A stretch of 64,000 nucleotides of DNA, taken from assembly GCA_036490475.1 (NCBI GenBank), contig DASXDT010000005.1, positions 682,001 to 746,000 of the forward strand. Reading direction: 5' to 3'. The DNA comes from Candidatus Tumulicola sp. Its GTDB lineage: Bacteria > Vulcanimicrobiota > Vulcanimicrobiia > Vulcanimicrobiales > Vulcanimicrobiaceae. The position numbers and the translations under genes were made by a program. The notes beneath the pieces were generated by a model. That model made no database searches. It was not told where the DNA came from and worked only from the letters and a program-made list of their open reading frames with translations. How positions within the stretch are numbered: position 1 is the first letter of the stretch; each line of letters starts with the position of its first letter. Below are positions 1-64,000 of the stretch, in pieces.

Positions 1-1611
1 CTTCCGCTCGCGTCGGTTAACGAGTTGCCCGTTCCGGGGGGTGGTGCGGGATTGCTCACGCCCGAATTCGGCGCGGTTCCGCCCGAAGATAATCTCACGC
101 TCGTCGCCCTGTCGCCGCTATCCGGCGGGGCCTCTCCGTCGCAGTTTCGCGTTCTGTCGGTGGCCGACAATCTCAATCGCCAACCCGCCGGCTACTACTT
201 AGCGGTCGGTGCCAACGCGTATGGATCGTTCGATCTACCGTCCGCCGGCGACACCGCGACGGTCGACGGAGATCTGTCGCCGTTCGGCATCAAGTCCCTG
301 ATAACGGCAATCGGAGGCGGCCCGTTGATTCTGCATCAAGGACAGTGGTACGACGATCCGGACGGTCCGCGCGGCGGCGAATACGACAAGCGCATTCCGA
401 GTTCGGGCGCGGCCGTCACGCCCGACGGACGGCTGCTGTTGATCGAAGTCGACGGCCGGCATCCAGCGTCGAGCGTTGGCCTCACGCGTCGCGAATTTGC
501 GGCGCTGATGCGCGGACTCGGCGCATCCGAAGGGTTGGCGTTCGATGGAGGCGGCTCGTCGACCGAAGTAGTGCGGCGGCTCGGCGACGTGCAAGCCGAA
601 GTCGTTAATACACCATCGGACGGCATCGAACGACCGGTCGGAAACGGATTGTTCGTGTACAGCACCGATCCGGTCGGGCCGGCGGTACGAATCGTCGCGC
701 GGCCGGGCATCGTGCGCGCGTTGCCGGGAGCACAGGTGGCGTTGCGTATCGCATCCGTCGACGCTGCCAATCACGTGGCTGGTTCGCCCAACACGGCGAC
801 TGCGACGGTCGATCCGCCGGCGCTCGGACGAATAGACCGAGGACGCTTCGTCGCGGCACGTGCCGGCCACGGACGGATCGTGCTTCGCGATGGCGCGCTT
901 CACGGCGAAGTGCCGGTAGAGGTGTGGGGCGCTGCGAGCGCCGTCACGATTCTGCCACGCATCGCCAACGTCGATCGCGGCGAATCGATCGATCTGTCGG
1001 CGGTCGCGGTCGACGCCCGCGGCTACGCCCTGGCGGCTCCGGCGGCGCTGCATTGGTCGGCAACGTCGGGCCGCGTCGATTCGCTCGGCCGTTTCGTCGC
1101 CGGCACCGGCAACGCTGACGTATCGGTCGAAATCGGCGGCGTCAAGACGATGGCACGGGTCACCGTCGGTTCTCACGGGGTCGACCTCGGCTTCGCGCAG
1201 CGCGCGCGGTTTATGACGATTCCGCACGGCGGACCCGGCAGTCTCACGCGTGGGCCGTGCGCGACGTGCGTCGCGCTCGATTACACGTTCGGCCCAGGCG
1301 AACGTGCCGCATACGCCACGGCCGGTGCGGCGTTGCCGCCCGGATCGATCGGCTTATCGTTCGACGTTCTCGACGACGGCAGCGGCGGCCGCGTACGAGT
1401 CGCCGTGCGCAACTCGATCAACGAAACGAGTCTGCTCGACGCCACGCCGCTCGGATCGCCCGGCTGGCGCAGGGTCGTCGTCCGATTCGGCACCGACAGC
1501 GTCGCCCCGACGCAGCTCGTCGCCATCTACGTGCTGCCGCCGAAAGGCCTGCAGCTCGCTTCCGGTCGAATCGTCCTGCGCAACGTCCGCGCTATCGTCG
1601 CTGGACAGTAA
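1..1611 (+). CDS. Phosphodiester glycosidase family protein (5' end outside window)
   Basis: The reading frame is open to the window edge, so the N-terminus is missing; the TTG at 25 is unlikely to be the true start. The first ~230 residues match the phosphodiester glycosidase family (NAGPA/DUF2233): a strand reading VTPDGRLLLIEVDGR and the family hallmark LAFDGGGSST near bases 535-565. These domains hydrolyse sugar-phosphodiester bonds and are usually exported. Downstream are two bacterial Ig-like segments (about bases 690-1170), then a C-terminal beta-sandwich that may bind carbohydrate. The multi-domain layout suggests a cell-surface or periplasmic protein. It ends 9 bases before tldD, so co-transcription is possible. 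Family assignment is secure; substrate is unknown. Confidence 0.8.
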   Translation, partial: LPLASVNELPVPGGGAGLLTPEFGAVPPEDNLTLVALSPLSGGASPSQFRVLSVADNLNRQPAGYYLAVGANAYGSFDLPSAGDTATVDGDLSPFGIKSLITAIGGGPLILHQGQWYDDPDGPRGGEYDKRIPSSGAAVTPDGRLLLIEVDGRHPASSVGLTRREFAALMRGLGASEGLAFDGGGSSTEVVRRLGDVQAEVVNTPSDGIERPVGNGLFVYSTDPVGPAVRIVARPGIVRALPGAQVALRIASVDAANHVAGSPNTATATVDPPALGRIDRGRFVAARAGHGRIVLRDGALHGEVPVEVWGAASAVTILPRIANVDRGESIDLSAVAVDARGYALAAPAALHWSATSGRVDSLGRFVAGTGNADVSVEIGGVKTMARVTVGSHGVDLGFAQRARFMTIPHGGPGSLTRGPCATCVALDYTFGPGERAAYATAGAALPPGSIGLSFDVLDDGSGGRVRVAVRNSINETSLLDATPLGSPGWRRVVVRFGTDSVAPTQLVAIYVLPPKGLQLASGRIVLRNVRAIVAGQ

Positions 1612-1620
1612 GGATATCTC

Positions 1621-3072
1621 GTGGAATTTGAAACGGCCGCGGGCCGCGCGCTGGATACTGCGGTCGCGCGCGGTGCGGAATATGCCGACACGCGCTTCGA
1701 GGTCGATCGCGCCGAACGTATCGAGGTGCGCAACGGCGTCGTCGCGACGCTGTCCGACGCGACCAGCACCGGAATGGGCGTGCGCGCGCTACTCGATGGC
1801 TCGTGGGGGTTTGCGGCAACGTCGGATTTGACCGACGCGGGTATCGACGCGGCGGCCGCACGCGCGGTCGACGTCGCTCGAGCCGGCGCCGCCATCGCGC
1901 GACGTCGCGTCGGAGCGGCACCCACTCGCGCGTACCAAGATACGTTCGAAGCCCGCATCGAGCGCGACCCACAAGACGTTCCGCTGGGCGAACGCGTGGC
2001 GCTGCTGCTCGAAGCCGAACGGCTGCTGCACGGTCCGGCGGGCGTCGCGGTCGGACGCGCGTGGCTCGATCTGTGGCGCACCGACAAGTATTTCTTCAGC
2101 ACGATCGGTTCGCGGATCGCACAGCGGTTGCGGCAAACCGGTTCCGGCATCGAGGCGATGGCCGTCGGCGACGGCGACGTGCAGGTGCGCACCTATCCGG
2201 GCGACGTCGGCCTGTATCAGTCTGGCGGTTGGGAAATCGTCGAGGCCGCACGATTGATCGACGAGGCACCTCGCATCGCCCAGGAAGCCTCCGAACTGCT
2301 GCGCGCTCCGCAATGTCCGTCCGGTGTGTTCGACATCATCCTCGGCAGTTCGCAGATGTCGCTGCAGATTCACGAATCGTGCGGGCATCCGGCCGAGCTC
2401 GACCGCGTGATGGGTTGGGAAGCAAACTTTTCCGGAACGAGCTTTCTCGAGATCGACCAGCTCGACAAATTACAATATGGCTCGGAGCGGGTGACGATCG
2501 AAATCGACAATACGCTCGACCGCGGCATGGCGACGTGCGGCTACGACGACGAGGGCACCCGTTCGATTCGTTCCGACATCGTGCGCGATGGCGTCTTGGC
2601 CGGATACGAAATGAGCAACGATACGGCGCGCGCGATCGGCCGCGAAAGCAACGCCTGCGTGCGTGCCTCGGGTTGGTCGAGCGTTCCGATGATTCGCATG
2701 TGCAATCTGAGTTTGCGTCCGGGTAACGTTCCGTTCGACAATTTATTCGACGACGTGAAAGACGGCATCTACATGGAGAGTAACCGCTCGTGGTCGATCG
2801 ACGATCGCCGGCTCAACTTCCAATTTGGATGCGAGATGGGGTGGGAGATCAAGAACGGGAAGCGCGGCAGGTTGCTGAAAAATCCCACGTACGGCGGCGT
2901 GACCCCGAATTTTTGGAACTCGTGCGACGCGATCGGCGACGCACGCTCGTGGTTCGCGTGGGGAACGCCGAACTGCGGAAAGGGCGAGCCGATGCAAACC
3001 GGCCGCACCACGCAAGCGGCAGCGGCGGCACGTTTCCGCGGGGTCGATGTAGGAGTGGGTTACCGTGGATAG
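1621..3072 (+). CDS. tldD: Metalloprotease TldD
   Basis: TldD is the catalytic half of the TldD/TldE heterodimeric zinc protease, which trims unfolded peptides and, in several bacteria, matures microcin or PQQ-type precursor peptides in the cytoplasm. The protein is 483 residues, the usual family length. The metal-binding HExxxH motif is present as HESCGH at residues 251-256. The C-terminal half carries the conserved Asn/Gly-rich segments of the PmbA/TldD fold. The start is GTG. The gene overlaps the downstream partner by 8 bases, which implies translational coupling. No peptide precursor gene is evident beside it, so a general proteolytic role is the simplest reading. Confidence 0.95.
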   Translation: MEFETAAGRALDTAVARGAEYADTRFEVDRAERIEVRNGVVATLSDATSTGMGVRALLDGSWGFAATSDLTDAGIDAAAARAVDVARAGAAIARRRVGAAPTRAYQDTFEARIERDPQDVPLGERVALLLEAERLLHGPAGVAVGRAWLDLWRTDKYFFSTIGSRIAQRLRQTGSGIEAMAVGDGDVQVRTYPGDVGLYQSGGWEIVEAARLIDEAPRIAQEASELLRAPQCPSGVFDIILGSSQMSLQIHESCGHPAELDRVMGWEANFSGTSFLEIDQLDKLQYGSERVTIEIDNTLDRGMATCGYDDEGTRSIRSDIVRDGVLAGYEMSNDTARAIGRESNACVRASGWSSVPMIRMCNLSLRPGNVPFDNLFDDVKDGIYMESNRSWSIDDRRLNFQFGCEMGWEIKNGKRGRLLKNPTYGGVTPNFWNSCDAIGDARSWFAWGTPNCGKGEPMQTGRTTQAAAAARFRGVDVGVGYRG

Positions 3073-4411
3073 TCCGACGATGCAGGCCGCGCAGCGCGAA
3101 GCGCTCGCCAAACGAATCCTAGCGCTTTCGAGTGCCGACCGTACCGAAGTCCTAGTTTCGGCCGGCGATGCCGCGCTGACGCGTTTCACGCACGAGGTGT
3201 CCAATCAAAATCTTGCCGTGGAAAACGTCGACGTGTCGGTTCGTGCCGTCGTCGACAATCGCACCGGCGTCGCACAAACCAATCGCTTAGACGACGCGTC
3301 CTTGCGATCTGCGGTAGCGCGCGCGGTCGAGATGGCCAAGTTGTCGCCGCCGGATCCGCTTACGCCCGATCTGCCCGGGCCGTCGGCGTACGCACCGGTC
3401 GACGGCGCATACGACGCAGCGACGGCCGTCGCGGGAGCCAACGTCCGTGCCGGAATGTGCTCGCCGGTGTTCGCCGCCGCCGAATCCGCCGAATGCTGGT
3501 CCGCCGGCTACGCGTCGACGTCGACGAGCGGTTTGACCGTCGCCAACACGTCGGGCGGCGTCGCGTCGTTCGACGGCACCGACGCCGCACTGAACGTAAA
3601 GATGACGGCATCCGATTCCACCGGCTTCGCCGAAGGGTATTCTTCGGCAGCCGGTTCGATCGACGCCGCTGCGGTGGCCCGCACCGCTGCCGAAAAAGCG
3701 CGCGGCACGGCGAATCCGTCGTCGGTCGATCCAGGCGAATGGACGGTCGTTCTCGAGCCTGCCGCCTTCGGCGAAATTTTGATCTATCTCGCCGATCACT
3801 TTTCGGCGCAGTCGTTCGACGATGGCTCGTCGTTTTGCAGCGACGGACTCGACCGTTCGTATTTCTCCGAGCAATTTACGTTGAGCGACGATTACGCACA
3901 TCCGCTCGCTCCCGGCATGCCGTTCGATTTTGAAGGACAGCCTACGCAGCGTTTGTCGTTGGTCGAAAACGGCGTCGTGAAATCGATCCTCACCGACTCG
4001 TACTACGCCAAGAAACTCGATCGCGTCAACACGGGTCACGCGCTGCCGGCTCCTAACGCCTACGGGCCGCAGGCGCGCAACCTGGTCGTTGCGGGCGGAT
4101 CGAAGTCGACCCGAGAGCTGATCGCGCAAACCAAACGCGGTTTGCTGATTTCGCGTTTCTGGTACATTCGCACCGTCGACCGAAAGCGCGCGATCGTTAC
4201 CGGAATGACCCGCGACGGCACGTTCGCGATTGAAGACGGATGCGTCGCGCGCGGCGTACGCAACATGCGGTTTAACGTCGGTATCGTCGATCTGCTCGGC
4301 CGATGCGAATTTTCTTCCGAGCAACGGCGCACCGGCAGCTACCACTATTCGATGGTGGTTCCCACAGCCAAATTCGAACGATTCGCCTTCACGTCGGTTA
4401 CCGATTTTTAA
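3065..4411 (+). CDS. tldE: Metalloprotease partner subunit TldE/PmbA
   Basis: This is the TldE (PmbA) partner of TldD, 448 residues, starting with GTG inside the end of tldD. As in the known family it lacks the HExxxH zinc motif and is expected to shape the shared chamber without cutting itself. C-terminal segments typical of the family are present, including a conserved SKSTRELI-type stretch and an SYHYSMVVP-type ending that aligns with other PmbA proteins. The strict pairing and overlap with tldD support formation of one complex. A GC-rich hairpin follows the stop codon and probably ends this transcript. Confidence 0.93.
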   Translation: MDSPTMQAAQREALAKRILALSSADRTEVLVSAGDAALTRFTHEVSNQNLAVENVDVSVRAVVDNRTGVAQTNRLDDASLRSAVARAVEMAKLSPPDPLTPDLPGPSAYAPVDGAYDAATAVAGANVRAGMCSPVFAAAESAECWSAGYASTSTSGLTVANTSGGVASFDGTDAALNVKMTASDSTGFAEGYSSAAGSIDAAAVARTAAEKARGTANPSSVDPGEWTVVLEPAAFGEILIYLADHFSAQSFDDGSSFCSDGLDRSYFSEQFTLSDDYAHPLAPGMPFDFEGQPTQRLSLVENGVVKSILTDSYYAKKLDRVNTGHALPAPNAYGPQARNLVVAGGSKSTRELIAQTKRGLLISRFWYIRTVDRKRAIVTGMTRDGTFAIEDGCVARGVRNMRFNVGIVDLLGRCEFSSEQRRTGSYHYSMVVPTAKFERFAFTSVTDF

Positions 4412-4422
4412 AAAGACCCCAT

Positions 4423-4450
4423 TAGCCCGGGAGGGCCAATCCCCGGGCTA
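4423..4450 (+). terminator. GC-rich hairpin after tldE
   Basis: A perfect 9-base-pair stem (TAGCCCGGG at 4423-4431 with CCCGGGCTA at 4442-4450) and a 10-base loop begin 12 bases after the tldE stop. There is no U-tract behind it, so it is either a weak or factor-assisted terminator or an mRNA-stabilising end. A separate promoter lies just downstream, which fits a transcript boundary here. Confidence 0.5.
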
Positions 4451-4475
4451 GTGGAAATGTCGCTGCCCGGTCGTT

Positions 4476-4503
4476 TTGCCGGGCAAGGTAAGGAGCCTAT
4501 ACT
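4476..4503 (+). promoter_or_regulatory. Sigma-70-like promoter for the 4560 gene
   Basis: TTGCCG (4476-4481) and TATACT (4498-4503) are separated by 16 bases, a good match to housekeeping -35/-10 boxes. The -35 lies in the loop and right arm of a second hairpin (TGCCCGG...CCGGGCA, about 4464-4485). The predicted start of transcription near 4510 leaves a ~50-base leader ending in a strong ribosome binding site. Confidence 0.5.
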
Positions 4504-4559
4504 CTAGGTTTTTCGTACTTCCCTCGTTTGCTCTCTTTTCGAAGGAGGGGTGTCCTTTC

Positions 4560-5360
4560 ATGAGAGAAACGCCCGTTATCGCCCTCTTCTCGATGCTCGT
4601 CGCCGGCGCGTTTATGACGCCGGTGGCCGCGCTATCGAACACAGACCCGGCCACGCCGGCCGTGCAACAGCCGGCGGCTTCGCAAGAAGCTCCCGTGGAC
4701 AACTATTTCGGTCGCTTCGGCCAGTCCGTGCTCGAAATCCGCAACCGAATCGTCACGGTGCAAGGCGAGCCGGACACCGCGCTTCAGACCGCCGATGGTG
4801 TGAACTCGCTCGAACGCATCGACGACGCCGTCGTCGTTTGGAAAGCGCAATACCCACACGATCCTTGGTTAGCCGCGGTGTTGGCGCATTTGTTCGAATG
4901 CTACGTTCGAGCCGGAAAGGCCCACGGAGCGCACGCGACGGCGTTGCTCGAAGCACTGGTCACGAACTTCCCCGACTCCAAGGAAGCGGCCGAGGCATTG
5001 CGCACCTACGGACGCGCAGACCTCGCCTCCGATGCGCCCGCTACCGACCCCGTACAGCCCATAACGGTCGTGGCCGGACGCGTGGTCGATGCCACAACTT
5101 CGTTGCCGGTCGCGGGCGCCTTGGTGCTCGTTTCAGACGGCAACAGTAGCGATCCGGTCACCGCGCCGTTCACAACGACGGCAGCAGACGGCACGTTCCG
5201 CATAACCGGCGTGACGAGTCAAGGCAAGTTCGTGGTCGTCGATCCTCCGCACGGAAGCCAGTACGCTGCGTACCGCACCGCATTGGACGCTTCGGCCGCC
5301 AACCTCACCGTGAAACTCGCCGCACCATCCATCGCCACTACCGCCGTCGCAAAACCGTAA
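4560..5360 (+). CDS. Secreted protein with carboxypeptidase-regulatory-like C-terminal domain
   Basis: I do not recognise a specific function. ATG 4560 is chosen because AAGGAGGGG sits 9 bases upstream (4542-4550) and it opens directly into a signal peptide (Met-Arg, then a hydrophobic stretch ending in an Ala-rich cleavage region). The mature N-terminal part (~130 residues) is helical and resembles a TPR-like repeat region. The last ~95 residues (VVAGRVVDATTSLPVAGALV onward) form a carboxypeptidase-regulatory-like beta-sandwich, as found in many cell-surface proteins. Its own promoter precedes it. The stop overlaps the convergent gene's 3' end by 23 bases. Confidence 0.7.
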   Translation: MRETPVIALFSMLVAGAFMTPVAALSNTDPATPAVQQPAASQEAPVDNYFGRFGQSVLEIRNRIVTVQGEPDTALQTADGVNSLERIDDAVVVWKAQYPHDPWLAAVLAHLFECYVRAGKAHGAHATALLEALVTNFPDSKEAAEALRTYGRADLASDAPATDPVQPITVVAGRVVDATTSLPVAGALVLVSDGNSSDPVTAPFTTTAADGTFRITGVTSQGKFVVVDPPHGSQYAAYRTALDASAANLTVKLAAPSIATTAVAKP

Positions 5361-6252
5361 ATGCGAAGTACCCCACGCCGGCGATCGCGAGCAGCGTCCC
5401 GATCCAGGTAGGTAGCAACGGCGGAGCCGACACGATCTGAATCGCCGGATATTGGAAGGCCGTCGCAGCCAGCAGTAAATTGCCCGCGCGCACGGCGGCC
5501 CCCCCGGTAGAAAGAGCGATGCCATGCGGAAGCGGTTGGCCGCGCTCGTCGTCCACTGCGAACAAGACTGCTGGTCCCGAACCGGCCGGCAAGCTGCGAA
5601 CTGCAGCCGCCGCTTGCGGTGAAAACAGTACCGCTTTCACATTGCGCCGCGCCGCCGGAATCGAAAATCCGTCGAACGGAAGGTCGAGACCCGAAATATT
5701 CTGCGTCTGCGCCATCAGCAACACGGGCGACAGAAACAGCTTGCCTTCGGGCTGCGTGATCGTCAGTCGATTGCCCGAGAGATCGCGTGCGTCGACCGAC
5801 ACGACGTTGCGCGGTATGGCACGATACACGTACCCGCCGGCTTGGCGCGGACGATCGAGCGCCAGCGTACCGCGGGCTCGTTGCAAGACGACCGCTCCTT
5901 CTTGCGATTGCGCTCCGGTCAGCGGAAATGCGAGCCAATCGCCGGTGCCGGGCACCTTCACGCGCTGCCCCGGAGCTCCAACGATCGTTTGCGCGTCGGG
6001 TGCCAATAATCCGGACGCAACCGTCGCGACGCATGCCATACCGCTTCCCAGCACGATCGCCGCGAGCGCGACGCGCGCCCGCGCCGGCAGGTTCGAGCGC
6101 AGTCGCACGCGCGCGCGCCATGCGGCGACGATCCATACGGCAACGATTGCAACGTTGAACCAGCCGGCGTGATACGGATAGTCGTGTCCGGCAAACGCGA
6201 TTTCGATCAGTGCGACCGCGCACACCGCGAGCGCGGCGACGGAAAAACTCAA
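5338..6252 (-). CDS. Predicted membrane protein coupled to a TlpA-type thioredoxin
   Basis: A 304-residue protein with about three N-terminal membrane helices (roughly residues 1-24, 28-46 and 62-84), a ~190-residue extracytoplasmic region and one C-terminal helix (~278-298) ending in a positive RRR tail. No family could be named with confidence; the layout loosely recalls ResB-type cytochrome c maturation proteins. Its ATG overlaps the stop of the upstream TlpA-like gene (ATGA at 6249-6252), so the two are translationally coupled. A role alongside that thioredoxin at the membrane, for example in redox or cytochrome maturation, is an inference from position only. Confidence 0.6.
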   Translation of the reverse strand: MSFSVAALAVCAVALIEIAFAGHDYPYHAGWFNVAIVAVWIVAAWRARVRLRSNLPARARVALAAIVLGSGMACVATVASGLLAPDAQTIVGAPGQRVKVPGTGDWLAFPLTGAQSQEGAVVLQRARGTLALDRPRQAGGYVYRAIPRNVVSVDARDLSGNRLTITQPEGKLFLSPVLLMAQTQNISGLDLPFDGFSIPAARRNVKAVLFSPQAAAAVRSLPAGSGPAVLFAVDDERGQPLPHGIALSTGGAAVRAGNLLLAATAFQYPAIQIVSAPPLLPTWIGTLLAIAGVGYFAFTVLRRR

Positions 6253-6788
6253 CGCGATCGTAACCGCGACGAAACCGCCGCTTGTAGATCCGGCAGCGTC
6301 ACCGGTCCGTCGAAACCGCGCAGCACCGTGCCGTCGCGATCGATCACGATCGTGGTCGGAAGACCCAGCGCTGCATACACGCGTCCGTAGCGCTGGTCTT
6401 CATCGATCCAAATCGGAAACGAAATTCCCAAGGATCGCGCGAAGGCCGCGGCGCGTTGGGCGGACTCACCTTCGTTGACGCCGATAACCGCCACGCCGCG
6501 CGCGACGTTTTGCGCATAAAATTGCTGCAGCTCCGGCATCTCCGCCCGGCATGGCGGGCACCATGAGGCCCACAAATTCATCACCACGATCCGGCCCTTG
6601 TAGCGTTCGAGGGACACGGGTCGTCCGAAATCGTCGGAGAGTGCGACCACCGTTTCGGGTTGACCGCTCAGCGCGGTCGGACCGGCCGGCCCTTGGCCGC
6701 CGCCGCTTGGCCGAACGAACGGGGCGACGATCAGCACCGCGATAGCGGCAACCGGCACGAGCAGCCACCACAGCCAGCGTTGATTCAT
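6249..6788 (-). CDS. TlpA/ResA-family thioredoxin, membrane-anchored
   Basis: A membrane-tethered thiol-disulfide oxidoreductase of 179 residues. ATG 6788 is preferred over upstream codons because it places a single N-terminal membrane anchor (residues ~5-24) at the start; the upstream extension is Arg-rich and uncharacteristic. The thioredoxin active site is present as WASWCPPC with Cys77 and Cys80, and the cis-Pro loop (GLPTTIVID) is intact. Such proteins reduce extracytoplasmic disulfides, often of apocytochrome c. It overlaps a membrane-protein gene downstream and is divergent from folD, with 62 bases between their starts. Confidence 0.88.
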   Translation of the reverse strand: MNQRWLWWLLVPVAAIAVLIVAPFVRPSGGGQGPAGPTALSGQPETVVALSDDFGRPVSLERYKGRIVVMNLWASWCPPCRAEMPELQQFYAQNVARGVAVIGVNEGESAQRAAAFARSLGISFPIWIDEDQRYGRVYAALGLPTTIVIDRDGTVLRGFDGPVTLPDLQAAVSSRLRSR

Positions 6789-6850
6789 GCCGGGTAGACC
6801 TCGAGTCTGCGCAGCGGGGATGCTCCCTTCGACGACCGAAACCGCGGGGC

Positions 6851-7714
6851 GTGCCGGCCCGAATTCTCGACGGGAAAATGCTTGCCGCCGAATTGCGCGC
6901 CGAACTTGTGATGCGCACGACTGCGCTCCTCGACTCCGGAATTCATCCTCGCCTCGCCATCGTCTTCGTCGGAGAGGACGACTCGAGCCGCGCGTACGTT
7001 CGCACGTTAGCCAAGACCGGCGCCAACGCCGGAATCGACGTCGAGATTCGAAAATTGCCCGAGTCGGCAACGGTCGATGAAGTCCGAGCAGCGCTGCGCT
7101 CGTTGGGCGACGACCCGGCCGTTCACGGCGTCATGTTGCAACAACCGCTGCCGTCGAGACTTCCGATTCGCGCTATCGCCGACGCAATTCCGGCCGAAAA
7201 GGACGCCGACGGCGCGCACCCGATGAATCAGGGCCATCTCGCATTTGGAAGCGGCACGGAGTTCGTTCCGGCAACGCCGGCCGCCGTTATGTTATTGCTC
7301 GAACGCAGTCCGCATTGGCCGTTGCGCGGCAAGAACGCGGTGATGGTCGGACGTTCGATCGTGGTCGGAGCTCCGGTGGCACTGCTGATGTTGGCACAAG
7401 ACGCGACGGTCACCGTTTTGCATAAAGAATCGCGCGAGCTCCAGCCGTATCTGCGCATGGCCGACGTCGTGGTCGTGGCCGCCGGCGTTCCCGGTCTCAT
7501 CAAGGGATCGGATTTGCTCGCGGGCGCGACGGTCATCGACGTCGGCACGACCATGGTAGACGGCGCGTTAAGAGGCGATGTCGATTTCGATTCCGCCGTC
7601 GAAGTCGCCGGCGCCATTACCCCGGTACCGGGCGGCGTCGGGCCGGTTACGAACGTCGCGTTGCTTCGAAACGTCGTGAAGAGCGCCGAACGAATGAACG
7701 GCACGGACCTCTAA
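6851..7714 (+). CDS. folD: Methylenetetrahydrofolate dehydrogenase/cyclohydrolase FolD (divergent)
   Basis: FolD normally interconverts 5,10-methylene-, methenyl- and 10-formyl-tetrahydrofolate. The 287-residue protein has the family's substrate motif (GVMLQQPLP), DADGAHP, the NADP-binding VGRSIVVG loop and the ending PVPGGVGPVTN. The start is GTG. One point is odd: the normally invariant catalytic Lys (Lys56 in E. coli, in Y-x-x-x-K) aligns with Leu53 here (Tyr49-Val-Arg-Thr-Leu), with a Lys two positions later at 55. The residue after VVG that is usually Lys or Arg is Ala. It could therefore be mainly a dehydrogenase. It stops 4 bases into the convergent gene. Confidence 0.9.
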   Translation: MPARILDGKMLAAELRAELVMRTTALLDSGIHPRLAIVFVGEDDSSRAYVRTLAKTGANAGIDVEIRKLPESATVDEVRAALRSLGDDPAVHGVMLQQPLPSRLPIRAIADAIPAEKDADGAHPMNQGHLAFGSGTEFVPATPAAVMLLLERSPHWPLRGKNAVMVGRSIVVGAPVALLMLAQDATVTVLHKESRELQPYLRMADVVVVAAGVPGLIKGSDLLAGATVIDVGTTMVDGALRGDVDFDSAVEVAGAITPVPGGVGPVTNVALLRNVVKSAERMNGTDL

Positions 7715-8406
7715 CTGCGCGAAAAATACTTTCCGAAGTAGCGCTCTTGATCGCGACGGAAGGCGTCGCCGGCGGGCTCGGGTGGCCGTTTGTCGCGGGT
7801 CGAGCGCAGTTCGGGTAACGCGGTTTGCAGCAAATGACGTTCGGCCAACAGGCGTTCTTTGGTGGTCGGTAGTTCGAGCAATCGCTGTTTTACGTGTGCC
7901 GTCGCCGACAGCGCGTCGGCTATGAAAAACGACGCTTCGGTCGCATCGTCGGGAACGGCAGCCACCAACCCGGTATCCGGAAGATCGTCGGCCATGCGCA
8001 CGTATTCTTCAAATAGCACCCGCACGCGGCTGCACTCGTCGTCCACCGCTTGTATTCCGTCGCCCAGTTCGTCGCCGATCGATCGCACTTCGCCGATCAG
8101 AAACGGACGGCGCGCGACGATTTCGTCGATGCGAAAACGATCGCGTCCGACGGCTGTAACGTACGAACGCCCTTGCGTTAACGCCGTTACGCCGACAATT
8201 TCAGCCACGCAACCGACGTGGCGTGGTATCACGTCGACGTCACCGGCTTCGGCGCCCTCGGCAATGAGCGCCACGCCGAAGCCTTCGCCGCCGGCGACGC
8301 ACTCGGAAATCATCCGCTTGTAGCGTTCTTCGAAAACGTGCAGGTTCAACACGGAACCGGGAAACAGCACCGCGTTGAGCGGGAATAGCCGCAGACGGCT
8401 CGTCAT
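7711..8406 (-). CDS. Lon-protease substrate-binding-domain protein
   Basis: A stand-alone LON N-terminal (LAN/PUA-like) domain protein of 231 residues, without ATPase or protease domains. The N-terminus RLRLFPLNAVLFPG and the following HVFEERYKRM segment are typical of the family. Start choice: ATG 8406 gives the family-like beginning; ATG 8436 would add ten residues. Known relatives are thought to recognise protein substrates or act as regulators, but their precise role is not established. The gene is divergent from the methyltransferase at 8457, so the two share a ~50-base promoter region. Confidence 0.82.
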   Translation of the reverse strand: MTSRLRLFPLNAVLFPGSVLNLHVFEERYKRMISECVAGGEGFGVALIAEGAEAGDVDVIPRHVGCVAEIVGVTALTQGRSYVTAVGRDRFRIDEIVARRPFLIGEVRSIGDELGDGIQAVDDECSRVRVLFEEYVRMADDLPDTGLVAAVPDDATEASFFIADALSATAHVKQRLLELPTTKERLLAERHLLQTALPELRSTRDKRPPEPAGDAFRRDQERYFGKYFSRS

Positions 8407-8456
8407 CGCCGCAACTTCGGGGAGGGCGCGTTTCATTCCCGGCCAACATCCGGGCG

Positions 8457-9080
8457 ATGGAGCAGACGACGCGCTACCTGGAAACGGCACATCGGCGTCC
8501 GCATCCGCTTTTGCTCGAGCTAGAGCAGCGTAGCCGCCAAGACGGCATCGCGCTCGTATCGCGCGAAACGGGCCGGCTGCTTTCGACCATCACCCACGCG
8601 ATGCAGGCGAGCCGGATCCTCGAAATCGGAACTGGATATGGCTATGCAACCCTCTGGATGGCCCTCGCGCAACCTCGCATGGGGAAAATCTGGACGATCG
8701 ACCCAGACACGCGCCGTACGGACTTGGCACGTTCCTATTTCAGACGCGCCGAAGAAGATGACTTTATCGAAATCTTCAACACGCCGTCGCTGGAGCTGCT
8801 CGAGAATTTCTCGCATCGCAACTTAGACATGGTGTTTGTCGACGCCCCGCTCGATCAATACGAGTCGTACCTCGACTTGATCGTTCCGATGCTCAAACTT
8901 TCCGGCCTTGCGATCTTTAACGGCTGTTTGCTCGGCGGCCGGGTGGCCGACGAGGACGACGACGCGCCCGACGTCTTGGTTGCGCGAGCGTTCAACGAGC
9001 GTTTTCTCGATCATCCGGAGTTAGACGCCACGTTGCTGACCGTCGGCGACGGTACGGCGATCGGCGCACGCAAACAATGA
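8457..9080 (+). CDS. O-methyltransferase (class I, SAM-dependent)
   Basis: A 207-residue Rossmann-fold methyltransferase resembling the O-methyltransferase family 3 (catechol/caffeoyl-CoA-like). Motif I reads ILEIGTGYGYAT, followed by an acidic WTIDPD (motif II) and MVFVDAPLDQYESYL, the usual metal/substrate segment. The substrate is unknown. It overlaps the following flavin-reductase gene by ATGA (9077-9080), which is in turn coupled to a metallo-hydrolase, so the three form a tight operon. Confidence 0.82.
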   Translation: MEQTTRYLETAHRRPHPLLLELEQRSRQDGIALVSRETGRLLSTITHAMQASRILEIGTGYGYATLWMALAQPRMGKIWTIDPDTRRTDLARSYFRRAEEDDFIEIFNTPSLELLENFSHRNLDMVFVDAPLDQYESYLDLIVPMLKLSGLAIFNGCLLGGRVADEDDDAPDVLVARAFNERFLDHPELDATLLTVGDGTAIGARKQ

Positions 9081-9559
9081 CCGCCGGGGCCGAATTCCGC
9101 GCGGCCATGCGTCACGTTCCGAGCTCGGTCACCGTGGTCACGAGTTTACGCGATGGAGAGCCACGCGGCCTGACGCTGACGTCGTTCGCCAGCGTTTCGG
9201 TCGACCCGCCGGCGTTGCTGGTGTGCGTCAATCGCGAGGCGCGCAGCTATCTCTACATTTCCGAATCGAAAGTTTTTTGCGTCAACGTTTTGTCGGGCGA
9301 GCAGCGCCACATCGGAGAGCATTTTGCCGGTAAAGTGCGCGATCGCCAATTCGAAACGATCGAGTACGGCGTGGACGCCACCGGCGCACCGGTCTTAGCC
9401 AACGCTATCGCGCATTTCGATTGCCGCGTGCTCGAAGAGCATCACGTGGGGTCGCATTCGATCTTTGTAGGCGCCGTCGTATCGTGCTCGGCCCGCACCG
9501 GCTCTCCGCTGGGCTATTTCGACGGCGGCTATCGAGATTTCGGAATTCGCGTCGAGTGA
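9077..9559 (+). CDS. Flavin reductase-like domain protein
   Basis: A 160-residue FMN-binding split-barrel protein of the flavin reductase family, which supplies reduced flavin to monooxygenases or acts as a flavin-dependent reductase. The family core is visible: PSSVTVVTS, then LTSFASVSVDPPALLVCVN, and the C-terminal HSIFVGAVV. Its ATG overlaps the upstream methyltransferase stop and its TGA overlaps the downstream GTG start. No partner monooxygenase is encoded in this operon. Confidence 0.88.
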   Translation: MTAGAEFRAAMRHVPSSVTVVTSLRDGEPRGLTLTSFASVSVDPPALLVCVNREARSYLYISESKVFCVNVLSGEQRHIGEHFAGKVRDRQFETIEYGVDATGAPVLANAIAHFDCRVLEEHHVGSHSIFVGAVVSCSARTGSPLGYFDGGYRDFGIRVE

Positions 9560-10197
9560 TTCGCGAAACGTTTGCCGTCGGTCCGCTGGATTGCAACTGC
9601 ACGATCTTGGCCGACGAACGCAGCGGCGAAGCGATCGTCGTCGATGGTGGGGATGGCGTCGACGAGGTCGTCGCCCGCCTCAATAAACGCGGTTGGCGCG
9701 CGCAGTTTTTGCTGCACACGCACGCACACATCGATCACATCGGCGATCTCGGCCTTCTGCGGGAATCGACGGGTGCGAAAGGATTCTTGCATCCGGCCGA
9801 TCTGCCGCTGTATCAAGCCATTGGGGAGCAAGCCGGCTGGATCGGTTTATCGGTCGCTCCGGCGGTCGTGCCGCTCGATGGAAAGTTGCACGACGGTCAG
9901 ATCGTGGAGACCGGTGATTTTCGCGTCGGCGTGCTGCATACGCCCGGACATACGCCGGGAAGCGTCTGCTTCTCGATCGGCAACCGCGACGAAGCGACGT
10001 TGCTCACCGGCGACACGTTGTTCGCCGGTTCGATCGGACGCTGGGATTTAGGTGGCACTTCGATGGGCGACATCGTTTCGTCGATCCATCGCAAGTTGAT
10101 GCCGTATCACGACGCGACGCTGGTGGTACCGGGCCACGGTCCGTTCACCACCGTGGGAACGGAGCGGGCGCACAACCCGTACCTCGCTTCGCGTTAA
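9556..10197 (+). CDS. Metallo-beta-lactamase-fold hydrolase (glyoxalase II-like)
   Basis: A 213-residue MBL-fold hydrolase. GTG 9556 is taken as start because it overlaps the upstream stop (GTGA) and leads straight into the family opening (ETFAVGPLDCNC). The zinc motif HTHAHIDHIG is at residues ~55-64, with HTPGHTPGS, TGDTLFAGSIGR and VPGHGPFT downstream, as in hydroxyacylglutathione-hydrolase-like proteins. Such enzymes typically hydrolyse thioesters such as S-lactoyl-thiols; the actual substrate is not known. Last gene of the methyltransferase-flavin reductase operon; its 3' end overlaps the convergent scaffold gene by 4 bases. Confidence 0.88.
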   Translation: MIRETFAVGPLDCNCTILADERSGEAIVVDGGDGVDEVVARLNKRGWRAQFLLHTHAHIDHIGDLGLLRESTGAKGFLHPADLPLYQAIGEQAGWIGLSVAPAVVPLDGKLHDGQIVETGDFRVGVLHTPGHTPGSVCFSIGNRDEATLLTGDTLFAGSIGRWDLGGTSMGDIVSSIHRKLMPYHDATLVVPGHGPFTTVGTERAHNPYLASR

Positions 10198-10673
10198 TGC
10201 AGCTTGATCAGCAGTTTTTCATCCGGCACCGCGGCAACCACGGGCCCTGACGCCGGTTCGATCGCGCGAGCCGGTAACGACGACAGATCTTCGATGGCAC
10301 CCGACGCGATTTTCGCACGGTAGTCGTCGATCGCCACGTGCAGCGCCTCGAGCGCGCGCTGCGGATAGTCTTTTTTCTTTTCCGGATAACCGTCGAGCTC
10401 GGCCTCGACCTGCTCGCCCGTAATCGCCGACGCTCCGTCGATCGTTTTACCGCGAGCCAGATCGACCACGAGACTGCACGTCGCGGTTCCGAATCCGCAC
10501 CCGGTGGTGAAATACGAAATATCCTCGATCACCGCGCCCGGACCGACCTTCAGGAAAAAGTTATACATGTCGCCGCACGAGTCGCTAAAATACTCGCCGC
10601 TGGCGGTCGGATTTTCCATCGTGCGGAATCCGCTGCGTTCTTCGACCAAGCGCTGAAATTTCGGAAAGTCCAT
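10194..10673 (-). CDS. IscU/NifU-like iron-sulfur scaffold protein lacking the third cysteine
   Basis: A 159-residue protein of the IscU/NifU-N/SufU fold. The first two cluster-binding regions are present: DSCGDM (Cys33, Asp35) and TTGCGFGTATCS (Cys59, plus an extra Cys66). In E. coli IscU the third ligand is Cys106 in HCS; here the aligned position is Tyr103 (KDYPQRALEAL). The protein may therefore bind a cluster differently, using Cys66 or a partner, or may deliver iron or sulfur. It lies 21 bases downstream of sufR on the same strand, so it probably belongs to the sufR transcript and shares its control. A second, complete scaffold (SufU) is in the facing operon. Confidence 0.75.
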   Translation of the reverse strand: MDFPKFQRLVEERSGFRTMENPTASGEYFSDSCGDMYNFFLKVGPGAVIEDISYFTTGCGFGTATCSLVVDLARGKTIDGASAITGEQVEAELDGYPEKKKDYPQRALEALHVAIDDYRAKIASGAIEDLSSLPARAIEPASGPVVAAVPDEKLLIKLH

Positions 10674-10694
10674 GATCCTCTTTCGACTACGGTT

Positions 10695-11327
10695 TTACGA
10701 CTGCGGTTTCATTTCGAAGCGACACTCTTTGTCGCCGCGCGCCAGCGACTCCGTTTGTTCGGGCGCGCAGCCGACGGTTTCGTCGATGACGCGATGGATG
10801 ACCCGGCACATCTGCGGATGCTCGCGAGCGACGCTGGTGTACGGGCAGGTATGTTCGTGCAAGGCGAAACCGCCCTCGATCGGCGTGTAATCGACCACGA
10901 CGCCGTCCTCACGCAGCATATCTGTGAGCTGCGCGAGGCGGCCCTCCAGCGAGGGAGCGTTAACGTGCCGTCGCGCCCGTTCGACCGCTCGCTCGGACAG
11001 GCCGTCGAAGATACTGTCGATCGCCGGCGGACCGAACTGATCGCGCACCTCGCGCAGCACCGCCGACAACATGCGGCCGTGCGATTGCGGAAACAGCTCG
11101 GCGGCTCGATCCGTCAGCGAGAATTCCAACGTCGGCTTGGTGGGCCCTCGCCGTACGGCTTTCTCTTCGACCAAGCCGTCGCGTTCCAAGAGCACGAGTT
11201 GCTGGCGCACGGCGTTCGACGACAAGGCTAGCGAGGCGGCCAGATCTCCGGCCGAAGCCGTACTCCGGCGCCGCAGTTCCGTCACGATCCGTCCACGGGT
11301 TGACGAGAAAAACCGGCTGTCGTGCAT
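10695..11327 (-). CDS. sufR: SufR-like iron-sulfur repressor of the suf locus
   Basis: A 210-residue winged-helix regulator (DeoR/ArsR-like HTH at the N-terminus: SAGDLAASLALSSNAVRQQL) with a C-terminal cysteine array C-x12-C-x12-C-x14-C, the SufR arrangement that binds an iron-sulfur cluster. SufR proteins repress suf genes when iron-sulfur supply is adequate. ATG 11327 is chosen over GTG 11348: a divergent promoter (see the 11335-11400 entry) places the transcription start at about 11328, making the mRNA nearly leaderless. The gene faces sufC and is followed by an IscU-like gene. Autoregulation through the shared operator is expected. Confidence 0.88.
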   Translation of the reverse strand: MHDSRFFSSTRGRIVTELRRRSTASAGDLAASLALSSNAVRQQLVLLERDGLVEEKAVRRGPTKPTLEFSLTDRAAELFPQSHGRMLSAVLREVRDQFGPPAIDSIFDGLSERAVERARRHVNAPSLEGRLAQLTDMLREDGVVVDYTPIEGGFALHEHTCPYTSVAREHPQMCRVIHRVIDETVGCAPEQTESLARGDKECRFEMKPQS

Positions 11328-11334
11328 CGACGCA

Positions 11335-11400
11335 ATCGTACCACGCACCCGGCAGATAGTAAAGTTTCTCCTTGACTTTCTATGGAAGGCTGGGTACGAT
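11335..11400. promoter_or_regulatory. Overlapping divergent promoters and palindromic operator of the suf locus
   Basis: Plus-strand promoter: TTGACT (11372-11377), 17 bases, TACGAT (11395-11400). Minus-strand promoter: TTTACT (complement of 11358-11363), 17 bases, TACGAT (complement of 11335-11340). Between them lies an imperfect inverted repeat, ATAGTAAAGT (11356-11365), 9-base spacer, ACTTTCTAT (11375-11383), unusually AT-rich for this genome. The repeat covers both -35 boxes, so one bound repressor could silence both directions. SufR is the obvious candidate binder, by inference. Confidence 0.65.
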
Positions 11401-11443
11401 TACGCGTGCGCACTGCGCCCACACTACTGAGGAGGAACACTGG

Positions 11444-12214
11444 GTGTCCGACCGGGGCTTACGTATTGCCGATCTGCACTGCAGCGTCGAGGGCAAGGAA
11501 ATTCTCAAGGGGATCGACCTGGCGGTCGAGCCCGGTAACGTGCATGCCCTGATGGGTCCGAACGGCAGCGGTAAGTCTACCCTCGCGTTCGCGCTGACGG
11601 GACATCCGCATTACGACGTCACCTCCGGTACCGCGTCGCTCGACGGCGAGAATCTGCTCGAGATGTCGCCCGACAAGCGAGCGCGCGCCGGTCTCTTTCT
11701 TTCGTTCCAGTATCCAGCGGCTATTCCGGGGATCAAGGTCGCCAACTTCTTGCATGCGGCCCGTCAAGCCGTGCGTCCGGACTCGCTTGCGCCGGCCAAG
11801 TTTCGCGCGTTGCTGCTCGAAAAAATGGACGTGCTGGGCATGGATCCGGCATTCATGGGGCGGTATCTGAACGACGGTTTCTCCGGCGGTGAGAAAAAGC
11901 GACTGGAAATGCTGCAACTCGCGGTGCTCGCACCGAAATATGCCATCCTGGACGAAACGGATTCGGGTCTGGATGTCGACGCCTTGCGCGACGTATGTGC
12001 GTCGGTGCAGGCGTTGCGCCAAACCGAAGAAGGTCGCAGCGCGGGCTTTTTGATCATCACGCACTATCCGCGCATTCTGCAGTACATCGCCCCGGACGTC
12101 GTGCACGTGATGATGGATGGACGGATCGTGAAAACCGGCGGCGCCGACTTGGCGCATCGCATCGAGAGCGAAGGGTACGACACGATCCGCGAAGAGATCG
12201 GCAGCGTTGTCTAG
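11444..12214 (+). CDS. sufC: Fe-S cluster assembly ATPase SufC
   Basis: ABC-type ATPase of the SUF iron-sulfur assembly complex, 256 residues. GTG 11444 is the start: it has GGAGGA 7 bases upstream (11431-11436) and lies behind the promoter, whereas the earlier codon at 11372 overlaps the -35 box. Walker A is GPNGSGKS (residues 38-45), the signature is FSGGEKKR and Walker B ends ILDETDSGLD, all intact. SufC powers opening of the SufB-SufD scaffold in the cytoplasm. It overlaps sufD by 8 bases. It is the first gene of sufC-sufD-sufS-sufU; no sufB is present in the operon. Confidence 0.95.
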   Translation: MSDRGLRIADLHCSVEGKEILKGIDLAVEPGNVHALMGPNGSGKSTLAFALTGHPHYDVTSGTASLDGENLLEMSPDKRARAGLFLSFQYPAAIPGIKVANFLHAARQAVRPDSLAPAKFRALLLEKMDVLGMDPAFMGRYLNDGFSGGEKKRLEMLQLAVLAPKYAILDETDSGLDVDALRDVCASVQALRQTEEGRSAGFLIITHYPRILQYIAPDVVHVMMDGRIVKTGGADLAHRIESEGYDTIREEIGSVV

Positions 12215-13385
12215 CGCGGTGGCGCCGGCCGGCTTGACCGGGCGACTGGCCACGCTCGATCCCGCGATTCTCTCGCAAGAACGGCGACTACAAGCGTTCG
12301 AGCAGTTCTCGCAACTGCCAAGCCGGCGCGAGCGGGTGGGACGATATTGGCGCATCGATCTGGAGACGCTGTCGCCCGATCCGGCGGCCGATGTCGCAGA
12401 GTCGTCGCCGCGCATCGACAATCCGAACGCTCGCATCGTCGCCTGCGATTTGCGCGTCGCAGCGACGGAATACGCCGAAGAATTCGCTCGCGCATTCGGC
12501 ATGACCGAGATCGGCTCGTCGAAGTTCGGCGCGTTGGCACGCGCCTTCGCGCAGGGCGGTGCGTTCGTGTACGTGCCACCCAACGTCGCGGCAACCGAAC
12601 CGGTCGTGATCGATTTCGATTTTGCACCCGGAACCGCAGCCTTCGCGTACACCGTCGTGTACGCCGCGGCCGGCTCGGAAGTGACCGTCATCGAGCGCTT
12701 CAGCGGCGCCCCCGCTTTCGCGTGCGGCGCGACCGAAATCGTTACGGATGAGAACGCGACCGTGACCTTCGCCAACCATCAAAACTTGACGGATGCGGCG
12801 CAATGCGTGCATTCGCGTTTCGCGCGTCCCGGAAAGGACGCGACCGTGCATTGGGCGTGCGCCGACACCGGAGCGGCGCTGACGGTCGGCGAGATCGCCG
12901 TTGCGATCGAACGGGAAGGCGTCGAAGCCGGCGTTACGTCGATCTTCTTCCCTAACGGCACCCAGCACGTCGACCTTGTCGCCCGACTGGACCACACGGT
13001 CGGAAATTCCGTTTCAGATACGGTCGTGAAATCGGCCGCGATCGGTTCGGGGCAGGCTCGCTTCGTCGGCGGCATTCGCATCGCCGAACGCGCCCAAGGC
13101 AGCGACGCCGCGTTGCGTGACGACGCGTTGCTCCTGTCCGAGCGCGCGCACATCGACTCCGTGCCGGCCCTGGAGATTGCCGCCAACGACGTCAAGGCAT
13201 ACCACGGCGCGACGGTCGGGGCGCTCGACGGCGATCAGATTTTTTACATGCAAAGCCGCGGCATCGCGGCCGCCGACGCCGAGCGCATGATCGCGATCGC
13301 GTTCTTCGAGCCGGCGATCGAGCGCTTTCCGACCCAATCGCTCCGCAGCAGCATTCGCGACGCCATCGAGGCCAAGCTGGGATGA
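12207..13385 (+). CDS. sufD: Fe-S cluster assembly protein SufD
   Basis: SufBD-family scaffold component, 392 residues. The C-terminal beta-helix carries the SufD-type signature (YHGATVGALDGDQIFY, then QSRGI) and not the SufB-type EHEATTSKI, so it is called SufD. It is expected to pair with SufC and SufB. Start codon is TTG 12207 overlapping sufC, or possibly GTG 12219 four codons later. The stop overlaps the sufS ATG. Since no sufB lies in this window, either sufB is elsewhere on the chromosome or this protein acts as a homodimer. Confidence 0.9.
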   Translation: MSSAVAPAGLTGRLATLDPAILSQERRLQAFEQFSQLPSRRERVGRYWRIDLETLSPDPAADVAESSPRIDNPNARIVACDLRVAATEYAEEFARAFGMTEIGSSKFGALARAFAQGGAFVYVPPNVAATEPVVIDFDFAPGTAAFAYTVVYAAAGSEVTVIERFSGAPAFACGATEIVTDENATVTFANHQNLTDAAQCVHSRFARPGKDATVHWACADTGAALTVGEIAVAIEREGVEAGVTSIFFPNGTQHVDLVARLDHTVGNSVSDTVVKSAAIGSGQARFVGGIRIAERAQGSDAALRDDALLLSERAHIDSVPALEIAANDVKAYHGATVGALDGDQIFYMQSRGIAAADAERMIAIAFFEPAIERFPTQSLRSSIRDAIEAKLG

Positions 13386-14644
13386 CCGTCGCCGCCCAAC
13401 ATGCCGGCGTGGATCCGAAGCTTGCGCGGATTATCGCCGATTTCCCGATCCTCAAGCGTCCGACGTCGCGCGGTAAACGCTTGGTCTATCTCGACTCTGC
13501 CGCCACGTCGCAAAAGCCGCAGGTGGTGATCGACGCATTAGTCGACTACTATCAAAACTACAACGCCAACATCCATCGAGGCGTATACGAGATCGCGGAG
13601 CGCGCAACCGATGCCTACGAGTCGGCCCGCGGCAAAGTCGCGCGTTTCGTTGGCGCCGAGGCACGAGACCTCATCTGGGTCCGCAACACCACCGAGGCGA
13701 TCAATCTCGTTGCATATACGTGGGGCGCGCAAAACGTGGGCCAAGGCGAAGCAGTTCTCTCCACCGAGCTCGAGCATCATTCGGATTTGATCCCATGGCA
13801 AGAACTGTGCCTCCGTAACGGCGCCGAGTTTCGCCTAATTCCGGCCGACGAACGCGGGCTACTCGTGCTCGACGATCTGGATACGTTGTTGCGCGGCTGC
13901 AAGCTCGTCGCACTCGGTCACGTCAGCAATACGCTGGGCACGGTGGCTCCGCTCGAAGAGATCGTTCGACGAGCGCACGCTGCCGGCGCGCGGGTCTTAG
14001 TCGACGGCGCGCAAGCGGTGCCGCACTTCCCCGTGGACGTACGCGCGCTCGATGTCGATTTTTACGCATTCAGCGGCCACAAGATGCTCGGTCCAACCGG
14101 TATCGGCGCCCTGTACGGCAAACGCGAGATTCTACAGTCGATGCCGCCGTTCGAGTTTGGCGGCGATATGATCCATACGGTCGCATACGATCGCGCCACG
14201 TTCGCCGAACCGCCGTGGCGCTTCGAAGCCGGAACCGGTAACATCGCCGATGCGATTGCGCTTGGTACGGCGGTCGAGTATTTGACGCGCACCGGAATGG
14301 ATTGGGTTCACGAGCACGAGCGCGAGCTCACGGATTACGCACTCGAACGCTTGGCCGAATTCGAGACCCGCGGTTTGCGCATATACGGCCCGCGCGACTC
14401 GCGACTGGCGGCCGGCATCGTCTCGTTTAACTTCGCCGACATTCACGCCCACGATCTCGCGTCGATCTTGGATACCGAGGGGATCTGTATCCGCGCCGGC
14501 CACCACTGCACGATGCCGTTGATGGGCAAAATGGGTTGGTCGGCGACCGCGCGCGCCTCGTTGTATCTGTACAACACGCGCGAAGACGTCGACGCGTTAG
14601 CCGCCGGGCTCGAGAAGGCGGCCGGCGTTTTTGGAATCGCGTAA
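13382..14644 (+). CDS. sufS: Cysteine desulfurase SufS
   Basis: Group II PLP-dependent cysteine desulfurase of 420 residues, which takes sulfur from cysteine for cluster assembly. The PLP lysine is Lys234 in FSGHKMLGPTG, and the persulfide cysteine is Cys376 in RAGHHCTMPLM, both at typical positions. Starts at ATG overlapping the sufD stop (ATGA). Immediately followed by sufU, its usual zinc-dependent sulfur acceptor in Gram-positive-type SUF systems. Confidence 0.96.
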   Translation: MTVAAQHAGVDPKLARIIADFPILKRPTSRGKRLVYLDSAATSQKPQVVIDALVDYYQNYNANIHRGVYEIAERATDAYESARGKVARFVGAEARDLIWVRNTTEAINLVAYTWGAQNVGQGEAVLSTELEHHSDLIPWQELCLRNGAEFRLIPADERGLLVLDDLDTLLRGCKLVALGHVSNTLGTVAPLEEIVRRAHAAGARVLVDGAQAVPHFPVDVRALDVDFYAFSGHKMLGPTGIGALYGKREILQSMPPFEFGGDMIHTVAYDRATFAEPPWRFEAGTGNIADAIALGTAVEYLTRTGMDWVHEHERELTDYALERLAEFETRGLRIYGPRDSRLAAGIVSFNFADIHAHDLASILDTEGICIRAGHHCTMPLMGKMGWSATARASLYLYNTREDVDALAAGLEKAAGVFGIA

Positions 14645-14649
14645 CCGGC

Positions 14650-15039
14650 GTGGATGATTTTTACCGCGATTACATTCTCGACCACTACCGTAATCCGCGT
14701 AACTTCGGCCATCTCGAGCATCCCGACGCACGCGCATCCGACGTCAATCCGTTGTGCGGAGACGCCATCGAAATGGAACTGCGCCTGGAGGGCGGGACGG
14801 TCGCCGACGTACGATTTTCCGGGAAGGGCTGCGCTATCAGTCAGGCATCGGCATCGATGTTAACCGAATCCATCAAGGGGATGAAGCTCGAGGACGTCGC
14901 GCGTCTGTCGAAGGAAGCCGTTCTCGAGAACGTCGGCATCGGTATCAGTCCGACCAGAATGAAATGCGCGATGCTCGGCCTGCGGGTGCTCAAGAGTGCC
15001 GCCGTCGGTGAAATCGCCGGCTGGCCCGACGAAGAGTAA
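14650..15039 (+). CDS. sufU: SufU sulfur acceptor/scaffold protein
   Basis: SufU, 129 residues, which in Bacillus-type SUF systems accepts persulfide sulfur from SufS with zinc bound by its cysteines. GTG 14650 is 5 bases after the sufS stop and gives the family N-terminus DDFYRDYILDHYRNPRNFG. All three cysteines are present: Cys36 (LCGD), Cys61 (GKGCAIS) and Cys106 (MKCAMLG), as is Asp38. Contrast the other scaffold-like protein at 10194, which lacks the third. End of the suf operon. Confidence 0.93.
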   Translation: MDDFYRDYILDHYRNPRNFGHLEHPDARASDVNPLCGDAIEMELRLEGGTVADVRFSGKGCAISQASASMLTESIKGMKLEDVARLSKEAVLENVGIGISPTRMKCAMLGLRVLKSAAVGEIAGWPDEE

Positions 15040-15057
15040 GCCCCCGCGCGGCGCGTT

Positions 15058-15357
15058 TTGACCGCATTCCTCATCTTGACCGGCGTGCGGCTCGCGTTGG
15101 CAGTAGCGGGCGCGTTCGTCGCGATCGTCCTGATCCGGCTTCCGCGCCGGAGCGGCTTCGGCTGGATCGCTCGGTACTGCATCGCGCTGGCACTACTGGC
15201 GCTTAGCGTACTGCAGATTGCGTTTGCGTTTCCGCCGCGAGCCGCATCCGCGACGGCCGTGGAAATCGTCGCTGCCGGCGCGCTGATCGCCGCGTTGGCT
15301 ATCGACGAATTGATCGGTTCCGACCTTCGGCGCGCGCTCCAAGGGACGCGCCGTTAG
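15058..15357 (+). CDS. Small membrane protein, unknown function
   Basis: A 99-residue protein with three hydrophobic segments (about residues 3-25, 37-58 and 65-85), probably spanning the membrane. Start TTG 15058 is uncertain; there is no clear ribosome binding site. It lies 18 bases after sufU and may be read from the suf transcript. I do not recognise a family. Confidence 0.5.
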   Translation: MTAFLILTGVRLALAVAGAFVAIVLIRLPRRSGFGWIARYCIALALLALSVLQIAFAFPPRAASATAVEIVAAGALIAALAIDELIGSDLRRALQGTRR

Positions 15358-15392
15358 AGGTAGCCGCCTGCCCGTAGACAACTCGACTCGTC

Positions 15393-15719
15393 GTGTCGCA
15401 CCATCCCATCGATCAAGAGATGTGGGAAACGCTGGCCGAAGAGCCTGAGTTTCGCGCGCTTACATCGCAACGCCGCCGGTTCGTAATTCCGGCCACCATC
15501 TTCTTTATCGTCTACTATCTTACGCTGCCGCTTTCGATTGCAATCGCGCCGCAGTTTATGAGCCGCCAGTGGGGAGCGCTGTCGATCGCGTACTGGTTTG
15601 CGCTCTCGCAGTTCGCGATGGCGTGGCTGTTGATGGCAGCCTACGTAATACGCGCGCGCAAGTTCGACCTTGCCGCCGCAAAGTTGCGGCATCGCGAAAT
15701 GCACGAGATCCGCGGCTAA
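15393..15719 (+). CDS. DUF485 membrane protein (YjcH-like)
   Basis: A 108-residue protein with two membrane helices (about residues 30-52 and 63-87) and the DUF485 pattern, including LTSQRRRFVIPATIFFIVYY near the start. In enteric bacteria the homologue yjcH sits directly upstream of the acetate permease actP. The same arrangement is seen here: its TAA overlaps the symporter ATG by one base (TAATG). It probably assists or modulates the transporter. GTG start. Confidence 0.85.
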   Translation: MSHHPIDQEMWETLAEEPEFRALTSQRRRFVIPATIFFIVYYLTLPLSIAIAPQFMSRQWGALSIAYWFALSQFAMAWLLMAAYVIRARKFDLAAAKLRHREMHEIRG

Positions 15720-17344
15720 TGCACGAACCGTCGCTGGTGATGTTTGCGGTCTTCGTGGCGATCACGTTGATCGTTACGGTCTGGGCGTCGGGCTCGACGA
15801 CGACACGCAAAGGCTTCTATACGGCGCACCGCCGTATCGGCGGAATTCAAAACGGTTGGGCGATTACCGGCGACTATCTTTCGGCGGCGTCGTTTTTGGG
15901 CATCACCGGCCTGATCGCATTTTACGGGTTCGACGGATTCATGTATTCCGTCGGCTGGCTCGTCGCATATCTGGCGGTGTTGTTCCTGGTAGCCGAACCG
16001 TTGCGCAACGCCGGCAAATACACCATGGCGGATCTCATATCGTTCCGGCTTCGTGGCCGGACGGTACGCGCGCTGGCCGGCGTCTCGACACTCGCGATCA
16101 CGCTCTTCTACATGATCGCGCAGATGGTCGGCAGCGGTTTGATCGTTTCGTGGCTGATCCCGCAAGTGCCGGAGTGGCTAGCGATCGGCATCGTCGGAAT
16201 GCTCATGGTGATTTACGTTTCGTTCGGCGGCATGCTCGCGACCACGTGGGTCCAAATTATCAAAGCCGGGTTGCTGCTCATTACGGCTGCGGTCTTAACC
16301 GTGCTGGTCTTATCGCGCTTCGGTTTTTCACTCACCCACTTTCTGCACGCCGCGTCGGCGGTCCCCACCGGAACCGGCGTTACCAATTTACTCGCTCCGG
16401 GGCTGATGTTTCACGGCACGCAGGGCGCGTGGAACATGATTTCCTTGGGGTTAGCGCTAGTACTCGGCACCGCCGGTCTTCCGCATATCCTGATGCGATT
16501 CTTCACCGTGCCGTCGGCCAAAGCGGCGCGCACGTCGGTCGCGTGGGCGATGGTGTTGGTCGGCCTGTTCTACCTGGCAACGTCATTTATTGGATTGGGC
16601 GCGGCTACGCTCGTCGGCCAGCAGCATATCGGACAACGAATGTACGCCGGACAAGCGATCGAGTATATCGCCAAGCACGCGAGCGAAGCGCACGCGCTGA
16701 ACTCGCAGCTGGCGCACAACGGCTTCATCGTGCCGGTCCTCAACAATAATCTCGCCGCCCCGCTGCTGGCTGGAGAACTGGGCGGGTCGTTGCTGTCGTC
16801 GTTCGTGGCTGCGGTCGCGTTTGCGGCGATTATCGCCGTCGTTGCCGGCCTGGCTATTACCGCGTCGTCGGCCTTCGCGCACGACATTTGGTTCAATCTG
16901 GTTCGCGACGGTGAAGGCGACGAAAGAGAGCATCTCTTCATCGCACGCGCGACGGCCGTCGTGGTCGGCGTCCTCGCCGTCATGCTTTCGATCGCACTGC
17001 GCACTTACAACGTCGCGTTTCTCGTCGGCTTGGCATTCGCGGTAGCGGCCAGCGCGAACGTTCCGGTGATCTTGCTGGCGCTGTCGTGGCGCCGCTTCTC
17101 GCGCGGCGGAGCGATCGCCGGGATGTTGTGCGGGTTAGGAGTTTCGCTAGCAGCGATTCTCACGAGCCCGATCGTGCTCGGCGCGCATGCGATCTTTCCA
17201 CTCGAAAACCCGGGAATCATATCGATCCCGGCCGGCTTTCTCGGGGCGTTTGCGGGTTCGTTGATCTGGCCCGACGCGGAGGCCGAGGCGCTGTTCGATC
17301 GCCTGCGCGTGCGCGCGGCGACCGGCCTCGGCGCCGAAGTTTGA
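15719..17344 (+). CDS. actP: Cation/acetate symporter (sodium:solute symporter family)
   Basis: A 541-residue sodium:solute symporter with 13 or so membrane helices. It begins at ATG 15719, overlapping the DUF485 stop; the longer upstream frame is not coding. Family signatures include GDYLSAASFLGITGLIAFYG and RFFTVPSAKAARTSVAW, the latter typical of ActP-type carboxylate transporters. Together with the DUF485 partner this supports uptake of acetate or a related short carboxylate. Acetyl-CoA synthetase is not in the window. Confidence 0.9.
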   Translation: MHEPSLVMFAVFVAITLIVTVWASGSTTTRKGFYTAHRRIGGIQNGWAITGDYLSAASFLGITGLIAFYGFDGFMYSVGWLVAYLAVLFLVAEPLRNAGKYTMADLISFRLRGRTVRALAGVSTLAITLFYMIAQMVGSGLIVSWLIPQVPEWLAIGIVGMLMVIYVSFGGMLATTWVQIIKAGLLLITAAVLTVLVLSRFGFSLTHFLHAASAVPTGTGVTNLLAPGLMFHGTQGAWNMISLGLALVLGTAGLPHILMRFFTVPSAKAARTSVAWAMVLVGLFYLATSFIGLGAATLVGQQHIGQRMYAGQAIEYIAKHASEAHALNSQLAHNGFIVPVLNNNLAAPLLAGELGGSLLSSFVAAVAFAAIIAVVAGLAITASSAFAHDIWFNLVRDGEGDEREHLFIARATAVVVGVLAVMLSIALRTYNVAFLVGLAFAVAASANVPVILLALSWRRFSRGGAIAGMLCGLGVSLAAILTSPIVLGAHAIFPLENPGIISIPAGFLGAFAGSLIWPDAEAEALFDRLRVRAATGLGAEV

Positions 17345-17367
17345 TTCGCTGCCGCGGGTTGCCGGCG

Positions 17368-18165
17368 TTAATGTTCCTTGATCGCGTAGTGATCGGTAAT
17401 TTGTAAACCCGACGTGCCGGGTTCGACACTGAACGTCACCGCATACGCCCCCGCCGCCGTTTGAACTTCTGCGGCGACGTGGTAGCCGGTGCCGCTCGCG
17501 GTCGATTTGAGCGACACGACGTGCGCGGTCGAGTCCATGAATACTTCGCCCGGCGTACCGCTTGAGAGATAGGTCGTCGCCAGGGCACGATTACCGCTTG
17601 CCAACGCCGATAGGTAGGATCGTACGACGCCTGCCGCGCGTTCCGACCCATCCGGTGCGGCGGGCGCCGGCGTTGCTGCGGGCGTCGCCGTGGGTTCAAC
17701 GGCCGGTCTGGAAGGAACGCCGCGGTCGGGTTGCGGCGGCGCCTCTGCAATTTGATGCACGATCGCGCTGCTGACCGGATGTGGCGAGAGCGCGACCCGC
17801 GTTGTCTGGGTAGGCGATGCTTTGGGACTCTTGGACGGCTGCGGAGAGGTCGACGGTGAGGTCGACGGTGACGCAGTGGGCGACGGCGTGGACGATGCTG
17901 TGTGCGTGGGCGATACGGCCGGGCTGGGACTCGATCGCGGGTTCAGAACCGGCTGTTCGGTCGGCACCGGCGTAACGAGCAGCGGCGTCGATTGCGCAAC
18001 CGTCGTTCCCGACGATTGTTTGCCGGGTCCGCCGCCGAAAAAGTGCGCGAGCAACGCGCCCAACAGCAAACCTGCGAAGACCACGACGAGCACCAGCGGG
18101 ATTAACGGCAGGCCGCCCGATTCGCGTCCCTCGTCGGAACGGCGGCGGCGACGGTAATCGCTCAC
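17368..18165 (-). CDS. Membrane-anchored protein with Pro/Ser/Thr-rich linker
   Basis: 265 residues: a short basic cytoplasmic N-terminus (RRRRR), one membrane helix (~residues 18-42), a ~130-residue low-complexity linker with SPSTSPSTSP-type repeats, and a C-terminal ~90-residue domain (SERAAGVVRSYLSALASGNRALA onward) that resembles an NTF2-like fold. The linker likely spans the cell wall or periplasm. Function unknown. It overlaps the upstream gene by 4 bases, suggesting they are translated together. Confidence 0.7.
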   Translation of the reverse strand: MSDYRRRRRSDEGRESGGLPLIPLVLVVVFAGLLLGALLAHFFGGGPGKQSSGTTVAQSTPLLVTPVPTEQPVLNPRSSPSPAVSPTHTASSTPSPTASPSTSPSTSPQPSKSPKASPTQTTRVALSPHPVSSAIVHQIAEAPPQPDRGVPSRPAVEPTATPAATPAPAAPDGSERAAGVVRSYLSALASGNRALATTYLSSGTPGEVFMDSTAHVVSLKSTASGTGYHVAAEVQTAAGAYAVTFSVEPGTSGLQITDHYAIKEH

Positions 18166-18560
18166 GATCCGGGTGCGAGCCGTTGCGACACGGCATCATA
18201 CAGCCCCCGCGGCAACACGTCGACGAGATCCGGGCGTCGCTCGACGAACACCGCTGTGCTTTCTTTCAAGAGACCGGGGCTGGAGGCGGCGTAGTCCAAA
18301 ATAGCCGATACCGCGTCGGTTTCGCGGGATGCGACACGTTCGAGGGTCGTTCCAGCTTCCTCGACAACGTCCTCAGACGACTCGCCGCGATCGCGAAACG
18401 CATCGAAAATGGATTCCACGAACGCCCCGCACGCTTCGTCAGGCATGTCGGGAACGGCCGCGCGATACTCCGCCGCGAGCTCGCCGTCGTCCATTTTCGC
18501 AACAAGCTTTTCAACGGTTCCGACGAGTAGTTCGGCAGGTACGTTGCCCAGGTGGGACAC
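18162..18560 (-). CDS. Small acidic protein of unknown function
   Basis: A 132-residue, acidic, largely helical protein with no signal peptide or membrane helix. I do not recognise it. GTG 18560 is my preferred start (SHLGNVPAELLVGTVEKLV follows); GTG 18602 would add 14 residues and leave only 8 bases to the divergent gene. The stop overlaps the ATG of the membrane-anchored protein downstream. Confidence 0.6.
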   Translation of the reverse strand: MSHLGNVPAELLVGTVEKLVAKMDDGELAAEYRAAVPDMPDEACGAFVESIFDAFRDRGESSEDVVEEAGTTLERVASRETDAVSAILDYAASSPGLLKESTAVFVERRPDLVDVLPRGLYDAVSQRLAPGS

Positions 18561-18610
18561 GGCGGTACCGTTTATTCCAAGCGGCAGGCAGCTCCTCGGC
18601 ACGGACGAAA

Positions 18611-18931
18611 ATGAGCGCCGTGATTCGCGTCAGGATACCGATGGATATCCGGGCCGTCGCCGACGGAGGGTCGGCGGCGTTTGCACTGGTCACGCCTCTG
18701 CGCGTACGCGACCTCCTGGCGATGGCGGTGCGTGAGGTGATTGGCTCGCGAGCGCCAGACGACAAGTTCGCACGCAGCGTCCGGCGCACGCTCAATGGGT
18801 TTCTGGCAGGCGACTATACCGTTCAGATCGACGGCCGCCGGTTCGCAGATCCCGAAGACGTCGTCGTTTGCGACGGCGTCGCCGACGTGCGATTCTTCCT
18901 CAACCATCGTCGCGAACGTTTGCATCGCTGA
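18611..18931 (+). CDS. Hypothetical protein
   Basis: A 106-residue protein starting at ATG 18611. It has a beta-strand-like first half and a basic C-terminus (NHRRERLHR). It faces the 18162 gene, so the two share a very short promoter region. No family recognised and no clear ribosome binding site. An overlapping frame on the other strand is less protein-like, so I favour this one, with moderate confidence. Confidence 0.5.
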   Translation: MSAVIRVRIPMDIRAVADGGSAAFALVTPLRVRDLLAMAVREVIGSRAPDDKFARSVRRTLNGFLAGDYTVQIDGRRFADPEDVVVCDGVADVRFFLNHRRERLHR

Positions 18932-19006
18932 CACGCCTGGCCGCTCTTGCGGCGCAATGTTAGTCTAGAAGTAGAATCGCACAAACGTTCCGGAACGGAG
19001 CCTCAC

Positions 19007-19765
19007 ATTTCTGCATCCCGCGTCGCCGGCACGCTCGCCGTTGTCGCTGGCCTTTTTTCCACGTTCGCACCAGCGCGAGCGGACGTTCGCTATTTCATCA
19101 CCGGCCAAGACGTGTACGGGATCGGATCCGGAGTACAGGTTTCATCGGTGCGCTACTCCGGTGACCAGCAGCTGACGATCCGCCACGACGGCGCACGTAT
19201 GAAGTACACGGTGCGCGCCGTTTATACTCGGTATGAAGGCGACGACGCGACCAAGCATACGGCCGTCTTCGAGCAAGAATCGCGTTCGGACGGATCGTTG
19301 CAAAATATGCTCGACGACGATCCAGATTTTTTAACGATTCTCAATCAGCCGTTCGCCATCTCGCTGGACCGTGCGACGCTGCAAGATTTGCGAACGCTTC
19401 GCGCGTCGGTTCCGTTTACGGCCGGTTCCCCGCTCGGGGATGGGGCGACGATGCGCGGCTTTCTACGGCCGGCGGGTGGTGGTCTCGTTGCCGGCCGGCC
19501 CGCGGTTGCGATCGTCTTCGACGCTCAAGGTTCGATGGACGGCGCGGTGCCTAGCCACGGGCAAACGCGTATGTCGGGACGCATTCACATGAATGGCATC
19601 GCGTATTACGCGTCGAGCGATGCGCTGTTGCTCGAACTCGACGCGACCTTGCGCGTCGATGCCAATTTGCGCGCACCCGGCGCGGCGCCGACGCCGGTGA
19701 AGATCGTCTACCGGCGCACGATTCGCGCCGAAGCCGCCGCATCGGATGCAGCGGCGCAGCACTAG
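19007..19765 (+). CDS. Secreted protein of unknown function, apparent ATT start
   Basis: The mature part is a ~225-residue secreted protein with no recognised family, rich in beta strands. The frame has no ATG, GTG or TTG between TTG 18947 and the mature domain. ATT at 19007 has GGAG 6 bases upstream (18997-19000) and begins a textbook signal peptide (Ser-Ala-Ser-Arg, hydrophobic core, then APARA and a cleavage point before DVRYF). A possible -10 box (TAGAAT, 18972-18977) lies upstream of ATT but downstream of the TTG, which argues against the TTG. ATT is a rare but known initiation codon. Confidence 0.6.
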   Translation: MSASRVAGTLAVVAGLFSTFAPARADVRYFITGQDVYGIGSGVQVSSVRYSGDQQLTIRHDGARMKYTVRAVYTRYEGDDATKHTAVFEQESRSDGSLQNMLDDDPDFLTILNQPFAISLDRATLQDLRTLRASVPFTAGSPLGDGATMRGFLRPAGGGLVAGRPAVAIVFDAQGSMDGAVPSHGQTRMSGRIHMNGIAYYASSDALLLELDATLRVDANLRAPGAAPTPVKIVYRRTIRAEAAASDAAAQH

Positions 19766-19768
19766 ACG

Positions 19769-20161
19769 CTAAAACGCGCCGACGAGTTCGACCTCGAGCG
19801 GATGCCGGAACGGCGATTCGCGCAACTGTGTGAACGGCGTAAAGGCCAAATGATTCTGGTGACAGTCGATCAACATCTCGATACCGCGCTTTACGCAGCC
19901 GGTTTCTTCGATGTATTTTGCAAGCTTTTTCGTGAAGTAGGCCTTCGGAGAGCGAAGGACTTTGGCGTAATACGGATCCTCCGTTAAGTCGTCGCGATAC
20001 ACGCCCTCTTCGGGAACGAGCCAAACGAACCACGGATCTTCATTCTGCCGGTAGCCGATCAGCACGAGTGGAATCGCTCGCACCGACTCGAGGTTCGGAA
20101 GAAAACTGCACAACGTGTACGCGTCGAATGCTATTTCCGTCGGTTCGATCGTTTGCATCAT
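19769..20161 (-). CDS. Hypothetical cytosolic protein
   Basis: A 130-residue protein beginning with two Met codons (20161 and 20158) behind AAGGGA about 8 bases upstream. It has a Cys-containing, beta-rich N-terminal half (FDAYTLCSFLPNLESVRAIPLVLIGYR) and a helical middle with a Cys pair (ETGCVKRGIEMLIDC). No family recognised. Notably, its upstream leader contains a strong intrinsic terminator on the same strand, so it may be controlled by premature termination. Confidence 0.65.
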   Translation of the reverse strand: MMQTIEPTEIAFDAYTLCSFLPNLESVRAIPLVLIGYRQNEDPWFVWLVPEEGVYRDDLTEDPYYAKVLRSPKAYFTKKLAKYIEETGCVKRGIEMLIDCHQNHLAFTPFTQLRESPFRHPLEVELVGAF

Positions 20162-20196
20162 CGATTGAATCCCTTCATAAGCCGTACGCCCGCGCA

Positions 20197-20232
20197 AACA
20201 AAAACCGCCTCAGCGTTGCGTTGCTGAAGCGG
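20197..20232 (-). terminator. Intrinsic terminator on the minus strand, in the leader of the 19769 gene
   Basis: Read on the minus strand, CCGCTTCAGC pairs with GCTGAGGCGG (10 pairs including one G-U) across an 8-base loop (plus-strand 20205-20232), followed immediately by TTTTTGTTTG. This is a strong Rho-independent terminator. It ends 36 bases before the start codon of the downstream gene, where a leader attenuator would sit, and follows directly after a possible 11-codon leader ORF (20237-20272). Confidence 0.7.
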
Positions 20233-20236
20233 CGTT

Positions 20237-20272
20237 TCAAGTCGATTGGCGGGCTGTACGGATGAGCGCCAT
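20237..20272 (-). other. Possible leader peptide ORF (11 codons)
   Basis: An ATG at 20272 (minus strand) opens an 11-residue frame, MALIRTARQST, whose TGA abuts the terminator hairpin. There is no clear ribosome binding site. Its position is right for a translated attenuator leader, but a chance short ORF cannot be excluded. Confidence 0.25.
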
Positions 20273-20285
20273 ACCCGGGGTATTG

Positions 20286-20327
20286 GCGAGCGAACGAGAC
20301 GCTCCTCGGATGCCGGCGCTCGCTCGC
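20286..20327. repeat. Inverted repeat between divergent genes
   Basis: GCGAGCGA (20286-20293) and TCGCTCGC (20320-20327) form a perfect 8-base-pair stem around a 26-base loop region. It lies in the shared regulatory region between the 19769 gene and the sigma factor, and could fold in the leader RNA of either, or serve as a protein site. Confidence 0.4.
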
Positions 20328-20402
20328 GCCGTGAGGTTCGCTCAGGAATTACTCGGGCATATGTGAAACCACAAAGGAGGCTGCAGGGGTCCGGGTCACT
20401 GT

Positions 20403-21074
20403 ATGAGTGCACTCGCCGCGCCGCTGCTGCAGGGAGTTTTCGTGCCAACAGCGGTTCCGACCGGGACCATGGCGGCCGCCAGGCTGCCGTCCGCGAGCGT
20501 GCCCACTATCGAGACGTTCGAACGGGTCGTCGACGACTACCAGCGCCGTCTCTACGGGTTCGCGCTTCGCATGACCGGCAACCGAGAGGATGCCGAAGAG
20601 ATCGTGCAAGATGCCTTCGTGCGCGCCTATCGCGCCCTCGGCAAGATGTCGCTCGAGCAACGCTCCGAGCTGCGGCTTCAGCCGTGGCTGTACACGATCA
20701 CCCTCAACGTCACGCGGAATCGCCTGCGCAGCAAGCGGCCGTCGAACGTCGCGCTCGACGCGCTGGCCGACCCGGATGCGCTTCTGCGGGAGTCCAACGA
20801 GGGACCGCCCCAGCCTGAAACCATCGTGGAGCGCAACGCCGAGGTCGCGCTGGTCGAACGCGCGCTCATGCAATTGCCGATGCACCTTCGCGCCGCAGCG
20901 ACGCTGCGCTTCATCGAAGGCCGCAGCCATCCGGAGATCGCCGAGATCCTGCACCAGCCGATCGGCACGGTTAAATCGCACGTCCATCGAGCGGTACGTA
21001 TTCTTCGCCGCATCCTCGGACCGCAAATCGGGAGATTGACCCCCCAAGGAGCACCGTTACATGCGCTGTCGTGA
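20403..21074 (+). CDS. ECF-family RNA polymerase sigma factor
   Basis: A 223-residue extracytoplasmic-function-type sigma factor. Region sigma2 spans about residues 44-110 (YQRRLYGFALRMTGNREDA, EEIVQDAFVRAYRAL) and sigma4 about 150-205 (LPMHLRAAATLRFIEGRSHPEI, then an HTH ending GTVKSHVHRAVRIL). ATG 20403 is used; its AAGGAGG (20374-20380) is too far away, and GTG 20442, with AGGGAG 5 bases upstream, is a credible alternative giving 210 residues. The 3' end overlaps by 14 bases the gene for a zinc-finger anti-sigma/alkyltransferase fusion, so the pair is translationally coupled, as sigma/anti-sigma pairs usually are. Target promoters are unknown. Confidence 0.93.
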   Translation: MSALAAPLLQGVFVPTAVPTGTMAAARLPSASVPTIETFERVVDDYQRRLYGFALRMTGNREDAEEIVQDAFVRAYRALGKMSLEQRSELRLQPWLYTITLNVTRNRLRSKRPSNVALDALADPDALLRESNEGPPQPETIVERNAEVALVERALMQLPMHLRAAATLRFIEGRSHPEIAEILHQPIGTVKSHVHRAVRILRRILGPQIGRLTPQGAPLHALS

Positions 21075-21792
21075 CGTCGAAGCTATGTGGGACGAAATCC
21101 ACGGCGACTGTATAAAGTCACTGCGGGAGACCGTCGCCGAGCACGTGCGCGGATGTATGCCCTGCCAGCTGCTGTTCGAACAGTACGAAGGCGTCGCGTA
21201 CCGGCTATCGACGCTGCCGCAGCCCCAGCCGTCGTGCGATCTCACCAAGCGCGTGGTCGAGCACATCGCGGCACTCAAATTCAAGACGCGCGAACCACTG
21301 CTGCTATGCGCCGTCGACACACCGATCGGACGCGTCCACGTCGGATTCAAACAACGCCGGATCGCCTACGTCGGCATCGACACGGGCGAAACGCCCGATG
21401 AGGTGCGCGATCGGGTGGAGCGTCGCTTACGCCGTCCGGTCGCGATGGGTCAAGTTCCCACCTGGCTGCTCGAAACGCTCGACCACTTTTTCCACACCTG
21501 GCGCATCGAGGACGCGATGATCGATATCAGCGATCTCACGCCGTTCGAGCAAGCGGCGCTGCGCGCCACCGCGCAGATTCCGCCGGGTGAAGTCCGCTCG
21601 TATTCGTGGGTGGCCTCACAGATCGGCCGCCCTCGAGCGGCGCGCGCGGTCGGCCGCGTGATGGCGCGCAATCCGCTTCCGTTGCTTTTTCCATGTCATC
21701 GCGTCGTCGACTCGTCGGGCGCCTTGCACAATTATTATTACGGCTTGGACATGAAGGCGCGTTTGCTCAAGATGGAAGGCTACCCCGGTTAA
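21061..21792 (+). CDS. Zinc-finger anti-sigma domain fused to O6-alkylguanine-DNA alkyltransferase
   Basis: A 243-residue fusion. Residues 1-~45 form a ZAS/zf-HC2-type anti-sigma zinc finger: Cys3 and H28-x3-C32-x2-C35 (EHVRGCMPC), followed by an amphipathic helix. Residues ~83-243 are a complete Ogt/MGMT-type methyltransferase: N-terminal strand TPIGRVHVGF, then PFEQAALRA, Tyr181, arginine finger RAVG (Arg195), Asn204 and the acceptor cysteine Cys212 in PCHRV. The Gly of the usual YxGG(L) loop (human Gly160) is Tyr227, which may narrow the pocket. The gene overlaps the ECF sigma gene. Inference: alkyl transfer to Cys212 could change anti-sigma binding and free the sigma factor. A plain repair enzyme with a vestigial finger is the alternative. 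Confidence 0.92.
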   Translation: MRCRDVEAMWDEIHGDCIKSLRETVAEHVRGCMPCQLLFEQYEGVAYRLSTLPQPQPSCDLTKRVVEHIAALKFKTREPLLLCAVDTPIGRVHVGFKQRRIAYVGIDTGETPDEVRDRVERRLRRPVAMGQVPTWLLETLDHFFHTWRIEDAMIDISDLTPFEQAALRATAQIPPGEVRSYSWVASQIGRPRAARAVGRVMARNPLPLLFPCHRVVDSSGALHNYYYGLDMKARLLKMEGYPG

Positions 21793-21849
21793 GTAACCGA
21801 GTACCGAAGGGGAACGTTCGCACAAAGCCAACTCTGCCAACGTGCCGGA

Positions 21850-23622
21850 GTGTTATTTCTGAACGACCCACGTACCGCCGCCATCCCCGACGTTCACGGC
21901 CACGCCAAAGGCGAACATCGACCGTTCGCAGAGGAACGCCCGATCGCGTATTCCGCGCGGATGCTGTTCCTTTGGTTCTTCCACGCGTGTCGCCGCGGAA
22001 TGCCGCGATTCTTGATGGCCGCCGACCACGTCAATTACCTGACGTTCGAAGATCCCGGCGCCGTCAATACGGTCCGCCGCGCGCTCAAACTGGCGGAGGC
22101 CGGCGATCTACACGGTGCGGCTGAAGCCGCCGGCGTCGACCCCGGGCACGCGTCGGTCGTCTCCGAAGCGTTGCGGCGAGGCATGCGCTTCTCGCTCGGC
22201 GCGGAGGTCGACAACGATCCGCGCGCCAGACCGGATGCCCAAAACATCATCGACGCCATGCGCCCCGACGGAATCATTCGCTGCGTCAGTTTTTTGACGA
22301 TCGAACATCCCGAAAAGGGCTCGGATTTTAGCTGGTCCTTCGACGATGAGGAATTTGCATCGCTGCACGAGTCGTTCGGAACCGAACGCTTGTGGGAGCA
22401 GTACGTCGCCAAGCTGCTGGACGATCTTGAAAAGTTGCCGTCGCACGTCGCCGGCAACTTCTACATGCCGGCCCGCTTGGGCGGCTGGCCGGCACCCGAA
22501 CGCCTCGAGGAATATGAAGACCGCCTGTTAGCGGTCTGTCACGCCCGCAAACTGGCCGTCGAAATCAACACGCGCTTCCTCTACCGCGAAACGTCGGACG
22601 AGCAAAAGAAAGCATTTCTCGACGCCAATGCGCGACTGGCACGCAAGGCTCAAGGGCTGGGAGTTGGCATCGCAATCGGTTCCGACGCGCATAGCCCCAA
22701 AGACCAAGGCAATCATTTCGATATCGTGCTGCGCATGCTCGACGACGCGGAGATTAACGAGTTGGTCTTCCCGGTCGGCGGCCGGCTCGCTCGCGTCGCA
22801 TTACGCGCCACGCAGGAGCATCTCGAGGCGCACGATCGTTCCCGCGAAAAGAACGTGCCGGGCAGCAGCATCAGCGGATTCAGCCGCGCCGAACTCGGCC
22901 TCCCGGAACATATCGCAGTCCCCGGTAAAGGCCGAGCGAAAAAACGCGCCGGTGGTCCGGCGCGGCCGACCAAACGTGCGGCAGCCTCCGGAAAATCCTC
23001 GTCCAAGAGCACGTCCAAGCGCAGCGCCGACTCGAGCGAATCGTCGACGCAAGCAAAGGCTGCGCTCACCGAGCTCGGTGCCGATGCGACCGCGGAAACG
23101 CCAACGGCCAAGCCCGTGAAACCGGCGTCCAAGAACAAGGCCGCATCCAAAACGTCCGAAGCAAAAACGCCGGCAGTTAAAGCCGCTCCACCTGCGAAGG
23201 TCGCCGCCGCAAAGGCGACGCCGGTGCGCAAGGCCGCCGAGAAACCGAAAGCTCCCGAAAAAACCAAAGCGGTCGAGAAGCCGAAAGCCGCCGAGAAGCC
23301 CGTTGTCAAAGCCAAGGCGGAGAAAGCCAAACCGGTGAAGGCGGCCGTCGCAAAGACCGCTCCGGCCAAGCGCGCCGCAACGGCCAAAGCGCCTGCGCGC
23401 AAGAAGACGCCGGCGCCTGCAAAGAAAGCTGTAAAGACACCGGCGCGCGCGCCGGTGAAGAAAGCGGCTGCAAAGAAGCCGGCGCCCAAGCCGGCCGCCA
23501 AAGTCCCGGCTCGGCCTGCCAAGACCGCGGCAAAAGCCGCGAAGAAGACGACCGTTAAGAAATCGAGCAAATCCGCGGCGGCCCCGAGCGCGAAAAAGCG
23601 GCCGGCGCCTAAGCGCCGCTAG
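21850..23622 (+). CDS. PHP-domain phosphoesterase with histone-H1-like Lys/Ala/Pro tail
   Basis: 590 residues. The N-terminal ~345 residues form a PHP metallophosphoesterase with all usual metal motifs: DVHGHAKGEH (His16, His18), LMAADH, SLGAEVDN, a Glu/Asn strand (LAVEINTRF) and GSDAHSP. From about residue 360 to the end it is a basic low-complexity tail of Lys, Ala and Pro with PAKK, AEKP and KAAE-type repeats, like histone H1 or AlgP-type DNA-compacting tails. The tail suggests binding to DNA or RNA, which would put the phosphoesterase on nucleic acid. GTG start; it lies 57 bases after the alkyltransferase fusion on the same strand. Substrate unknown; PHP domains include DNA-polymerase-associated and nucleotide phosphatases. 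Confidence 0.85.
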   Translation: MLFLNDPRTAAIPDVHGHAKGEHRPFAEERPIAYSARMLFLWFFHACRRGMPRFLMAADHVNYLTFEDPGAVNTVRRALKLAEAGDLHGAAEAAGVDPGHASVVSEALRRGMRFSLGAEVDNDPRARPDAQNIIDAMRPDGIIRCVSFLTIEHPEKGSDFSWSFDDEEFASLHESFGTERLWEQYVAKLLDDLEKLPSHVAGNFYMPARLGGWPAPERLEEYEDRLLAVCHARKLAVEINTRFLYRETSDEQKKAFLDANARLARKAQGLGVGIAIGSDAHSPKDQGNHFDIVLRMLDDAEINELVFPVGGRLARVALRATQEHLEAHDRSREKNVPGSSISGFSRAELGLPEHIAVPGKGRAKKRAGGPARPTKRAAASGKSSSKSTSKRSADSSESSTQAKAALTELGADATAETPTAKPVKPASKNKAASKTSEAKTPAVKAAPPAKVAAAKATPVRKAAEKPKAPEKTKAVEKPKAAEKPVVKAKAEKAKPVKAAVAKTAPAKRAATAKAPARKKTPAPAKKAVKTPARAPVKKAAAKKPAPKPAAKVPARPAKTAAKAAKKTTVKKSSKSAAAPSAKKRPAPKRR

Positions 23623-23652
23623 CCCTTCTTCGTCGTTCAGAGGAGGTACCCG

Positions 23653-25692
23653 ATGGCGAACGTCGATCGCCTGCGGAACGTCGCATTCGTCGGTCCGCAT
23701 CACGCCGGAAAGACCACGTTGGTCGAAGCGGTACTCGCAAAAACGGCGGCAATCTCGCGCCGCGGCTCCATCTCCGATGGAACGACCGTAACGGACCACG
23801 AGCCCGAAGATGTCGCGCACGTTCAGTCCACCAGCGTCGGGTTCGCACATTTTACCAGCGACGGCACCGACGTTACGATCGCAGACTGTCCCGGCTTCGT
23901 CGATTTTTTCGCCGAAACGAAAGCCGTGTTGCGCGGCGTCGATGCCGCGATTATCGTGATCGAAGCCGACCCGCAGCGCGTCGTACACGCCAAGGCGACG
24001 GTCGATTTCCTCGACTCGTTACGGTTGCCGCATCTGTTCGTCGTCAATAAAATGGATCGTCCGGGAGCGGATTTTCCCGGCACCCTCGCCGCGCTGCAAG
24101 ACGCCTACGGGCGCCACGTCGTCGCCGAACAGGTACCGATCGGCAGTTCCGAACAGTTCGCCGGCTATATCGACTTGGCCGAAATGAAGGCGTGGAACTT
24201 CGCCGACGGTTCCGAAACGGAGCGCCCGGTACCGCCAGATCTCGAGTCAACGGCACGCGAAACGCGCGGACAGTTGCTCGAAGCGATGGCCGACTTCGAC
24301 GATCACCTGATGGAAGAGTTGCTCGAGGGCGTCGATCCCGATGCCGAAGAAATCGAGCGCGATCTGTGCGACGAATGTTCGCACGATCAAATCATCCCGG
24401 TGGTGGTCGCTTCGGGTGCGACCGGTGCCGGAGTCGATGCACTCGTGCGTTCGATCGTGAAATGGTTTCCGTCGCCGGCCGCGGTTGAAAAGACCGATGT
24501 CGACGGCACTCCGATTACGCCGGACCCGGCCGGACCGGTCATCGCACAAGTCATCAAGACGTCGATCCATCCGCAAAGCGGAAAAGTGTCGATTGCGCGC
24601 GTGTACTCGGGCACCGTAAAGTCGGACGCGACGTTGTCGGATGCCAGCCGGGACGGCGAAAAAGTGCGGCTCGGTGGCTTATACCGCCTGCAAGGCAAAA
24701 AGCAAGAGCCCATTGCCGAAGCCGGACCGGGCAGCATCGTCGCGTTCGCTCGATTGGAAACCGTCGCCACCGGCGACACGCTCACGTCCGGCAGCGCTTC
24801 GACGCGCATGGCGCCGATCGCACCGGCCGAACCGGTGTTCGCGGCCGCGATCAAACCGAAAGATCGCATGGACGAAGCCAAAATCTCGCAGATGCTCGGA
24901 CGCATCGTCGACGAAGATCCGGCGTTACAATTGCGCCGCGCCGATGTGACGCACGAATTGTTGCTGCTGGGTGCGGGCGAACAGCACGTCTCGATCGCCA
25001 TCGAGCGCTTGGCGCGCAAATATAAGGTGGAAGTCGAAGTGGCGCCGCCGGCGATCCCCTATCTCGAAACGATTACGTCCAACACGGAAGTTCACTCCCG
25101 CTACAAACATCAAACCGGTGGACACGGGCAGTTCGGGGACGTCTGGCTCCGGTTCCAGCCGCGAGATCGCGGCGCCGGCGTCACGTTCGAAGACAAAATC
25201 GTCGGCGGCGTCGTGCCACGTCAGTTTATCCCGGCCGTCGAAAAAGGGGTGCGCGAAGCACTAGCGCACGGACCCAACGGAAATCCGATCACGGATCTGC
25301 ACGTAACGTTGTTCGACGGCGCATATCACGACGTCGACTCGAGCGAACAGTCGTTCAAAACCGCCGCCAGCATGGGCGTACGCGACGCGCTGCAAAAGTG
25401 CAGCCCGGTCGTGCTGGAGCCGATCGTCGCGGTCGAAGTGGAAGTCCCTAATAATTATACGTCGACCGTCATCCAGCAGCTCACCGGCAAACGCGGTCAA
25501 ATCCTTGGTATGAACCCGGCCATCGAGCGCCCGGGCTTCGACATCGTCGAAGCGTTCGTTCCGCAAGTCGAGCTGGCCCGATACATCACCGAACTGCGCA
25601 CCGCGACACAAGGGCTCGGCACGTATCGCTGGCGGCACGAACGCTACGACCCCGTCTCGAATCAGCGCGGCGCTTCGAAAGCAGCGGTATAA
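23653..25692 (+). CDS. Elongation factor G paralogue (EF-G2/FusA2-like)
   Basis: A 679-residue translational GTPase with all five EF-G domains. The P-loop is GPHHAGKT (residues 14-21), G3 is DCPGF and G4 is NKMD. Switch I lacks the usual RGITI motif (here HVQSTSV), as in the mycobacterial FusA2/EF-G2 subfamily, so this is probably a paralogue, not the main EF-G. The start has a textbook ribosome binding site (AGAGGAGG, about 23640-23647). Its role, such as ribosome recycling or stress translation, is not settled for the family. A main fusA would be expected elsewhere. Confidence 0.9.
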   Translation: MANVDRLRNVAFVGPHHAGKTTLVEAVLAKTAAISRRGSISDGTTVTDHEPEDVAHVQSTSVGFAHFTSDGTDVTIADCPGFVDFFAETKAVLRGVDAAIIVIEADPQRVVHAKATVDFLDSLRLPHLFVVNKMDRPGADFPGTLAALQDAYGRHVVAEQVPIGSSEQFAGYIDLAEMKAWNFADGSETERPVPPDLESTARETRGQLLEAMADFDDHLMEELLEGVDPDAEEIERDLCDECSHDQIIPVVVASGATGAGVDALVRSIVKWFPSPAAVEKTDVDGTPITPDPAGPVIAQVIKTSIHPQSGKVSIARVYSGTVKSDATLSDASRDGEKVRLGGLYRLQGKKQEPIAEAGPGSIVAFARLETVATGDTLTSGSASTRMAPIAPAEPVFAAAIKPKDRMDEAKISQMLGRIVDEDPALQLRRADVTHELLLLGAGEQHVSIAIERLARKYKVEVEVAPPAIPYLETITSNTEVHSRYKHQTGGHGQFGDVWLRFQPRDRGAGVTFEDKIVGGVVPRQFIPAVEKGVREALAHGPNGNPITDLHVTLFDGAYHDVDSSEQSFKTAASMGVRDALQKCSPVVLEPIVAVEVEVPNNYTSTVIQQLTGKRGQILGMNPAIERPGFDIVEAFVPQVELARYITELRTATQGLGTYRWRHERYDPVSNQRGASKAAV

Positions 25693-25699
25693 CACGACC

Positions 25700-27337
25700 G
25701 TGAAGATACTCCGAAACACGCTCGCGGCGGTTGCGACGCTCGCCGTGGCATGCGCCTGTAGCAAAACCGGTGGAACCGAAAGCGGCGGCCGCCACTCGTG
25801 GACGAAACCCGGCGAATTGCGCATTGCGATTCAACAAGATTCGAAAAACTTGAACCCGCTGCTCAACTCGAACACGACCGACGGCTTCCTAGCGTTTTTG
25901 ATGTTCGAACCGTTGCTCTCGGCCGACGATAAGGGCAACCCGGTTCCGGTGCTCGCGACGAAAGTCCCGACCATCGAGAATGGTGGAATCGCTCGCAACG
26001 GCCTAACCATCACCTATCATCTGCGCAAAGACGTGAAGTGGAGCGATGGCGTTCCCGTGACGGCTAAAGACGTTAAGTGGTCGTGGCAAGCGCTCATGAA
26101 CCCGAATAACAACGTCGTTTCGCGCCACGGCTACGATTTTATCGCGTCGATCGATACGCCCGATCAATATACGGCCGTCGTCCATCTCAAGCGCCCGTTT
26201 GCGCCTTTCGTCAATACGTTTTTTGCCATGAGCGATCAGCCGTTTCCGGTCGCCCCCGAACACGTACTTTCCAAATATCCGAACATGAATCAGATTCCGT
26301 TCGATTCGGCCCCGACCGTCAGCGACGGACCTTTCAAATTCGTCGAGTGGTCGCACGGCGATCGTATCGAGCTGGCGCGGAACGACGCGTTCTTTATGGG
26401 ACCTCCCAAGCTCGACAAGATCAACATCAAAATCGTGCCCGACGAGAACACCAGCGTTAATTTGCTCCGCACGCACTCGGTCGACTACATGTTCCAAGCC
26501 TCGCCGAACACGTATCCGGCACTGCAAACGTTGAGCGACGTCAAACTCGATTTCGTCAACGTCAACGGCTACGAGTCGGTACAGCTCAACGTGCAGAGCT
26601 CGCAGCTCAAGGATCCGCGTGTTCGGGAGGCCATCGCGCTATCGCTCGACAAGCCGCAACTGGTCGCGACGCTCGCGCACGGCGTGATGAAAACGGCAAC
26701 CGAAGACATTCCCGACTGGATGTGGGCGTTCAATCCGAGCGTCCATTCGTATCCGCACGATCCGGTTCGCGCGCGTTTCTTGCTGCGCGAAGCCGGCTGG
26801 AGTCCGGGCGCCGACGGCATCATGCAAAAGAACGGCATTCCGATGGATCTGGTGATCGTCACCAACAACTCCAACGCGACGCGTCGCGAGGGTAGCCTTC
26901 AGGTGCAAGCGATGCTCAAGCAATCCGGAATCGGCAGCACTATTAAAAGCTATGCCGGAGACGTGCTATTCGCACCGGCCGGCATGGGCGGAATCCTGCA
27001 GCTCGGTAAGTTCGATCTGTCCATCGCCGGCTGGTACGCGGGAATCGACCCCGACAACAGCTCGCAGTATATGTGCGAAAACATTCCGCCGGGCGGCTAC
27101 AATTACTCGCGCTACTGCAATCCCGACATGCAAGCGGCGCAGACTGCCGCCCTAACGCATTACGATCGCGCCTCGCGGCGCGCGGCCTACTTCCGCATCC
27201 AGGAGCTGCTGGCGCGTGATAACCCGCAAATCTTCTTCTGGTGGACCCGCCAAGTCGAGCCGATCAACGTCGACTTCAAGGGGTTCGATCCGAACCCGGT
27301 CGTCGAATCGTGGAACGCGTGGCAATGGAGCATCTAG
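25700..27337 (+). CDS. Peptide/oligopeptide ABC transporter substrate-binding lipoprotein
   Basis: A 545-residue family 5 (DppA/OppA-like) solute-binding protein. It has a signal peptide ending in a lipobox-like AVAC (Cys18), so it is probably lipid-anchored outside the membrane. Family features: LRIAIQQDSKNLNPLLNSN, the YHLRKDVKWSDGVPVTAKDV segment and a C-terminal SWNAWQW. GTG start. No permease or ATPase genes are adjacent, so the transporter core lies elsewhere or is shared. pyrE begins inside its last codons. Confidence 0.9.
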   Translation: MKILRNTLAAVATLAVACACSKTGGTESGGRHSWTKPGELRIAIQQDSKNLNPLLNSNTTDGFLAFLMFEPLLSADDKGNPVPVLATKVPTIENGGIARNGLTITYHLRKDVKWSDGVPVTAKDVKWSWQALMNPNNNVVSRHGYDFIASIDTPDQYTAVVHLKRPFAPFVNTFFAMSDQPFPVAPEHVLSKYPNMNQIPFDSAPTVSDGPFKFVEWSHGDRIELARNDAFFMGPPKLDKINIKIVPDENTSVNLLRTHSVDYMFQASPNTYPALQTLSDVKLDFVNVNGYESVQLNVQSSQLKDPRVREAIALSLDKPQLVATLAHGVMKTATEDIPDWMWAFNPSVHSYPHDPVRARFLLREAGWSPGADGIMQKNGIPMDLVIVTNNSNATRREGSLQVQAMLKQSGIGSTIKSYAGDVLFAPAGMGGILQLGKFDLSIAGWYAGIDPDNSSQYMCENIPPGGYNYSRYCNPDMQAAQTAALTHYDRASRRAAYFRIQELLARDNPQIFFWWTRQVEPINVDFKGFDPNPVVESWNAWQWSI

Positions 27338-27879
27338 GCCCGCGCGAACGAACGTCGGCCACCCATCCAGAATTGGTGTGGCTTCGTAAGACGATCGTCG
27401 AGCGAGCCCTGACCCGCGGCGACTATCTGTTATCGGGGGGCATTCGCAGCGACTATTATATCGACAAGTTTAGCTTGTTTTCCGAGCCGCACGTCCTGCG
27501 GCGGATCGCACGGCTGTTCACGCCGATCGTCAGCGAAATCAATCCCGATATCATCGGCGGAACGGAGTTAGGCGGCGTCGTGATCGCTACCGCGGTTTCG
27601 TCCCTGTGCAACATTCCGATGATCGCCGTCCGCAAGCAACCTAAGGGCTACGGGGCGTTCGCCGACGAGTACGTCGAAGGGCCGTATTCTTCCGGGCAGC
27701 ACGTGCTGTTACTCGAGGACGTGGTGACCAACGGGCGCGAGGTATTGACCGCAGCGCGCCGTCTCGAGGAGCTCGGCTTGCGCGTGACGCCATACGCAGT
27801 CATCAGCCGCGGCCTGGCGCCGGTGAACGCGCTGATCGCGTTTTCGCTCCCCAGCAGCGACGCAAAAACCGAGAATTAA
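27325..27879 (+). CDS. pyrE: Orotate phosphoribosyltransferase PyrE
   Basis: 184 residues; transfers phosphoribosyl from PRPP to orotate in pyrimidine synthesis. The PRPP loop is VLLLEDVVTNGREVL and the substrate loop region (VRKQPKGYGAFADEYVEG) is typical of OPRTs. ATG 27325 lies inside the 3' end of the peptide-binding protein gene and is the most reasonable start. The stop overlaps the convergent hydrolase by 4 bases. No other pyr genes are adjacent. Confidence 0.88.
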   Translation: MEHLGPRERTSATHPELVWLRKTIVERALTRGDYLLSGGIRSDYYIDKFSLFSEPHVLRRIARLFTPIVSEINPDIIGGTELGGVVIATAVSSLCNIPMIAVRKQPKGYGAFADEYVEGPYSSGQHVLLLEDVVTNGREVLTAARRLEELGLRVTPYAVISRGLAPVNALIAFSLPSSDAKTEN

Positions 27880-28664
27880 AGAAGGCCAACGCCTCCGAGC
27901 GCAACCTCGAACCCGTCGTCGACGATGGTTATGGGGCCGTCGAAGGCGCCTGCCGCGTGCCTTCTCAACTGCTCCGCCGCGCATTCGGCCGGGTAATGCG
28001 TCAGGGCCAATGCCCGCACGCCGGCCGCGGTAGCGATCTCACCCGCTTCACGAGCGCAAAGATGTCCGCGTGGCGCGTCCTCGACGCCGGTGCCGAGCGT
28101 CGCTTCGCATAAAAAAAGATCGACGTCGCGCGCTAGACCTACGAGTTCGTCGCACGGGGCGCTGTCGCCGGAATACGTCAGCGTCGCACCGCGCGATTCC
28201 GCTCGGACGGCGAACGCATCGATGTAATGACGAACTCGCGCAAATCGCAAACCGATCTCGCCCACCGTAAGCGACGTCGATTCGCCGTATTCGCGGATGT
28301 CGAACCCAGCCAAGAATTCGCTTCGCCCCTCGCGTGCGAAGGCCACGCAAACCCGCTGCAAGACGTCGCTTCCGCCGGGCGGCAGCCAGAGTGGGAGTGG
28401 GGCCGATCGCAGCGACGGCCCATACGTCAATCCGTAGCGCAACGGAATAACGTCGAGGAAATGATCGGCGTGCATGTGTGTAATGACGACCGCATCGAGC
28501 GCCGCATAATCCATCGCCGTTCGCAAGGCCGAAATCGCACCGCTACCGGCGTCCAATACGATCGACGTTGCGGCGGCTCGCAGTAGATACGAACTGCACG
28601 CGCGTCCCGGGCGCGGAACCGACGGACTCGACCCGAGGACGCGCAGGCGCAGTCCACCGGTCAC
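27876..28664 (-). CDS. RNase Z-like metallo-beta-lactamase hydrolase
   Basis: A 262-residue MBL-fold protein of the RNase Z/arylsulfatase-like subgroup: N-terminal GSSPSVPRPGRACSSYLL, the zinc motif THMHADHFLD at about residues 62-71, then TYSGDSAP, and His residues in RGHLCAREAG and LTHYP. GTG 28664 is the start because it overlaps the upstream peroxiredoxin stop (GTGA). It lacks the length and exosite of a full tRNase Z, so the substrate may be another phosphodiester or ester. Confidence 0.82.
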   Translation of the reverse strand: MTGGLRLRVLGSSPSVPRPGRACSSYLLRAAATSIVLDAGSGAISALRTAMDYAALDAVVITHMHADHFLDVIPLRYGLTYGPSLRSAPLPLWLPPGGSDVLQRVCVAFAREGRSEFLAGFDIREYGESTSLTVGEIGLRFARVRHYIDAFAVRAESRGATLTYSGDSAPCDELVGLARDVDLFLCEATLGTGVEDAPRGHLCAREAGEIATAAGVRALALTHYPAECAAEQLRRHAAGAFDGPITIVDDGFEVALGGVGLL

Positions 28665-29116
28665 GCTAGCGACGCGAGCACCGCCTGCACGTGACCGACG
28701 ACTTTCACGTTCGGCCAGACCTTGACGATCGAACCGCCGGCGTCGATGACGAAGGTCGAACGCGCCAGACCCATCCGTTTTATACCGTACATCGTCTTCT
28801 CGACGATGACGCCGAACGCGTCGCACAACCGGGAATCCGTGTCGGCGATCAACGGATACGGGATGCCGTACTTCTTTTTGAACCGCTGGTGCGACTCGAC
28901 CGAATCGCGGCTGACGCCGACGATCGTCGCGCCGCGCCGTTCGAACTCGTCGAACGCGTCGCGAAACTGTGCGGCTTCGCTGGTGCAGCCCGGCGTATCG
29001 TCCTTGGGATAGAAATACAACACCAGCGTACCCGCGGCCAAATCGGTCGTCGACAGATGACGGCCCGCGTCATCGACGACGTCGAGCTTGGGCAATCGGT
29101 CTCCAGCTTGCAGCAT
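28661..29116 (-). CDS. bcp: Thiol peroxidase, Bcp/PrxQ type
   Basis: A 151-residue peroxiredoxin that reduces peroxides in the cytoplasm. The peroxidatic cysteine is Cys44 in DDTPGCTSEA. The resolving cysteine found five residues later in many Bcp proteins is absent (AQFRD follows), so it should work as a 1-Cys enzyme or resolve with a partner thiol. Overlaps the following MBL hydrolase gene; preceded on the same strand, 12 bases away, by the RCK membrane protein gene. Confidence 0.93.
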   Translation of the reverse strand: MLQAGDRLPKLDVVDDAGRHLSTTDLAAGTLVLYFYPKDDTPGCTSEAAQFRDAFDEFERRGATIVGVSRDSVESHQRFKKKYGIPYPLIADTDSRLCDAFGVIVEKTMYGIKRMGLARSTFVIDAGGSIVKVWPNVKVVGHVQAVLASLA

Positions 29117-29128
29117 ACGTGAGAAACT

Positions 29129-31018
29129 CTACCTTCCTTCGATTGGCGAAACCGGCTGTGCGAACTGCTCGAGCGGAACGAGAAACAGCAGCCGGTCGCC
29201 GGGCTCGACTTGGTCGCGAAATCCGCGTATCGCAACCGCTTCTCCGGAGGCGTCCGCGTTCCGCCGCCACACATACAGCGGAACCCATTGAACGCGATAG
29301 CCGGGCCGCTCGGGCGGTGCGGGCGGCGGAACGTTGTTCGCATCTTGTACCCGCTCGGCTAGTTGAAACGACGCTGGGCCGTTCGGCCCGTCGAGATCGA
29401 ATCGTCCGCGCGTGCTTTCGAAGCGCGCCAATCCGGCGATCGTCGCCGCCGTCAGTTCTGTGGTCGAAAACGATGCAATACCGAAATGCCGGTCGATCGA
29501 ACGCCCGAACGCAAGATCGTCGATGCGCAGCACGATGCCGAGGTCGTCGTCGCCCGGCGTACGCTGTCGCGAACGCGCGCCCAAAGCCGCTTCCAAATTC
29601 GCAGTATCGCTGTTCGTGACGCCGACCAGTCCGAGCGCACGCTCGGGCGAACACAGCGCGATCGTTTCGTCGTTGGTCGCATCCCCCGTGAGCAGATCGA
29701 TCTTGCGATCGCGCGCCATCTCGATGAGGACGCTATCGGGCGACTTTTCTACCACCACCACGCGTTCGCCCAACCGGCGCAGATACTCGATCACCAACGT
29801 TCCGACGTTGCCCGCGCCGCACACGATCACGTGGCCGGTGCGGTGAATCCGGCGCAAGCCTTGCGTACGCCGTTCCGATGCGGCATTCAGACCCGACGTC
29901 ACCGAAGCGGTAAAGATCGCCACCAGGACGAGTCCCGCCAACGTGACGCTTACCGCTGCGGCCATCTCGCCGATCTGCCACAGCGCGACGTTGCCCGGCG
30001 CGCTGCAGTCGCTGCACAGGTTGACGTCGGGGGACCCCTCCATCATCGTCAGCACGTAATACGCAACGCCCCACACGTTCCAATGCGTCGCAGCGGCAAA
30101 GATGACCACAAAGGTCGCAAACGCGCCGAGCGCCATCAATGCTGCGGTACGCAACACCGGTTCCACGCGCCGTATCGACGTTGCGGCCTCGTGAACACGG
30201 GAAGCGAAGCGGCGGCCGGCGGCCCCGGCGCGCACCGTGCGTTTACGTTTGGCATAGCGCACCGGCCCGAAGAGCGTCAGCTGGTCGCCGGCCGTTAACG
30301 GACGCTCTAGGAGAGCGGTGTCGTCGTCGGAATCCGCACCGCGGCACGCATACGGTGGGCGTCCGTCGATCGAAATCACCCGCGACCGCAGATGGCTTTC
30401 GGCCTGCGCGACGGTCATGCCATCGACGCCGACATCGCCGGCCGTGCGCCGCGAAAATGCGAATAGATCGTACGCTTCGCCCGTGCCGGCGGCGTTGGAT
30501 TCCAGCGTTGGAAAGCGGAGCGCGTAGAAACACGATGGTTCGACGGCCGCCGCGGCATACGTGGCCGCCGCATGCGCTGCCGGCGAGATCACGGTGCAGT
30601 TGAATTTTAACCCGTCCTGGATTTTGCGGCCGAGCACCGGGTTGAACTGGCGGAGCGTGATTCGGACTCGGTCGTCGATATCGCGCGCCAGCAGCGAAAC
30701 GCGCAAATTCAGCCGATCGTCATCGGAAACGGCAACCAGCGCGCACTGCGGAGCGTCCGATTCGGCGCCCGGCGCGTGCAGCCCGGCGCGTTCGAGCGTG
30801 GCCGAATCCAGCGGATCGGCGTCGATGCGCGAAAACGCAGCGTCACCGAATCGCCGGAGCAATGCGTCGGCGTGGCGTTGTAAAAACGCTTCCTCACGAG
30901 GATCGGCGGCCTTCCACACCAACGTTACGGCGTGACCTGCAGTCTTCAATATTTCGCTGCAGATCTCGAACGCGAGGTAGTCGCCGCCCACGACGATAAT
31001 TAACGCCCGGGACGCCAT
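29129..31018 (-). CDS. RCK-membrane-RCK protein (TrkA-N, ion-channel-like)
   Basis: 629 residues. An N-terminal Rossmann domain (IIVVGGDYLAFEI; ~1-230), a central membrane part with a helix at ~286-310, a pore-loop-like stretch containing two Cys, and a second helix at ~351-373, then a second TrkA-N/RCK domain beginning HVIVCGAGNVG at ~392. This resembles Castor/Pollux or RCK-gated ion channels, but the usual K+ filter TVGYG is absent (MMEGSPDVN in that place), so selectivity is unclear. NAD or nucleotide binding is likely at both RCK domains. It starts 2 bases from the divergent methyltransferase. Confidence 0.8.
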   Translation of the reverse strand: MASRALIIVVGGDYLAFEICSEILKTAGHAVTLVWKAADPREEAFLQRHADALLRRFGDAAFSRIDADPLDSATLERAGLHAPGAESDAPQCALVAVSDDDRLNLRVSLLARDIDDRVRITLRQFNPVLGRKIQDGLKFNCTVISPAAHAAATYAAAAVEPSCFYALRFPTLESNAAGTGEAYDLFAFSRRTAGDVGVDGMTVAQAESHLRSRVISIDGRPPYACRGADSDDDTALLERPLTAGDQLTLFGPVRYAKRKRTVRAGAAGRRFASRVHEAATSIRRVEPVLRTAALMALGAFATFVVIFAAATHWNVWGVAYYVLTMMEGSPDVNLCSDCSAPGNVALWQIGEMAAAVSVTLAGLVLVAIFTASVTSGLNAASERRTQGLRRIHRTGHVIVCGAGNVGTLVIEYLRRLGERVVVVEKSPDSVLIEMARDRKIDLLTGDATNDETIALCSPERALGLVGVTNSDTANLEAALGARSRQRTPGDDDLGIVLRIDDLAFGRSIDRHFGIASFSTTELTAATIAGLARFESTRGRFDLDGPNGPASFQLAERVQDANNVPPPAPPERPGYRVQWVPLYVWRRNADASGEAVAIRGFRDQVEPGDRLLFLVPLEQFAQPVSPIEGR

Positions 31019-31020
31019 TT

Positions 31021-31617
31021 ATGGATACTTCGCCGCACGACCGCTCCATCCGGCCGCCTCATCCGCTGGCCGTCGAGCTCGCCGGACGCCTGCGTGGCGT
31101 TCCGCACGCGCACGTTCTCGATTATTGCACTGGAAGCGGACGCAATGCGAGATGGCTGGAGCGTGCGGGGTTCTCGGTCGCGATTGTGTCCGACGACGAA
31201 GCACCGGCCTTCGACCGAACCGATCCGCACCCGTCATACGACGGCATCGTCGCATCGCACGGTCTGCTGCACGGCATCGCGACCGCAATGCCCGGATGCG
31301 TCGCGCGCTTAGCACGAAGATTGCGGCCCGGCGGATGGATGTGCGCGACGTTCGGCTCGACCCACGACAAGCGTTTTGGTGTGGGAGAGCGTCTCGGCGA
31401 TGCGACGTTCGCGCCGCTTGACGGGGACGAAGCCGGCGTCGCGCACGCCTACTTCGACGAACCTTTCTTACGCACGATGCTCGACGCATATTTCGACATC
31501 GCCGTGCTGGATCGGCACGACGCAGTGCAAACCGCCGGACGATGGGCGCACTCGCAGCCGCTAACCGGCGCGGTGCATTGGTTTTTTGTGGGAAGCGTGC
31601 GCGAGCGGGAGCGCTAG
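31021..31617 (+). CDS. Class I SAM-dependent methyltransferase
   Basis: A 198-residue Rossmann-fold methyltransferase. Motif I is VLDYCTGSGRNARWL; the rest of the core (GLLHG, LARRLRPGGWMCATFG) fits the Tellurite-resistance/UbiE-like group. Substrate unknown. Its ATG lies 2 bases from the divergent ATG of the RCK protein, so its promoter must lie inside that gene. The 3' end overlaps the rhodanese gene by 4 bases. Confidence 0.8.
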   Translation: MDTSPHDRSIRPPHPLAVELAGRLRGVPHAHVLDYCTGSGRNARWLERAGFSVAIVSDDEAPAFDRTDPHPSYDGIVASHGLLHGIATAMPGCVARLARRLRPGGWMCATFGSTHDKRFGVGERLGDATFAPLDGDEAGVAHAYFDEPFLRTMLDAYFDIAVLDRHDAVQTAGRWAHSQPLTGAVHWFFVGSVRERER

Positions 31618-31940
31618 TAGCGCGCGATCGACGGATCGACGCGTTGCGCGTACGATTCGATACCGCCGGTGAGATTGTAGACATCGGGCCGTCCGATACC
31701 GGTAAGATACTCCGCGACCATGGTCGACCGTGTTCCGTGGTGGCACATTACCACGATCGGAACGCCTGACGGCAGCTCGTCGATACGTTCGATCAGTTGT
31801 CCCATGGGGATCCAGGTGGCGCCATCGAGCGACGCTGCTTTCAGTTCGCCTGCTTCGCGAATATCCAGCAGTACGTGAGGATTGCGCTGCTCGCGCCACT
31901 CACCAAACGTCGCGACGTCGAGTTCGCGCATTTCGTTCAC
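31614..31940 (-). CDS. Rhodanese-domain sulfurtransferase in the thiazole operon
   Basis: A 108-residue single-domain rhodanese. The active-site loop is CHHGTRS with Cys66, suited to carry a persulfide. GTG 31940 follows the thiG stop by one base and has GGAG upstream, so it is favoured over ATG 31931. Position after thiS-thiG suggests it supplies sulfur for the ThiS thiocarboxylate. ThiF, the usual ThiS adenylating enzyme, is not in the cluster. Confidence 0.88.
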   Translation of the reverse strand: MNEMRELDVATFGEWREQRNPHVLLDIREAGELKAASLDGATWIPMGQLIERIDELPSGVPIVVMCHHGTRSTMVAEYLTGIGRPDVYNLTGGIESYAQRVDPSIARY

Positions 31941-31941
31941 G

Positions 31942-32727
31942 TTAGCGCTCCGGCGCGGCGATGAGGTCCTGCATCGGGCTGGACGCATTTGCGTACAGAC
32001 GCTTCGACATCCGTCCGGCCAGAAACGCCTCGCGTCCGGCTTTCACCGCATACTGCATCGCGCGCGCCATTCGCACCGGATCGCGTGCGGCCGCGATTCC
32101 GGTGTTCATCAACAGTCCGTCGACGCCCAACTCCATCGCGATGGCAGCATCCGACGCCGTACCGACGCCGGCATCGACGATCACCGGAACCTTGGCGCGC
32201 TCTTTGATGATCGCGATCGAATACGGATTGCATACACCCAAACCGCTGCCGATCGGCGCGGCCAACGGCATAACGGCCACGCATCCGGCGTCTTCCAACC
32301 GGCTGCATGCGACCGGATCGTCGCCGATATACGGTAGTACCGTAAATCCATCCGCCACCAGTCGTCGCGCCGCAGCGATCGTTTCGGTCGCGTCGGGATA
32401 CAGCGTTTGCGGATCGCCGATCACTTCGAGCTTGATCAAATTGGTTTCCAGCAGTTCGCGCGCGAGCTGCGCGGTCAGCACCGCTTCGTCGGCGGTGTAG
32501 CAGCCGGCGGTATTCGGCAAGATCGTCATGCGCGAACGATCGATGTAGTCGAGCATCGACTTCCCGCTTGCGTCGTCTAAATTAATCCGGCGAATGGCGA
32601 CGGTCACCATCTCGGCGCCGCTGGCTTCATGCGCGGCTTGCATGGCCGCCATCGACGGATACTTTCCGGTACCGACGATCAGCCGCGATTCCAATCGATA
32701 CGATCCGAGTACCAGCGTGTCGCTCAC
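31942..32727 (-). CDS. thiG: Thiazole synthase ThiG
   Basis: A 261-residue TIM-barrel enzyme that builds the thiamine thiazole from deoxyxylulose phosphate, dehydroglycine and ThiS-carried sulfur. The Schiff-base lysine is Lys99 ([10 protein letters not shown]); other family segments include [13 protein letters not shown] and [12 protein letters not shown]. It begins one base after thiS ends. Product would serve thiamine pyrophosphate, used by the E1 enzymes encoded at 40-43 kb. Confidence 0.96.
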
Positions 32728-32728
32728 G

Positions 32729-32929
32729 TTAACCGCCCGCCACCGCTTTGATGATTTCGATGCGATCCCCGTCTACCAATACGTGCGACGCATAATCGCC
32801 ACGCCGCACGACGGAGTCGTTCTTTGCGACGGCGATTCCAGCCGAAGGCGTTCCCAACTCATCCAGGAGCGAGGCGAGCGTCGATCCCGCCGGCAGGTCG
32901 CGCGGTTCCCCGTTAATCGTGGCTTTCAC
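32729..32929 (-). CDS. thiS: Sulfur carrier protein ThiS
   Basis: A 66-residue ubiquitin-like protein ending in the required Gly-Gly (KAVAGG), which is thiocarboxylated to donate sulfur to ThiG. Sits between thiO and thiG with gaps of 3 and 1 bases, the normal thiOSG order. Confidence 0.95.
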
Positions 32930-32932
32930 GCA

Positions 32933-34069
32933 TTACCGGTTCGCGCCGGCCGCGTGCGATTCCATCCGGTCGACCGGGCCGCGAAGCGGTGAGAATGCCG
33001 GCAGCACATCCGATCGGCCTTCGATCGCGTCGGCGATCGCCGTTGCGGTCAAAGGAGCGAGCAGAATCCCATTGCGATAATGACCCGCCGCCGTAAACAA
33101 ACCGTCGAGCGCGGTGCGGCCGACGTAGGGTAGGCCATCCGGCGTTGCCGGACGCAAACCCGCCCATTGCTCGCTGACGGTGAAGCTCGTGAGCGACGGC
33201 GCGGCACGAAGCGCGGCATGCAGCAACTGCGCGAGGCCGCCGGCGGTCACCCGCTCGTCGAATCCGCGCTCTTCCACGGTCGCTCCGACCAGCAAACGCC
33301 CGTCGTCGCGCGGCACGAGATACGCTTGCGGCGTCCAAACCGGCCGTCGAACGAAACCGTGTGGAACTTCGATGGCCAGCATCTGGCCCTTCACCGGCCG
33401 CACGGGCGGCAAGCAATCGTCCGGAACGCCGGCGACGCCGGCGGCCCACGCGCCGGCGGCGTTCACGATCGCGCCGGCCGCAGCGAAACCATCGTCGGTA
33501 GCGACGCCCAGCGCTCGGCGCGCGTCGCATCGAATTGCGATCGAAGCCCCTTCCACGATGCGAACGCCGCGAGCGCGACATGCGGCGATCAGTGCACGCC
33601 CTAGGCGGCGATTATCGACTGAGCCTTCGACCGGTATCAACAACCCGCCGCGCACGCCGCTCGACAACGCGGGTTCCGCCGCCAATGCAGCCGCACGATC
33701 CAACGACGTCGCCTCGACGCCTGACGCGCGCAGCCCGATTGCTTCGCGCTCGAGGTCGCGCAACTCGTCGTCGGATGTGGCAGCGTGGACGATTCCACTC
33801 ACGTGCAAACGCGGATCGACGCCGCTCTCGGCCGCGACGGCGGCCGCGAACGCCGGATAGGCGCGCAACGATCGCTCGCACGCGTCCAGCAACGCGGGAA
33901 CCGGGCGTTCCGAGTAGGGTGCGAGCAATCCGGCGCCGGCCCACGAAGCGCCGCGTCCGGGTTGCGCGATGTCGTACACTCGAACGGTGGATCCTCGCCG
34001 CGCGAGTTCGAATGCGATCGAAAGGCCGATCAATCCGCCGCCGACGATCGCGACGTCGCTGGTATGCAG
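32933..34069 (-). CDS. thiO: Glycine oxidase ThiO, apparent CTG start
   Basis: FAD-dependent glycine oxidase (378 residues from the CTG) that makes the dehydroglycine used by ThiG. The FAD-binding motif VAIVGGGLIGLSIAFEL is complete only if translation begins upstream of TTG 34033. Between that TTG and the in-frame stop of the preceding gene there is no ATG, GTG or TTG; CTG 34069 is the best candidate. The C-terminal GLRPATPDGLPYVG and HYRNGILLAP segments are typical. ETF-QO lies just upstream on the same strand and thiS directly downstream. Confidence 0.87.
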   Translation of the reverse strand: MHTSDVAIVGGGLIGLSIAFELARRGSTVRVYDIAQPGRGASWAGAGLLAPYSERPVPALLDACERSLRAYPAFAAAVAAESGVDPRLHVSGIVHAATSDDELRDLEREAIGLRASGVEATSLDRAAALAAEPALSSGVRGGLLIPVEGSVDNRRLGRALIAACRARGVRIVEGASIAIRCDARRALGVATDDGFAAAGAIVNAAGAWAAGVAGVPDDCLPPVRPVKGQMLAIEVPHGFVRRPVWTPQAYLVPRDDGRLLVGATVEERGFDERVTAGGLAQLLHAALRAAPSLTSFTVSEQWAGLRPATPDGLPYVGRTALDGLFTAAGHYRNGILLAPLTATAIADAIEGRSDVLPAFSPLRGPVDRMESHAAGANR

Positions 34070-34075
34070 GTTGCG

Positions 34076-35728
34076 CTACATTCCCGTGTAGACGGGGCCT
34101 TCACCACCCTGCGGCGGCACCCACGTGATGATTTGATATGGATCGATGATGTCGCACGTCTTGCAGTGCACGCAGTTCGTAAAGTTGATCTGCAACCGTC
34201 CGTCGACTGCGTCGCCGGTTTTTTCGAACATCGGCTCGTAGACCGCCGCCGGACAGAAATACTGGCATGGGTTTCCGTATTCCACCGTGCAGCGGTCGCG
34301 ACAAATATTCGTGTCGGACACCAGCAGATGACTCGGCTGATCTTCTTCGTGCATCGTACCGCTATTGAACACGTCGGTCAGTTTGTCGAAGGTCAGCACG
34401 TTGTCGATCGTCGCGCGCGGCGTCTCCTTCGGACGGTATCCAGCTTTCACCATCACTTCGTAGCCGGGTTCTTGATCGAGTTTGTCGATCGCGCCGAAGC
34501 CGCGTCCTCCGGTAAACGTGGCCAGACCCGCGTTGAGCAACCCGGCAAAGCGTCCGTTCTTGAAACCCTGATGGAAGTTACGCGACGTCCGGAGCTCTGT
34601 GTATGCCCACGATGCTTTGAAGCGTTCCTCGAACGCGCTCAAGGTCGTCGCGTCGTACGTATCGGCAGTCAGCGCATCCCACAGCGTTTCGGCCGCCATC
34701 ATGCCGGACTTGACCGCGAGATGAATGCCTTTTAAACGCATGCCGTTGAGAAATCCGGCGCTGTCGCCGATCAGCAGCAATCCGTCGGCGTACGGCCGCG
34801 GCATCGCAAACAGTCCGCCTTCGGGAATCGCCTTGGCGCCGTACCGGATGAGCTTGCCGCCGTCCAACAGCTTTGCCACCGAGGGATGTTGTTTGAGCCG
34901 CTGCAGTTCATTCTGCGGATCGGTGGTCGGGTTTTTATAGTCGAGTCCGGTGACGTGCCCGATATCGAGGACGTTGCCGCTCATTCCGTAGATAAAGCCG
35001 CCGCCGAACGTTTCGGCCGGCAACGGAAAGCCGAGCGTGTGAATGACCGAACCCGCTGGAAAGCGATCGTCCGGAAGCTGCCACAGTTCTTTGATTCCGG
35101 CGGCGTACACTTGCGGTTCGCGTCCGGCATCTAAATGCAAACGCTCGATCGCCTGTTTGGAAAGCGTTCCGCGCGGGCCCTCGCACAGCACGACGACTTT
35201 GGCGTACAAGTCGGCGCCGGGTTCGTAATTCGATTTTGGTTGGCCGTTGTGATCGACGCCCTTATCGCCGGTGCGCACGCCGACGACGCGGTCGCCGTCC
35301 CACAGCAACGTCTGACCGGGGAAGGCCGGGAACACTTGGGCACCGGCTTCTTCAGCTCGCTCGCCCAGCCACTTGCTCAGTTTTTGCAGCGACGCTACGT
35401 ATTTACCATCGTTGCGTAACGGCGGCGGCGTGAACGGCGCTTTGATGCGTCCGCGTTGGGTGAGGTACCACAGCTCGTCCGACGTCACGATGGATTCCAC
35501 CGGCGCGGTATCGCGCCAATCCGGCAATAATTCGTCGAATCCGCGCGGATCCACGACCGCGCCCGAAATGCCGTGATTGCCGATCTCGCCGCCCTTCTCG
35601 ATGACCAGCACCTCGAGGTCGCGCCCGGCCGTTTTGGCCAAGCGGCTCAGGTGCAACGCGCCGGCGAGTCCGGCGGGACCGGCACCGACGAACAACACGT
35701 CGACGTCGAGGCGGTCGCGATCAGGCAT
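34076..35728 (-). CDS. Electron-transfer flavoprotein-ubiquinone oxidoreductase (ETF-QO)
   Basis: 550 residues. It passes electrons from ETF to the membrane quinone pool, linking fatty- and amino-acid oxidation to respiration. N-terminal FAD motif VGAGPAGLAGAL, a middle quinone/membrane region and a C-terminal ferredoxin-like domain holding a 4Fe-4S cluster (Cys in CRDRC, PCQYFCP and the FTNCVHCKTCDI run). Since menaquinone genes (mqnB, mqnD) are in this window, the acceptor may be menaquinone. It is the first gene of the thi cluster strand run, 6 bases before the probable thiO start. Confidence 0.95.
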   Translation of the reverse strand: MPDRDRLDVDVLFVGAGPAGLAGALHLSRLAKTAGRDLEVLVIEKGGEIGNHGISGAVVDPRGFDELLPDWRDTAPVESIVTSDELWYLTQRGRIKAPFTPPPLRNDGKYVASLQKLSKWLGERAEEAGAQVFPAFPGQTLLWDGDRVVGVRTGDKGVDHNGQPKSNYEPGADLYAKVVVLCEGPRGTLSKQAIERLHLDAGREPQVYAAGIKELWQLPDDRFPAGSVIHTLGFPLPAETFGGGFIYGMSGNVLDIGHVTGLDYKNPTTDPQNELQRLKQHPSVAKLLDGGKLIRYGAKAIPEGGLFAMPRPYADGLLLIGDSAGFLNGMRLKGIHLAVKSGMMAAETLWDALTADTYDATTLSAFEERFKASWAYTELRTSRNFHQGFKNGRFAGLLNAGLATFTGGRGFGAIDKLDQEPGYEVMVKAGYRPKETPRATIDNVLTFDKLTDVFNSGTMHEEDQPSHLLVSDTNICRDRCTVEYGNPCQYFCPAAVYEPMFEKTGDAVDGRLQINFTNCVHCKTCDIIDPYQIITWVPPQGGEGPVYTGM

Positions 35729-35824
35729 GAACGAGTTCCTGCGGCATACTGCGGCTATTCGCGCATCGGCCGCGCGTTACTGTGCCCGGTAGGGGGTCGC
35801 GCCCCGCGTCGCGCATCGGTGCGC

Positions 35825-36874
35825 ATGCAGCCGAGTCGAAGCTTTGCGAGCGACAATAACGCGCCGATCGCACCCGAGATTCTGCAAGCGATCGTGGATG
35901 CAAACGAAGGCGATGCAATCGGATACGGCGACGACCGATGGACCCGTCAGGCCGAGCAACGCTTTCGCAGTTGCTTCGGAAACGACACGCAGGTGTACTT
36001 TACGTTCAACGGCACCGGGGCGAACGTCACAGCGCTCGGTACGGTACTGCGGCCGTGGGAAGCCGTGCTGTGCCCGGAAACCGCGCATCTGCAGACCGAC
36101 GAATGCGGCGCGTTCGAACGCTTTAGCGGATCGAAAGTCATCCCCATTCGAACGGCCGGCGGAAAACTGCAACCGGGCGATCTCGAACCATATCTTCGCG
36201 CGGGGCACGGGGTGCATTTTCCGCAACCGCGAGCCATCTCGATCTCGCAACCGACCGAATTCGGCGAAGTGTATCAACCGGACGAAATTACCGCGCTGTG
36301 CGAGTACGCGCACCGGCACGGCCTAATCGTTCACGTCGACGGCGCCCGGATCGCGAATGCCGCCGCCGCGCTCGGCAAACTGCCGCGCGAAATCACCGTC
36401 GACTTGGGAGTCGATATTCTCAGCTTCGGCGGAACCAAGAACGGTCTGATGCTGGGTGAGGCGGTGTGCTTCTTCTCGAACGACATCGGCGCGCAGAATG
36501 CGCCGTTCGTTCAGAAACAAGCGATGCAGCTGGCATCCAAGATGCGCTACGTGGCCGCGCAGTTCGACGCATTGCTCGATGCCGGCCGCTGGCTTGCGTA
36601 CGCGCGTCACTCGAATGCGATGGCCCGGCGTCTGCACGAACGGATCGCTGGAATCGACGGAATTCGGGTGACGCGTTCGGTCGACTGCAACGCAATATTT
36701 GCGGTGATGCAGCGCGACGCCATCGAGCGCGTGCAGCGCGAGTTTTTCTTTTACGTCTTCGACGAGGGCCCGCCCGAAGTGCGCTGGATGACGCACTGGG
36801 CGACGAGCGAGGAAGATGTCGACCGTTTTGCGGCCGCGCTCGCTCGCGCGTGTTCGGAAGGCGAAAACCCTTAG
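35825..36874 (+). CDS. ltaE: Low-specificity L-threonine aldolase
   Basis: A 349-residue PLP enzyme cleaving threonine to glycine and acetaldehyde. The frame runs further upstream, but ATG 35825 (or GTG 35819) gives the family N-terminus SFASDNNAPIAPEIL. PLP lysine is Lys205 in LSFGGTKNG, with the conserved HVDGARIANA before it. Divergent from ETF-QO; the 3' end overlaps a convergent gene by 4 bases. Glycine production would fit with thiO, which consumes glycine. Confidence 0.93.
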   Translation: MQPSRSFASDNNAPIAPEILQAIVDANEGDAIGYGDDRWTRQAEQRFRSCFGNDTQVYFTFNGTGANVTALGTVLRPWEAVLCPETAHLQTDECGAFERFSGSKVIPIRTAGGKLQPGDLEPYLRAGHGVHFPQPRAISISQPTEFGEVYQPDEITALCEYAHRHGLIVHVDGARIANAAAALGKLPREITVDLGVDILSFGGTKNGLMLGEAVCFFSNDIGAQNAPFVQKQAMQLASKMRYVAAQFDALLDAGRWLAYARHSNAMARRLHERIAGIDGIRVTRSVDCNAIFAVMQRDAIERVQREFFFYVFDEGPPEVRWMTHWATSEEDVDRFAAALARACSEGENP

Positions 36875-37392
36875 ACGCCCTGATCCATCACGACCGACCC
36901 ATCGACCTCGATATGCAGATGGAGATCGCGGCGATGCGCGATCAACCAATGTCCGGTAGCGTTGCTCCACGTGTCCTGCGTGGTCATGACGAGTCCGAAC
37001 GGATGATTCGAACCCGACAACGGCGCCGAACCGCTCAAGTGGAGGACGTTCGTCGTGACGACCGTTCCGTCGGGAGCGGTTTGGCTCGCTGTTATCTTTT
37101 GATCGCACGCCGTCGTGTGAAAGGTCTTGAGCTGGCCGCCGAATTGGCTGACGATCTGCGCTCTCGTTACTTGCTCGCCGCTGATGTTGGTGTCGGTAAA
37201 GGCCGGCGCTAACATCGAGAACATCGCCTGCAGCGTGTCGTCGGTCGGATTGAGCGCAGCGGCACACGCCAGTTGATAGTTCGCGGTCAACGCTTGCTGC
37301 ATCGCTTGGTCGAGTGCAGGCGCGGGCGCGTCCGCGCCGGCGGCGACGGGCAGGGAGAACGCCAGACAGGCGAGGAGGATCGGCAACTTCAT
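36871..37392 (-). CDS. Secreted SnoaL/NTF2-like protein
   Basis: 173 residues starting at ATG 37392, followed by a signal peptide (KLPILLACLAFSLPVAAGA). The mature part has the alpha-plus-beta pattern of SnoaL/NTF2-like domains, including a C-terminal strand pair (WLIAHRRDLHLHIEVDG) and two Cys that could pair. Catalytic function is not evident; many such proteins bind small ligands. It ends 4 bases inside the aldolase gene. Confidence 0.65.
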   Translation of the reverse strand: MKLPILLACLAFSLPVAAGADAPAPALDQAMQQALTANYQLACAAALNPTDDTLQAMFSMLAPAFTDTNISGEQVTRAQIVSQFGGQLKTFHTTACDQKITASQTAPDGTVVTTNVLHLSGSAPLSGSNHPFGLVMTTQDTWSNATGHWLIAHRRDLHLHIEVDGSVVMDQGV

Positions 37393-37451
37393 GGCGGCGG
37401 TGTTATACAACGGGCCGCGCCCGTTTCCTAGGTTCGCGCGTTAACGCCCGA

Positions 37452-38687
37452 TTACGCGGTCCATTCGAGCAGTGCTTCCCAATCCGTCCGTTCGAACGCC
37501 TGTTTACTCTTAATCGCTTCGACGTACTTGCGCTTGCCTGCGCGGTTGCCCTTACCGAGCATCAGGCCACCGACCAAGCGTCGTTCGAGGAAGAACAGCG
37601 CTCGATACCAGCGCTTCTCGCGATCGACCGACCGTACGATTTCTAGGTCGGCGCGTAGTTCGGGGCTCATGCCGAACTGCGTGATCGTCTGGCCCTTAAA
37701 GAGCAGCGACGAATATTCGGGAACGTCGGAATAGGATCGATCGCCGCCGGCCATATTCACGGCGACGAGCTTGCCTTGTGCCCCGGCGTTGTTCCACGTA
37801 CCCATGCGGTAGCGCATCTCGAGAATCGGGTCGAAGAAATCCGCGACGTCACCGGCGGCAAAGATTCCCGGCACGCTGGTTTCAAGGCGCTCGTCGCACA
37901 TGATTCCGTTGCGACTGACCTCGATGCCGGCGCTCGAGCACAGCTCGGTATTCATCGCCAACCCGAAACCGTAGGCGTAACACTGCGCCTCAATTTCCTT
38001 TCCACTCGACGTTACGACTTTGACGATTTCGCCGTTCGAGCGAACGAACGAATCGACTTCCTCGCCATAGTGCATGTGCACGCCGTCGGCGATCGCCGCA
38101 TCGTGCAGCAGTTCGCCCGCTATTTCGTCCATGATTCGATGCAGTCCGCGCGGGCCGCGCATTAGCCAGTGCGTCTCTAACCCGCGCGAAGCGAATGCTT
38201 CGGCCAGTTCGTAGGCGATAAACGAACCACCGATGGCGACGCCGGCTTTGCTGCGGTCGATGCGTTCGGAAATCGCGATGGTGTCGTCTAAATATTGAAA
38301 CGGGAAAAGGTTGGCAGCACCGTCGGCGCCCGGTTTGCCCGTTGGATTCGGACGTCCGCCAGTGGCGACCAACAGCGCGTCGTACGGATACGATCGGCCG
38401 CCCGACTCGACAATCCGCTCTTGCGGAACGATGCGGTCGACGGGTGCGCGCAGATGCAACCCGATGCGCTGTTTTTCGTGCCAAGCCTCGTCGCGGATCA
38501 TGACCTTGGCCTGCGGAATTTGATTGCGCAACATCGGCGGCAGCGAAATGCGGTTGTAGAGCGTATAGGGCTCGTCGCCGAACAGATCGATCTCGCACGC
38601 GGGATCGATCTTGCGGAGCTGCTCGGCAGCAGTCGTACCGGCAAAGCCGTTGCCGACGATAACGTATCTGCGCACGCCGGATTCCAT
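37452..38687 (-). CDS. NAD(P)H-dependent FAD oxidoreductase (rubredoxin/nitrite reductase type)
   Basis: A 411-residue pyridine nucleotide-disulfide family reductase without an active disulfide. FAD motif VIVGNGFAGTTAAEQL at the start, GGRPNPTGKPG linker, NAD motif VAIGGSFIAYELAEAF, and the second FAD site VPGIFAAGDVADFFDP. Closest in style to reductases that feed rubredoxin, ferredoxin or nitrite reductase. No partner electron carrier is adjacent. Divergent from the small gene at 38746. Confidence 0.85.
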   Translation of the reverse strand: MESGVRRYVIVGNGFAGTTAAEQLRKIDPACEIDLFGDEPYTLYNRISLPPMLRNQIPQAKVMIRDEAWHEKQRIGLHLRAPVDRIVPQERIVESGGRSYPYDALLVATGGRPNPTGKPGADGAANLFPFQYLDDTIAISERIDRSKAGVAIGGSFIAYELAEAFASRGLETHWLMRGPRGLHRIMDEIAGELLHDAAIADGVHMHYGEEVDSFVRSNGEIVKVVTSSGKEIEAQCYAYGFGLAMNTELCSSAGIEVSRNGIMCDERLETSVPGIFAAGDVADFFDPILEMRYRMGTWNNAGAQGKLVAVNMAGGDRSYSDVPEYSSLLFKGQTITQFGMSPELRADLEIVRSVDREKRWYRALFFLERRLVGGLMLGKGNRAGKRKYVEAIKSKQAFERTDWEALLEWTA

Positions 38688-38745
38688 CCGCCGGTCGTTC
38701 TGTGCTGCGCCGTACGCGGCCTACGCAGGGTGCGCCGGCGCGCAC

Positions 38746-39096
38746 GTGCTAAAGCTTTCGGCCGTGGACGTCCGTCTCGTGCAATTGCTGGGCTCCTTCA
38801 TCGCCGCGCGCGGCGAGTATTTGCTGGCGCGTCTCGAGTTCGCCGGGCGCCATCCGCAAATCGGGTCGCCTCCGACGATCGACGGACTCTCCGAAACGTC
38901 CGAACGAGCGTTGCGCGAGGAGTGGCCGCTGGTCGAACGCCAGTTGCAATCTGCGGTCGATTTCGCACGCGATTTCGAACGTCACAACGGCGTGGGAGAA
39001 CTCACGCACGTGAGCTACCGGCGCCTGGAGCGATCGCTACGCGAACTCGATCAATACGCGCGCGCCATCGCGTGGGTCTTGACGGTAACCGGTTAG
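38746..39096 (+). CDS. Hypothetical helical protein
   Basis: A 116-residue protein, largely alpha-helical, with no signal peptide. GTG 38746 is taken as the start (LKLSAVDVRLVQLLGSFI follows); the frame is open further upstream, but that part is less protein-like and covers the divergent promoter. Not recognised. Converges with the amidohydrolase, overlapping it by 4 bases. Confidence 0.55.
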   Translation: MLKLSAVDVRLVQLLGSFIAARGEYLLARLEFAGRHPQIGSPPTIDGLSETSERALREEWPLVERQLQSAVDFARDFERHNGVGELTHVSYRRLERSLRELDQYARAIAWVLTVTG

Positions 39097-40259
39097 CCAG
39101 CGACGGCTAACCCGACCATCATTGCGAAACCGACTTCCAACGCGCGCTCGTCGATGTCGTAGCGGGCGCTGTGCTGCGGTTCGTGTCCCAGCTTCGCTCC
39201 GCGCGCTCCGATCAAGAAATACGCACCGGGCCGCTCTTGCTGCATGAACGACATGTCTTCCGACCACATGACGATGTCGTGCGGATCGGAAACGTTTTCG
39301 GCGCCAACGACGATCCGAGCCACGTCGCGCACGACGTCGTTCATCGTCCGGTCGTTGACGGTCGGCGGATACCCCCAATCGTAGCGCAGCGAGTGTTCCA
39401 ACCGCATCGAGGCGCATACCCCGGCCGTCAGTCGTTCCAAGCGCTCCGGCATTTCCGAGCGAACCTTCTCGTCGAGCGTGCGCACGGTGCCGCCCAGCAG
39501 CGCCGTATCCGGGATCACGTTGAACGTGGTGCCGGCGTGCAGCGAGCCGACCGTGACGACCACCGGATCCTTGGGAGAGATTTCGCGGCTGGCGACGGTT
39601 TGTAAGGCGGTCACGAGAGCCGCTGCTCCGACGATCGGATCGACCGAAAGCTGCGGCATGGCGCCGTGGCCACCGCGCCCGGTCAGTTCGATGGTGAAGC
39701 GGTCGGACGACGCGAAGAACGCCCCGTCCCGAATGCCGACCTGTCCGGCCTCCAGTCCGGTGTAGAGGTGCAGGGCGAAGGTCCGGTCGACGTGCGGCCG
39801 TTCGAGCACGCCATCTTCGATCATCAGTTTGGCCCCGGCGAAGCCCTCTTCGCCCGGCTGAAAACAAAACACGATCGTTCCGGCGACGTCGTCGCGGCGC
39901 GACGATAGTTCGAGTGCGGCTGCCAGCAGAATCGCCGTGTGGCCGTCGTGGCCGCAAGCGTGCATCACGCCCTCGCGCCGCGACCGGTACGGCACGTCGG
40001 AAAGCTCGGTGATCGGCAACGCATCCATATCCGCCCGCAACAAGGTCACCGGACCGGGACGTTTTCCGCGCAGCACGGCCTTGACGCCGGTCTTCCCGAC
40101 GCCCGCGGCGATTTCGTCGAAGTCCCCGGTCGCCAGCTCGCGCTGTACATAGGCCGCGGTTTCGTGCTCCTCCATCGAGAGTTCCGGATGCGCGTGCAGG
40201 TGGCGGCGATAGCGTGCGAGGCGTTCCCGCTGCGCGTCGTTACACAAGATCGGGTCCAT
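39093..40259 (-). CDS. M20 family amidohydrolase (hippurate/N-acyl-amino-acid type)
   Basis: 388 residues. A binuclear metallo-amidohydrolase with MHACGHDGH at the first metal site, catalytic FQPGEEG and the dimerisation domain motif GRGGHGAMPQ. ATG 40259 is the start giving the family N-terminus (ARYRRHLHAHPELSMEEHET). Homologues cleave N-acyl amino acids, hippurate, or IAA conjugates; the substrate is not set by sequence. Divergent from the first E1-alpha gene. Confidence 0.92.
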   Translation of the reverse strand: MDPILCNDAQRERLARYRRHLHAHPELSMEEHETAAYVQRELATGDFDEIAAGVGKTGVKAVLRGKRPGPVTLLRADMDALPITELSDVPYRSRREGVMHACGHDGHTAILLAAALELSSRRDDVAGTIVFCFQPGEEGFAGAKLMIEDGVLERPHVDRTFALHLYTGLEAGQVGIRDGAFFASSDRFTIELTGRGGHGAMPQLSVDPIVGAAALVTALQTVASREISPKDPVVVTVGSLHAGTTFNVIPDTALLGGTVRTLDEKVRSEMPERLERLTAGVCASMRLEHSLRYDWGYPPTVNDRTMNDVVRDVARIVVGAENVSDPHDIVMWSEDMSFMQQERPGAYFLIGARGAKLGHEPQHSARYDIDERALEVGFAMMVGLAVAG

Positions 40260-40353
40260 CGCCGAGGCCTTGCGGCGCGCTCGTATCCGAGCCCTTTGCG
40301 ACGGCAGACTGCCGCAGGATTTCAAGCGAGCGCCGTGCAGTACCGATATTCGC

Positions 40354-41388
40354 GTGCCGAACAAACGTCGATCCACCGCCGCCGAGCCTGCATTCGAGCG
40401 CCACGGCCTATCCGACCAGCAACTCGTCGAGATGTTGCGGACTATGGTCATGCAGCGTACGCTGGAAAACCGCGGCTTCCAGCTCAACCGCCAAGGCAAA
40501 ATTCCGTTTGCCTCGGCCAGCGAGGGCCACGAGGGCGTCCAGGCCGGGGCGGCGATGGCGTTCGAACGCGGCCGCGACATCCTGGTGCCGTACTACCGCG
40601 ACCTGGGGTTGGCCCTCGGAATCGGCGTGACGCCGTACGAGGTGCTGCTGTCGCTCTTTGCGCGGGCCGACGACCACAACTCCGGCCGCCAGTTTCCGCA
40701 CCATTACGCCAGCCGGCGCCTGGGTTTCCAAACGATCAGCTCGGTGATCGCGGCACAGCTGCCGCACGCCGTCGGCGCCGCATATGCCATCGCGTATCGC
40801 CGCCAGGCCGGCCGCGCCGTGTTGACCACGTTCGGCGACGGAGCTACCAGCGAAGGCGAGTGGCACGAATCGCTCAACTTTGCCGCCGTCCATCGCCTGC
40901 CCATCGTGTTTCTGTGCGAGAACAATCAATGGGCGATCTCGACGCCGCTGCGCAAGCAAACGGCGGAGCCCGACCTGCACCTGCGCGCTGCAGGTTACGG
41001 CATGCCCGGCGAGGCCGTGAACGGCATGGATCCGCTCGCGTGTTATGCGGCAGTGAAGCGGGCGCTGGATACCGCTCGAACCGGCGGCGGCCCGTCGCTT
41101 ATCGAAGCCAAGTGTTATCGGTTTTTGTCGCACACCACCGACGACGACGATCGCACCTACCGCAGTCGCGAAGAGGTCGCCGAGCACAGGCTCAACGATC
41201 CGGTCCCCGGCTTCGAAGGCCTTCTGGTGGAACGCGGGGTGCTCGCCGCCGACGAAGCCGAAGCGCTGAAGCGTTCGGTGCTGGCCGAGGCGAACGAAGC
41301 CACCGACCGCGCCGAGGCGATGCCCTATCCCCCGGCGAGCGATTTATTCGAAAACGTGTACGCAGACGACTACCGCCCCTGGCGCTAG
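40354..41388 (+). CDS. 2-oxo acid dehydrogenase E1 alpha subunit, copy 1
   Basis: A 344-residue thiamine-diphosphate E1-alpha of the heterotetrameric (PDH/branched-chain/acetoin) type. TPP motif GDGATSEGEWHES (around residue 162 onward) ending ENNQWAIS; substrate loop and phosphorylation-loop equivalents present. GTG 40354 is preferred over TTG 40270 because it matches the length of the second copy. It is followed 28 bases later by a close paralogue, then by E1-beta and E2. Which 2-oxo acid is used cannot be told from sequence alone. Confidence 0.9.
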   Translation: MPNKRRSTAAEPAFERHGLSDQQLVEMLRTMVMQRTLENRGFQLNRQGKIPFASASEGHEGVQAGAAMAFERGRDILVPYYRDLGLALGIGVTPYEVLLSLFARADDHNSGRQFPHHYASRRLGFQTISSVIAAQLPHAVGAAYAIAYRRQAGRAVLTTFGDGATSEGEWHESLNFAAVHRLPIVFLCENNQWAISTPLRKQTAEPDLHLRAAGYGMPGEAVNGMDPLACYAAVKRALDTARTGGGPSLIEAKCYRFLSHTTDDDDRTYRSREEVAEHRLNDPVPGFEGLLVERGVLAADEAEALKRSVLAEANEATDRAEAMPYPPASDLFENVYADDYRPWR

Positions 41389-41416
41389 CGCCCGCATCGA
41401 TGAGAGGCATCCGATT

Positions 41417-42442
41417 ATGACCGACGTGGGCACCCGGCCGGCAACGCTCGACAAGCGCGGCCTTTCCGACGAGCAGTTGCTCGCGATCTTCCGTAATATG
41501 CTGCTGCAGCGGCAATTGGATAACCGCGGCTTTCAGCTGAACCGTCAAGGAAAGGTTCCGTTCGCGCTCGGCAGCGAGGGCCACGAAGCGCTGCAGGCCG
41601 GAGCCGCGATGGCATTCCATCGCGGCAAAGATATTCTCGCGCCGTACTATCGCGATCTCGGCTTGGCCGTCGGCATCGGGCTTACGCCGTTCGAGATCTT
41701 GCTGTCGTTGTTCGCACGCGCCGACGACCATAACGGCGGACGTCAATTCCCCAATCATTACTCGTCCAAAGCTGCCGGCCTCATGTCGTTCTCGTCGATT
41801 CTGGCCGCCCATATTCCGCACGCAGTCGGTGCAGCGTACGCGATCAAGTATCGGGGCGAAACTGGCCGCGCCGTGCTCGCGACCTGCGGCGACGGAACGA
41901 CCAGCGAAGGCGAGTGGCACGAGTCGATGAATTTCGCCGCGATTCATAAGCTGCCGTTCGTCATGTTGGTCGAAAACAACGGGTGGGCGATCTCGACGCC
42001 GTTGAGCAAACAAATGGCGGAGCCGGAAATATGGAAACGCGCGGCGGGCTACGGACTACCGGGCCGGCGCTTCAACGGTTTGGATCCGATCGAAACCTAC
42101 GCGGTCGTTAGCGAAGCGATGGAACGCGCCCGCTCGGGCGCCGGCCCTTCCTTGATTGAAGGGACGTGTTACCGCTTCTTAGCGCACTCGACCGACGACA
42201 ACGACATGACCTATCGCACGCGCGAAATGGTCGAGGAGTATCGCAAGCACGACCCGGTTCCGAGGTTCGAAGCGTTGCTGATCCAGAACGGCCTCGCGAC
42301 CAAAGAACAAGTCGACGCATTGCGCAAAGACGTGCTTCGCGAAACCAACGAAGCAACCGACGCGGCCGAAGCGTTACCGTATCCGGTACCGGCCGATCTC
42401 TATACGAACGTTTACGAAGGAGCCTGGCAGCCGTGGCAGTGA
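41417..42442 (+). CDS. 2-oxo acid dehydrogenase E1 alpha subunit, copy 2
   Basis: A 341-residue paralogue of the preceding gene, starting at ATG. TPP motif GDGTTSEGEWHES with ENNGWAIS at about residues 158-194 is intact, and the N-terminal LLQRQLDNRGFQLNRQGKVPF segment matches copy 1 closely. It overlaps E1-beta by 10 bases, so it is probably the standard partner. Having two complete alpha subunits before a single beta suggests alternative substrates or mixed tetramers. Confidence 0.93.
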   Translation: MTDVGTRPATLDKRGLSDEQLLAIFRNMLLQRQLDNRGFQLNRQGKVPFALGSEGHEALQAGAAMAFHRGKDILAPYYRDLGLAVGIGLTPFEILLSLFARADDHNGGRQFPNHYSSKAAGLMSFSSILAAHIPHAVGAAYAIKYRGETGRAVLATCGDGTTSEGEWHESMNFAAIHKLPFVMLVENNGWAISTPLSKQMAEPEIWKRAAGYGLPGRRFNGLDPIETYAVVSEAMERARSGAGPSLIEGTCYRFLAHSTDDNDMTYRTREMVEEYRKHDPVPRFEALLIQNGLATKEQVDALRKDVLRETNEATDAAEALPYPVPADLYTNVYEGAWQPWQ

Positions 42443-43440
42443 CCGAAACGTCGGCGACGACCGTGATGAACAACGTCGAAGCGGTGCGTGCGACCCTCTA
42501 CGAGGCGATGAAAAATGACGACCGCACGATCATCATCGGCGAGGACGTCGGTCCGCGCGGCAACGTCTTCCTCATCACCAAAGACTTTATCGAAGAGTTC
42601 GGGGAATCGCGCGTGATCGATACGCCGATCGCCGAAGCATCGATCGTCGGCATTGCGGTCGGCATGGCGATGGAAGGCTTGCGCCCGATCGCCGAGATCC
42701 AGTTCGCCGACTTCATCTATCCGGCGTTTAATCAAATCGTCGGCGAAGCCGCCAAGACGCGCTATCGCTCGAACGGCGAGTACACGTGTCCGCTCGTGAT
42801 TCGTACTCCCTACGGCGGCGGCGTGCGCGGCGCGCTTTCGCACTCGGTTTCGATCGAAGCGTTGTTCTATCACGTTCCCGGCCTCAAGATCGTCGCGCCG
42901 TCGTTTCCAGCCGACGTCAAAGGCTTGCTCAACGCGGCCATCGACGATCCCGATCCGGTACTCTTCTTAGAACACAAGAAGACGTATCGCCTGATCAAAG
43001 GCGAGGTGCCGAACGGTCATTACACAATTCCGATCGGCAAAGCCAACGTGCTGCAAGAAGGCACGCGGCTCACGGTCGTATCCTACGGCCTCTACGTTCA
43101 TTGGGCGCTCGAAGCCGCCAAACAACTCGCCGGCGAGGGTCTATCGGTCGAGGTCATCGACCTGCGTTCGATTCGTCCGATGGATAAAGAAACGATCCTG
43201 GCCAGCGTCGAGAAAACGCGCAAACTGTTGATCGTGCACGAAGATAATAAGTTCGGTGGTATCGGTGCCGAAATCAGCGCGATGGTCGCCGAAGAAGCGC
43301 TCTTCCATCTCGATGCACCGATCCGCCGGCATTGCGCTCCCGACGTTCCGGCGATGGGCTACGCGCTGCCGCTCGAAGAGGAATATATGTCGTCACCCGA
43401 ACGCATGGCGCAAGCGATGCGCGACTTGGTGGCGTTCTAA
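42433..43440 (+). CDS. 2-oxo acid dehydrogenase E1 beta subunit
   Basis: A 335-residue E1-beta (transketolase-type pyrimidine domain plus C-terminal domain). Recognisable parts: GEDVGPRGNVF, TPIAEASIVGIAVGMAMEGLRPI, and VIDLRSIRPMDKETI. GTG 42433 has AAGGAG 10 bases upstream (42417-42422); GTG 42439 and ATG 42466 are alternatives. Pairs with the E1-alpha proteins to decarboxylate 2-oxo acids on TPP. Its TAA overlaps the E2 ATG (TAATG). Confidence 0.93.
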   Translation: MAVTETSATTVMNNVEAVRATLYEAMKNDDRTIIIGEDVGPRGNVFLITKDFIEEFGESRVIDTPIAEASIVGIAVGMAMEGLRPIAEIQFADFIYPAFNQIVGEAAKTRYRSNGEYTCPLVIRTPYGGGVRGALSHSVSIEALFYHVPGLKIVAPSFPADVKGLLNAAIDDPDPVLFLEHKKTYRLIKGEVPNGHYTIPIGKANVLQEGTRLTVVSYGLYVHWALEAAKQLAGEGLSVEVIDLRSIRPMDKETILASVEKTRKLLIVHEDNKFGGIGAEISAMVAEEALFHLDAPIRRHCAPDVPAMGYALPLEEEYMSSPERMAQAMRDLVAF

Positions 43441-44732
43441 TGGCGACCACCATCACGATGCCCCAGCTGGGCGAAACCGTCACCGAAGGCACGGTCGCGC
43501 AGTGGCTCAAGAAAGTCGGCGACAACGTCGAAAAATATGAAGCGTTTGTCGAAGTTTCGACCGATAAGGTCAACGCCGAAGTTCCGTCGCCGGTAACCGG
43601 AACGATTCGCGAAGTGCTGGTCGCCGAAGGCGAAACGGTCGCAACCGGCACCCCGATTGCGATCATCGACGAAGTCGGCGCAGCGACGCAAGAAACGGCT
43701 CCGGCCGCGCCGGCGGCCGCTCCGCCGGCTCCGGCGCAAGCGTCGAGCAATGGTGCATCGACGGCCGGACAGAGTATCGCTTCATCGGCCAACGGCGAGG
43801 CCGGACGCGAAGCCGCATTGCGCGGCGCGTCGCCCGCCGTTCGCCGCTTGGCGCGCGAACACGGCGTCGACATTCGCACCGTTTCTGGCAGCGGCGCAAA
43901 CGGACGCGTAACGGCTGACGATATCGTCAAAGCTGCGCAACAGCCGGCAGCGCAAGCCGCTCCGGTGGCAGCGTCTTCGACGTCGACGGCCAAGCCGGCC
44001 GCGGCGAATGGAACGTCGACCTACGCGAGCCCGGTTCCGGGAACGACGATCAACCTGTCGCCGGCGCGGCGTATTATCGCCGAACGCATGGTCGAAAGCG
44101 TGCACAACGCGCCGCACGCGTGGTCGATGGTGCAAATCGACGTCACCAACGTGTGGAAGTGGCGCGCGCGCGAGAAGGATCGCTTCGAACGCGATACGGG
44201 TTATAAACTCACGCTGTTGCCGTTCTTCATCCGCGCGGTCGTCGAAGCGATGAGTGCGTTCCCGTTGATGAACGCGCGCTTCAACGACGGCGGCATCGAA
44301 GTTCCGGCCGACACCAACATCGGCATCGCGATCGGTTTACCGACCAATCTGGTCGTCCCGGTCGTGCGGAATGCCGACCGGCTGTCGATTCGCGGCCTGG
44401 CAGTCGCCGGCGGCGAATTGATCGAGCGCGCCCGCAAGAACAAACTCACGATGGACGATCTCACCGGCGGTACGTTTACCGTGAACAACAATGGCGCCAA
44501 CGGTTCGTGGGCGTCGGCACCGATCATCAACGCCGGACAGGCCGGCATTGTCACGATGGAAACGGTCGTCAAGCAGATGGTCGTGCGTCCCGACGACTCG
44601 TTCGCGATTCGCAGTATGATGAACGCCTGCTTGTCGCTCGATCACCGAGTGGTCGACGGCTACGTCGCCAGCGGTTTCCTCGCAGAATTGAAACGGCGTT
44701 TGGAAGCCATGGGACCGGACGGCACGCTATAA
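43440..44732 (+). CDS. Dihydrolipoamide acyltransferase E2
   Basis: 430 residues: one lipoyl domain (1-77; lipoyl lysine Lys43 in VSTDKVNAEVP), an Ala/Pro linker, a peripheral subunit-binding domain (~125-165, ASPAVRRLAREHGVDI), a second flexible linker and the catalytic domain (~205-430) with active-site His in SLDHRVVDG. It forms the core of the complex made with the E1 genes upstream. No E3 (dihydrolipoamide dehydrogenase) gene is in this window. Confidence 0.95.
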   Translation: MATTITMPQLGETVTEGTVAQWLKKVGDNVEKYEAFVEVSTDKVNAEVPSPVTGTIREVLVAEGETVATGTPIAIIDEVGAATQETAPAAPAAAPPAPAQASSNGASTAGQSIASSANGEAGREAALRGASPAVRRLAREHGVDIRTVSGSGANGRVTADDIVKAAQQPAAQAAPVAASSTSTAKPAAANGTSTYASPVPGTTINLSPARRIIAERMVESVHNAPHAWSMVQIDVTNVWKWRAREKDRFERDTGYKLTLLPFFIRAVVEAMSAFPLMNARFNDGGIEVPADTNIGIAIGLPTNLVVPVVRNADRLSIRGLAVAGGELIERARKNKLTMDDLTGGTFTVNNNGANGSWASAPIINAGQAGIVTMETVVKQMVVRPDDSFAIRSMMNACLSLDHRVVDGYVASGFLAELKRRLEAMGPDGTL

Positions 44733-44743
44733 GCGGACCAGCC

Positions 44744-45118
44744 TTGCAGATCCGGCGCCGCTTTCGGTTCGAAGCGGCGCACGTTCTCCCGCACCACTTA
44801 GGCCGTTGCGCGCGCATGCACGGACACTCGTATCGCCTGGAAGTCGCCGTGCGCGGACCGCTGCGCGATGCGGGTCCGGCGCAGGGCATGGTCGTGGATT
44901 TCGACGACATCAAGCGCGTGGTTCGCGAGCGCGTGGTCGACGTGCTCGACCACCAGACGTTGAACGATATCGTCGACAATCCGACGGTCGAACGCGTCCT
45001 CGTATGGGCCTGGGAACGGCTGGACGGAACGCTGGAAGGCCTCGACGAGTTGGTCTTGTGGGAAACGCAAGACTCATGCGCGCGTGTCTGCCGGGACGAC
45101 GTCGCCGGCGCGTCGTGA
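44744..45118 (+). CDS. queD: 6-carboxytetrahydropterin synthase QueD
   Basis: A 124-residue zinc enzyme of the 6-pyruvoyl-tetrahydropterin synthase family, making 6-carboxytetrahydropterin for queuosine. Zinc His residues in FEAAHVLP and RMHGHSYRLEV and the catalytic Cys in GRCARMHGH are present, with the C-terminal WETQDSCARV Glu. TTG 44744 is the start; the upstream frame is the E2 antisense-like shadow. Coupled to queE, 7 bases downstream. Confidence 0.9.
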   Translation: MQIRRRFRFEAAHVLPHHLGRCARMHGHSYRLEVAVRGPLRDAGPAQGMVVDFDDIKRVVRERVVDVLDHQTLNDIVDNPTVERVLVWAWERLDGTLEGLDELVLWETQDSCARVCRDDVAGAS

Positions 45119-45125
45119 CGCGCAC

Positions 45126-45701
45126 GTGATCGCGTTGTCGGAGATCTTCTACACCGTGCAGGGTGAGGGAACGTGGACCGGCATGCCCGCCGTGTTCGTC
45201 CGTTTGGCGGGCTGCAATCTGTCGTGCGATTTTTGCGACACGGATTATTCGATGAAAGCACTTTGCAGCATCGAGCAGATCGTCGACGACGTCAGAGCGT
45301 GGAGCCCCGATCGTCCCGCCATCGTGCTGACCGGCGGTGAACCGTTCGCGCAAGCCGAAACGCCGGCATTGATCGACGCGCTGCGCGCCGATGGCAGGCG
45401 CGTGCATGTCGAGTCCAACGGCACGGTCTATGCGCCGCTTCCGGACGACGTGTGGCTCTGTGTCTCGCCGAAAGAACGCGTCGATCCGCGCATGGCGGCG
45501 CGCGCCGACGAGGCCAAACTGATCGTCGACCGGCGCGTTCCCGAAGAGCACGTTGCGCTGTTCGAGCGGCTCCCGGTTTTGCTGCTGCAACCCGAAGGCA
45601 ACAAACCGCAAAACGTCGCGATCGCCATCGAGTATGCCAAAGCGCACCCGCAGCGCTTCCGGTTGTCGCTGCAGACGCACAAATTCATCGGGGTACCGTA
45701 A
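45126..45701 (+). CDS. queE: 7-carboxy-7-deazaguanine synthase QueE
   Basis: A 191-residue radical-SAM enzyme that contracts 6-carboxytetrahydropterin to 7-carboxy-7-deazaguanine. The cluster-binding C-x3-C-x2-C motif is CNLSCDFC (Cys30, Cys34, Cys37) and the SAM glycine motif is LTGGEP. GTG 45126 gives the normal N-terminus (ALSEIFYTVQGEG). Follows queD as in many queuosine clusters; queC and queF are not seen here. Confidence 0.93.
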   Translation: MIALSEIFYTVQGEGTWTGMPAVFVRLAGCNLSCDFCDTDYSMKALCSIEQIVDDVRAWSPDRPAIVLTGGEPFAQAETPALIDALRADGRRVHVESNGTVYAPLPDDVWLCVSPKERVDPRMAARADEAKLIVDRRVPEEHVALFERLPVLLLQPEGNKPQNVAIAIEYAKAHPQRFRLSLQTHKFIGVP

Positions 45702-45709
45702 TTCGCTCC

Positions 45710-46321
45710 GTGTTGCTCACCTGCGCGGTGGACCGGGAGCTGTCGTGGTGGGCGCCTCGTGCTAACGTCGACGTGCTCGTATCCGGCGTCGGTCCGGTCG
45801 AAGCAGCGTGTGCCGTGGCGACCGCCCTCGCACGCAACCACTACGATCTAGTGGTCGATGCCGGCATCGCGGGAGCGCTGGGCGGCGCCGCTGCGATCGG
45901 TGACGGCGTGATCGTGGTCGACGACCGCATCGAGTTGACGCTCGAGGATGGCCGCCCGCTGGCGCTGCCGCCGCATTCTACGATCGTCGATCGGGCCGTT
46001 TCTAATAGCGCCTTGGTTTCTGCGATAGCGGCGCACGGGTTCGCGACGCTTCACGGCGTGACGGTCTGTCGCGTCACGTCTACCGAAGCGACCGCAGAAC
46101 GCCTCAGCGGCGCCGGCGCACAGGTCGAAACGATGGAAGGTTTTGCCGTATTGCGTGCGTGCGCTCGCGCTGCCGTGCCCGTCGTACAGCTGCGCGGCAT
46201 CTCGAATCGCGCCGGCGACCGCGAGCGCTCGGGATGGAATTTCCAGGCCGGTCTTGACGGTCTCGCGCGTATCGCCACCGTACTGTTCGATCACATCGCC
46301 GACGAGGACGCCGCCACATGA
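45710..46321 (+). CDS. mqnB: Futalosine hydrolase MqnB
   Basis: A 203-residue nucleosidase of the PNP/UDP family, assigned to futalosine hydrolysis in menaquinone biosynthesis because of its direct partner mqnD (ATGA overlap at 46318-46321). Family segments include LVSGVGPVEAACAVA and the catalytic METMEGFAVLRAC and SNRAGDR stretches. GTG 45710 is the start, 8 bases after queE ends. Confidence 0.88.
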   Translation: MLLTCAVDRELSWWAPRANVDVLVSGVGPVEAACAVATALARNHYDLVVDAGIAGALGGAAAIGDGVIVVDDRIELTLEDGRPLALPPHSTIVDRAVSNSALVSAIAAHGFATLHGVTVCRVTSTEATAERLSGAGAQVETMEGFAVLRACARAAVPVVQLRGISNRAGDRERSGWNFQAGLDGLARIATVLFDHIADEDAAT

Positions 46322-47148
46322 CACCGTTGACCCTCGCGTATTCGCCCTGTCCCAACGATACCTATATCTTTGCCGCGTTGACCAACGGTTTGCTCGAAGA
46401 CGCGCCACCGGTGCGTGCCGAATTGCTGGACATCGACGAACTCAACGCCGGCGCGGCGCGGGGTGCCTACGAGTTGGTCAAGGTTAGCTACGGCGCCGTG
46501 CCGTTTCTCACCGGCAGATATCGTCTGCTGCGATCGGGCGGGGCGCTCGGACGCGGTTGCGGTCCGTTGGTTGTCGCTCGACCGGGCGGCGTACCCGAGC
46601 TGTTTTCGGGTCTTGCAGACTGCACGATCGCGATTCCGGGCGAACGTACCACCGCGTTTCTGCTCCTGCAACTCGCGCTACGAAGCCGCCCCAAAACCAA
46701 GGTCGTGCGCTTCGACCGTATCGTCGACGCGGTCGTGGCCGGAGAGGTCGATGCCGGCCTCATCATTCACGAATCGCGCTTCACGTATCGCGACGCGAAT
46801 TTGATCTCGGTGACCGACCTCGGCGAATGGTGGGAAGACGCGACCACGCTGCCCATTCCGCTCGGCGCGATCGCCGTTCGCGACGACGTCGCCGATCCCA
46901 AAGCGCTCTCGGCAGCCGTGCGCGCTAGCCTCGCGTACGCGCGGGGGAACGAAGCTGCCATCATGCCGTACGTGCGCGAGCACGCCACCGAAATGGACGA
47001 AACGGTGATGCGCTCGCATATCGATCTGTACGTCAACGAGTTCAGCGACGACATCGGTAAACTCGGCATCGAGGCGGTGCACGCACTATTCGAGCGCGCG
47101 CACGACGCCGGCCTGATCGATCGCGCGGCCGAACCGCAGTTCGTGTAG
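46318..47148 (+). CDS. mqnD: 1,4-dihydroxy-6-naphthoate synthase MqnD
   Basis: A 276-residue periplasmic-binding-fold enzyme of the futalosine menaquinone route, converting cyclic dehypoxanthine futalosine to dihydroxynaphthoate. Characteristic features are SPCPNDTYIFAAL at the start, ELVKVSYGAVPFL, GRGCGPLVV and the catalytic His in LIIHESRFTY. The pair mqnB-mqnD implies menaquinone as respiratory quinone; mqnA and mqnC must be elsewhere. Confidence 0.95.
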   Translation: MTPLTLAYSPCPNDTYIFAALTNGLLEDAPPVRAELLDIDELNAGAARGAYELVKVSYGAVPFLTGRYRLLRSGGALGRGCGPLVVARPGGVPELFSGLADCTIAIPGERTTAFLLLQLALRSRPKTKVVRFDRIVDAVVAGEVDAGLIIHESRFTYRDANLISVTDLGEWWEDATTLPIPLGAIAVRDDVADPKALSAAVRASLAYARGNEAAIMPYVREHATEMDETVMRSHIDLYVNEFSDDIGKLGIEAVHALFERAHDAGLIDRAAEPQFV

Positions 47149-47149
47149 C

Positions 47150-48376
47150 GTGAACCGCAGGCGTTTCATCACCCAAACCGCGACCGGCGCAATGCTGGCC
47201 ACCGTGCCGCGTGCACTCGTAGCGCAATCGGTGCCGTTCGCCTTGGGCGACGACGTTTTTCTCAACGGAGCGTGGCGCGAACTAGCGGGCGGTGGCGTCG
47301 GCATCATCACCAATCAAAGCGGCGTCACATCACAGGGTGAATCCATTGTCGACGCGGTGCGCCGTCGCACGCAACTCGACGTGCGCGCGATTTTTGCGCC
47401 CGAACACGGCTTGCGCGGGGACCGGCCGGCCGGTGCGACCGTGTCGTCGTACGTCGACTCCCAAACCGGTTTGCCGGTATACAGTTTGTACGGCGCAACC
47501 CGGCATGCCGATGCCGCCGAACTCTCCGGGATCCGCACGCTCCTGTTCGACATTCAAGACGTCGGCTCGCGGGCGTATACGTATATCTCGACCATGGCGT
47601 ACGCCATGCAGACGGCTCGCGCGCGCGGCATCGCGTTTTGGGTGCTCGACCGGCCCAATCCGGTCGGCGGTGTGACGGTCGAAGGGCCGGTATTACAGCC
47701 GGCGTTTTCGTCCTTCATAGGGCTCTACCCGATCGCCATGCGTCACGGAATGACGGTCGGCGAACTCGCACGCCTGTTCAACGATCGCTTTGGCATCGGT
47801 GCCCAGCTCCATGTGGTTCCGATGCGCGGCTGGCAACGTTCGATGGTGTGGCCCGACACGGGATTGCGCTGGGTTCGCACGTCTCCGAACGTGCCGCAAT
47901 GGCAGACGACGTTCGTACTGTTATGCACCGGCTTAATCGACAACGCCGGCATCAACAACGGCGTCGGCACCGACACTCCGTTTTTTCTCGCCGGCACGCT
48001 CGGGCTCGACGGCAACGCGCTCGCGGACGCGATGAACGCGCATCGACTGCCCGGCGTATCGTTCGAGGCGGCGCGCTGGTCGCCAAGCGCCGGCTTCTGG
48101 AAAGGCCGAACGCTGAGCGGCGTGCGTTTGTCGGTCGACGATCCGGCGGCGTTTCTGCCGGTCAAGACGTCGGTTTCGCTGTTGGTAACGATTCGGCAAA
48201 TCGCGCCGAACGCGATCGTCATGAAGGACCCGGCCGCTCTCGACCGCGACTGGGGAACCGACGCGTTGCGGCTCGGATTGCGGCACGGTCTTTCCACCGA
48301 CGCGATCCTCGCACAATGGAACTCGCGCACGAGCAACTTCCAAGCGTTGCGTTCGAAGTATCTGTTGTATGCCTGA
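47150..48376 (+). CDS. DUF1343 protein (NamZ-like exo-N-acetylmuramidase), Tat-exported
   Basis: A 408-residue DUF1343 protein. Members include NamZ, which removes terminal N-acetylmuramic acid from peptidoglycan fragments. The N-terminus NRRRFITQTATGAML is a twin-arginine signal with a hydrophobic core. Conserved family segments: GIITNQSGVT, IFAPEHGLRGDRPAG and VLDRPNPVGG. It likely works outside the membrane in cell-wall recycling. GTG start, one base after mqnD; overlaps glcD by 8 bases. Confidence 0.9.
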   Translation: MNRRRFITQTATGAMLATVPRALVAQSVPFALGDDVFLNGAWRELAGGGVGIITNQSGVTSQGESIVDAVRRRTQLDVRAIFAPEHGLRGDRPAGATVSSYVDSQTGLPVYSLYGATRHADAAELSGIRTLLFDIQDVGSRAYTYISTMAYAMQTARARGIAFWVLDRPNPVGGVTVEGPVLQPAFSSFIGLYPIAMRHGMTVGELARLFNDRFGIGAQLHVVPMRGWQRSMVWPDTGLRWVRTSPNVPQWQTTFVLLCTGLIDNAGINNGVGTDTPFFLAGTLGLDGNALADAMNAHRLPGVSFEAARWSPSAGFWKGRTLSGVRLSVDDPAAFLPVKTSVSLLVTIRQIAPNAIVMKDPAALDRDWGTDALRLGLRHGLSTDAILAQWNSRTSNFQALRSKYLLYA

Positions 48377-49781
48377 TAGCGTGCACGACGGGCTGCATCG
48401 CCGGCTCGTCGAAGCGCTCGGTCCGGGCGCCGTCAAAACCGAACCGGAAGATCTTGCCGTCTATTCGTTCGACGCCTATACCGGCGGCGGCACGCCCGCA
48501 GCGGTCGTGCTTCCGGCCTCGACGCGCGAGGTATCGGCCGTCGTCAAGATCGCACGCGATTGCGGACAACCGATCGTCGCGCGCGGCGCTGGAACGGGAT
48601 TGTGCGGCGGCGCGGTTCCGGTCGCCGGCGGCGTCGTCATCGGGACGGCGCGCATGAACGGTGTGCTCGAGGTCGACGTACGAAACCGGCGCGCGCGCGT
48701 CGCACCCGGATTGATCAATCTCAATCTTTCTCGCGCGGTGCGCTCGGAGGGACTGTTCTACGCGCCCGATCCCGCGTCGCAAAAAACGTCGACGATTGGC
48801 GGCAACATCGCCACGAACGCCGGCGGCCCGCATTGTCTGTCGTACGGCACCACCGTGAATCACGTGCTCGGTTTGGAAATCGTCGACGCCGACGGCGAAG
48901 TGACCACCACATCGGTCGACGACTATGGTTACGACCTAACGGCGGTGCTTACCGGCAGTGAAGGCACGCTCGGCATCGTCACCTCAGCGTGGGTGCGGCT
49001 ACAGCGATTACCAGAGGCGGTCGGTGTGTGGGTCGCCGCTTTCGGCGATATCGAAGCGGCGTCGGAAGCGGTCTCATCGATCATTGCCGCCGGCATCGTA
49101 CCGACCGCGCTGGAAATGATGGACCGCGTGATTGCAGGCGCCGTCGAAGCCGCGTTCAAGGCCGGCTATCCGACCGACGCGGCAGCGGTGTTGTTGATCG
49201 AACAAGCCGGCTATGCCGACGACATCGCGGCCTGCGAACGCGCGATCGCCGCGATCGCGAAACAGCACGGCGCGGTATCCTGGCGCAGCGCTCGAACGCA
49301 GGCCGAACGCGATGCACTATGGGCCGGACGCAAGGGTGCGGCCGGTGCGACCGGACGGATCGCACCCAATTACTACACCCAAGACGTGTGCGTTCCCAGG
49401 AGTAAACTTCCGGCAGCACTACGCGTCGTCGAGGAGACGGCGCGCGAATACGATCTCACGATCGGCAATGTCTTTCATGCCGGCGACGGTAATCTGCATC
49501 CGCTGATGATGTACGACCGACGCGACCGCCGCCAAGTCGCGGCCGTCGTGGAAGGCGGCAACGCGATCTTACAGGCTGCGATCGATTTGGGCGGCACCAT
49601 CAGCGGCGAACACGGCATCGGCTACGAAAAGCGCGACGCGATGACGCGCGTCTACAGCACCGAAGATTTGGCGACGATGGGTCGCGTGCGCGACGTCTTC
49701 GATCCGCACCGTTCGCTCAATCCGGAGAAGATTTTTCCAGCGGGAACGCGCTGCGCCGAAATGGTCCCTCCACCGCAGTGA
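48369..49781 (+). CDS. glcD: FAD-linked oxidase GlcD-like
   Basis: 470 residues; FAD-binding type 4 (PCMH) domain (about 40-220) with RGAGTGLCGGAVP and the second FAD loop NAGGPHCLSYG, then a C-terminal oxidase domain with GEHGIGYEKR. Resembles glycolate oxidase subunit GlcD or D-lactate dehydrogenases. It overlaps the following GlcE-like gene (GTGA). GlcF, the iron-sulfur subunit of the usual complex, is missing from the cluster. Confidence 0.93.
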   Translation: MPDSVHDGLHRRLVEALGPGAVKTEPEDLAVYSFDAYTGGGTPAAVVLPASTREVSAVVKIARDCGQPIVARGAGTGLCGGAVPVAGGVVIGTARMNGVLEVDVRNRRARVAPGLINLNLSRAVRSEGLFYAPDPASQKTSTIGGNIATNAGGPHCLSYGTTVNHVLGLEIVDADGEVTTTSVDDYGYDLTAVLTGSEGTLGIVTSAWVRLQRLPEAVGVWVAAFGDIEAASEAVSSIIAAGIVPTALEMMDRVIAGAVEAAFKAGYPTDAAAVLLIEQAGYADDIAACERAIAAIAKQHGAVSWRSARTQAERDALWAGRKGAAGATGRIAPNYYTQDVCVPRSKLPAALRVVEETAREYDLTIGNVFHAGDGNLHPLMMYDRRDRRQVAAVVEGGNAILQAAIDLGGTISGEHGIGYEKRDAMTRVYSTEDLATMGRVRDVFDPHRSLNPEKIFPAGTRCAEMVPPPQ

Positions 49782-50995
49782 ACGACAGCGAACGTGCGGC
49801 GCCGGTCGATGAAGCCGAGCTCAGCAGTCTTCTTGGCGGCGCAGATCGCGACGGCCGCGCGGTACGCGTCACCGGCGGCAACACGCTCGCCGGCATGGGC
49901 GCACGCCCCGCGGTCGACCTCGAAATCCTGACCACGACGATCGCCGGCATCATCGACTTCGAGCCCGATGATTTAACCGTTGCGGTTCTTGCCGGCACGC
50001 GACTGTCGGAACTTGCCACCACGCTCGCCGAACGCCGTCAGATGCTGCCGTTCGACGCGCCGCTTGCCACGAACGCAACGGTCGGCGGAACGTTGGCCGC
50101 CGGTTGGCGCGGACCGCGCCGCCACATATACGGACCGCCCCGCGATTGGGTGATCGGATCGCACGTCGTGCTCGCCGACGGAACCGTCGCCCGTGCGGGC
50201 GGCATGGTCGTTAAGAACGTCGCCGGATACGATCTGAGCCGCTTGTACGTCGGTTCGTTCGGAACGCTATCCGTGCTGGTGCGTGCCAACCTCAAAACGT
50301 TGGCGCTGCCCGAGCGCACGCGTGCGTTCTTCGCCGCGCTTCCCGATGGATCGCTCGAACCCACCATCGCACAGTTGCGCGATCTGCGCGTCGTCCCGGC
50401 GGCCGCGTTTTGGTTCGACGGCTTTTCGGCGGCCGACGATCGGCCCACCGGCGACGACGGACGACTCGCAATCTTTCTCGAGGGCAGCACTGCGCTCGTC
50501 GATCGCGCCGGCCTCGAGTTACGCTCGGCGCTCGGCCGGGGTGGTGTTCCCGCGGCCCACGTGCTCGATAACCGTGCGCCCGCGGCGCTGGAACGCATCG
50601 TCGATGCCTATGTGTCCGCCCTCGGACAACGTTCGATCTCGTATCGTATCGGCTCGTTGCCGAGCGAGGCGATCGCAACCGCCGAAGCGGCCGCCGAATG
50701 CGCGCGCCGTTTCGAGCTGCGCCACGAGCGAATCGTCGACCTCATGAACGGCGACACGATCCTGCGCGTCAGCGAGCTCGACGTGCGGCGACTCGCAGCC
50801 TGTATGAACGATTTCGACGACGCGTTGCACCGGGCGCTCCCGAACGCGATCGTCATCGCCTGCGAACACCCGGACCGCGACACGCTGCAACTGTGGGGAC
50901 GCGAACCGGGCGCAATCGCAACCATGCGCGCGCTCAAACACCGCTTCGATCCAAACAACGTTTTGAATCCCGGACGCTTCGTCGGCGGAATTTGA
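49778..50995 (+). CDS. glcE: FAD-binding subunit GlcE-like
   Basis: A 405-residue FAD-binding oxidase of GlcE type. It has the PCMH core (TVGGTLAAGWRGPRRHIYG, then VVKNVAGYDLSRLYVG) and ends in HRFDPNNVLNPGRF, common to GlcD/GlcE proteins. GTG start overlapping the glcD stop. Expected to form a glycolate (or other 2-hydroxyacid) dehydrogenase with GlcD. The next gene, 6 bases on, is unrelated (DUF2600), so glcF is not simply misplaced downstream. Confidence 0.9.
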   Translation: MNDSERAAPVDEAELSSLLGGADRDGRAVRVTGGNTLAGMGARPAVDLEILTTTIAGIIDFEPDDLTVAVLAGTRLSELATTLAERRQMLPFDAPLATNATVGGTLAAGWRGPRRHIYGPPRDWVIGSHVVLADGTVARAGGMVVKNVAGYDLSRLYVGSFGTLSVLVRANLKTLALPERTRAFFAALPDGSLEPTIAQLRDLRVVPAAAFWFDGFSAADDRPTGDDGRLAIFLEGSTALVDRAGLELRSALGRGGVPAAHVLDNRAPAALERIVDAYVSALGQRSISYRIGSLPSEAIATAEAAAECARRFELRHERIVDLMNGDTILRVSELDVRRLAACMNDFDDALHRALPNAIVIACEHPDRDTLQLWGREPGAIATMRALKHRFDPNNVLNPGRFVGGI

Positions 50996-51001
50996 GACCG
51001 G

Positions 51002-52063
51002 TTGCGTAGCGAAATCGCGTGGGCGGTGCGGCACGTCGTCGGCAGCCCGCGCCGCCTCGCGTATCTTCTCGCCGGCGGCGTGCCCGACGTCGCTGCGCTG
51101 TCAAAGTTTCTGCTGGCGATCGTCCCGCGCGCGTCGCGCGAACTGCGGACGATCCGGGCCCGGGCGGAGACGATCGCCGACGTACACCTGCGCCGCCAAG
51201 CGCTCGACAGTATTCGAGCCAAGTCGTATCACGCGGCGGGCGCCGGCGTGCTCGCAGCGTTCTTACCCTCGGCGCAAGCAGCGCGGTACGTCGACATCGT
51301 CGTGCCGCTCGAATCGATCTACGATTACCTCGACAACTTGTGCGACCGCCATCCAAACGTCCCGGCGGCGGCGTACCCGGTGCTGCACGGTGCTATTGCC
51401 GACGCGCTCGACCCGTCCGCATCGCCCGGCGATTATTACGCCGCCGGGCCGGGTGGCGACGATTCCGGATATCTGCGCTGGCTGGTCGACCGCGTTCGCG
51501 CGCGGCTCGCCGCCGTCGACGGATACGAACGGCTGCTACCGAACTTTCGTGAAGCCGCGCTGTTATACGGCGAAATGCAGACGTTCGCGCACTTTCGGCC
51601 GGACGAGCGTGAAGCAGCTTGCAAAGCCTGGTTCGAGCTGCGCTTCGACGCACGCTTCGAGGCGCTCACCTGGGACGAATTCGCTTGCGCCGCCGGATCG
51701 CAGCTGCAAGTTTACGCACCGTTGTTCGAGCTACTTGCAGACGGCGCGGATGCGCTCGACGCAACGTACGACGCATATTTTCCAGCGATCGCAGCCTTGC
51801 ACGTGTTTCTCGATTCGTATATCGACCAGGCCGAAGATCGCGCCGGTAACGACTTGAATTTTGCCGCCCTGCGTCCGCCCGAAGAACGCGACCGGCGCGT
51901 CGCAGTACTGGGGGCGCTCGCTCGCCGTGGGATCGATCGGCTCGTACGGCCGGCGCCGCATCGCTTCACCATGCGAATCATGGCGCTTTTCTATTTGACG
52001 CACCCCAAGGTGTATGCGCAGGGGCTCGATTCGGAGGCGCAGGTGCTCCTGGGCTTGATCTAG
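51002..52063 (+). CDS. DUF2600 protein (class IB terpene synthase-like, YtpB type)
   Basis: A 353-residue all-alpha protein of DUF2600, the family of Bacillus YtpB (tetraprenyl-beta-curcumene synthase). Two acidic motifs that could bind magnesium-diphosphate are seen: YDYLDNLCDR at ~106-115 and YIDQAEDR at ~270-277. It might cyclise a long-chain prenyl diphosphate. TTG start; 11 bases before pepP. No prenyl diphosphate synthase or sesquarterpene cyclase is near, so the product is unclear. Confidence 0.85.
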   Translation: MRSEIAWAVRHVVGSPRRLAYLLAGGVPDVAALSKFLLAIVPRASRELRTIRARAETIADVHLRRQALDSIRAKSYHAAGAGVLAAFLPSAQAARYVDIVVPLESIYDYLDNLCDRHPNVPAAAYPVLHGAIADALDPSASPGDYYAAGPGGDDSGYLRWLVDRVRARLAAVDGYERLLPNFREAALLYGEMQTFAHFRPDEREAACKAWFELRFDARFEALTWDEFACAAGSQLQVYAPLFELLADGADALDATYDAYFPAIAALHVFLDSYIDQAEDRAGNDLNFAALRPPEERDRRVAVLGALARRGIDRLVRPAPHRFTMRIMALFYLTHPKVYAQGLDSEAQVLLGLI

Positions 52064-52074
52064 GAGGGAGCACG

Positions 52075-53388
52075 ATGCAGCCCTATGCTTCACGCCGGAA
52101 CGATGCGCTCGCCACACTAACCGGCGGCGTCGCGATCGTCCCCTCCGCAAGAACGGTGTTGCGAAACGCCGATTCGAGCTACGCGTTCCGGCAAGATTCC
52201 GATTTCTATTACTTGACCGGTTTCAACGAGCCCGACGCCGTGTTGGTGTTGGCACCCGAGCGCGACAAAGCGCGCAGCATTCTCTTTATGCAGCGGCGCG
52301 ATCGTGACCAGGAAGTATGGACCGGCGGCCGCTTGGGCGTCGAGCGCGCCCGCGAAACGCTGCTGGTCGACGAGGCCTATCCGATCGACGAGCTGGAGCA
52401 ACGTTTGCCCGATTTATTGATCGGGGCGACGACGATGCATTATGCGTTCGGTGCCCACGGCCCGGTCGATCGGATCGTCCGCAACGCGCTCGAAACCGCT
52501 CGCGAGAAAACGCGGCGCGGCGGCCGTTCGCCCTACGTCGTTGCCGAACCGTCCGCCACGCTGCACCTCATGCGCCTGCGTAAAACCCCCGACGAAATCG
52601 AAGTGCTACGCCGCGCCTGCGCGATCACGCATGCCGGACACGCGGCGGGCATGCGCTCCACGCGGGCCGGAGCGTACGAATACACCGTACAGGCGGCGAT
52701 CGAAAGCGAGTACCGGCGGCTCGGCGCGGAGAGCATCGCATACGAATCGATCGTCGCGACCGGCGATAACGCCACCGTGCTGCACTACGTCAACAATCGC
52801 GACCGGCTCGAATCAGGGCAACTGCTGCTCGTCGATTCCGGCTGCGAACTTAACTGCTACGCTACCGACGTCACGCGAACGTGGCCCGTCAACGGACGCT
52901 TTACACCCGAACAACGCGCGCTGTACGACATCGTGCTGGCCGCACAAGAAGCCGCCATCGATCGGGTCCGGCCCGGCGTCCAGCGCAACGAGTTTCACGA
53001 TACGACGGTGCGTACGATCGTCGAAGGCTTGATCGACGTCGGCTTGCTGAAGGGATCGGTCGACGAAAACATCGCGTCCGATGCCTATCGCGAATATTAC
53101 ATGCACGGGACCGGGCATTGGATGGGATTAGACGTACACGACGCCGGACCGTATCGCGAGCCCGACGACACGCCGCTTCGCTTGCAGCCGGGTATGATCA
53201 CCACCGTCGAGCCGGGGTTGTATGTCCGTCGCGACAGCGATGCGCCCGAGCGTTTTCGCGGTATCGGCATCCGTATCGAAGACGACATTCTGGTGACGCC
53301 CGGCGGCTACGAAAATTTAACGGCCGCAATTCCAAAGGCTCCCGAAGAAATCGAAGCACTCGTCGGTACCGGCAGCGTCCCGGCATGA
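52075..53388 (+). CDS. pepP: Xaa-Pro aminopeptidase (M24B)
   Basis: A 437-residue aminopeptidase P that removes N-terminal residues before proline. N-terminal creatinase-like domain (FRQDSDFYYLTGFNEPDAV) then the pita-bread domain with five metal ligands: Asp in LLVDSGCEL (~255), Asp in YATDVTRTW, His in GTGHWMGLDVHD (~346), Glu in TVEPGLYV and Glu in GIGIRIEDD. Strong start with AGGAGGG ahead of the ATG. The TGA overlaps the next ATG. Confidence 0.95.
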   Translation: MQPYASRRNDALATLTGGVAIVPSARTVLRNADSSYAFRQDSDFYYLTGFNEPDAVLVLAPERDKARSILFMQRRDRDQEVWTGGRLGVERARETLLVDEAYPIDELEQRLPDLLIGATTMHYAFGAHGPVDRIVRNALETAREKTRRGGRSPYVVAEPSATLHLMRLRKTPDEIEVLRRACAITHAGHAAGMRSTRAGAYEYTVQAAIESEYRRLGAESIAYESIVATGDNATVLHYVNNRDRLESGQLLLVDSGCELNCYATDVTRTWPVNGRFTPEQRALYDIVLAAQEAAIDRVRPGVQRNEFHDTTVRTIVEGLIDVGLLKGSVDENIASDAYREYYMHGTGHWMGLDVHDAGPYREPDDTPLRLQPGMITTVEPGLYVRRDSDAPERFRGIGIRIEDDILVTPGGYENLTAAIPKAPEEIEALVGTGSVPA

Positions 53389-54230
53389 AGATCGGCGTCT
53401 TGGGCTCGACCGGCTTCGTCGGCAAACATCTTTGTGTGGCGTTGGCTGCGCGCGGAGACGACATCGTAGCCGCTTTGCTGCGCGATCCGCAGGTTGCAGC
53501 GCAAACCGTGGCGGGATGCGACGTCGTGGTCAACCTTTCCGGCGAACCGGTCGCACAACGCTGGACGCCCGAAGCCCAGCACGCGATCTCGTATAGCCGG
53601 ATCGAGCTTCCCGGTCAGTTTCTCGACGCGCTGGGAGCGCAGGCTGCGCGACCGTCGGCGTACATTTCCGCATCGGCAATCGGTTACTACGGCGCGAGTG
53701 AAACCGCAACGTTTACCGAGACCTCGCCGCACGGCGACGACTTTTTGGCAAATGTGTGTGTCGGCTGGGAACGCCAGACGTTTCGTGCGCGGGATTTCGG
53801 AATGCGCGCCGTCGCGTTGCGCACCGGCGTAGCGCTCGGCATCGAAGGCGGAGCGCTCGCGACGATGCTCCCGCCGTTTCGCTTGGGTGCTGGCGGCCCG
53901 GTGGGTTCGGGAAAGCAATGGGTATCGTGGATTCACATCGCCGACGTCGTCGGCATCTATCTCGCGGCAATCGAGCGCGGCGACGGCGTGTACAATGCCA
54001 CCGCGCCGAATCCCGTGACCAATGCCGAGCTCACGAAGGATCTGGGCAAGGTACTCAAGCGCCCGGCGTTTCTTCCCGTGCCCGAGTTCATGCTCAAGGC
54101 CATGCTCGGCGATGGTTCGTCGATCGTAACGACCGGACAAAAAGTGCTTCCGCAACGTACCGTCGACGAGTTGCATTACCAGTTCCGTTTTCCGGAACTG
54201 GCGCCGGCGTTGCAAAACCTCCTCGGATAA
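53385..54230 (+). CDS. NAD-dependent epimerase, TIGR01777 (YfcH/SULA) family
   Basis: A 281-residue short-chain-dehydrogenase-fold protein. N-terminal GSTGFVGKHL nucleotide-binding motif, then NLSGEPVAQRWTPEAQ, and the C-terminal DUF1731-like end (PVPEFMLKAMLGD...). The family's true substrate is unknown; in some bacteria it is linked to cell division or sugar nucleotide chemistry. ATG overlaps the pepP stop (ATGA). Confidence 0.9.
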   Translation: MKIGVLGSTGFVGKHLCVALAARGDDIVAALLRDPQVAAQTVAGCDVVVNLSGEPVAQRWTPEAQHAISYSRIELPGQFLDALGAQAARPSAYISASAIGYYGASETATFTETSPHGDDFLANVCVGWERQTFRARDFGMRAVALRTGVALGIEGGALATMLPPFRLGAGGPVGSGKQWVSWIHIADVVGIYLAAIERGDGVYNATAPNPVTNAELTKDLGKVLKRPAFLPVPEFMLKAMLGDGSSIVTTGQKVLPQRTVDELHYQFRFPELAPALQNLLG

Positions 54231-54246
54231 GGCCGGCTCGAAGCGC

Positions 54247-54834
54247 GTGTTCCGCCGGACGCGAATGAGCGAGAGCGAACGGCGACGGATCCTTTTTAGG
54301 GAAAGCCTTGCGCGCGGCACGAGTCCGCGGCTCCTGACGCTCGGAAAAGGACGTATCGGAACGTTGCCTGCAGGCTTCGTGCACGACCGTTCATGCGTCG
54401 AAATCGGTCGAGGCGCGCGTGTCCTCGCTGTAGCGCGCGAAGCATTTCTGAGGTGGCGTCAGTTCGACATGGGATGGGTCACGGTCGTCGATCCGACCGC
54501 AGCCATCGCCGACGGGCAAGTCATCGGGGTCGAGGCGCACACGGCCGGTCTATGGTCGCTCAATGTATGCCGAATCCTGGAAACCGTCGATACCGCAAAC
54601 CGATCCGGGTTTCTCTACGAAACGACGGCCACACATGTGGAGGATGGCCAAGAGCGGTTCGTCATCGATCTCGACCCGACCACGCAAATCGTTTCGTACT
54701 GCATCGAAGCGGTGTCGCGTCCGCGGCACCCGCTGGTTTGGCTCGCATATCCGTTCGGCCGAGCCATGCAGCGCCGGTTCGTGCAAGATTCGTTCGCGCA
54801 AATGCGCGACGTTAGCCGAACGATAAACCCGTGA
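54247..54834 (+). CDS. DUF1990 family protein
   Basis: A 195-residue DUF1990 protein with the family's TTATHVEDGQERFVIDLD and SYCIEAVSRPRHPLVWLAYPFGR segments. The fold is START/polyketide-cyclase-like, but the function is not established. GTG 54247; ATG 54265 is an alternative that trims six residues. It follows the epimerase by 16 bases. The 3' end overlaps the convergent hydrolase gene by 23 bases. Confidence 0.8.
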   Translation: MFRRTRMSESERRRILFRESLARGTSPRLLTLGKGRIGTLPAGFVHDRSCVEIGRGARVLAVAREAFLRWRQFDMGWVTVVDPTAAIADGQVIGVEAHTAGLWSLNVCRILETVDTANRSGFLYETTATHVEDGQERFVIDLDPTTQIVSYCIEAVSRPRHPLVWLAYPFGRAMQRRFVQDSFAQMRDVSRTINP

Positions 54835-56239
54835 TTTTTCCCGCTTGGTCGAAACTTACGGCGAATTTTAGCGTAACGCCGGGTCCGAAATGAACGACGT
54901 AGTCGAACCATCGCTTTCCCGCTTCTCCTCGCTTGCCTCGAAAGACGAATGCGGTCGGCGCGCCGTAGGGAGCGAATTCGGATGCAAACAGCGCCGCGAA
55001 CTGGTTCTTGAACCGTTCGGCCAAATGAGGCGCTAAGGTCGAATAGGCTTCACGACCCGACTGCATGCTCGTAAATAATCTTGCGACGCCGGCGGTCACC
55101 GCCGTATCCTCGCCGGGCGCCGGCCGAAGCGCCGCCGCCGCGATCTCGGGGTGAATAGCTTCGAATGCAACGTTCGTCAAAATCTCGCCGGCTTCGGGAT
55201 GACCGTTTGCGTTTCCATCGTTCGTCAGTGCAACGATGCGAACGTTCTGTTTGGGAAAATACTCGTTGGCCGCGGTAAAGCCAGGGTCGCCACCGGTGTG
55301 TCCGATTCGTGGTTGATCGTCGACCGAGTCGATGAATAACCCGAAGCCGTATCCGGATTCGCCTTGCGTCGTCGGTTGCGAGGTGATCATGAGGGCATAG
55401 TCTTGTGGCGAAATGACGCGTCCGTTCTGCAACGCGCTGCTCCACTTCTCCACATCGCCTACCGTCGAAACGAGATCGCCGGCAGACCATGCGTACGACT
55501 GACTGATGGCGCCGCGCACTGGAGACAGATGTCCGTCGACGAGCTGATAGCCGAACGCCATCCGCGGAATAGACGATTCGTCGCCGATCGTAAACGTATT
55601 CGTCATTCCGAGCGGCTCGAGAATGTGACGTTTGATGTAGGCCTCGTATCGTTCCTTCGATACGTTCTCGATAATGCGGCCCAAAATGATGTAGTTCGTA
55701 TTGCTATAACGCCACGCGCTACCCGGCGGGAATTGCAACGGCTTGCCCGCGATACTCGCCATAAGTTGGTCGTAGGTGGCCGGCTTGCTCGAGTCTACGC
55801 CCGTGACATCGAGGTAGTCCGGAAGCCCGCTCGTTTGCGTGAGCAATTGGCGAACCGTGATTTCGTTTGCGTGCGGGGCGCTGGGAACGTAGACGGCGAC
55901 TTTCGCATCGATATCGATCTTGCCGGCTTCGTGCAGTTGGAGGATCGCAGCGGCCGTCAATTGCTTGGTGATGGAGCCGATTTCGTAGTGGGTGTCATCT
56001 TGAGACAGGGCTCCGGTCGCAAGATCGCTCGAGCCGAACGCATGCGTATAGATAACGTGGCCGTCGCGCGTGATTACAACCGTAGCCCCCGGTATGTTAT
56101 AGCGCTGCATCACGCTCGTGATATCGGAGGTGATTCGTCCGGCTGATGGCAGCGTCGATTCGACGGCTAGGACCGGCGCCGAAAAAGCGAAGAGAGCGCC
56201 CGCCAGAGCGATGACGGCGGACGCTCTCGCTACGTTCAC
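54812..56239 (-). CDS. Serine hydrolase, beta-lactamase/class C family, secreted
   Basis: 475 residues: N-terminal signal peptide (ALAGALFAFSAPVLAVES), then a penicillin-binding/class C beta-lactamase-like domain with the catalytic SxxK as SITK (~93-96), YSN (YxN, ~185) and HTGG (~315), and a C-terminal DUF3471-like beta domain of ~100 residues. Usually esterases or D-amino acid peptidases outside the cell; classical beta-lactamase activity is not implied. Its ATG overlaps the stop of the upstream small secreted protein (4 bases), so they are coupled. Confidence 0.9.
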   Translation of the reverse strand: MNVARASAVIALAGALFAFSAPVLAVESTLPSAGRITSDITSVMQRYNIPGATVVITRDGHVIYTHAFGSSDLATGALSQDDTHYEIGSITKQLTAAAILQLHEAGKIDIDAKVAVYVPSAPHANEITVRQLLTQTSGLPDYLDVTGVDSSKPATYDQLMASIAGKPLQFPPGSAWRYSNTNYIILGRIIENVSKERYEAYIKRHILEPLGMTNTFTIGDESSIPRMAFGYQLVDGHLSPVRGAISQSYAWSAGDLVSTVGDVEKWSSALQNGRVISPQDYALMITSQPTTQGESGYGFGLFIDSVDDQPRIGHTGGDPGFTAANEYFPKQNVRIVALTNDGNANGHPEAGEILTNVAFEAIHPEIAAAALRPAPGEDTAVTAGVARLFTSMQSGREAYSTLAPHLAERFKNQFAALFASEFAPYGAPTAFVFRGKRGEAGKRWFDYVVHFGPGVTLKFAVSFDQAGKITGLSFG

Positions 56240-56727
56240 CCTTGCGAGGACGGGGGAACCAGAATCACGCGAAACACAGGCTGCGGTCCGTTACCAAGTT
56301 CCTCGACCAGCACTTTGACCGGTTTGAACTGCGGATCGGTGATCTTGAAGCTAAACGAGTTGCGGCACGCGGCGCCGGGCGCCAGAGCACATGGGCCTCC
56401 ATTCGGGTCGCCGGGCGACTGATTGAGCGTGACGCCGTCGGCATCTGCAAGATGGGCTTGCAGTAAGACCTCGCGATCTTTTTTGGTGCCGTTTGCGACT
56501 ATGGTCGAAAAGACGAGAAAATTGTCGCCGAGGTCGGTCTTCGGCGTCAGCGACATCTTGCTAAGGCGAAGTTTACCGTTGAATAGCTGGCCGGTGATCG
56601 GCCCGGACGTACCGGCGGCCTGGTTCGCGCCTCCGGGCACGGGTGTCGGTGTTGGCGACGCGACCGTGCGTCCGAGTAAAGCGATGCCGAGCGCCGCAAT
56701 CGTGACGGCGGCGGTAAATACGCGCAT
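56236..56727 (-). CDS. Small secreted protein of unknown function
   Basis: 163 residues starting at ATG 56727, with GGAGGAAC just upstream. A signal peptide (RVFTAAVTIAALGIALLGRTVASP) is followed by a Thr/Pro-rich spacer and a beta-rich domain with one Cys pair (GPCALAPGAACRNSF). It might be a small immunoglobulin-like or transglutaminase-associated fold, but I do not recognise it. Transcribed with the serine hydrolase, overlapping it by 4 bases. Confidence 0.7.
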   Translation of the reverse strand: MRVFTAAVTIAALGIALLGRTVASPTPTPVPGGANQAAGTSGPITGQLFNGKLRLSKMSLTPKTDLGDNFLVFSTIVANGTKKDREVLLQAHLADADGVTLNQSPGDPNGGPCALAPGAACRNSFSFKITDPQFKPVKVLVEELGNGPQPVFRVILVPPSSQG

Positions 56728-56791
56728 AAAGTTCCTCCGTAAAAGTAGCCCGCTTTTCTGCGCGGTCTGGAAAGCCCGAACCTGCCGGCCA

Positions 56792-57730
56792 CTACACGGC
56801 GGTTGGTGTGATCGAGAACTCCATCGCTTCCAGGAACTTCTCGGCGTCCATCGCCGCGCGGCAGCCGGCGCCGGCGGCGGTGATCGCTTGTTTGTAGCGC
56901 AAATCGTTAACGTCGCCCGCCACGAACACGCCCTCGATATTGGTCGAAACGCCGTCGGGGGAAACGATATAGCCGGCTTCGTCCAGATCCAGCTGTCCGC
57001 GAAAAATGCCCGTGTTCGGCGTGTGGCCGATCGCGATAAACAGTGCGTCGGCGTCGAAGTCGTAGACGTTGCCGTCCACGATGTTGCGCAGCTTGAGCGC
57101 GCGCAGATGCGTCTCGCCGATCGCTTCTTCCACCACGGTGTCCCAGATAAAATCGATCTTTTCATGCGACGTCGCGCGCGCCGACATGATCTTACTTGCG
57201 CGCAACCCGGAGCGCCGGTGGATCACGGTAACGCGCCGCCCGAAGCGCGTGAGAAAGAGCGCTTCTTCCATCGCGGAGTCGCCGCCGCCGACGACCACGA
57301 TATGTTTGTCGCGAAAAAATGCGCCGTCGCACGTCGCGCACGTCGAGACGCCGCGGCCGCGCAATTTCTCTTCGCCCGGAATGTTCAACCAACGCGCGCT
57401 CGCGCCGGTCGCCACGATGACGGTCTCGGCACGGTACTCCGCTTCGCTCGTCGTAAGCCGAAACGGCTTTGCCGCGAAGTCGACCGCGGTGACATCGACA
57501 TTTTCGACGCGCGCGCCGAACCGTTCGGCTTGCTCGCGCATCCGTATCATCAGATCCGGCCCCATGATGCCGTCCACGAAGCCCGGATAATTCTCGACCT
57601 CGGTGGTCAGCATGAGTTGTCCGCCGTACAATCCGCCGGCCAGCACCAGCGGCGCCAAATTCGCTCGCGCCGCATACACTGCAGCGGTGAGTCCCGCGGG
57701 TCCAGAGCCAATAATCGCGACGCGTTCCAT
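56792..57730 (-). CDS. trxB: Thioredoxin reductase TrxB
   Basis: A 312-residue NADPH-dependent FAD flavoenzyme. FAD motif IIGSGPAGLTAAVYAARA, redox-active CATC (Cys131, Cys134) in STCATCDGAFF, NADPH motif VVVGGGDSAMEEALFL and the second FAD site GVFVAGDVNDLRYKQA are all present. ATG 57730 gives the canonical N-terminus; longer frames are not coding. Reduces thioredoxin, and through it the peroxiredoxin and TlpA-type proteins. Confidence 0.96.
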   Translation of the reverse strand: MERVAIIGSGPAGLTAAVYAARANLAPLVLAGGLYGGQLMLTTEVENYPGFVDGIMGPDLMIRMREQAERFGARVENVDVTAVDFAAKPFRLTTSEAEYRAETVIVATGASARWLNIPGEEKLRGRGVSTCATCDGAFFRDKHIVVVGGGDSAMEEALFLTRFGRRVTVIHRRSGLRASKIMSARATSHEKIDFIWDTVVEEAIGETHLRALKLRNIVDGNVYDFDADALFIAIGHTPNTGIFRGQLDLDEAGYIVSPDGVSTNIEGVFVAGDVNDLRYKQAITAAGAGCRAAMDAEKFLEAMEFSITPTAV

Positions 57731-57815
57731 ATCCGGATGCTTCGACCGCTCGGTAAGTGCCTCCGGTTGCCGCCGGGCATCCGGGAAGCGCCCCGCCATA
57801 CGCGAACGAGGCCGC

Positions 57816-58649
57816 ATGGACGCTTCGATTCTCGAGGACACCTTTGGCGACGTCCTGCGCAAAGCGATGCGCGGCAACGCCGTCCAGACGCCCCGCTTGG
57901 CGGCCGCGACCGGCATCGATGCCCGCGCCATCGAGCGTTGGCTCGCCGACGACGGCACCGCTTCGGCCGATGAGGCCGGCGCGCTCGCTAGGATCCTGAA
58001 GCTCGACCCCGGCAAGCTGGTCGAACGTGCGGCCGGCGCGTGGGCGCCGCCACGCATCTCGGTCGACGACGTACGCCATCACGCGCAACATCCGCATCCC
58101 AGCAACGGCTATGTCTTTTTTCTCGACGGCGGACGCCGTGCGGCGCTGGTCGATCCGGCCGGTGTTCCCGCCAACTTACTGCGCGTATTACGCGACGGCG
58201 ACTATCATCTGCAGTACATTCTCGTGACGCACAAGCATGCCGATCACTGCGACGCGACGGCCGATATTGCGAAAGCCTTTCCCGACGCGCGTATCGTCAT
58301 GCACGAACTCGACGTCGCGGCTATCGGTTCGCTGGCGCCCAAAGCACTGCGCGTTCGCGATGGCGAGTCGTTGCCGTTCGGCGAGGACGGCACGCAGATT
58401 CGCATGCTGCATACGCCGGGGCACACCGACGGTTCGTCGTGCTATCTCTTCCAGTCGACGGTCTTCAGCGGCGACACGCTGTTCGCGGGCAGCGTCGGCG
58501 GCGCGTTCGGCGACACGAGCACGTATGCGGATCTGCTCGACGGCGTGCGTACGAAGCTATTTACCTTACCGGATGAAACGGTCGTCATGCCCGGCCACGG
58601 ACCGCCGACTACCCTCGCGCTCGAACGGGCGCACAACCCGTTCTTCTAG
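57816..58649 (+). CDS. HTH domain fused to metallo-beta-lactamase hydrolase
   Basis: 277 residues. Residues ~8-70 look like a helix-turn-helix (VQTPRLAAATGIDARAIERWL) of the XRE type. Residues ~85-277 are a complete MBL-fold domain: THKHADHCD at ~138-146, MLHTPGHTDGSSCY, FSGDTLFAGSVG and MPGHGPPTTL, resembling the glyoxalase II group. A DNA-binding domain fused to a thioester hydrolase is unusual. ATG 57816 is divergent from trxB. Confidence 0.82.
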   Translation: MDASILEDTFGDVLRKAMRGNAVQTPRLAAATGIDARAIERWLADDGTASADEAGALARILKLDPGKLVERAAGAWAPPRISVDDVRHHAQHPHPSNGYVFFLDGGRRAALVDPAGVPANLLRVLRDGDYHLQYILVTHKHADHCDATADIAKAFPDARIVMHELDVAAIGSLAPKALRVRDGESLPFGEDGTQIRMLHTPGHTDGSSCYLFQSTVFSGDTLFAGSVGGAFGDTSTYADLLDGVRTKLFTLPDETVVMPGHGPPTTLALERAHNPFF

Positions 58650-58653
58650 GCGG

Positions 58654-59415
58654 TTAGGTGCGCAGCTTGTAGCCGGTCGCCATCATACGCCAGATGATGA
58701 GGACGGCGGCAACGGCCAAGACCACGATCGCAGCGATCGACAGCTCCGGTGGCAAGAAACTCCGGCCGGTGTACGTGCGCCGGAACGCGTCGATCGTGTA
58801 AAACACTGGGTTGATCAGTTCCAGCTTCTGCAGATAGCCCGGCAACAGCGACGTATCGGTAAAGACTCCGCCGACGAACGTCAACGGCGTGATGACGAAG
58901 GTCGTGAGGACCGCGATGTGATCGAATTTTTCCGCGTACAGACCGAAGATCAACCCGAGCGCCGAAAAGAGCACCGAAACGACGCAGATTACCACAAAGT
59001 ACGAAAGCCAATCTTGCGGGACCGCGTGCACCAGCACCACACCCAGCACCGTGATCAACCCGGCGATCAACAGCGAGCGAACCAGGCTGCCGAGAATGAA
59101 ACCACCGACGATCTCGATGGCGGACATCGGCGCCACCAGCAACTCCTGGATCGAATTCATGAATCGCCCCTGAAAGAGCGAACTCGAGCACTCGCCGTAC
59201 GACGAGTCGATCACTTGGAGCATGATCAATCCGGGAATCAAGAACTGTGCGTAGCTGACGTTCTGCATGCTCGGCAAACTGTGGCCCAGTGCCACACCGA
59301 AAACGAACACGTACAGCAGCGTCGTGATGATCGGAGGCCAGATGACTTGATTGATTACCTTGAGGCTGCGCACCATCTCGCGACGGGTCAGGGTCCATAA
59401 CGCGACGCCGCTCAC
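58654..59415 (-). CDS. ABC-2 type exporter permease
   Basis: A 253-residue ABC-2 permease with six predicted membrane helices and the family LTRREMVRSLK start. The conserved VAPMSAIEIVGGFILGS segment places it near the drug/polysaccharide exporter (NodJ/DrrB) group. GTG 59415 overlaps the ATPase stop (GTGA). Substrate not known. Confidence 0.88.
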   Translation of the reverse strand: MSGVALWTLTRREMVRSLKVINQVIWPPIITTLLYVFVFGVALGHSLPSMQNVSYAQFLIPGLIMLQVIDSSYGECSSSLFQGRFMNSIQELLVAPMSAIEIVGGFILGSLVRSLLIAGLITVLGVVLVHAVPQDWLSYFVVICVVSVLFSALGLIFGLYAEKFDHIAVLTTFVITPLTFVGGVFTDTSLLPGYLQKLELINPVFYTIDAFRRTYTGRSFLPPELSIAAIVVLAVAAVLIIWRMMATGYKLRT

Positions 59416-60119
59416 GCTCGCACAAGTTCCAGGAAGACGTCTTGCAAGGAATCTCTACCGGCGATCAACTCGGCGGTCGGTTTCTCGACGACGATGCGCC
59501 CGGCACGGATGATCGCAATCCGCTTGCACAGCGCTTCGGCCTCTTCCAGGTAATGCGTCGTGAGGAAAATCGTCATCCCCTCGGAATTGAGCTGCCGCAA
59601 CCAATCCCACAGTTCGATTCGCAGTTCCACGTCGACCCCGGCGGTCGGTTCGTCGAGAATCAACACCTCGGGACGATGGATCAGCGCGCGCGCGAGCGAC
59701 AAGCGACGCTTTTGGCCGCCCGAGAGTTTCGTGAACTCGACTTTCGACTTCGAGGCGATGCCGAAACGTTCGAGCAGTTCGTCGGCGCGATCGGCGACCT
59801 CGCTGCCACGCAAGCCGAAATACCCCGCAGCGTAAATCAGCACGTCGCGGATCGAAAGATAACGGTCGAAGTTGAACTCTTGCGGTGAAACGCCGATCAG
59901 CCGGCGCGCTTCGCGCCACTGCGTCTGATTGTCGTAACCCATGATCGAAATCGAACCGGCGCTCTTCTGCGCCAAGCCGACGATTGCGTTGATCGTGGTC
60001 GTCTTGCCGGCACCGTTCGGGCCCAAGAAACCGTAAAACTCACCCGCGCCGACGCTCAGCGAAACGCCGTCGACCGCGACGAAGTCGCCGTAGCGTTTTA
60101 CGAGGCCATCAACTTTTAT
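59412..60119 (-). CDS. ABC exporter ATPase, apparent non-canonical start
   Basis: ATPase partner of the ABC-2 permease: Walker A GPNGAGKTT, Q-loop SPQEF, signature LSGGQKRR, Walker B VLILDEP and the DrrA-type C-terminus. The N-terminal part expected ahead of Walker A (KVDGLVKRYGDFVAVDGVSL) is readable in frame, yet no ATG, GTG or TTG precedes it back to the end of the upstream gene. ATA 60119 is used here as a provisional start; TTA 60125 lies where a normal Met-Ala-Ile-Lys start would be. Using TTG 60026 would cut off the Walker A region start. Confidence 0.8.
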   Translation of the reverse strand: MKVDGLVKRYGDFVAVDGVSLSVGAGEFYGFLGPNGAGKTTTINAIVGLAQKSAGSISIMGYDNQTQWREARRLIGVSPQEFNFDRYLSIRDVLIYAAGYFGLRGSEVADRADELLERFGIASKSKVEFTKLSGGQKRRLSLARALIHRPEVLILDEPTAGVDVELRIELWDWLRQLNSEGMTIFLTTHYLEEAEALCKRIAIIRAGRIVVEKPTAELIAGRDSLQDVFLELVRA

Positions 60120-60136
60120 GGCTAACGGCGTAGGGT

Positions 60137-60862
60137 TTATGGAATTTGCGATTTTAGCCGTTTGTACCGATGGCGGCGCAGCGTCGCGATAAGTTCATCG
60201 CTTCCCGGAATCCCGCAATCGGCCAATTGGGTTGCAACTTTCTTCACGTCGAACGCCACCCTGCGATGTTTGACTTGCCAGCCGCCATTGCGTTCGGTGA
60301 CGATCGCATAACACGCGCGCGAATCCCCGTCCTTCGGCAACCCGGCCGATGCCACGTTGATCAGCAGTTTTCCGCGCCACATGCGAACGTACGGAACGTG
60401 CAAGTGTCCGAACGCAATTGCCGTCGCCGGTTCGTCGCCGATCAGCCGCTCGAGCGTCGCCTCGTCGGCATCCGGCCACAAGTGCTCGTCGTCGGTTTTC
60501 GGATTCGCATGCACGATCAATAGTTCGTTACCTTCGTCGCCGATTCGCAAAGCAAACGGCAACTCGCGCAACCACGTCAGCCATTTTTCGCCCAACTCGC
60601 CGCGCGTCCACGCAACCTGCGAATCCTCGATGGGAGTGCCCTCTTCGTCGTCGCCTGCGATGTAGCGATCGGTGTTGCCGCGAATACAGCGTGCGCCGAC
60701 CTCGGCAAGCCGCTGCAACACTTTCTTCGGCTTCGGACCGTCGAGGCAAAGGTCTCCGGCGGCCACGATCGCGTCGGCGCCGCCCTGTGCCAGCAAGTCG
60801 GCCAAACACGCATCGAGACCGACGAGATTCCCGTGGATATCCGAGATGATCGCTATTCGCAT
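60137..60862 (-). CDS. Calcineurin-like metallophosphoesterase (YfcE/MJ0936 type)
   Basis: A 241-residue metallophosphoesterase with the metal motifs SDIHGN, AAGDLCLDGP, GNTD, a His in LIVHANP and FGHLHVPY. Such enzymes hydrolyse phosphodiesters or phosphate monoesters in the cytoplasm. Starts with ATG directly after the stop of the DDAH-like gene (TAAATG), and leads into the ABC exporter genes, so the four form one minus-strand operon. Confidence 0.92.
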   Translation of the reverse strand: MRIAIISDIHGNLVGLDACLADLLAQGGADAIVAAGDLCLDGPKPKKVLQRLAEVGARCIRGNTDRYIAGDDEEGTPIEDSQVAWTRGELGEKWLTWLRELPFALRIGDEGNELLIVHANPKTDDEHLWPDADEATLERLIGDEPATAIAFGHLHVPYVRMWRGKLLINVASAGLPKDGDSRACYAIVTERNGGWQVKHRRVAFDVKKVATQLADCGIPGSDELIATLRRHRYKRLKSQIP

Positions 60863-61699
60863 TTAGTCGCGCTTGAGCGCTAAAGCCAGCATCGACGGCG
60901 TGATGCCGAGCTTATAAAATTCGTACAGATCGAGCGATTCAACGGTAGCGCCGGCTTTACGCAGCGCGCGCAACGAGGTTCGAAAACGGATGTCCGAAAT
61001 GACGCGTCCGTCTCCCAGACAGAGAACGCCCGCCCCTAGTTCCTCGCCGCGCTCGAGTTCGACGACTTTGAAGCCGTCGAAAACGGAGCGATCGATGAGA
61101 TCCGCCGCGACCGCGAGGCGATCGTTCGCGATCACGCCTACGATCGAGGACAGAGCCGGAGCCGTATCGCCCAGTGGTACGTCGACCACGCGATAGCCGT
61201 GCGCGCGAGCAACTGCCGAGAATCCGTTGCGGCCCAACTCGTTTCCGCGCCGTCCGCGGCCGACGAAGGCCGTGGTTCCGGCCATCACGACGTCGCTGCC
61301 GTCGAGCAATCCGGGAGCGACGATGTGGCCCGCCAACGGAATGTCGATCCGCGCGAACTCGGCTTGAATGCGATCGGCTTCGGCGCGGCGGTTCATCGCG
61401 CTCGGCCGCGCGATCATAGCCCCGTCTGCGAACGTCACCGCCGCATCGACTGCCGAAACCTCGTATGCATCGGCGCTCTGCGCTTCAAGCGTCACGACAT
61501 CGACGCCGAAGTATCGCAGCATATCGCACAGCACCTTATGCTGCTCGACGGCGCGCGAGTAGATCGCATTCGGCTCGCCCTGCAACGGCTTACCACGCTC
61601 CATCGTCTCGTTGGGGCGCACCAGCAGGGCGGCGCGCAGCGTGCCGGCCGGCGACACTACCAGTCGCGGGCCGAAATGCGCCGCACGTTCAGTGGTCAT
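60863..61699 (-). CDS. DDAH/arginine deiminase-fold protein lacking catalytic Cys and His
   Basis: A 278-residue protein of the amidinotransferase/dimethylarginine dimethylaminohydrolase fold. The order of segments fits (LVRPN, then LLDGSDVVMAG, GRGRRGNELGRNG, and a C-terminal YEFYKLGITPSMLALAL). However, the catalytic His of the HLKS motif aligns with Ala182 (APALSSI), and the nucleophilic Cys near the end (normally GGxxC) aligns with Ser269. The acidic EGGD motif is DGSD. It probably does not hydrolyse methylarginines, and might bind a ligand or have another chemistry. Upstream gene of the metallophosphoesterase operon. Confidence 0.8.
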   Translation of the reverse strand: MTTERAAHFGPRLVVSPAGTLRAALLVRPNETMERGKPLQGEPNAIYSRAVEQHKVLCDMLRYFGVDVVTLEAQSADAYEVSAVDAAVTFADGAMIARPSAMNRRAEADRIQAEFARIDIPLAGHIVAPGLLDGSDVVMAGTTAFVGRGRRGNELGRNGFSAVARAHGYRVVDVPLGDTAPALSSIVGVIANDRLAVAADLIDRSVFDGFKVVELERGEELGAGVLCLGDGRVISDIRFRTSLRALRKAGATVESLDLYEFYKLGITPSMLALALKRD

Positions 61700-61759
61700 A
61701 CTGCGTACAGGTTCCGGCTTGAGTACGCCTCAGCCTTGCGGCTTTGACGCGACTCGCCC

Positions 61760-64000
61760 TTACGGAATCGCTGTGTATGGCTGCGGATCGGGCGCGGCGG
61801 CAAAGAAGTCGGCCATATCGGTCGCAAGGAGATCGTTCAAACCGAGCGGATCGAGGCCGAGCATTTCTTCCTCGGTCTTTAGGACGCTCGCCACCGACAA
61901 ATTGGCGTGCCCGACGTACGCACGCTTGGCGGCCGGCGAGACAACCACACAAAGACTATGCAGCGGATTGACGCGATCGGCGCTTCCGTCGACGCCCTCG
62001 GGTACGACGAACACCGCTGTGGAACTCCACACCGCCGTCGTGGACAGATATTGCACCACCCGGCCTAGGGCGCGGTCGTCGGCCGCTGGAGATGCGTGAG
62101 GCGCCCCAGTTAAACGCACGTAGGTGAAGGCCGGCACCTGACCGGCATCGACGTAGCGTTGCATGTCGCGAGCAAATTCATCGGCACGCTTTTCGGGATC
62201 GGCGGCCGCCGAATACGTGAGGTCGGCGTTGGCGGCGAGTCCCACCGGCGCCGGAACGTCGAGATGATAGGCCGCGCCGTCGAAACCCGACTGCGCTAGC
62301 CACGCCCCGTAATCGCGATACGTCAATCCCGCGCGCGACAACGCGTCGAACAGACCGCCGAAGCGAGCGTAACCCGCCGGATCGTCCGCTCCCGCTCCAG
62401 GCGGGACGTGCGTCCATCCAATCGGAGCGGCGAGTTCGGTAGCTAACGTCGCGGCTGCTGAATACGAAAACGCGCGGGCGACACCGCGATCGCGGTCGGC
62501 GGCATAAAAGTTGTCTGCCGATGCATACGCAGCGGCCAGGGCGCGCAAATTCGGTTCGGCGTTGGGGTTCGCACCGTCCCCAAACGCAGCGTCGAACGTC
62601 TGCGGATCGATGCCGACATAGACGATATGTTGCACGACCTCGCTACGGTGTCCCGAACGCAACGGCGGAACGACCGGGTTGAAGCGCGCGATGCCGGCGA
62701 CGCGCGTGTAGCGCAGCGTGTTCATGGTCGCCTTGATCAAGGACGTGTGCTTGAGGTCGATGCGAGAAAGCACGCCCCATCCGTCGACACCTTTGCCGGC
62801 GACAACATACAGATAACGTCCGCTCGGCGAGACTGCCAGCGCCGTCGGAAACCAGCCCGTCGGCACGAGTCCGTAGCGATATCGCGCGGGGCTGCGCGCA
62901 TCTAACACCGCCACCGAATCGAGGCCGGCTAATGCGACGAACAATCGTTTTCCGTCGCGGCTTAACGCCAAGGCACTCGGTAATGCGCCGTACGGAGCAT
63001 TTGGAAACAAACGCAAATCCAGTCCGCGCACCACGCGCGGTTGGCCGGTGAGGTTGAGCACGGCAACCCGGTCGACATTGGAGAGCGCGACGTATCCGGT
63101 GGAGCCGTCGCGCGATACCGCAACCGCACCCGGAGCGTCGCCTCCAACCACCTGGGAGCCGTCGGGCTCCTGATCCATTCGAACGCGATAAGGCACGTTG
63201 CCGGGCAGGCCGTCGGGCCCGGGTTCAAAGACCGAGGAAACCATCGAACGGTCTGCATCGAACGGCGGTGCACCGAACGGGGGCGCCGGCGCCGGGGACG
63301 CTACGGGACGGAATGCTCCGGCGCCGCCCGAGGTGACGATAACGCGTCCGCGGGCGGCCGCGATGTATGCGGGAGCGTAACCGGCGGGGCCCTTCGATGC
63401 GAAGGCGCGCCGGGCGATGTCGATGGCGAAGACGGCGTCGCCGCGCTGATCGGCTACGTAGGCCGTGCGACCGTCGGGCGAGAGCGCGATACCGGCAGGG
63501 AAGGCCGGCGGCGCGTCTCCCAATGCGATCGGCCGCCCTTCGGGCGTGAGCGTCCCGTCCGCCCCGAGATCGAATACCAGGATCGCTCCGTGCGGACCGT
63601 CGGAAGCGAGCACGATCGTTCGTCCCGGCTGGGCCGGATCGTTCAACGCCGCTACCCCACCCGAAAACGACATGCCTGGATCTTGATAGACGCTCGCTAG
63701 CCGCATCGAGGTGGTGTCGACCACCGCCAGAGACGCGCCGGCCACCAACGGAGCCGCTTGCGCCTGAGTACCACCGAAACGATCGTCGCTGTTGGTGATG
63801 ATCGCGAACCGCCCATTGGGCGTCAAAGCGATCGTCGCCGGGTCCGTCCCGACCGGAATGGACGTGCCGGCCGGAGCCACGATCCGTCCGTTCGGCAGAA
63901 TGCCTTGCGTGCGATGTAACGAGTCCGTACCGGCCGGACGATTGCCGGCCGGAGCGGAGTACTGAATAAGCGGGTGCGCCGGGGCGGCGCCCAGGAAAAC
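61760..64000 (-). CDS. YncE-like beta-propeller plus phosphoesterase-family protein (5' end outside window)
   Basis: The reading frame is open to the right edge of the window, so the N-terminus is missing; GTG 63880 is internal. The N-terminal ~430 visible residues are a YncE/NHL-like beta-propeller of repeated VSPDGRTAYVAD-type blades. The C-terminal part (VQHIVYVGIDPQTFDAAFGDG onward) resembles the phospholipase C/phosphoesterase family, keeping a Thr where the usual ENRTYD motif lies but with other catalytic positions altered, and ends with ADNFYAADRDRG and a final PLHSLCVVVSP strand. Likely exported. It lies 60 bases upstream of the DDAH-like gene start on the same strand. Confidence 0.82.
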   Translation of the reverse strand, partial: VFLGAAPAHPLIQYSAPAGNRPAGTDSLHRTQGILPNGRIVAPAGTSIPVGTDPATIALTPNGRFAIITNSDDRFGGTQAQAAPLVAGASLAVVDTTSMRLASVYQDPGMSFSGGVAALNDPAQPGRTIVLASDGPHGAILVFDLGADGTLTPEGRPIALGDAPPAFPAGIALSPDGRTAYVADQRGDAVFAIDIARRAFASKGPAGYAPAYIAAARGRVIVTSGGAGAFRPVASPAPAPPFGAPPFDADRSMVSSVFEPGPDGLPGNVPYRVRMDQEPDGSQVVGGDAPGAVAVSRDGSTGYVALSNVDRVAVLNLTGQPRVVRGLDLRLFPNAPYGALPSALALSRDGKRLFVALAGLDSVAVLDARSPARYRYGLVPTGWFPTALAVSPSGRYLYVVAGKGVDGWGVLSRIDLKHTSLIKATMNTLRYTRVAGIARFNPVVPPLRSGHRSEVVQHIVYVGIDPQTFDAAFGDGANPNAEPNLRALAAAYASADNFYAADRDRGVARAFSYSAAATLATELAAPIGWTHVPPGAGADDPAGYARFGGLFDALSRAGLTYRDYGAWLAQSGFDGAAYHLDVPAPVGLAANADLTYSAAADPEKRADEFARDMQRYVDAGQVPAFTYVRLTGAPHASPAADDRALGRVVQYLSTTAVWSSTAVFVVPEGVDGSADRVNPLHSLCVVVSPAAKRAYVGHANLSVASVLKTEEEMLGLDPLGLNDLLATDMADFFAAAPDPQPYTAIP

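Follow-up and report, generated by a model that had tools for sequence, protein, structure and literature searches.

The window, a 64,000-nucleotide stretch of DNA from Candidatus Tumulicola sp., encodes an ECF sigma factor together with a protein in which an anti-sigma domain is fused to an O6-alkylguanine-DNA alkyltransferase (MGMT). We propose, at a probability of about 0.55, that this operon constitutes a self-contained alkylation-damage switch, with the fusion protein serving as sensor, inhibitor and repair enzyme in one. The proposal draws on sequence analysis, which documents the architecture and its conservation, an intact active site, the overlap of the two genes and a predicted autoregulatory promoter.

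Domain architecture of the sigma factor and fusion genes

The first gene of the operon (20403..21074, forward strand, as are all features described below) encodes a protein of 223 aa, with significant hits to the Pfam models Sigma70_r2 (1.3e-15) and Sigma70_r4_2 (1.8e-12) and to TIGR02937, the sigma70-ECF model (1.4e-26). Region 2 maps to residues 43-112 and region 4 to residues 151-199, and the presence of these two regions and no others marks the product as an ECF sigma factor. The second gene (21061..21792) encodes the fusion protein of 243 aa and shares 14 nt (21061..21074) with the sigma gene. The first-pass annotation of this DNA had described an ECF sigma gene overlapping a ZAS-Ogt/MGMT fusion gene by 14 bases, and this description is exact, down to the residues that it singled out (C3, H28, C32, C35, Y181, R195, N204 and C212 within PCHRV). 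An artefact, a pseudogene or a chance overlap could be ruled out because all full-length members of the family have an uninterrupted reading frame.

The N-terminal part of the fusion (residues 1-72; 21061..21276) is predicted to be a ZAS-type anti-sigma domain (ASD). This assignment follows from a profile of the N-terminal domain in 31 relatives, which recovered RsiW, an anti-sigma factor of solved structure (5wuq; 6.2e-5 over positions 12-72), with a weak match to 3hug_B of M. tuberculosis (0.025), and from matches to zf-HC2 in 16 of the 31 relatives (best 2.9e-5). The finger of the window protein itself lies below the reach of Pfam, which gave no zf-HC2 match and reported the MGMT domain alone, so that the anti-sigma domain is easily missed; the RsrA model likewise matched this protein only weakly (E=0.0054). 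The zinc ligands C3, H28, C32 and C35 are nevertheless invariant in all 69 aligned members of the fusion family, as are W10, D11 and H68. An additional CxxC motif (YCLSCLP), with both C48 and C51 present, is found in 53 of the 69 members, and the window copy has R48 (21202-21204) and T51 (21211-21213) in place of these cysteines. Homology and the logic of the operon suggest that this domain binds the product of the overlapping sigma gene. Like the characterized ZAS/ASD factors RsrA, ChrR, RsiW and 3hug_B, the fusion has an N-terminal helical zinc domain with a His-x3-Cys-x2-Cys motif and is encoded directly after its own ECF sigma gene. However, the sensory half, which in those factors is a membrane segment, a cupin or a set of redox thiols, is here an active-looking DNA alkyltransferase.

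The alkyltransferase half comprises two domains. The N-terminal, ribonuclease-like MGMT domain (residues about 81-158; 21301..21534) was detected by Methyltransf_1N in 6 of 31 fusion members (best 5e-4) and by phmmer, which aligned human AGT/SNAP-tag from fusion residue 85 onwards. It is followed by the active-site/DNA-binding domain (residues 159-240; 21535..21780), recognized by PF01035 (DNA_binding_1; 7.7e-29, residues 161-240) and TIGR00589 (5.1e-26). The acceptor Cys212 (codon 21694..21696) is invariant in 69 of 69 aligned members, together with Y181, N204, H213, R214, K232 and E239, and R195 is kept in 68 of them. Thus, the fusion shares with Ogt/MGMT (AGT) proteins both the PCHRV acceptor and the Tyr/Arg/Asn/Lys/Glu pocket residues, and with these residues intact it is likely to be active in repair. 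It differs from them in its N-terminal anti-sigma domain and in a conserved LHxYxYG loop, which places an aromatic residue where human AGT has Gly160. The C-domain of Ada likewise has an aromatic residue at this position, and its presence could perhaps limit the substrates to small alkyl groups. The fusion is distinct from Ada proper, which is defined by an N-Ada zinc domain (PF02805) and an AraC-type HTH: Pfam found only DNA_binding_1 in it, and the sole PF02805 match in the window's genome belongs to another gene, that of Ada, located on contig C6. The same contig encodes a divergent Ogt-like protein (G000:C6:132628-132822) with PAHR in place of PCHR, i.e. an alkyltransferase-like (ATL) protein.

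Phyletic spread and a sister system

The window's order is made up of little-studied soil bacteria in Vulcanimicrobiota (Eremiobacterota). A survey of 149 genomes of the phylum, 103 of which belong to this order (families f1 and f2, 39 genera), recovered the full-length fusion from 93 of the 103 and fragments from 5 more; every genome of the order with a completeness of at least 90% has the full-length version. None of the 46 phylum genomes outside the order possesses the fusion, the matches there beginning at residue 59 or later. Within Vulcanimicrobiota, the fusion thus belongs to the core gene set of a single order. A scan of genome contigs for the ZAS fusion gave three matches, all close relatives, and a tblastn search of plasmids with the fusion as query yielded no record reaching 80% coverage; the relatives that carry a name are Candidatus Eremiobacterota (Vulcanimicrobiota) MAGs. 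The sigma gene lies directly upstream of the fusion gene in all 68 loci with readable upstream DNA. Of these junctions, 56 have a 14-nt overlap and 5 an 11-nt overlap, and in the remaining 7 the genes are separated by a gap of 0-8 nt. Lack of conservation of the fusion and the overlap in relatives had been named at the outset as grounds for giving up the reading; both are conserved across an order. Within the fusion family the mean pairwise identity is 60% in the ASD, 28% in the linker, 46% in the N-terminal MGMT domain and 77% in the C-terminal one.

Several genomes of the order encode a second ECF sigma factor (43 and 45% identical in two scored cases), followed by a gene for an MGMT protein that has a C-terminal Ada zinc domain (MGMT-Ada_Zn) and no ZAS ligands. 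This sister pair also occurs in Actinomycetota, with an overlap between its two genes of 11 nt in Rubrobacter radiotolerans and of 4 nt in Nonomuraea gerenzanensis and on two Streptomyces plasmids. The upstream regions of these actinomycetotal pairs show GAAAC/GCAAC together with GTGTT just 5' of the start codon. The sister operons resemble the fusion operon in having a sigma gene that overlaps or directly precedes the MGMT gene, in their promoter type and in the affinity of their MGMT domains, and differ from it in the domain attached to the latter. In a tree of MGMT domains, a single clade (98/86) unites the fusion with the sister system and also includes one stand-alone Ogt of the class, with the window genome's own Ogt and Ada falling outside it. 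The tree of the sigma factors has many long branches and is unreliable, and we draw from it no claim of sigma co-descent. One MGMT lineage therefore appears to be the lasting partner of ECF sigma factors, while the domain attached to it varies between ZAS and Ada_Zn. As the two systems join in one MGMT clade, the alkyltransferase would be the constant part and the zinc finger the variable one, and this provides the strongest argument for favouring DNA alkylation over redox change as the common signal.

An alignment of the sister proteins, from which one row in the wrong frame (L113) was left out, revealed that the two Streptomyces members have lost the Tyr and Arg positions of the MGMT domain and have kept PCHR and the four Ada-type cysteines. 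Given this pattern, the role of sensor may have passed to the Ada domain in these proteins. On both Streptomyces plasmids a separate Ogt gene directly follows the sister ECF operon (L179 1776-3778; L180 1515-3531), and the operons adjoin SARP regulators and metF, in L179 also metH. These loci look like a methylation-linked gene cluster carrying its own alkylation defence.

The neighborhood of ECF sigma and MGMT genes has been noticed before. ECF122, a group of Casas-Pastor et al. 2021, is listed in a 2022 review among the ECFs that lack a cognate anti-sigma factor; its conserved neighbors are 6-O-methylguanine DNA methyltransferases, and its regulatory mechanism is given as uncharacterized (PMC8999054). 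ECF122 thus resembles the present operon in the adjacency of ECF sigma and MGMT genes; however, its description there mentions no anti-sigma/MGMT fusion, whereas the protein reported here has its anti-sigma domain fused (PMC8999054). Compared by description, ECF122 suits the MGMT-Ada_Zn sister system better than it does the fusion, and it is prior art for the ECF-MGMT neighborhood and not, as described there, for the fusion (PMC8999054). A search of open-licence papers recovered no description of an anti-sigma/MGMT fusion, an absence which is not in itself proof. The initial reading, which knew of no described fusion, needs correcting in that the neighborhood was already on record (PMC8999054).

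Promoter and possible targets of the sigma factor

A predicted ECF-type promoter (20363..20391) precedes the operon, with a -35 element GTGAAACC (20363-20370) and a -10 element GGTC (20388-20391); this GAAAC-N18-GGTC arrangement ends 11 nt before the ATG of the sigma gene. Of 66 loci, 39 have the pattern G[AC]AAC-N18-KGTY upstream of the sigma gene, compared with a mean of 0.2 and a maximum of 2 in shuffled sequences, and in 37 of these 39 it lies 9-12 nt ahead of the assigned sigma start. Some of the remaining loci were missed solely because their start codon had been assigned at too distal a position or their spacing is off by one base. The position of the motif corresponds to the layout of an ECF promoter and predicts a nearly leaderless transcript, and its presence before the sigma start suggests autoregulation of the operon.

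Autoregulation is also the main signal of a wider search. The strict motif gave 55 matches in 99 family genomes, of which 27, as counted from the table of matches, are this operon; the other 28 barely exceed the 15 found in a reversed control. Similarly, TGAAAC-N18-GGTY gave 10 matches in the window's genome versus 6 in the control, and was well placed at the operon only. In this genome, the start codons of two further genes, the separate ogt and ada, also carry a relaxed form of the motif. Across the family, 60 ogt/ada-type loci gave 6 matches versus 0.4-1.0 expected, and after removal of the two first seen 4 of 58 loci had the motif, with about 0.7-1 expected, so it is rarely kept in relatives. 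These counts are suggestive, and only suggestive, of ogt and ada being under the same promoter type. The repair regulon envisaged by the first-pass annotation is accordingly clearest at the operon itself, the best predicted target, with a wider regulon merely hinted at by ogt and ada of the window's genome. The strict motif was also found 12 nt before a pirin gene (L149) and 30 nt before a thioredoxin gene (L150), in one genome each; these could represent either other ECF targets or chance matches.

Candidate mechanism, alternatives and gene context

The architectural and contextual observations can be accommodated in the following scheme. The zinc-binding anti-sigma domain would hold the co-translated ECF sigma factor away from RNA polymerase, while the MGMT domain would repair O6-alkylguanine (or O4-alkylthymine) by transferring the alkyl group irreversibly onto Cys212. 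Alkylated MGMT is destabilised, and alkylation of Cys212, or an ensuing conformational change and turnover, could loosen the anti-sigma grip; it is this modification that we infer to be the trigger of release. From the GAAAC-N18-GGTC promoter, the freed sigma factor would then transcribe the operon that encodes it, raising the levels of both sigma and the repair enzyme/anti-sigma factor. Once the lesions are cleared, unmodified fusion protein would build up, recapture the sigma factor and switch it off.

Such a switch is reminiscent of E. coli Ada, in which a suicide alkyl acceptor is likewise linked to the expression of the gene that encodes it and with which the fusion has the MGMT domain in common. 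However, Ada acts as an AraC-type DNA-binding activator once its N-terminal zinc domain has been methylated, and the fusion, which has neither the N-Ada nor the AraC part, would produce its output by release of a sigma factor. Moreover, the transcription switch of Ada uses the Cys of the N-terminal zinc domain and not the MGMT-type Cys. The comparison with Ada drawn in the initial reading therefore stands as an analogy and supplies no precedent for a Cys212 trigger.

Several lines of evidence favor the alkylation switch. The anti-sigma ligands are invariant (69/69) and the N-terminal profile finds RsiW and 3hug_B; the catalytic residues are kept across MGMT halves that average 46-77% identity; and the fusion, near-universal in the order, is always accompanied by the sigma gene. 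To these can be added the ECF-type promoter adjoining the sigma start, with the operon as the main target of the strict motif, the existence of the ECF and MGMT-Ada_Zn sister system with the same promoter type and MGMT clade, and the links to further repair genes, namely ogt directly following in Streptomyces and the motif at ogt and ada of the window's genome. Counting against it are the poor conservation of the ASD-MGMT linker and an AlphaFold model of the fusion (four sequences) whose confidence (pLDDT 49) makes it usable for helix order only and is too low to judge domain coupling. The small excess of strict promoter matches outside the operon (28 versus 15), the rarity with which the ogt/ada motif is kept in relatives (4/58) and the extra ASD cysteines, which could sense redox instead, weigh in the same direction. 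On balance the earlier interpretation is borne out in its architecture and in its anti-sigma/alkyltransferase reading, and the sister system makes alkylation sensing likelier than could be known from the window.

The extra cysteines raise the possibility that the zinc finger itself is the sensor, through thiol oxidation as in RsrA, with the MGMT domain a passenger that, for instance, provides a repair output stoichiometric with sigma. The weak RsrA match of the window fusion, the occurrence of both cysteines in most members (53/69) and the motif before the pirin and thioredoxin genes in one genome each would agree with this. Yet the window copy itself has R48 and T51 at these positions, and the sister system, devoid of ZAS ligands, keeps the MGMT domain and gains an Ada zinc domain. 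Furthermore, among 39 genera a passenger should have been lost now and then, and the near-complete genomes show no such loss, which leaves redox sensing an unlikely explanation. Alternatively, sigma might be released by DNA engagement. In this version sigma binding would be outcompeted when the MGMT domain engages DNA or a flipped lesion, and the transfer to Cys212 would be for repair only. MGMT domains do bind DNA and flip bases, and their C-terminal half is the most conserved part of the fusion; the Streptomyces sister proteins, which stay beside a sigma gene despite their altered Tyr and Arg, further indicate that binding without full catalysis may suffice. However, DNA binding alone would require neither Cys212 nor the other catalytic residues, all of which the fusion family keeps, and as MGMT also binds undamaged DNA it would furnish a poor signal, making this version, too, quite unlikely. 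It could also be that there is no signalling at all, and that a translationally coupled ECF/anti-sigma pair with a housekeeping MGMT provides constitutive negative feedback. The lack of a strong regulon outside the operon fits such an arrangement, which the strictly conserved pairing, the promoter and the sister systems with their independent Ada-type sensor domains render very unlikely.

If the alkylation switch is real, it would unite repair, sensing and transcription control in one irreversible protein, each repair event being one unit of signal, and would add to Ada a second way of achieving the adaptive response. It would also amount to a one-use, countable DNA-alkylation switch that could be converted into a reporter. 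The chances appear evenly balanced that it belongs to a broader, Ada-independent class of alkylation responses, in which MGMT-type acceptors serve as anti-sigma sensors whose alkylation frees an ECF sigma factor, with ZAS-MGMT and MGMT-Ada_Zn branches in Vulcanimicrobiota and Actinomycetota. The same mechanism would explain the MGMT neighbors of the ECF122 type, which are listed among ECFs under unknown, non-canonical regulation (PMC8999054).

Downstream of the fusion gene, the window encodes a PHP-type phosphoesterase-like protein (21850..23622), which matched histidinol-phosphatase/PHP models below the cut-off (7.6e-12) and has a very long tail that is rich in Lys, Ala and Pro and resembles histone H1. 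A PHP-type gene lies near the fusion on the same strand in 59 of 60 loci checked, and judging from synteny alone its product may be related to the sigma/fusion system. A pyroglutamyl peptidase gene (PF01470), absent from the window, is situated between the fusion and PHP genes in 34 of the 60 loci (e.g. L005 1569-2279).
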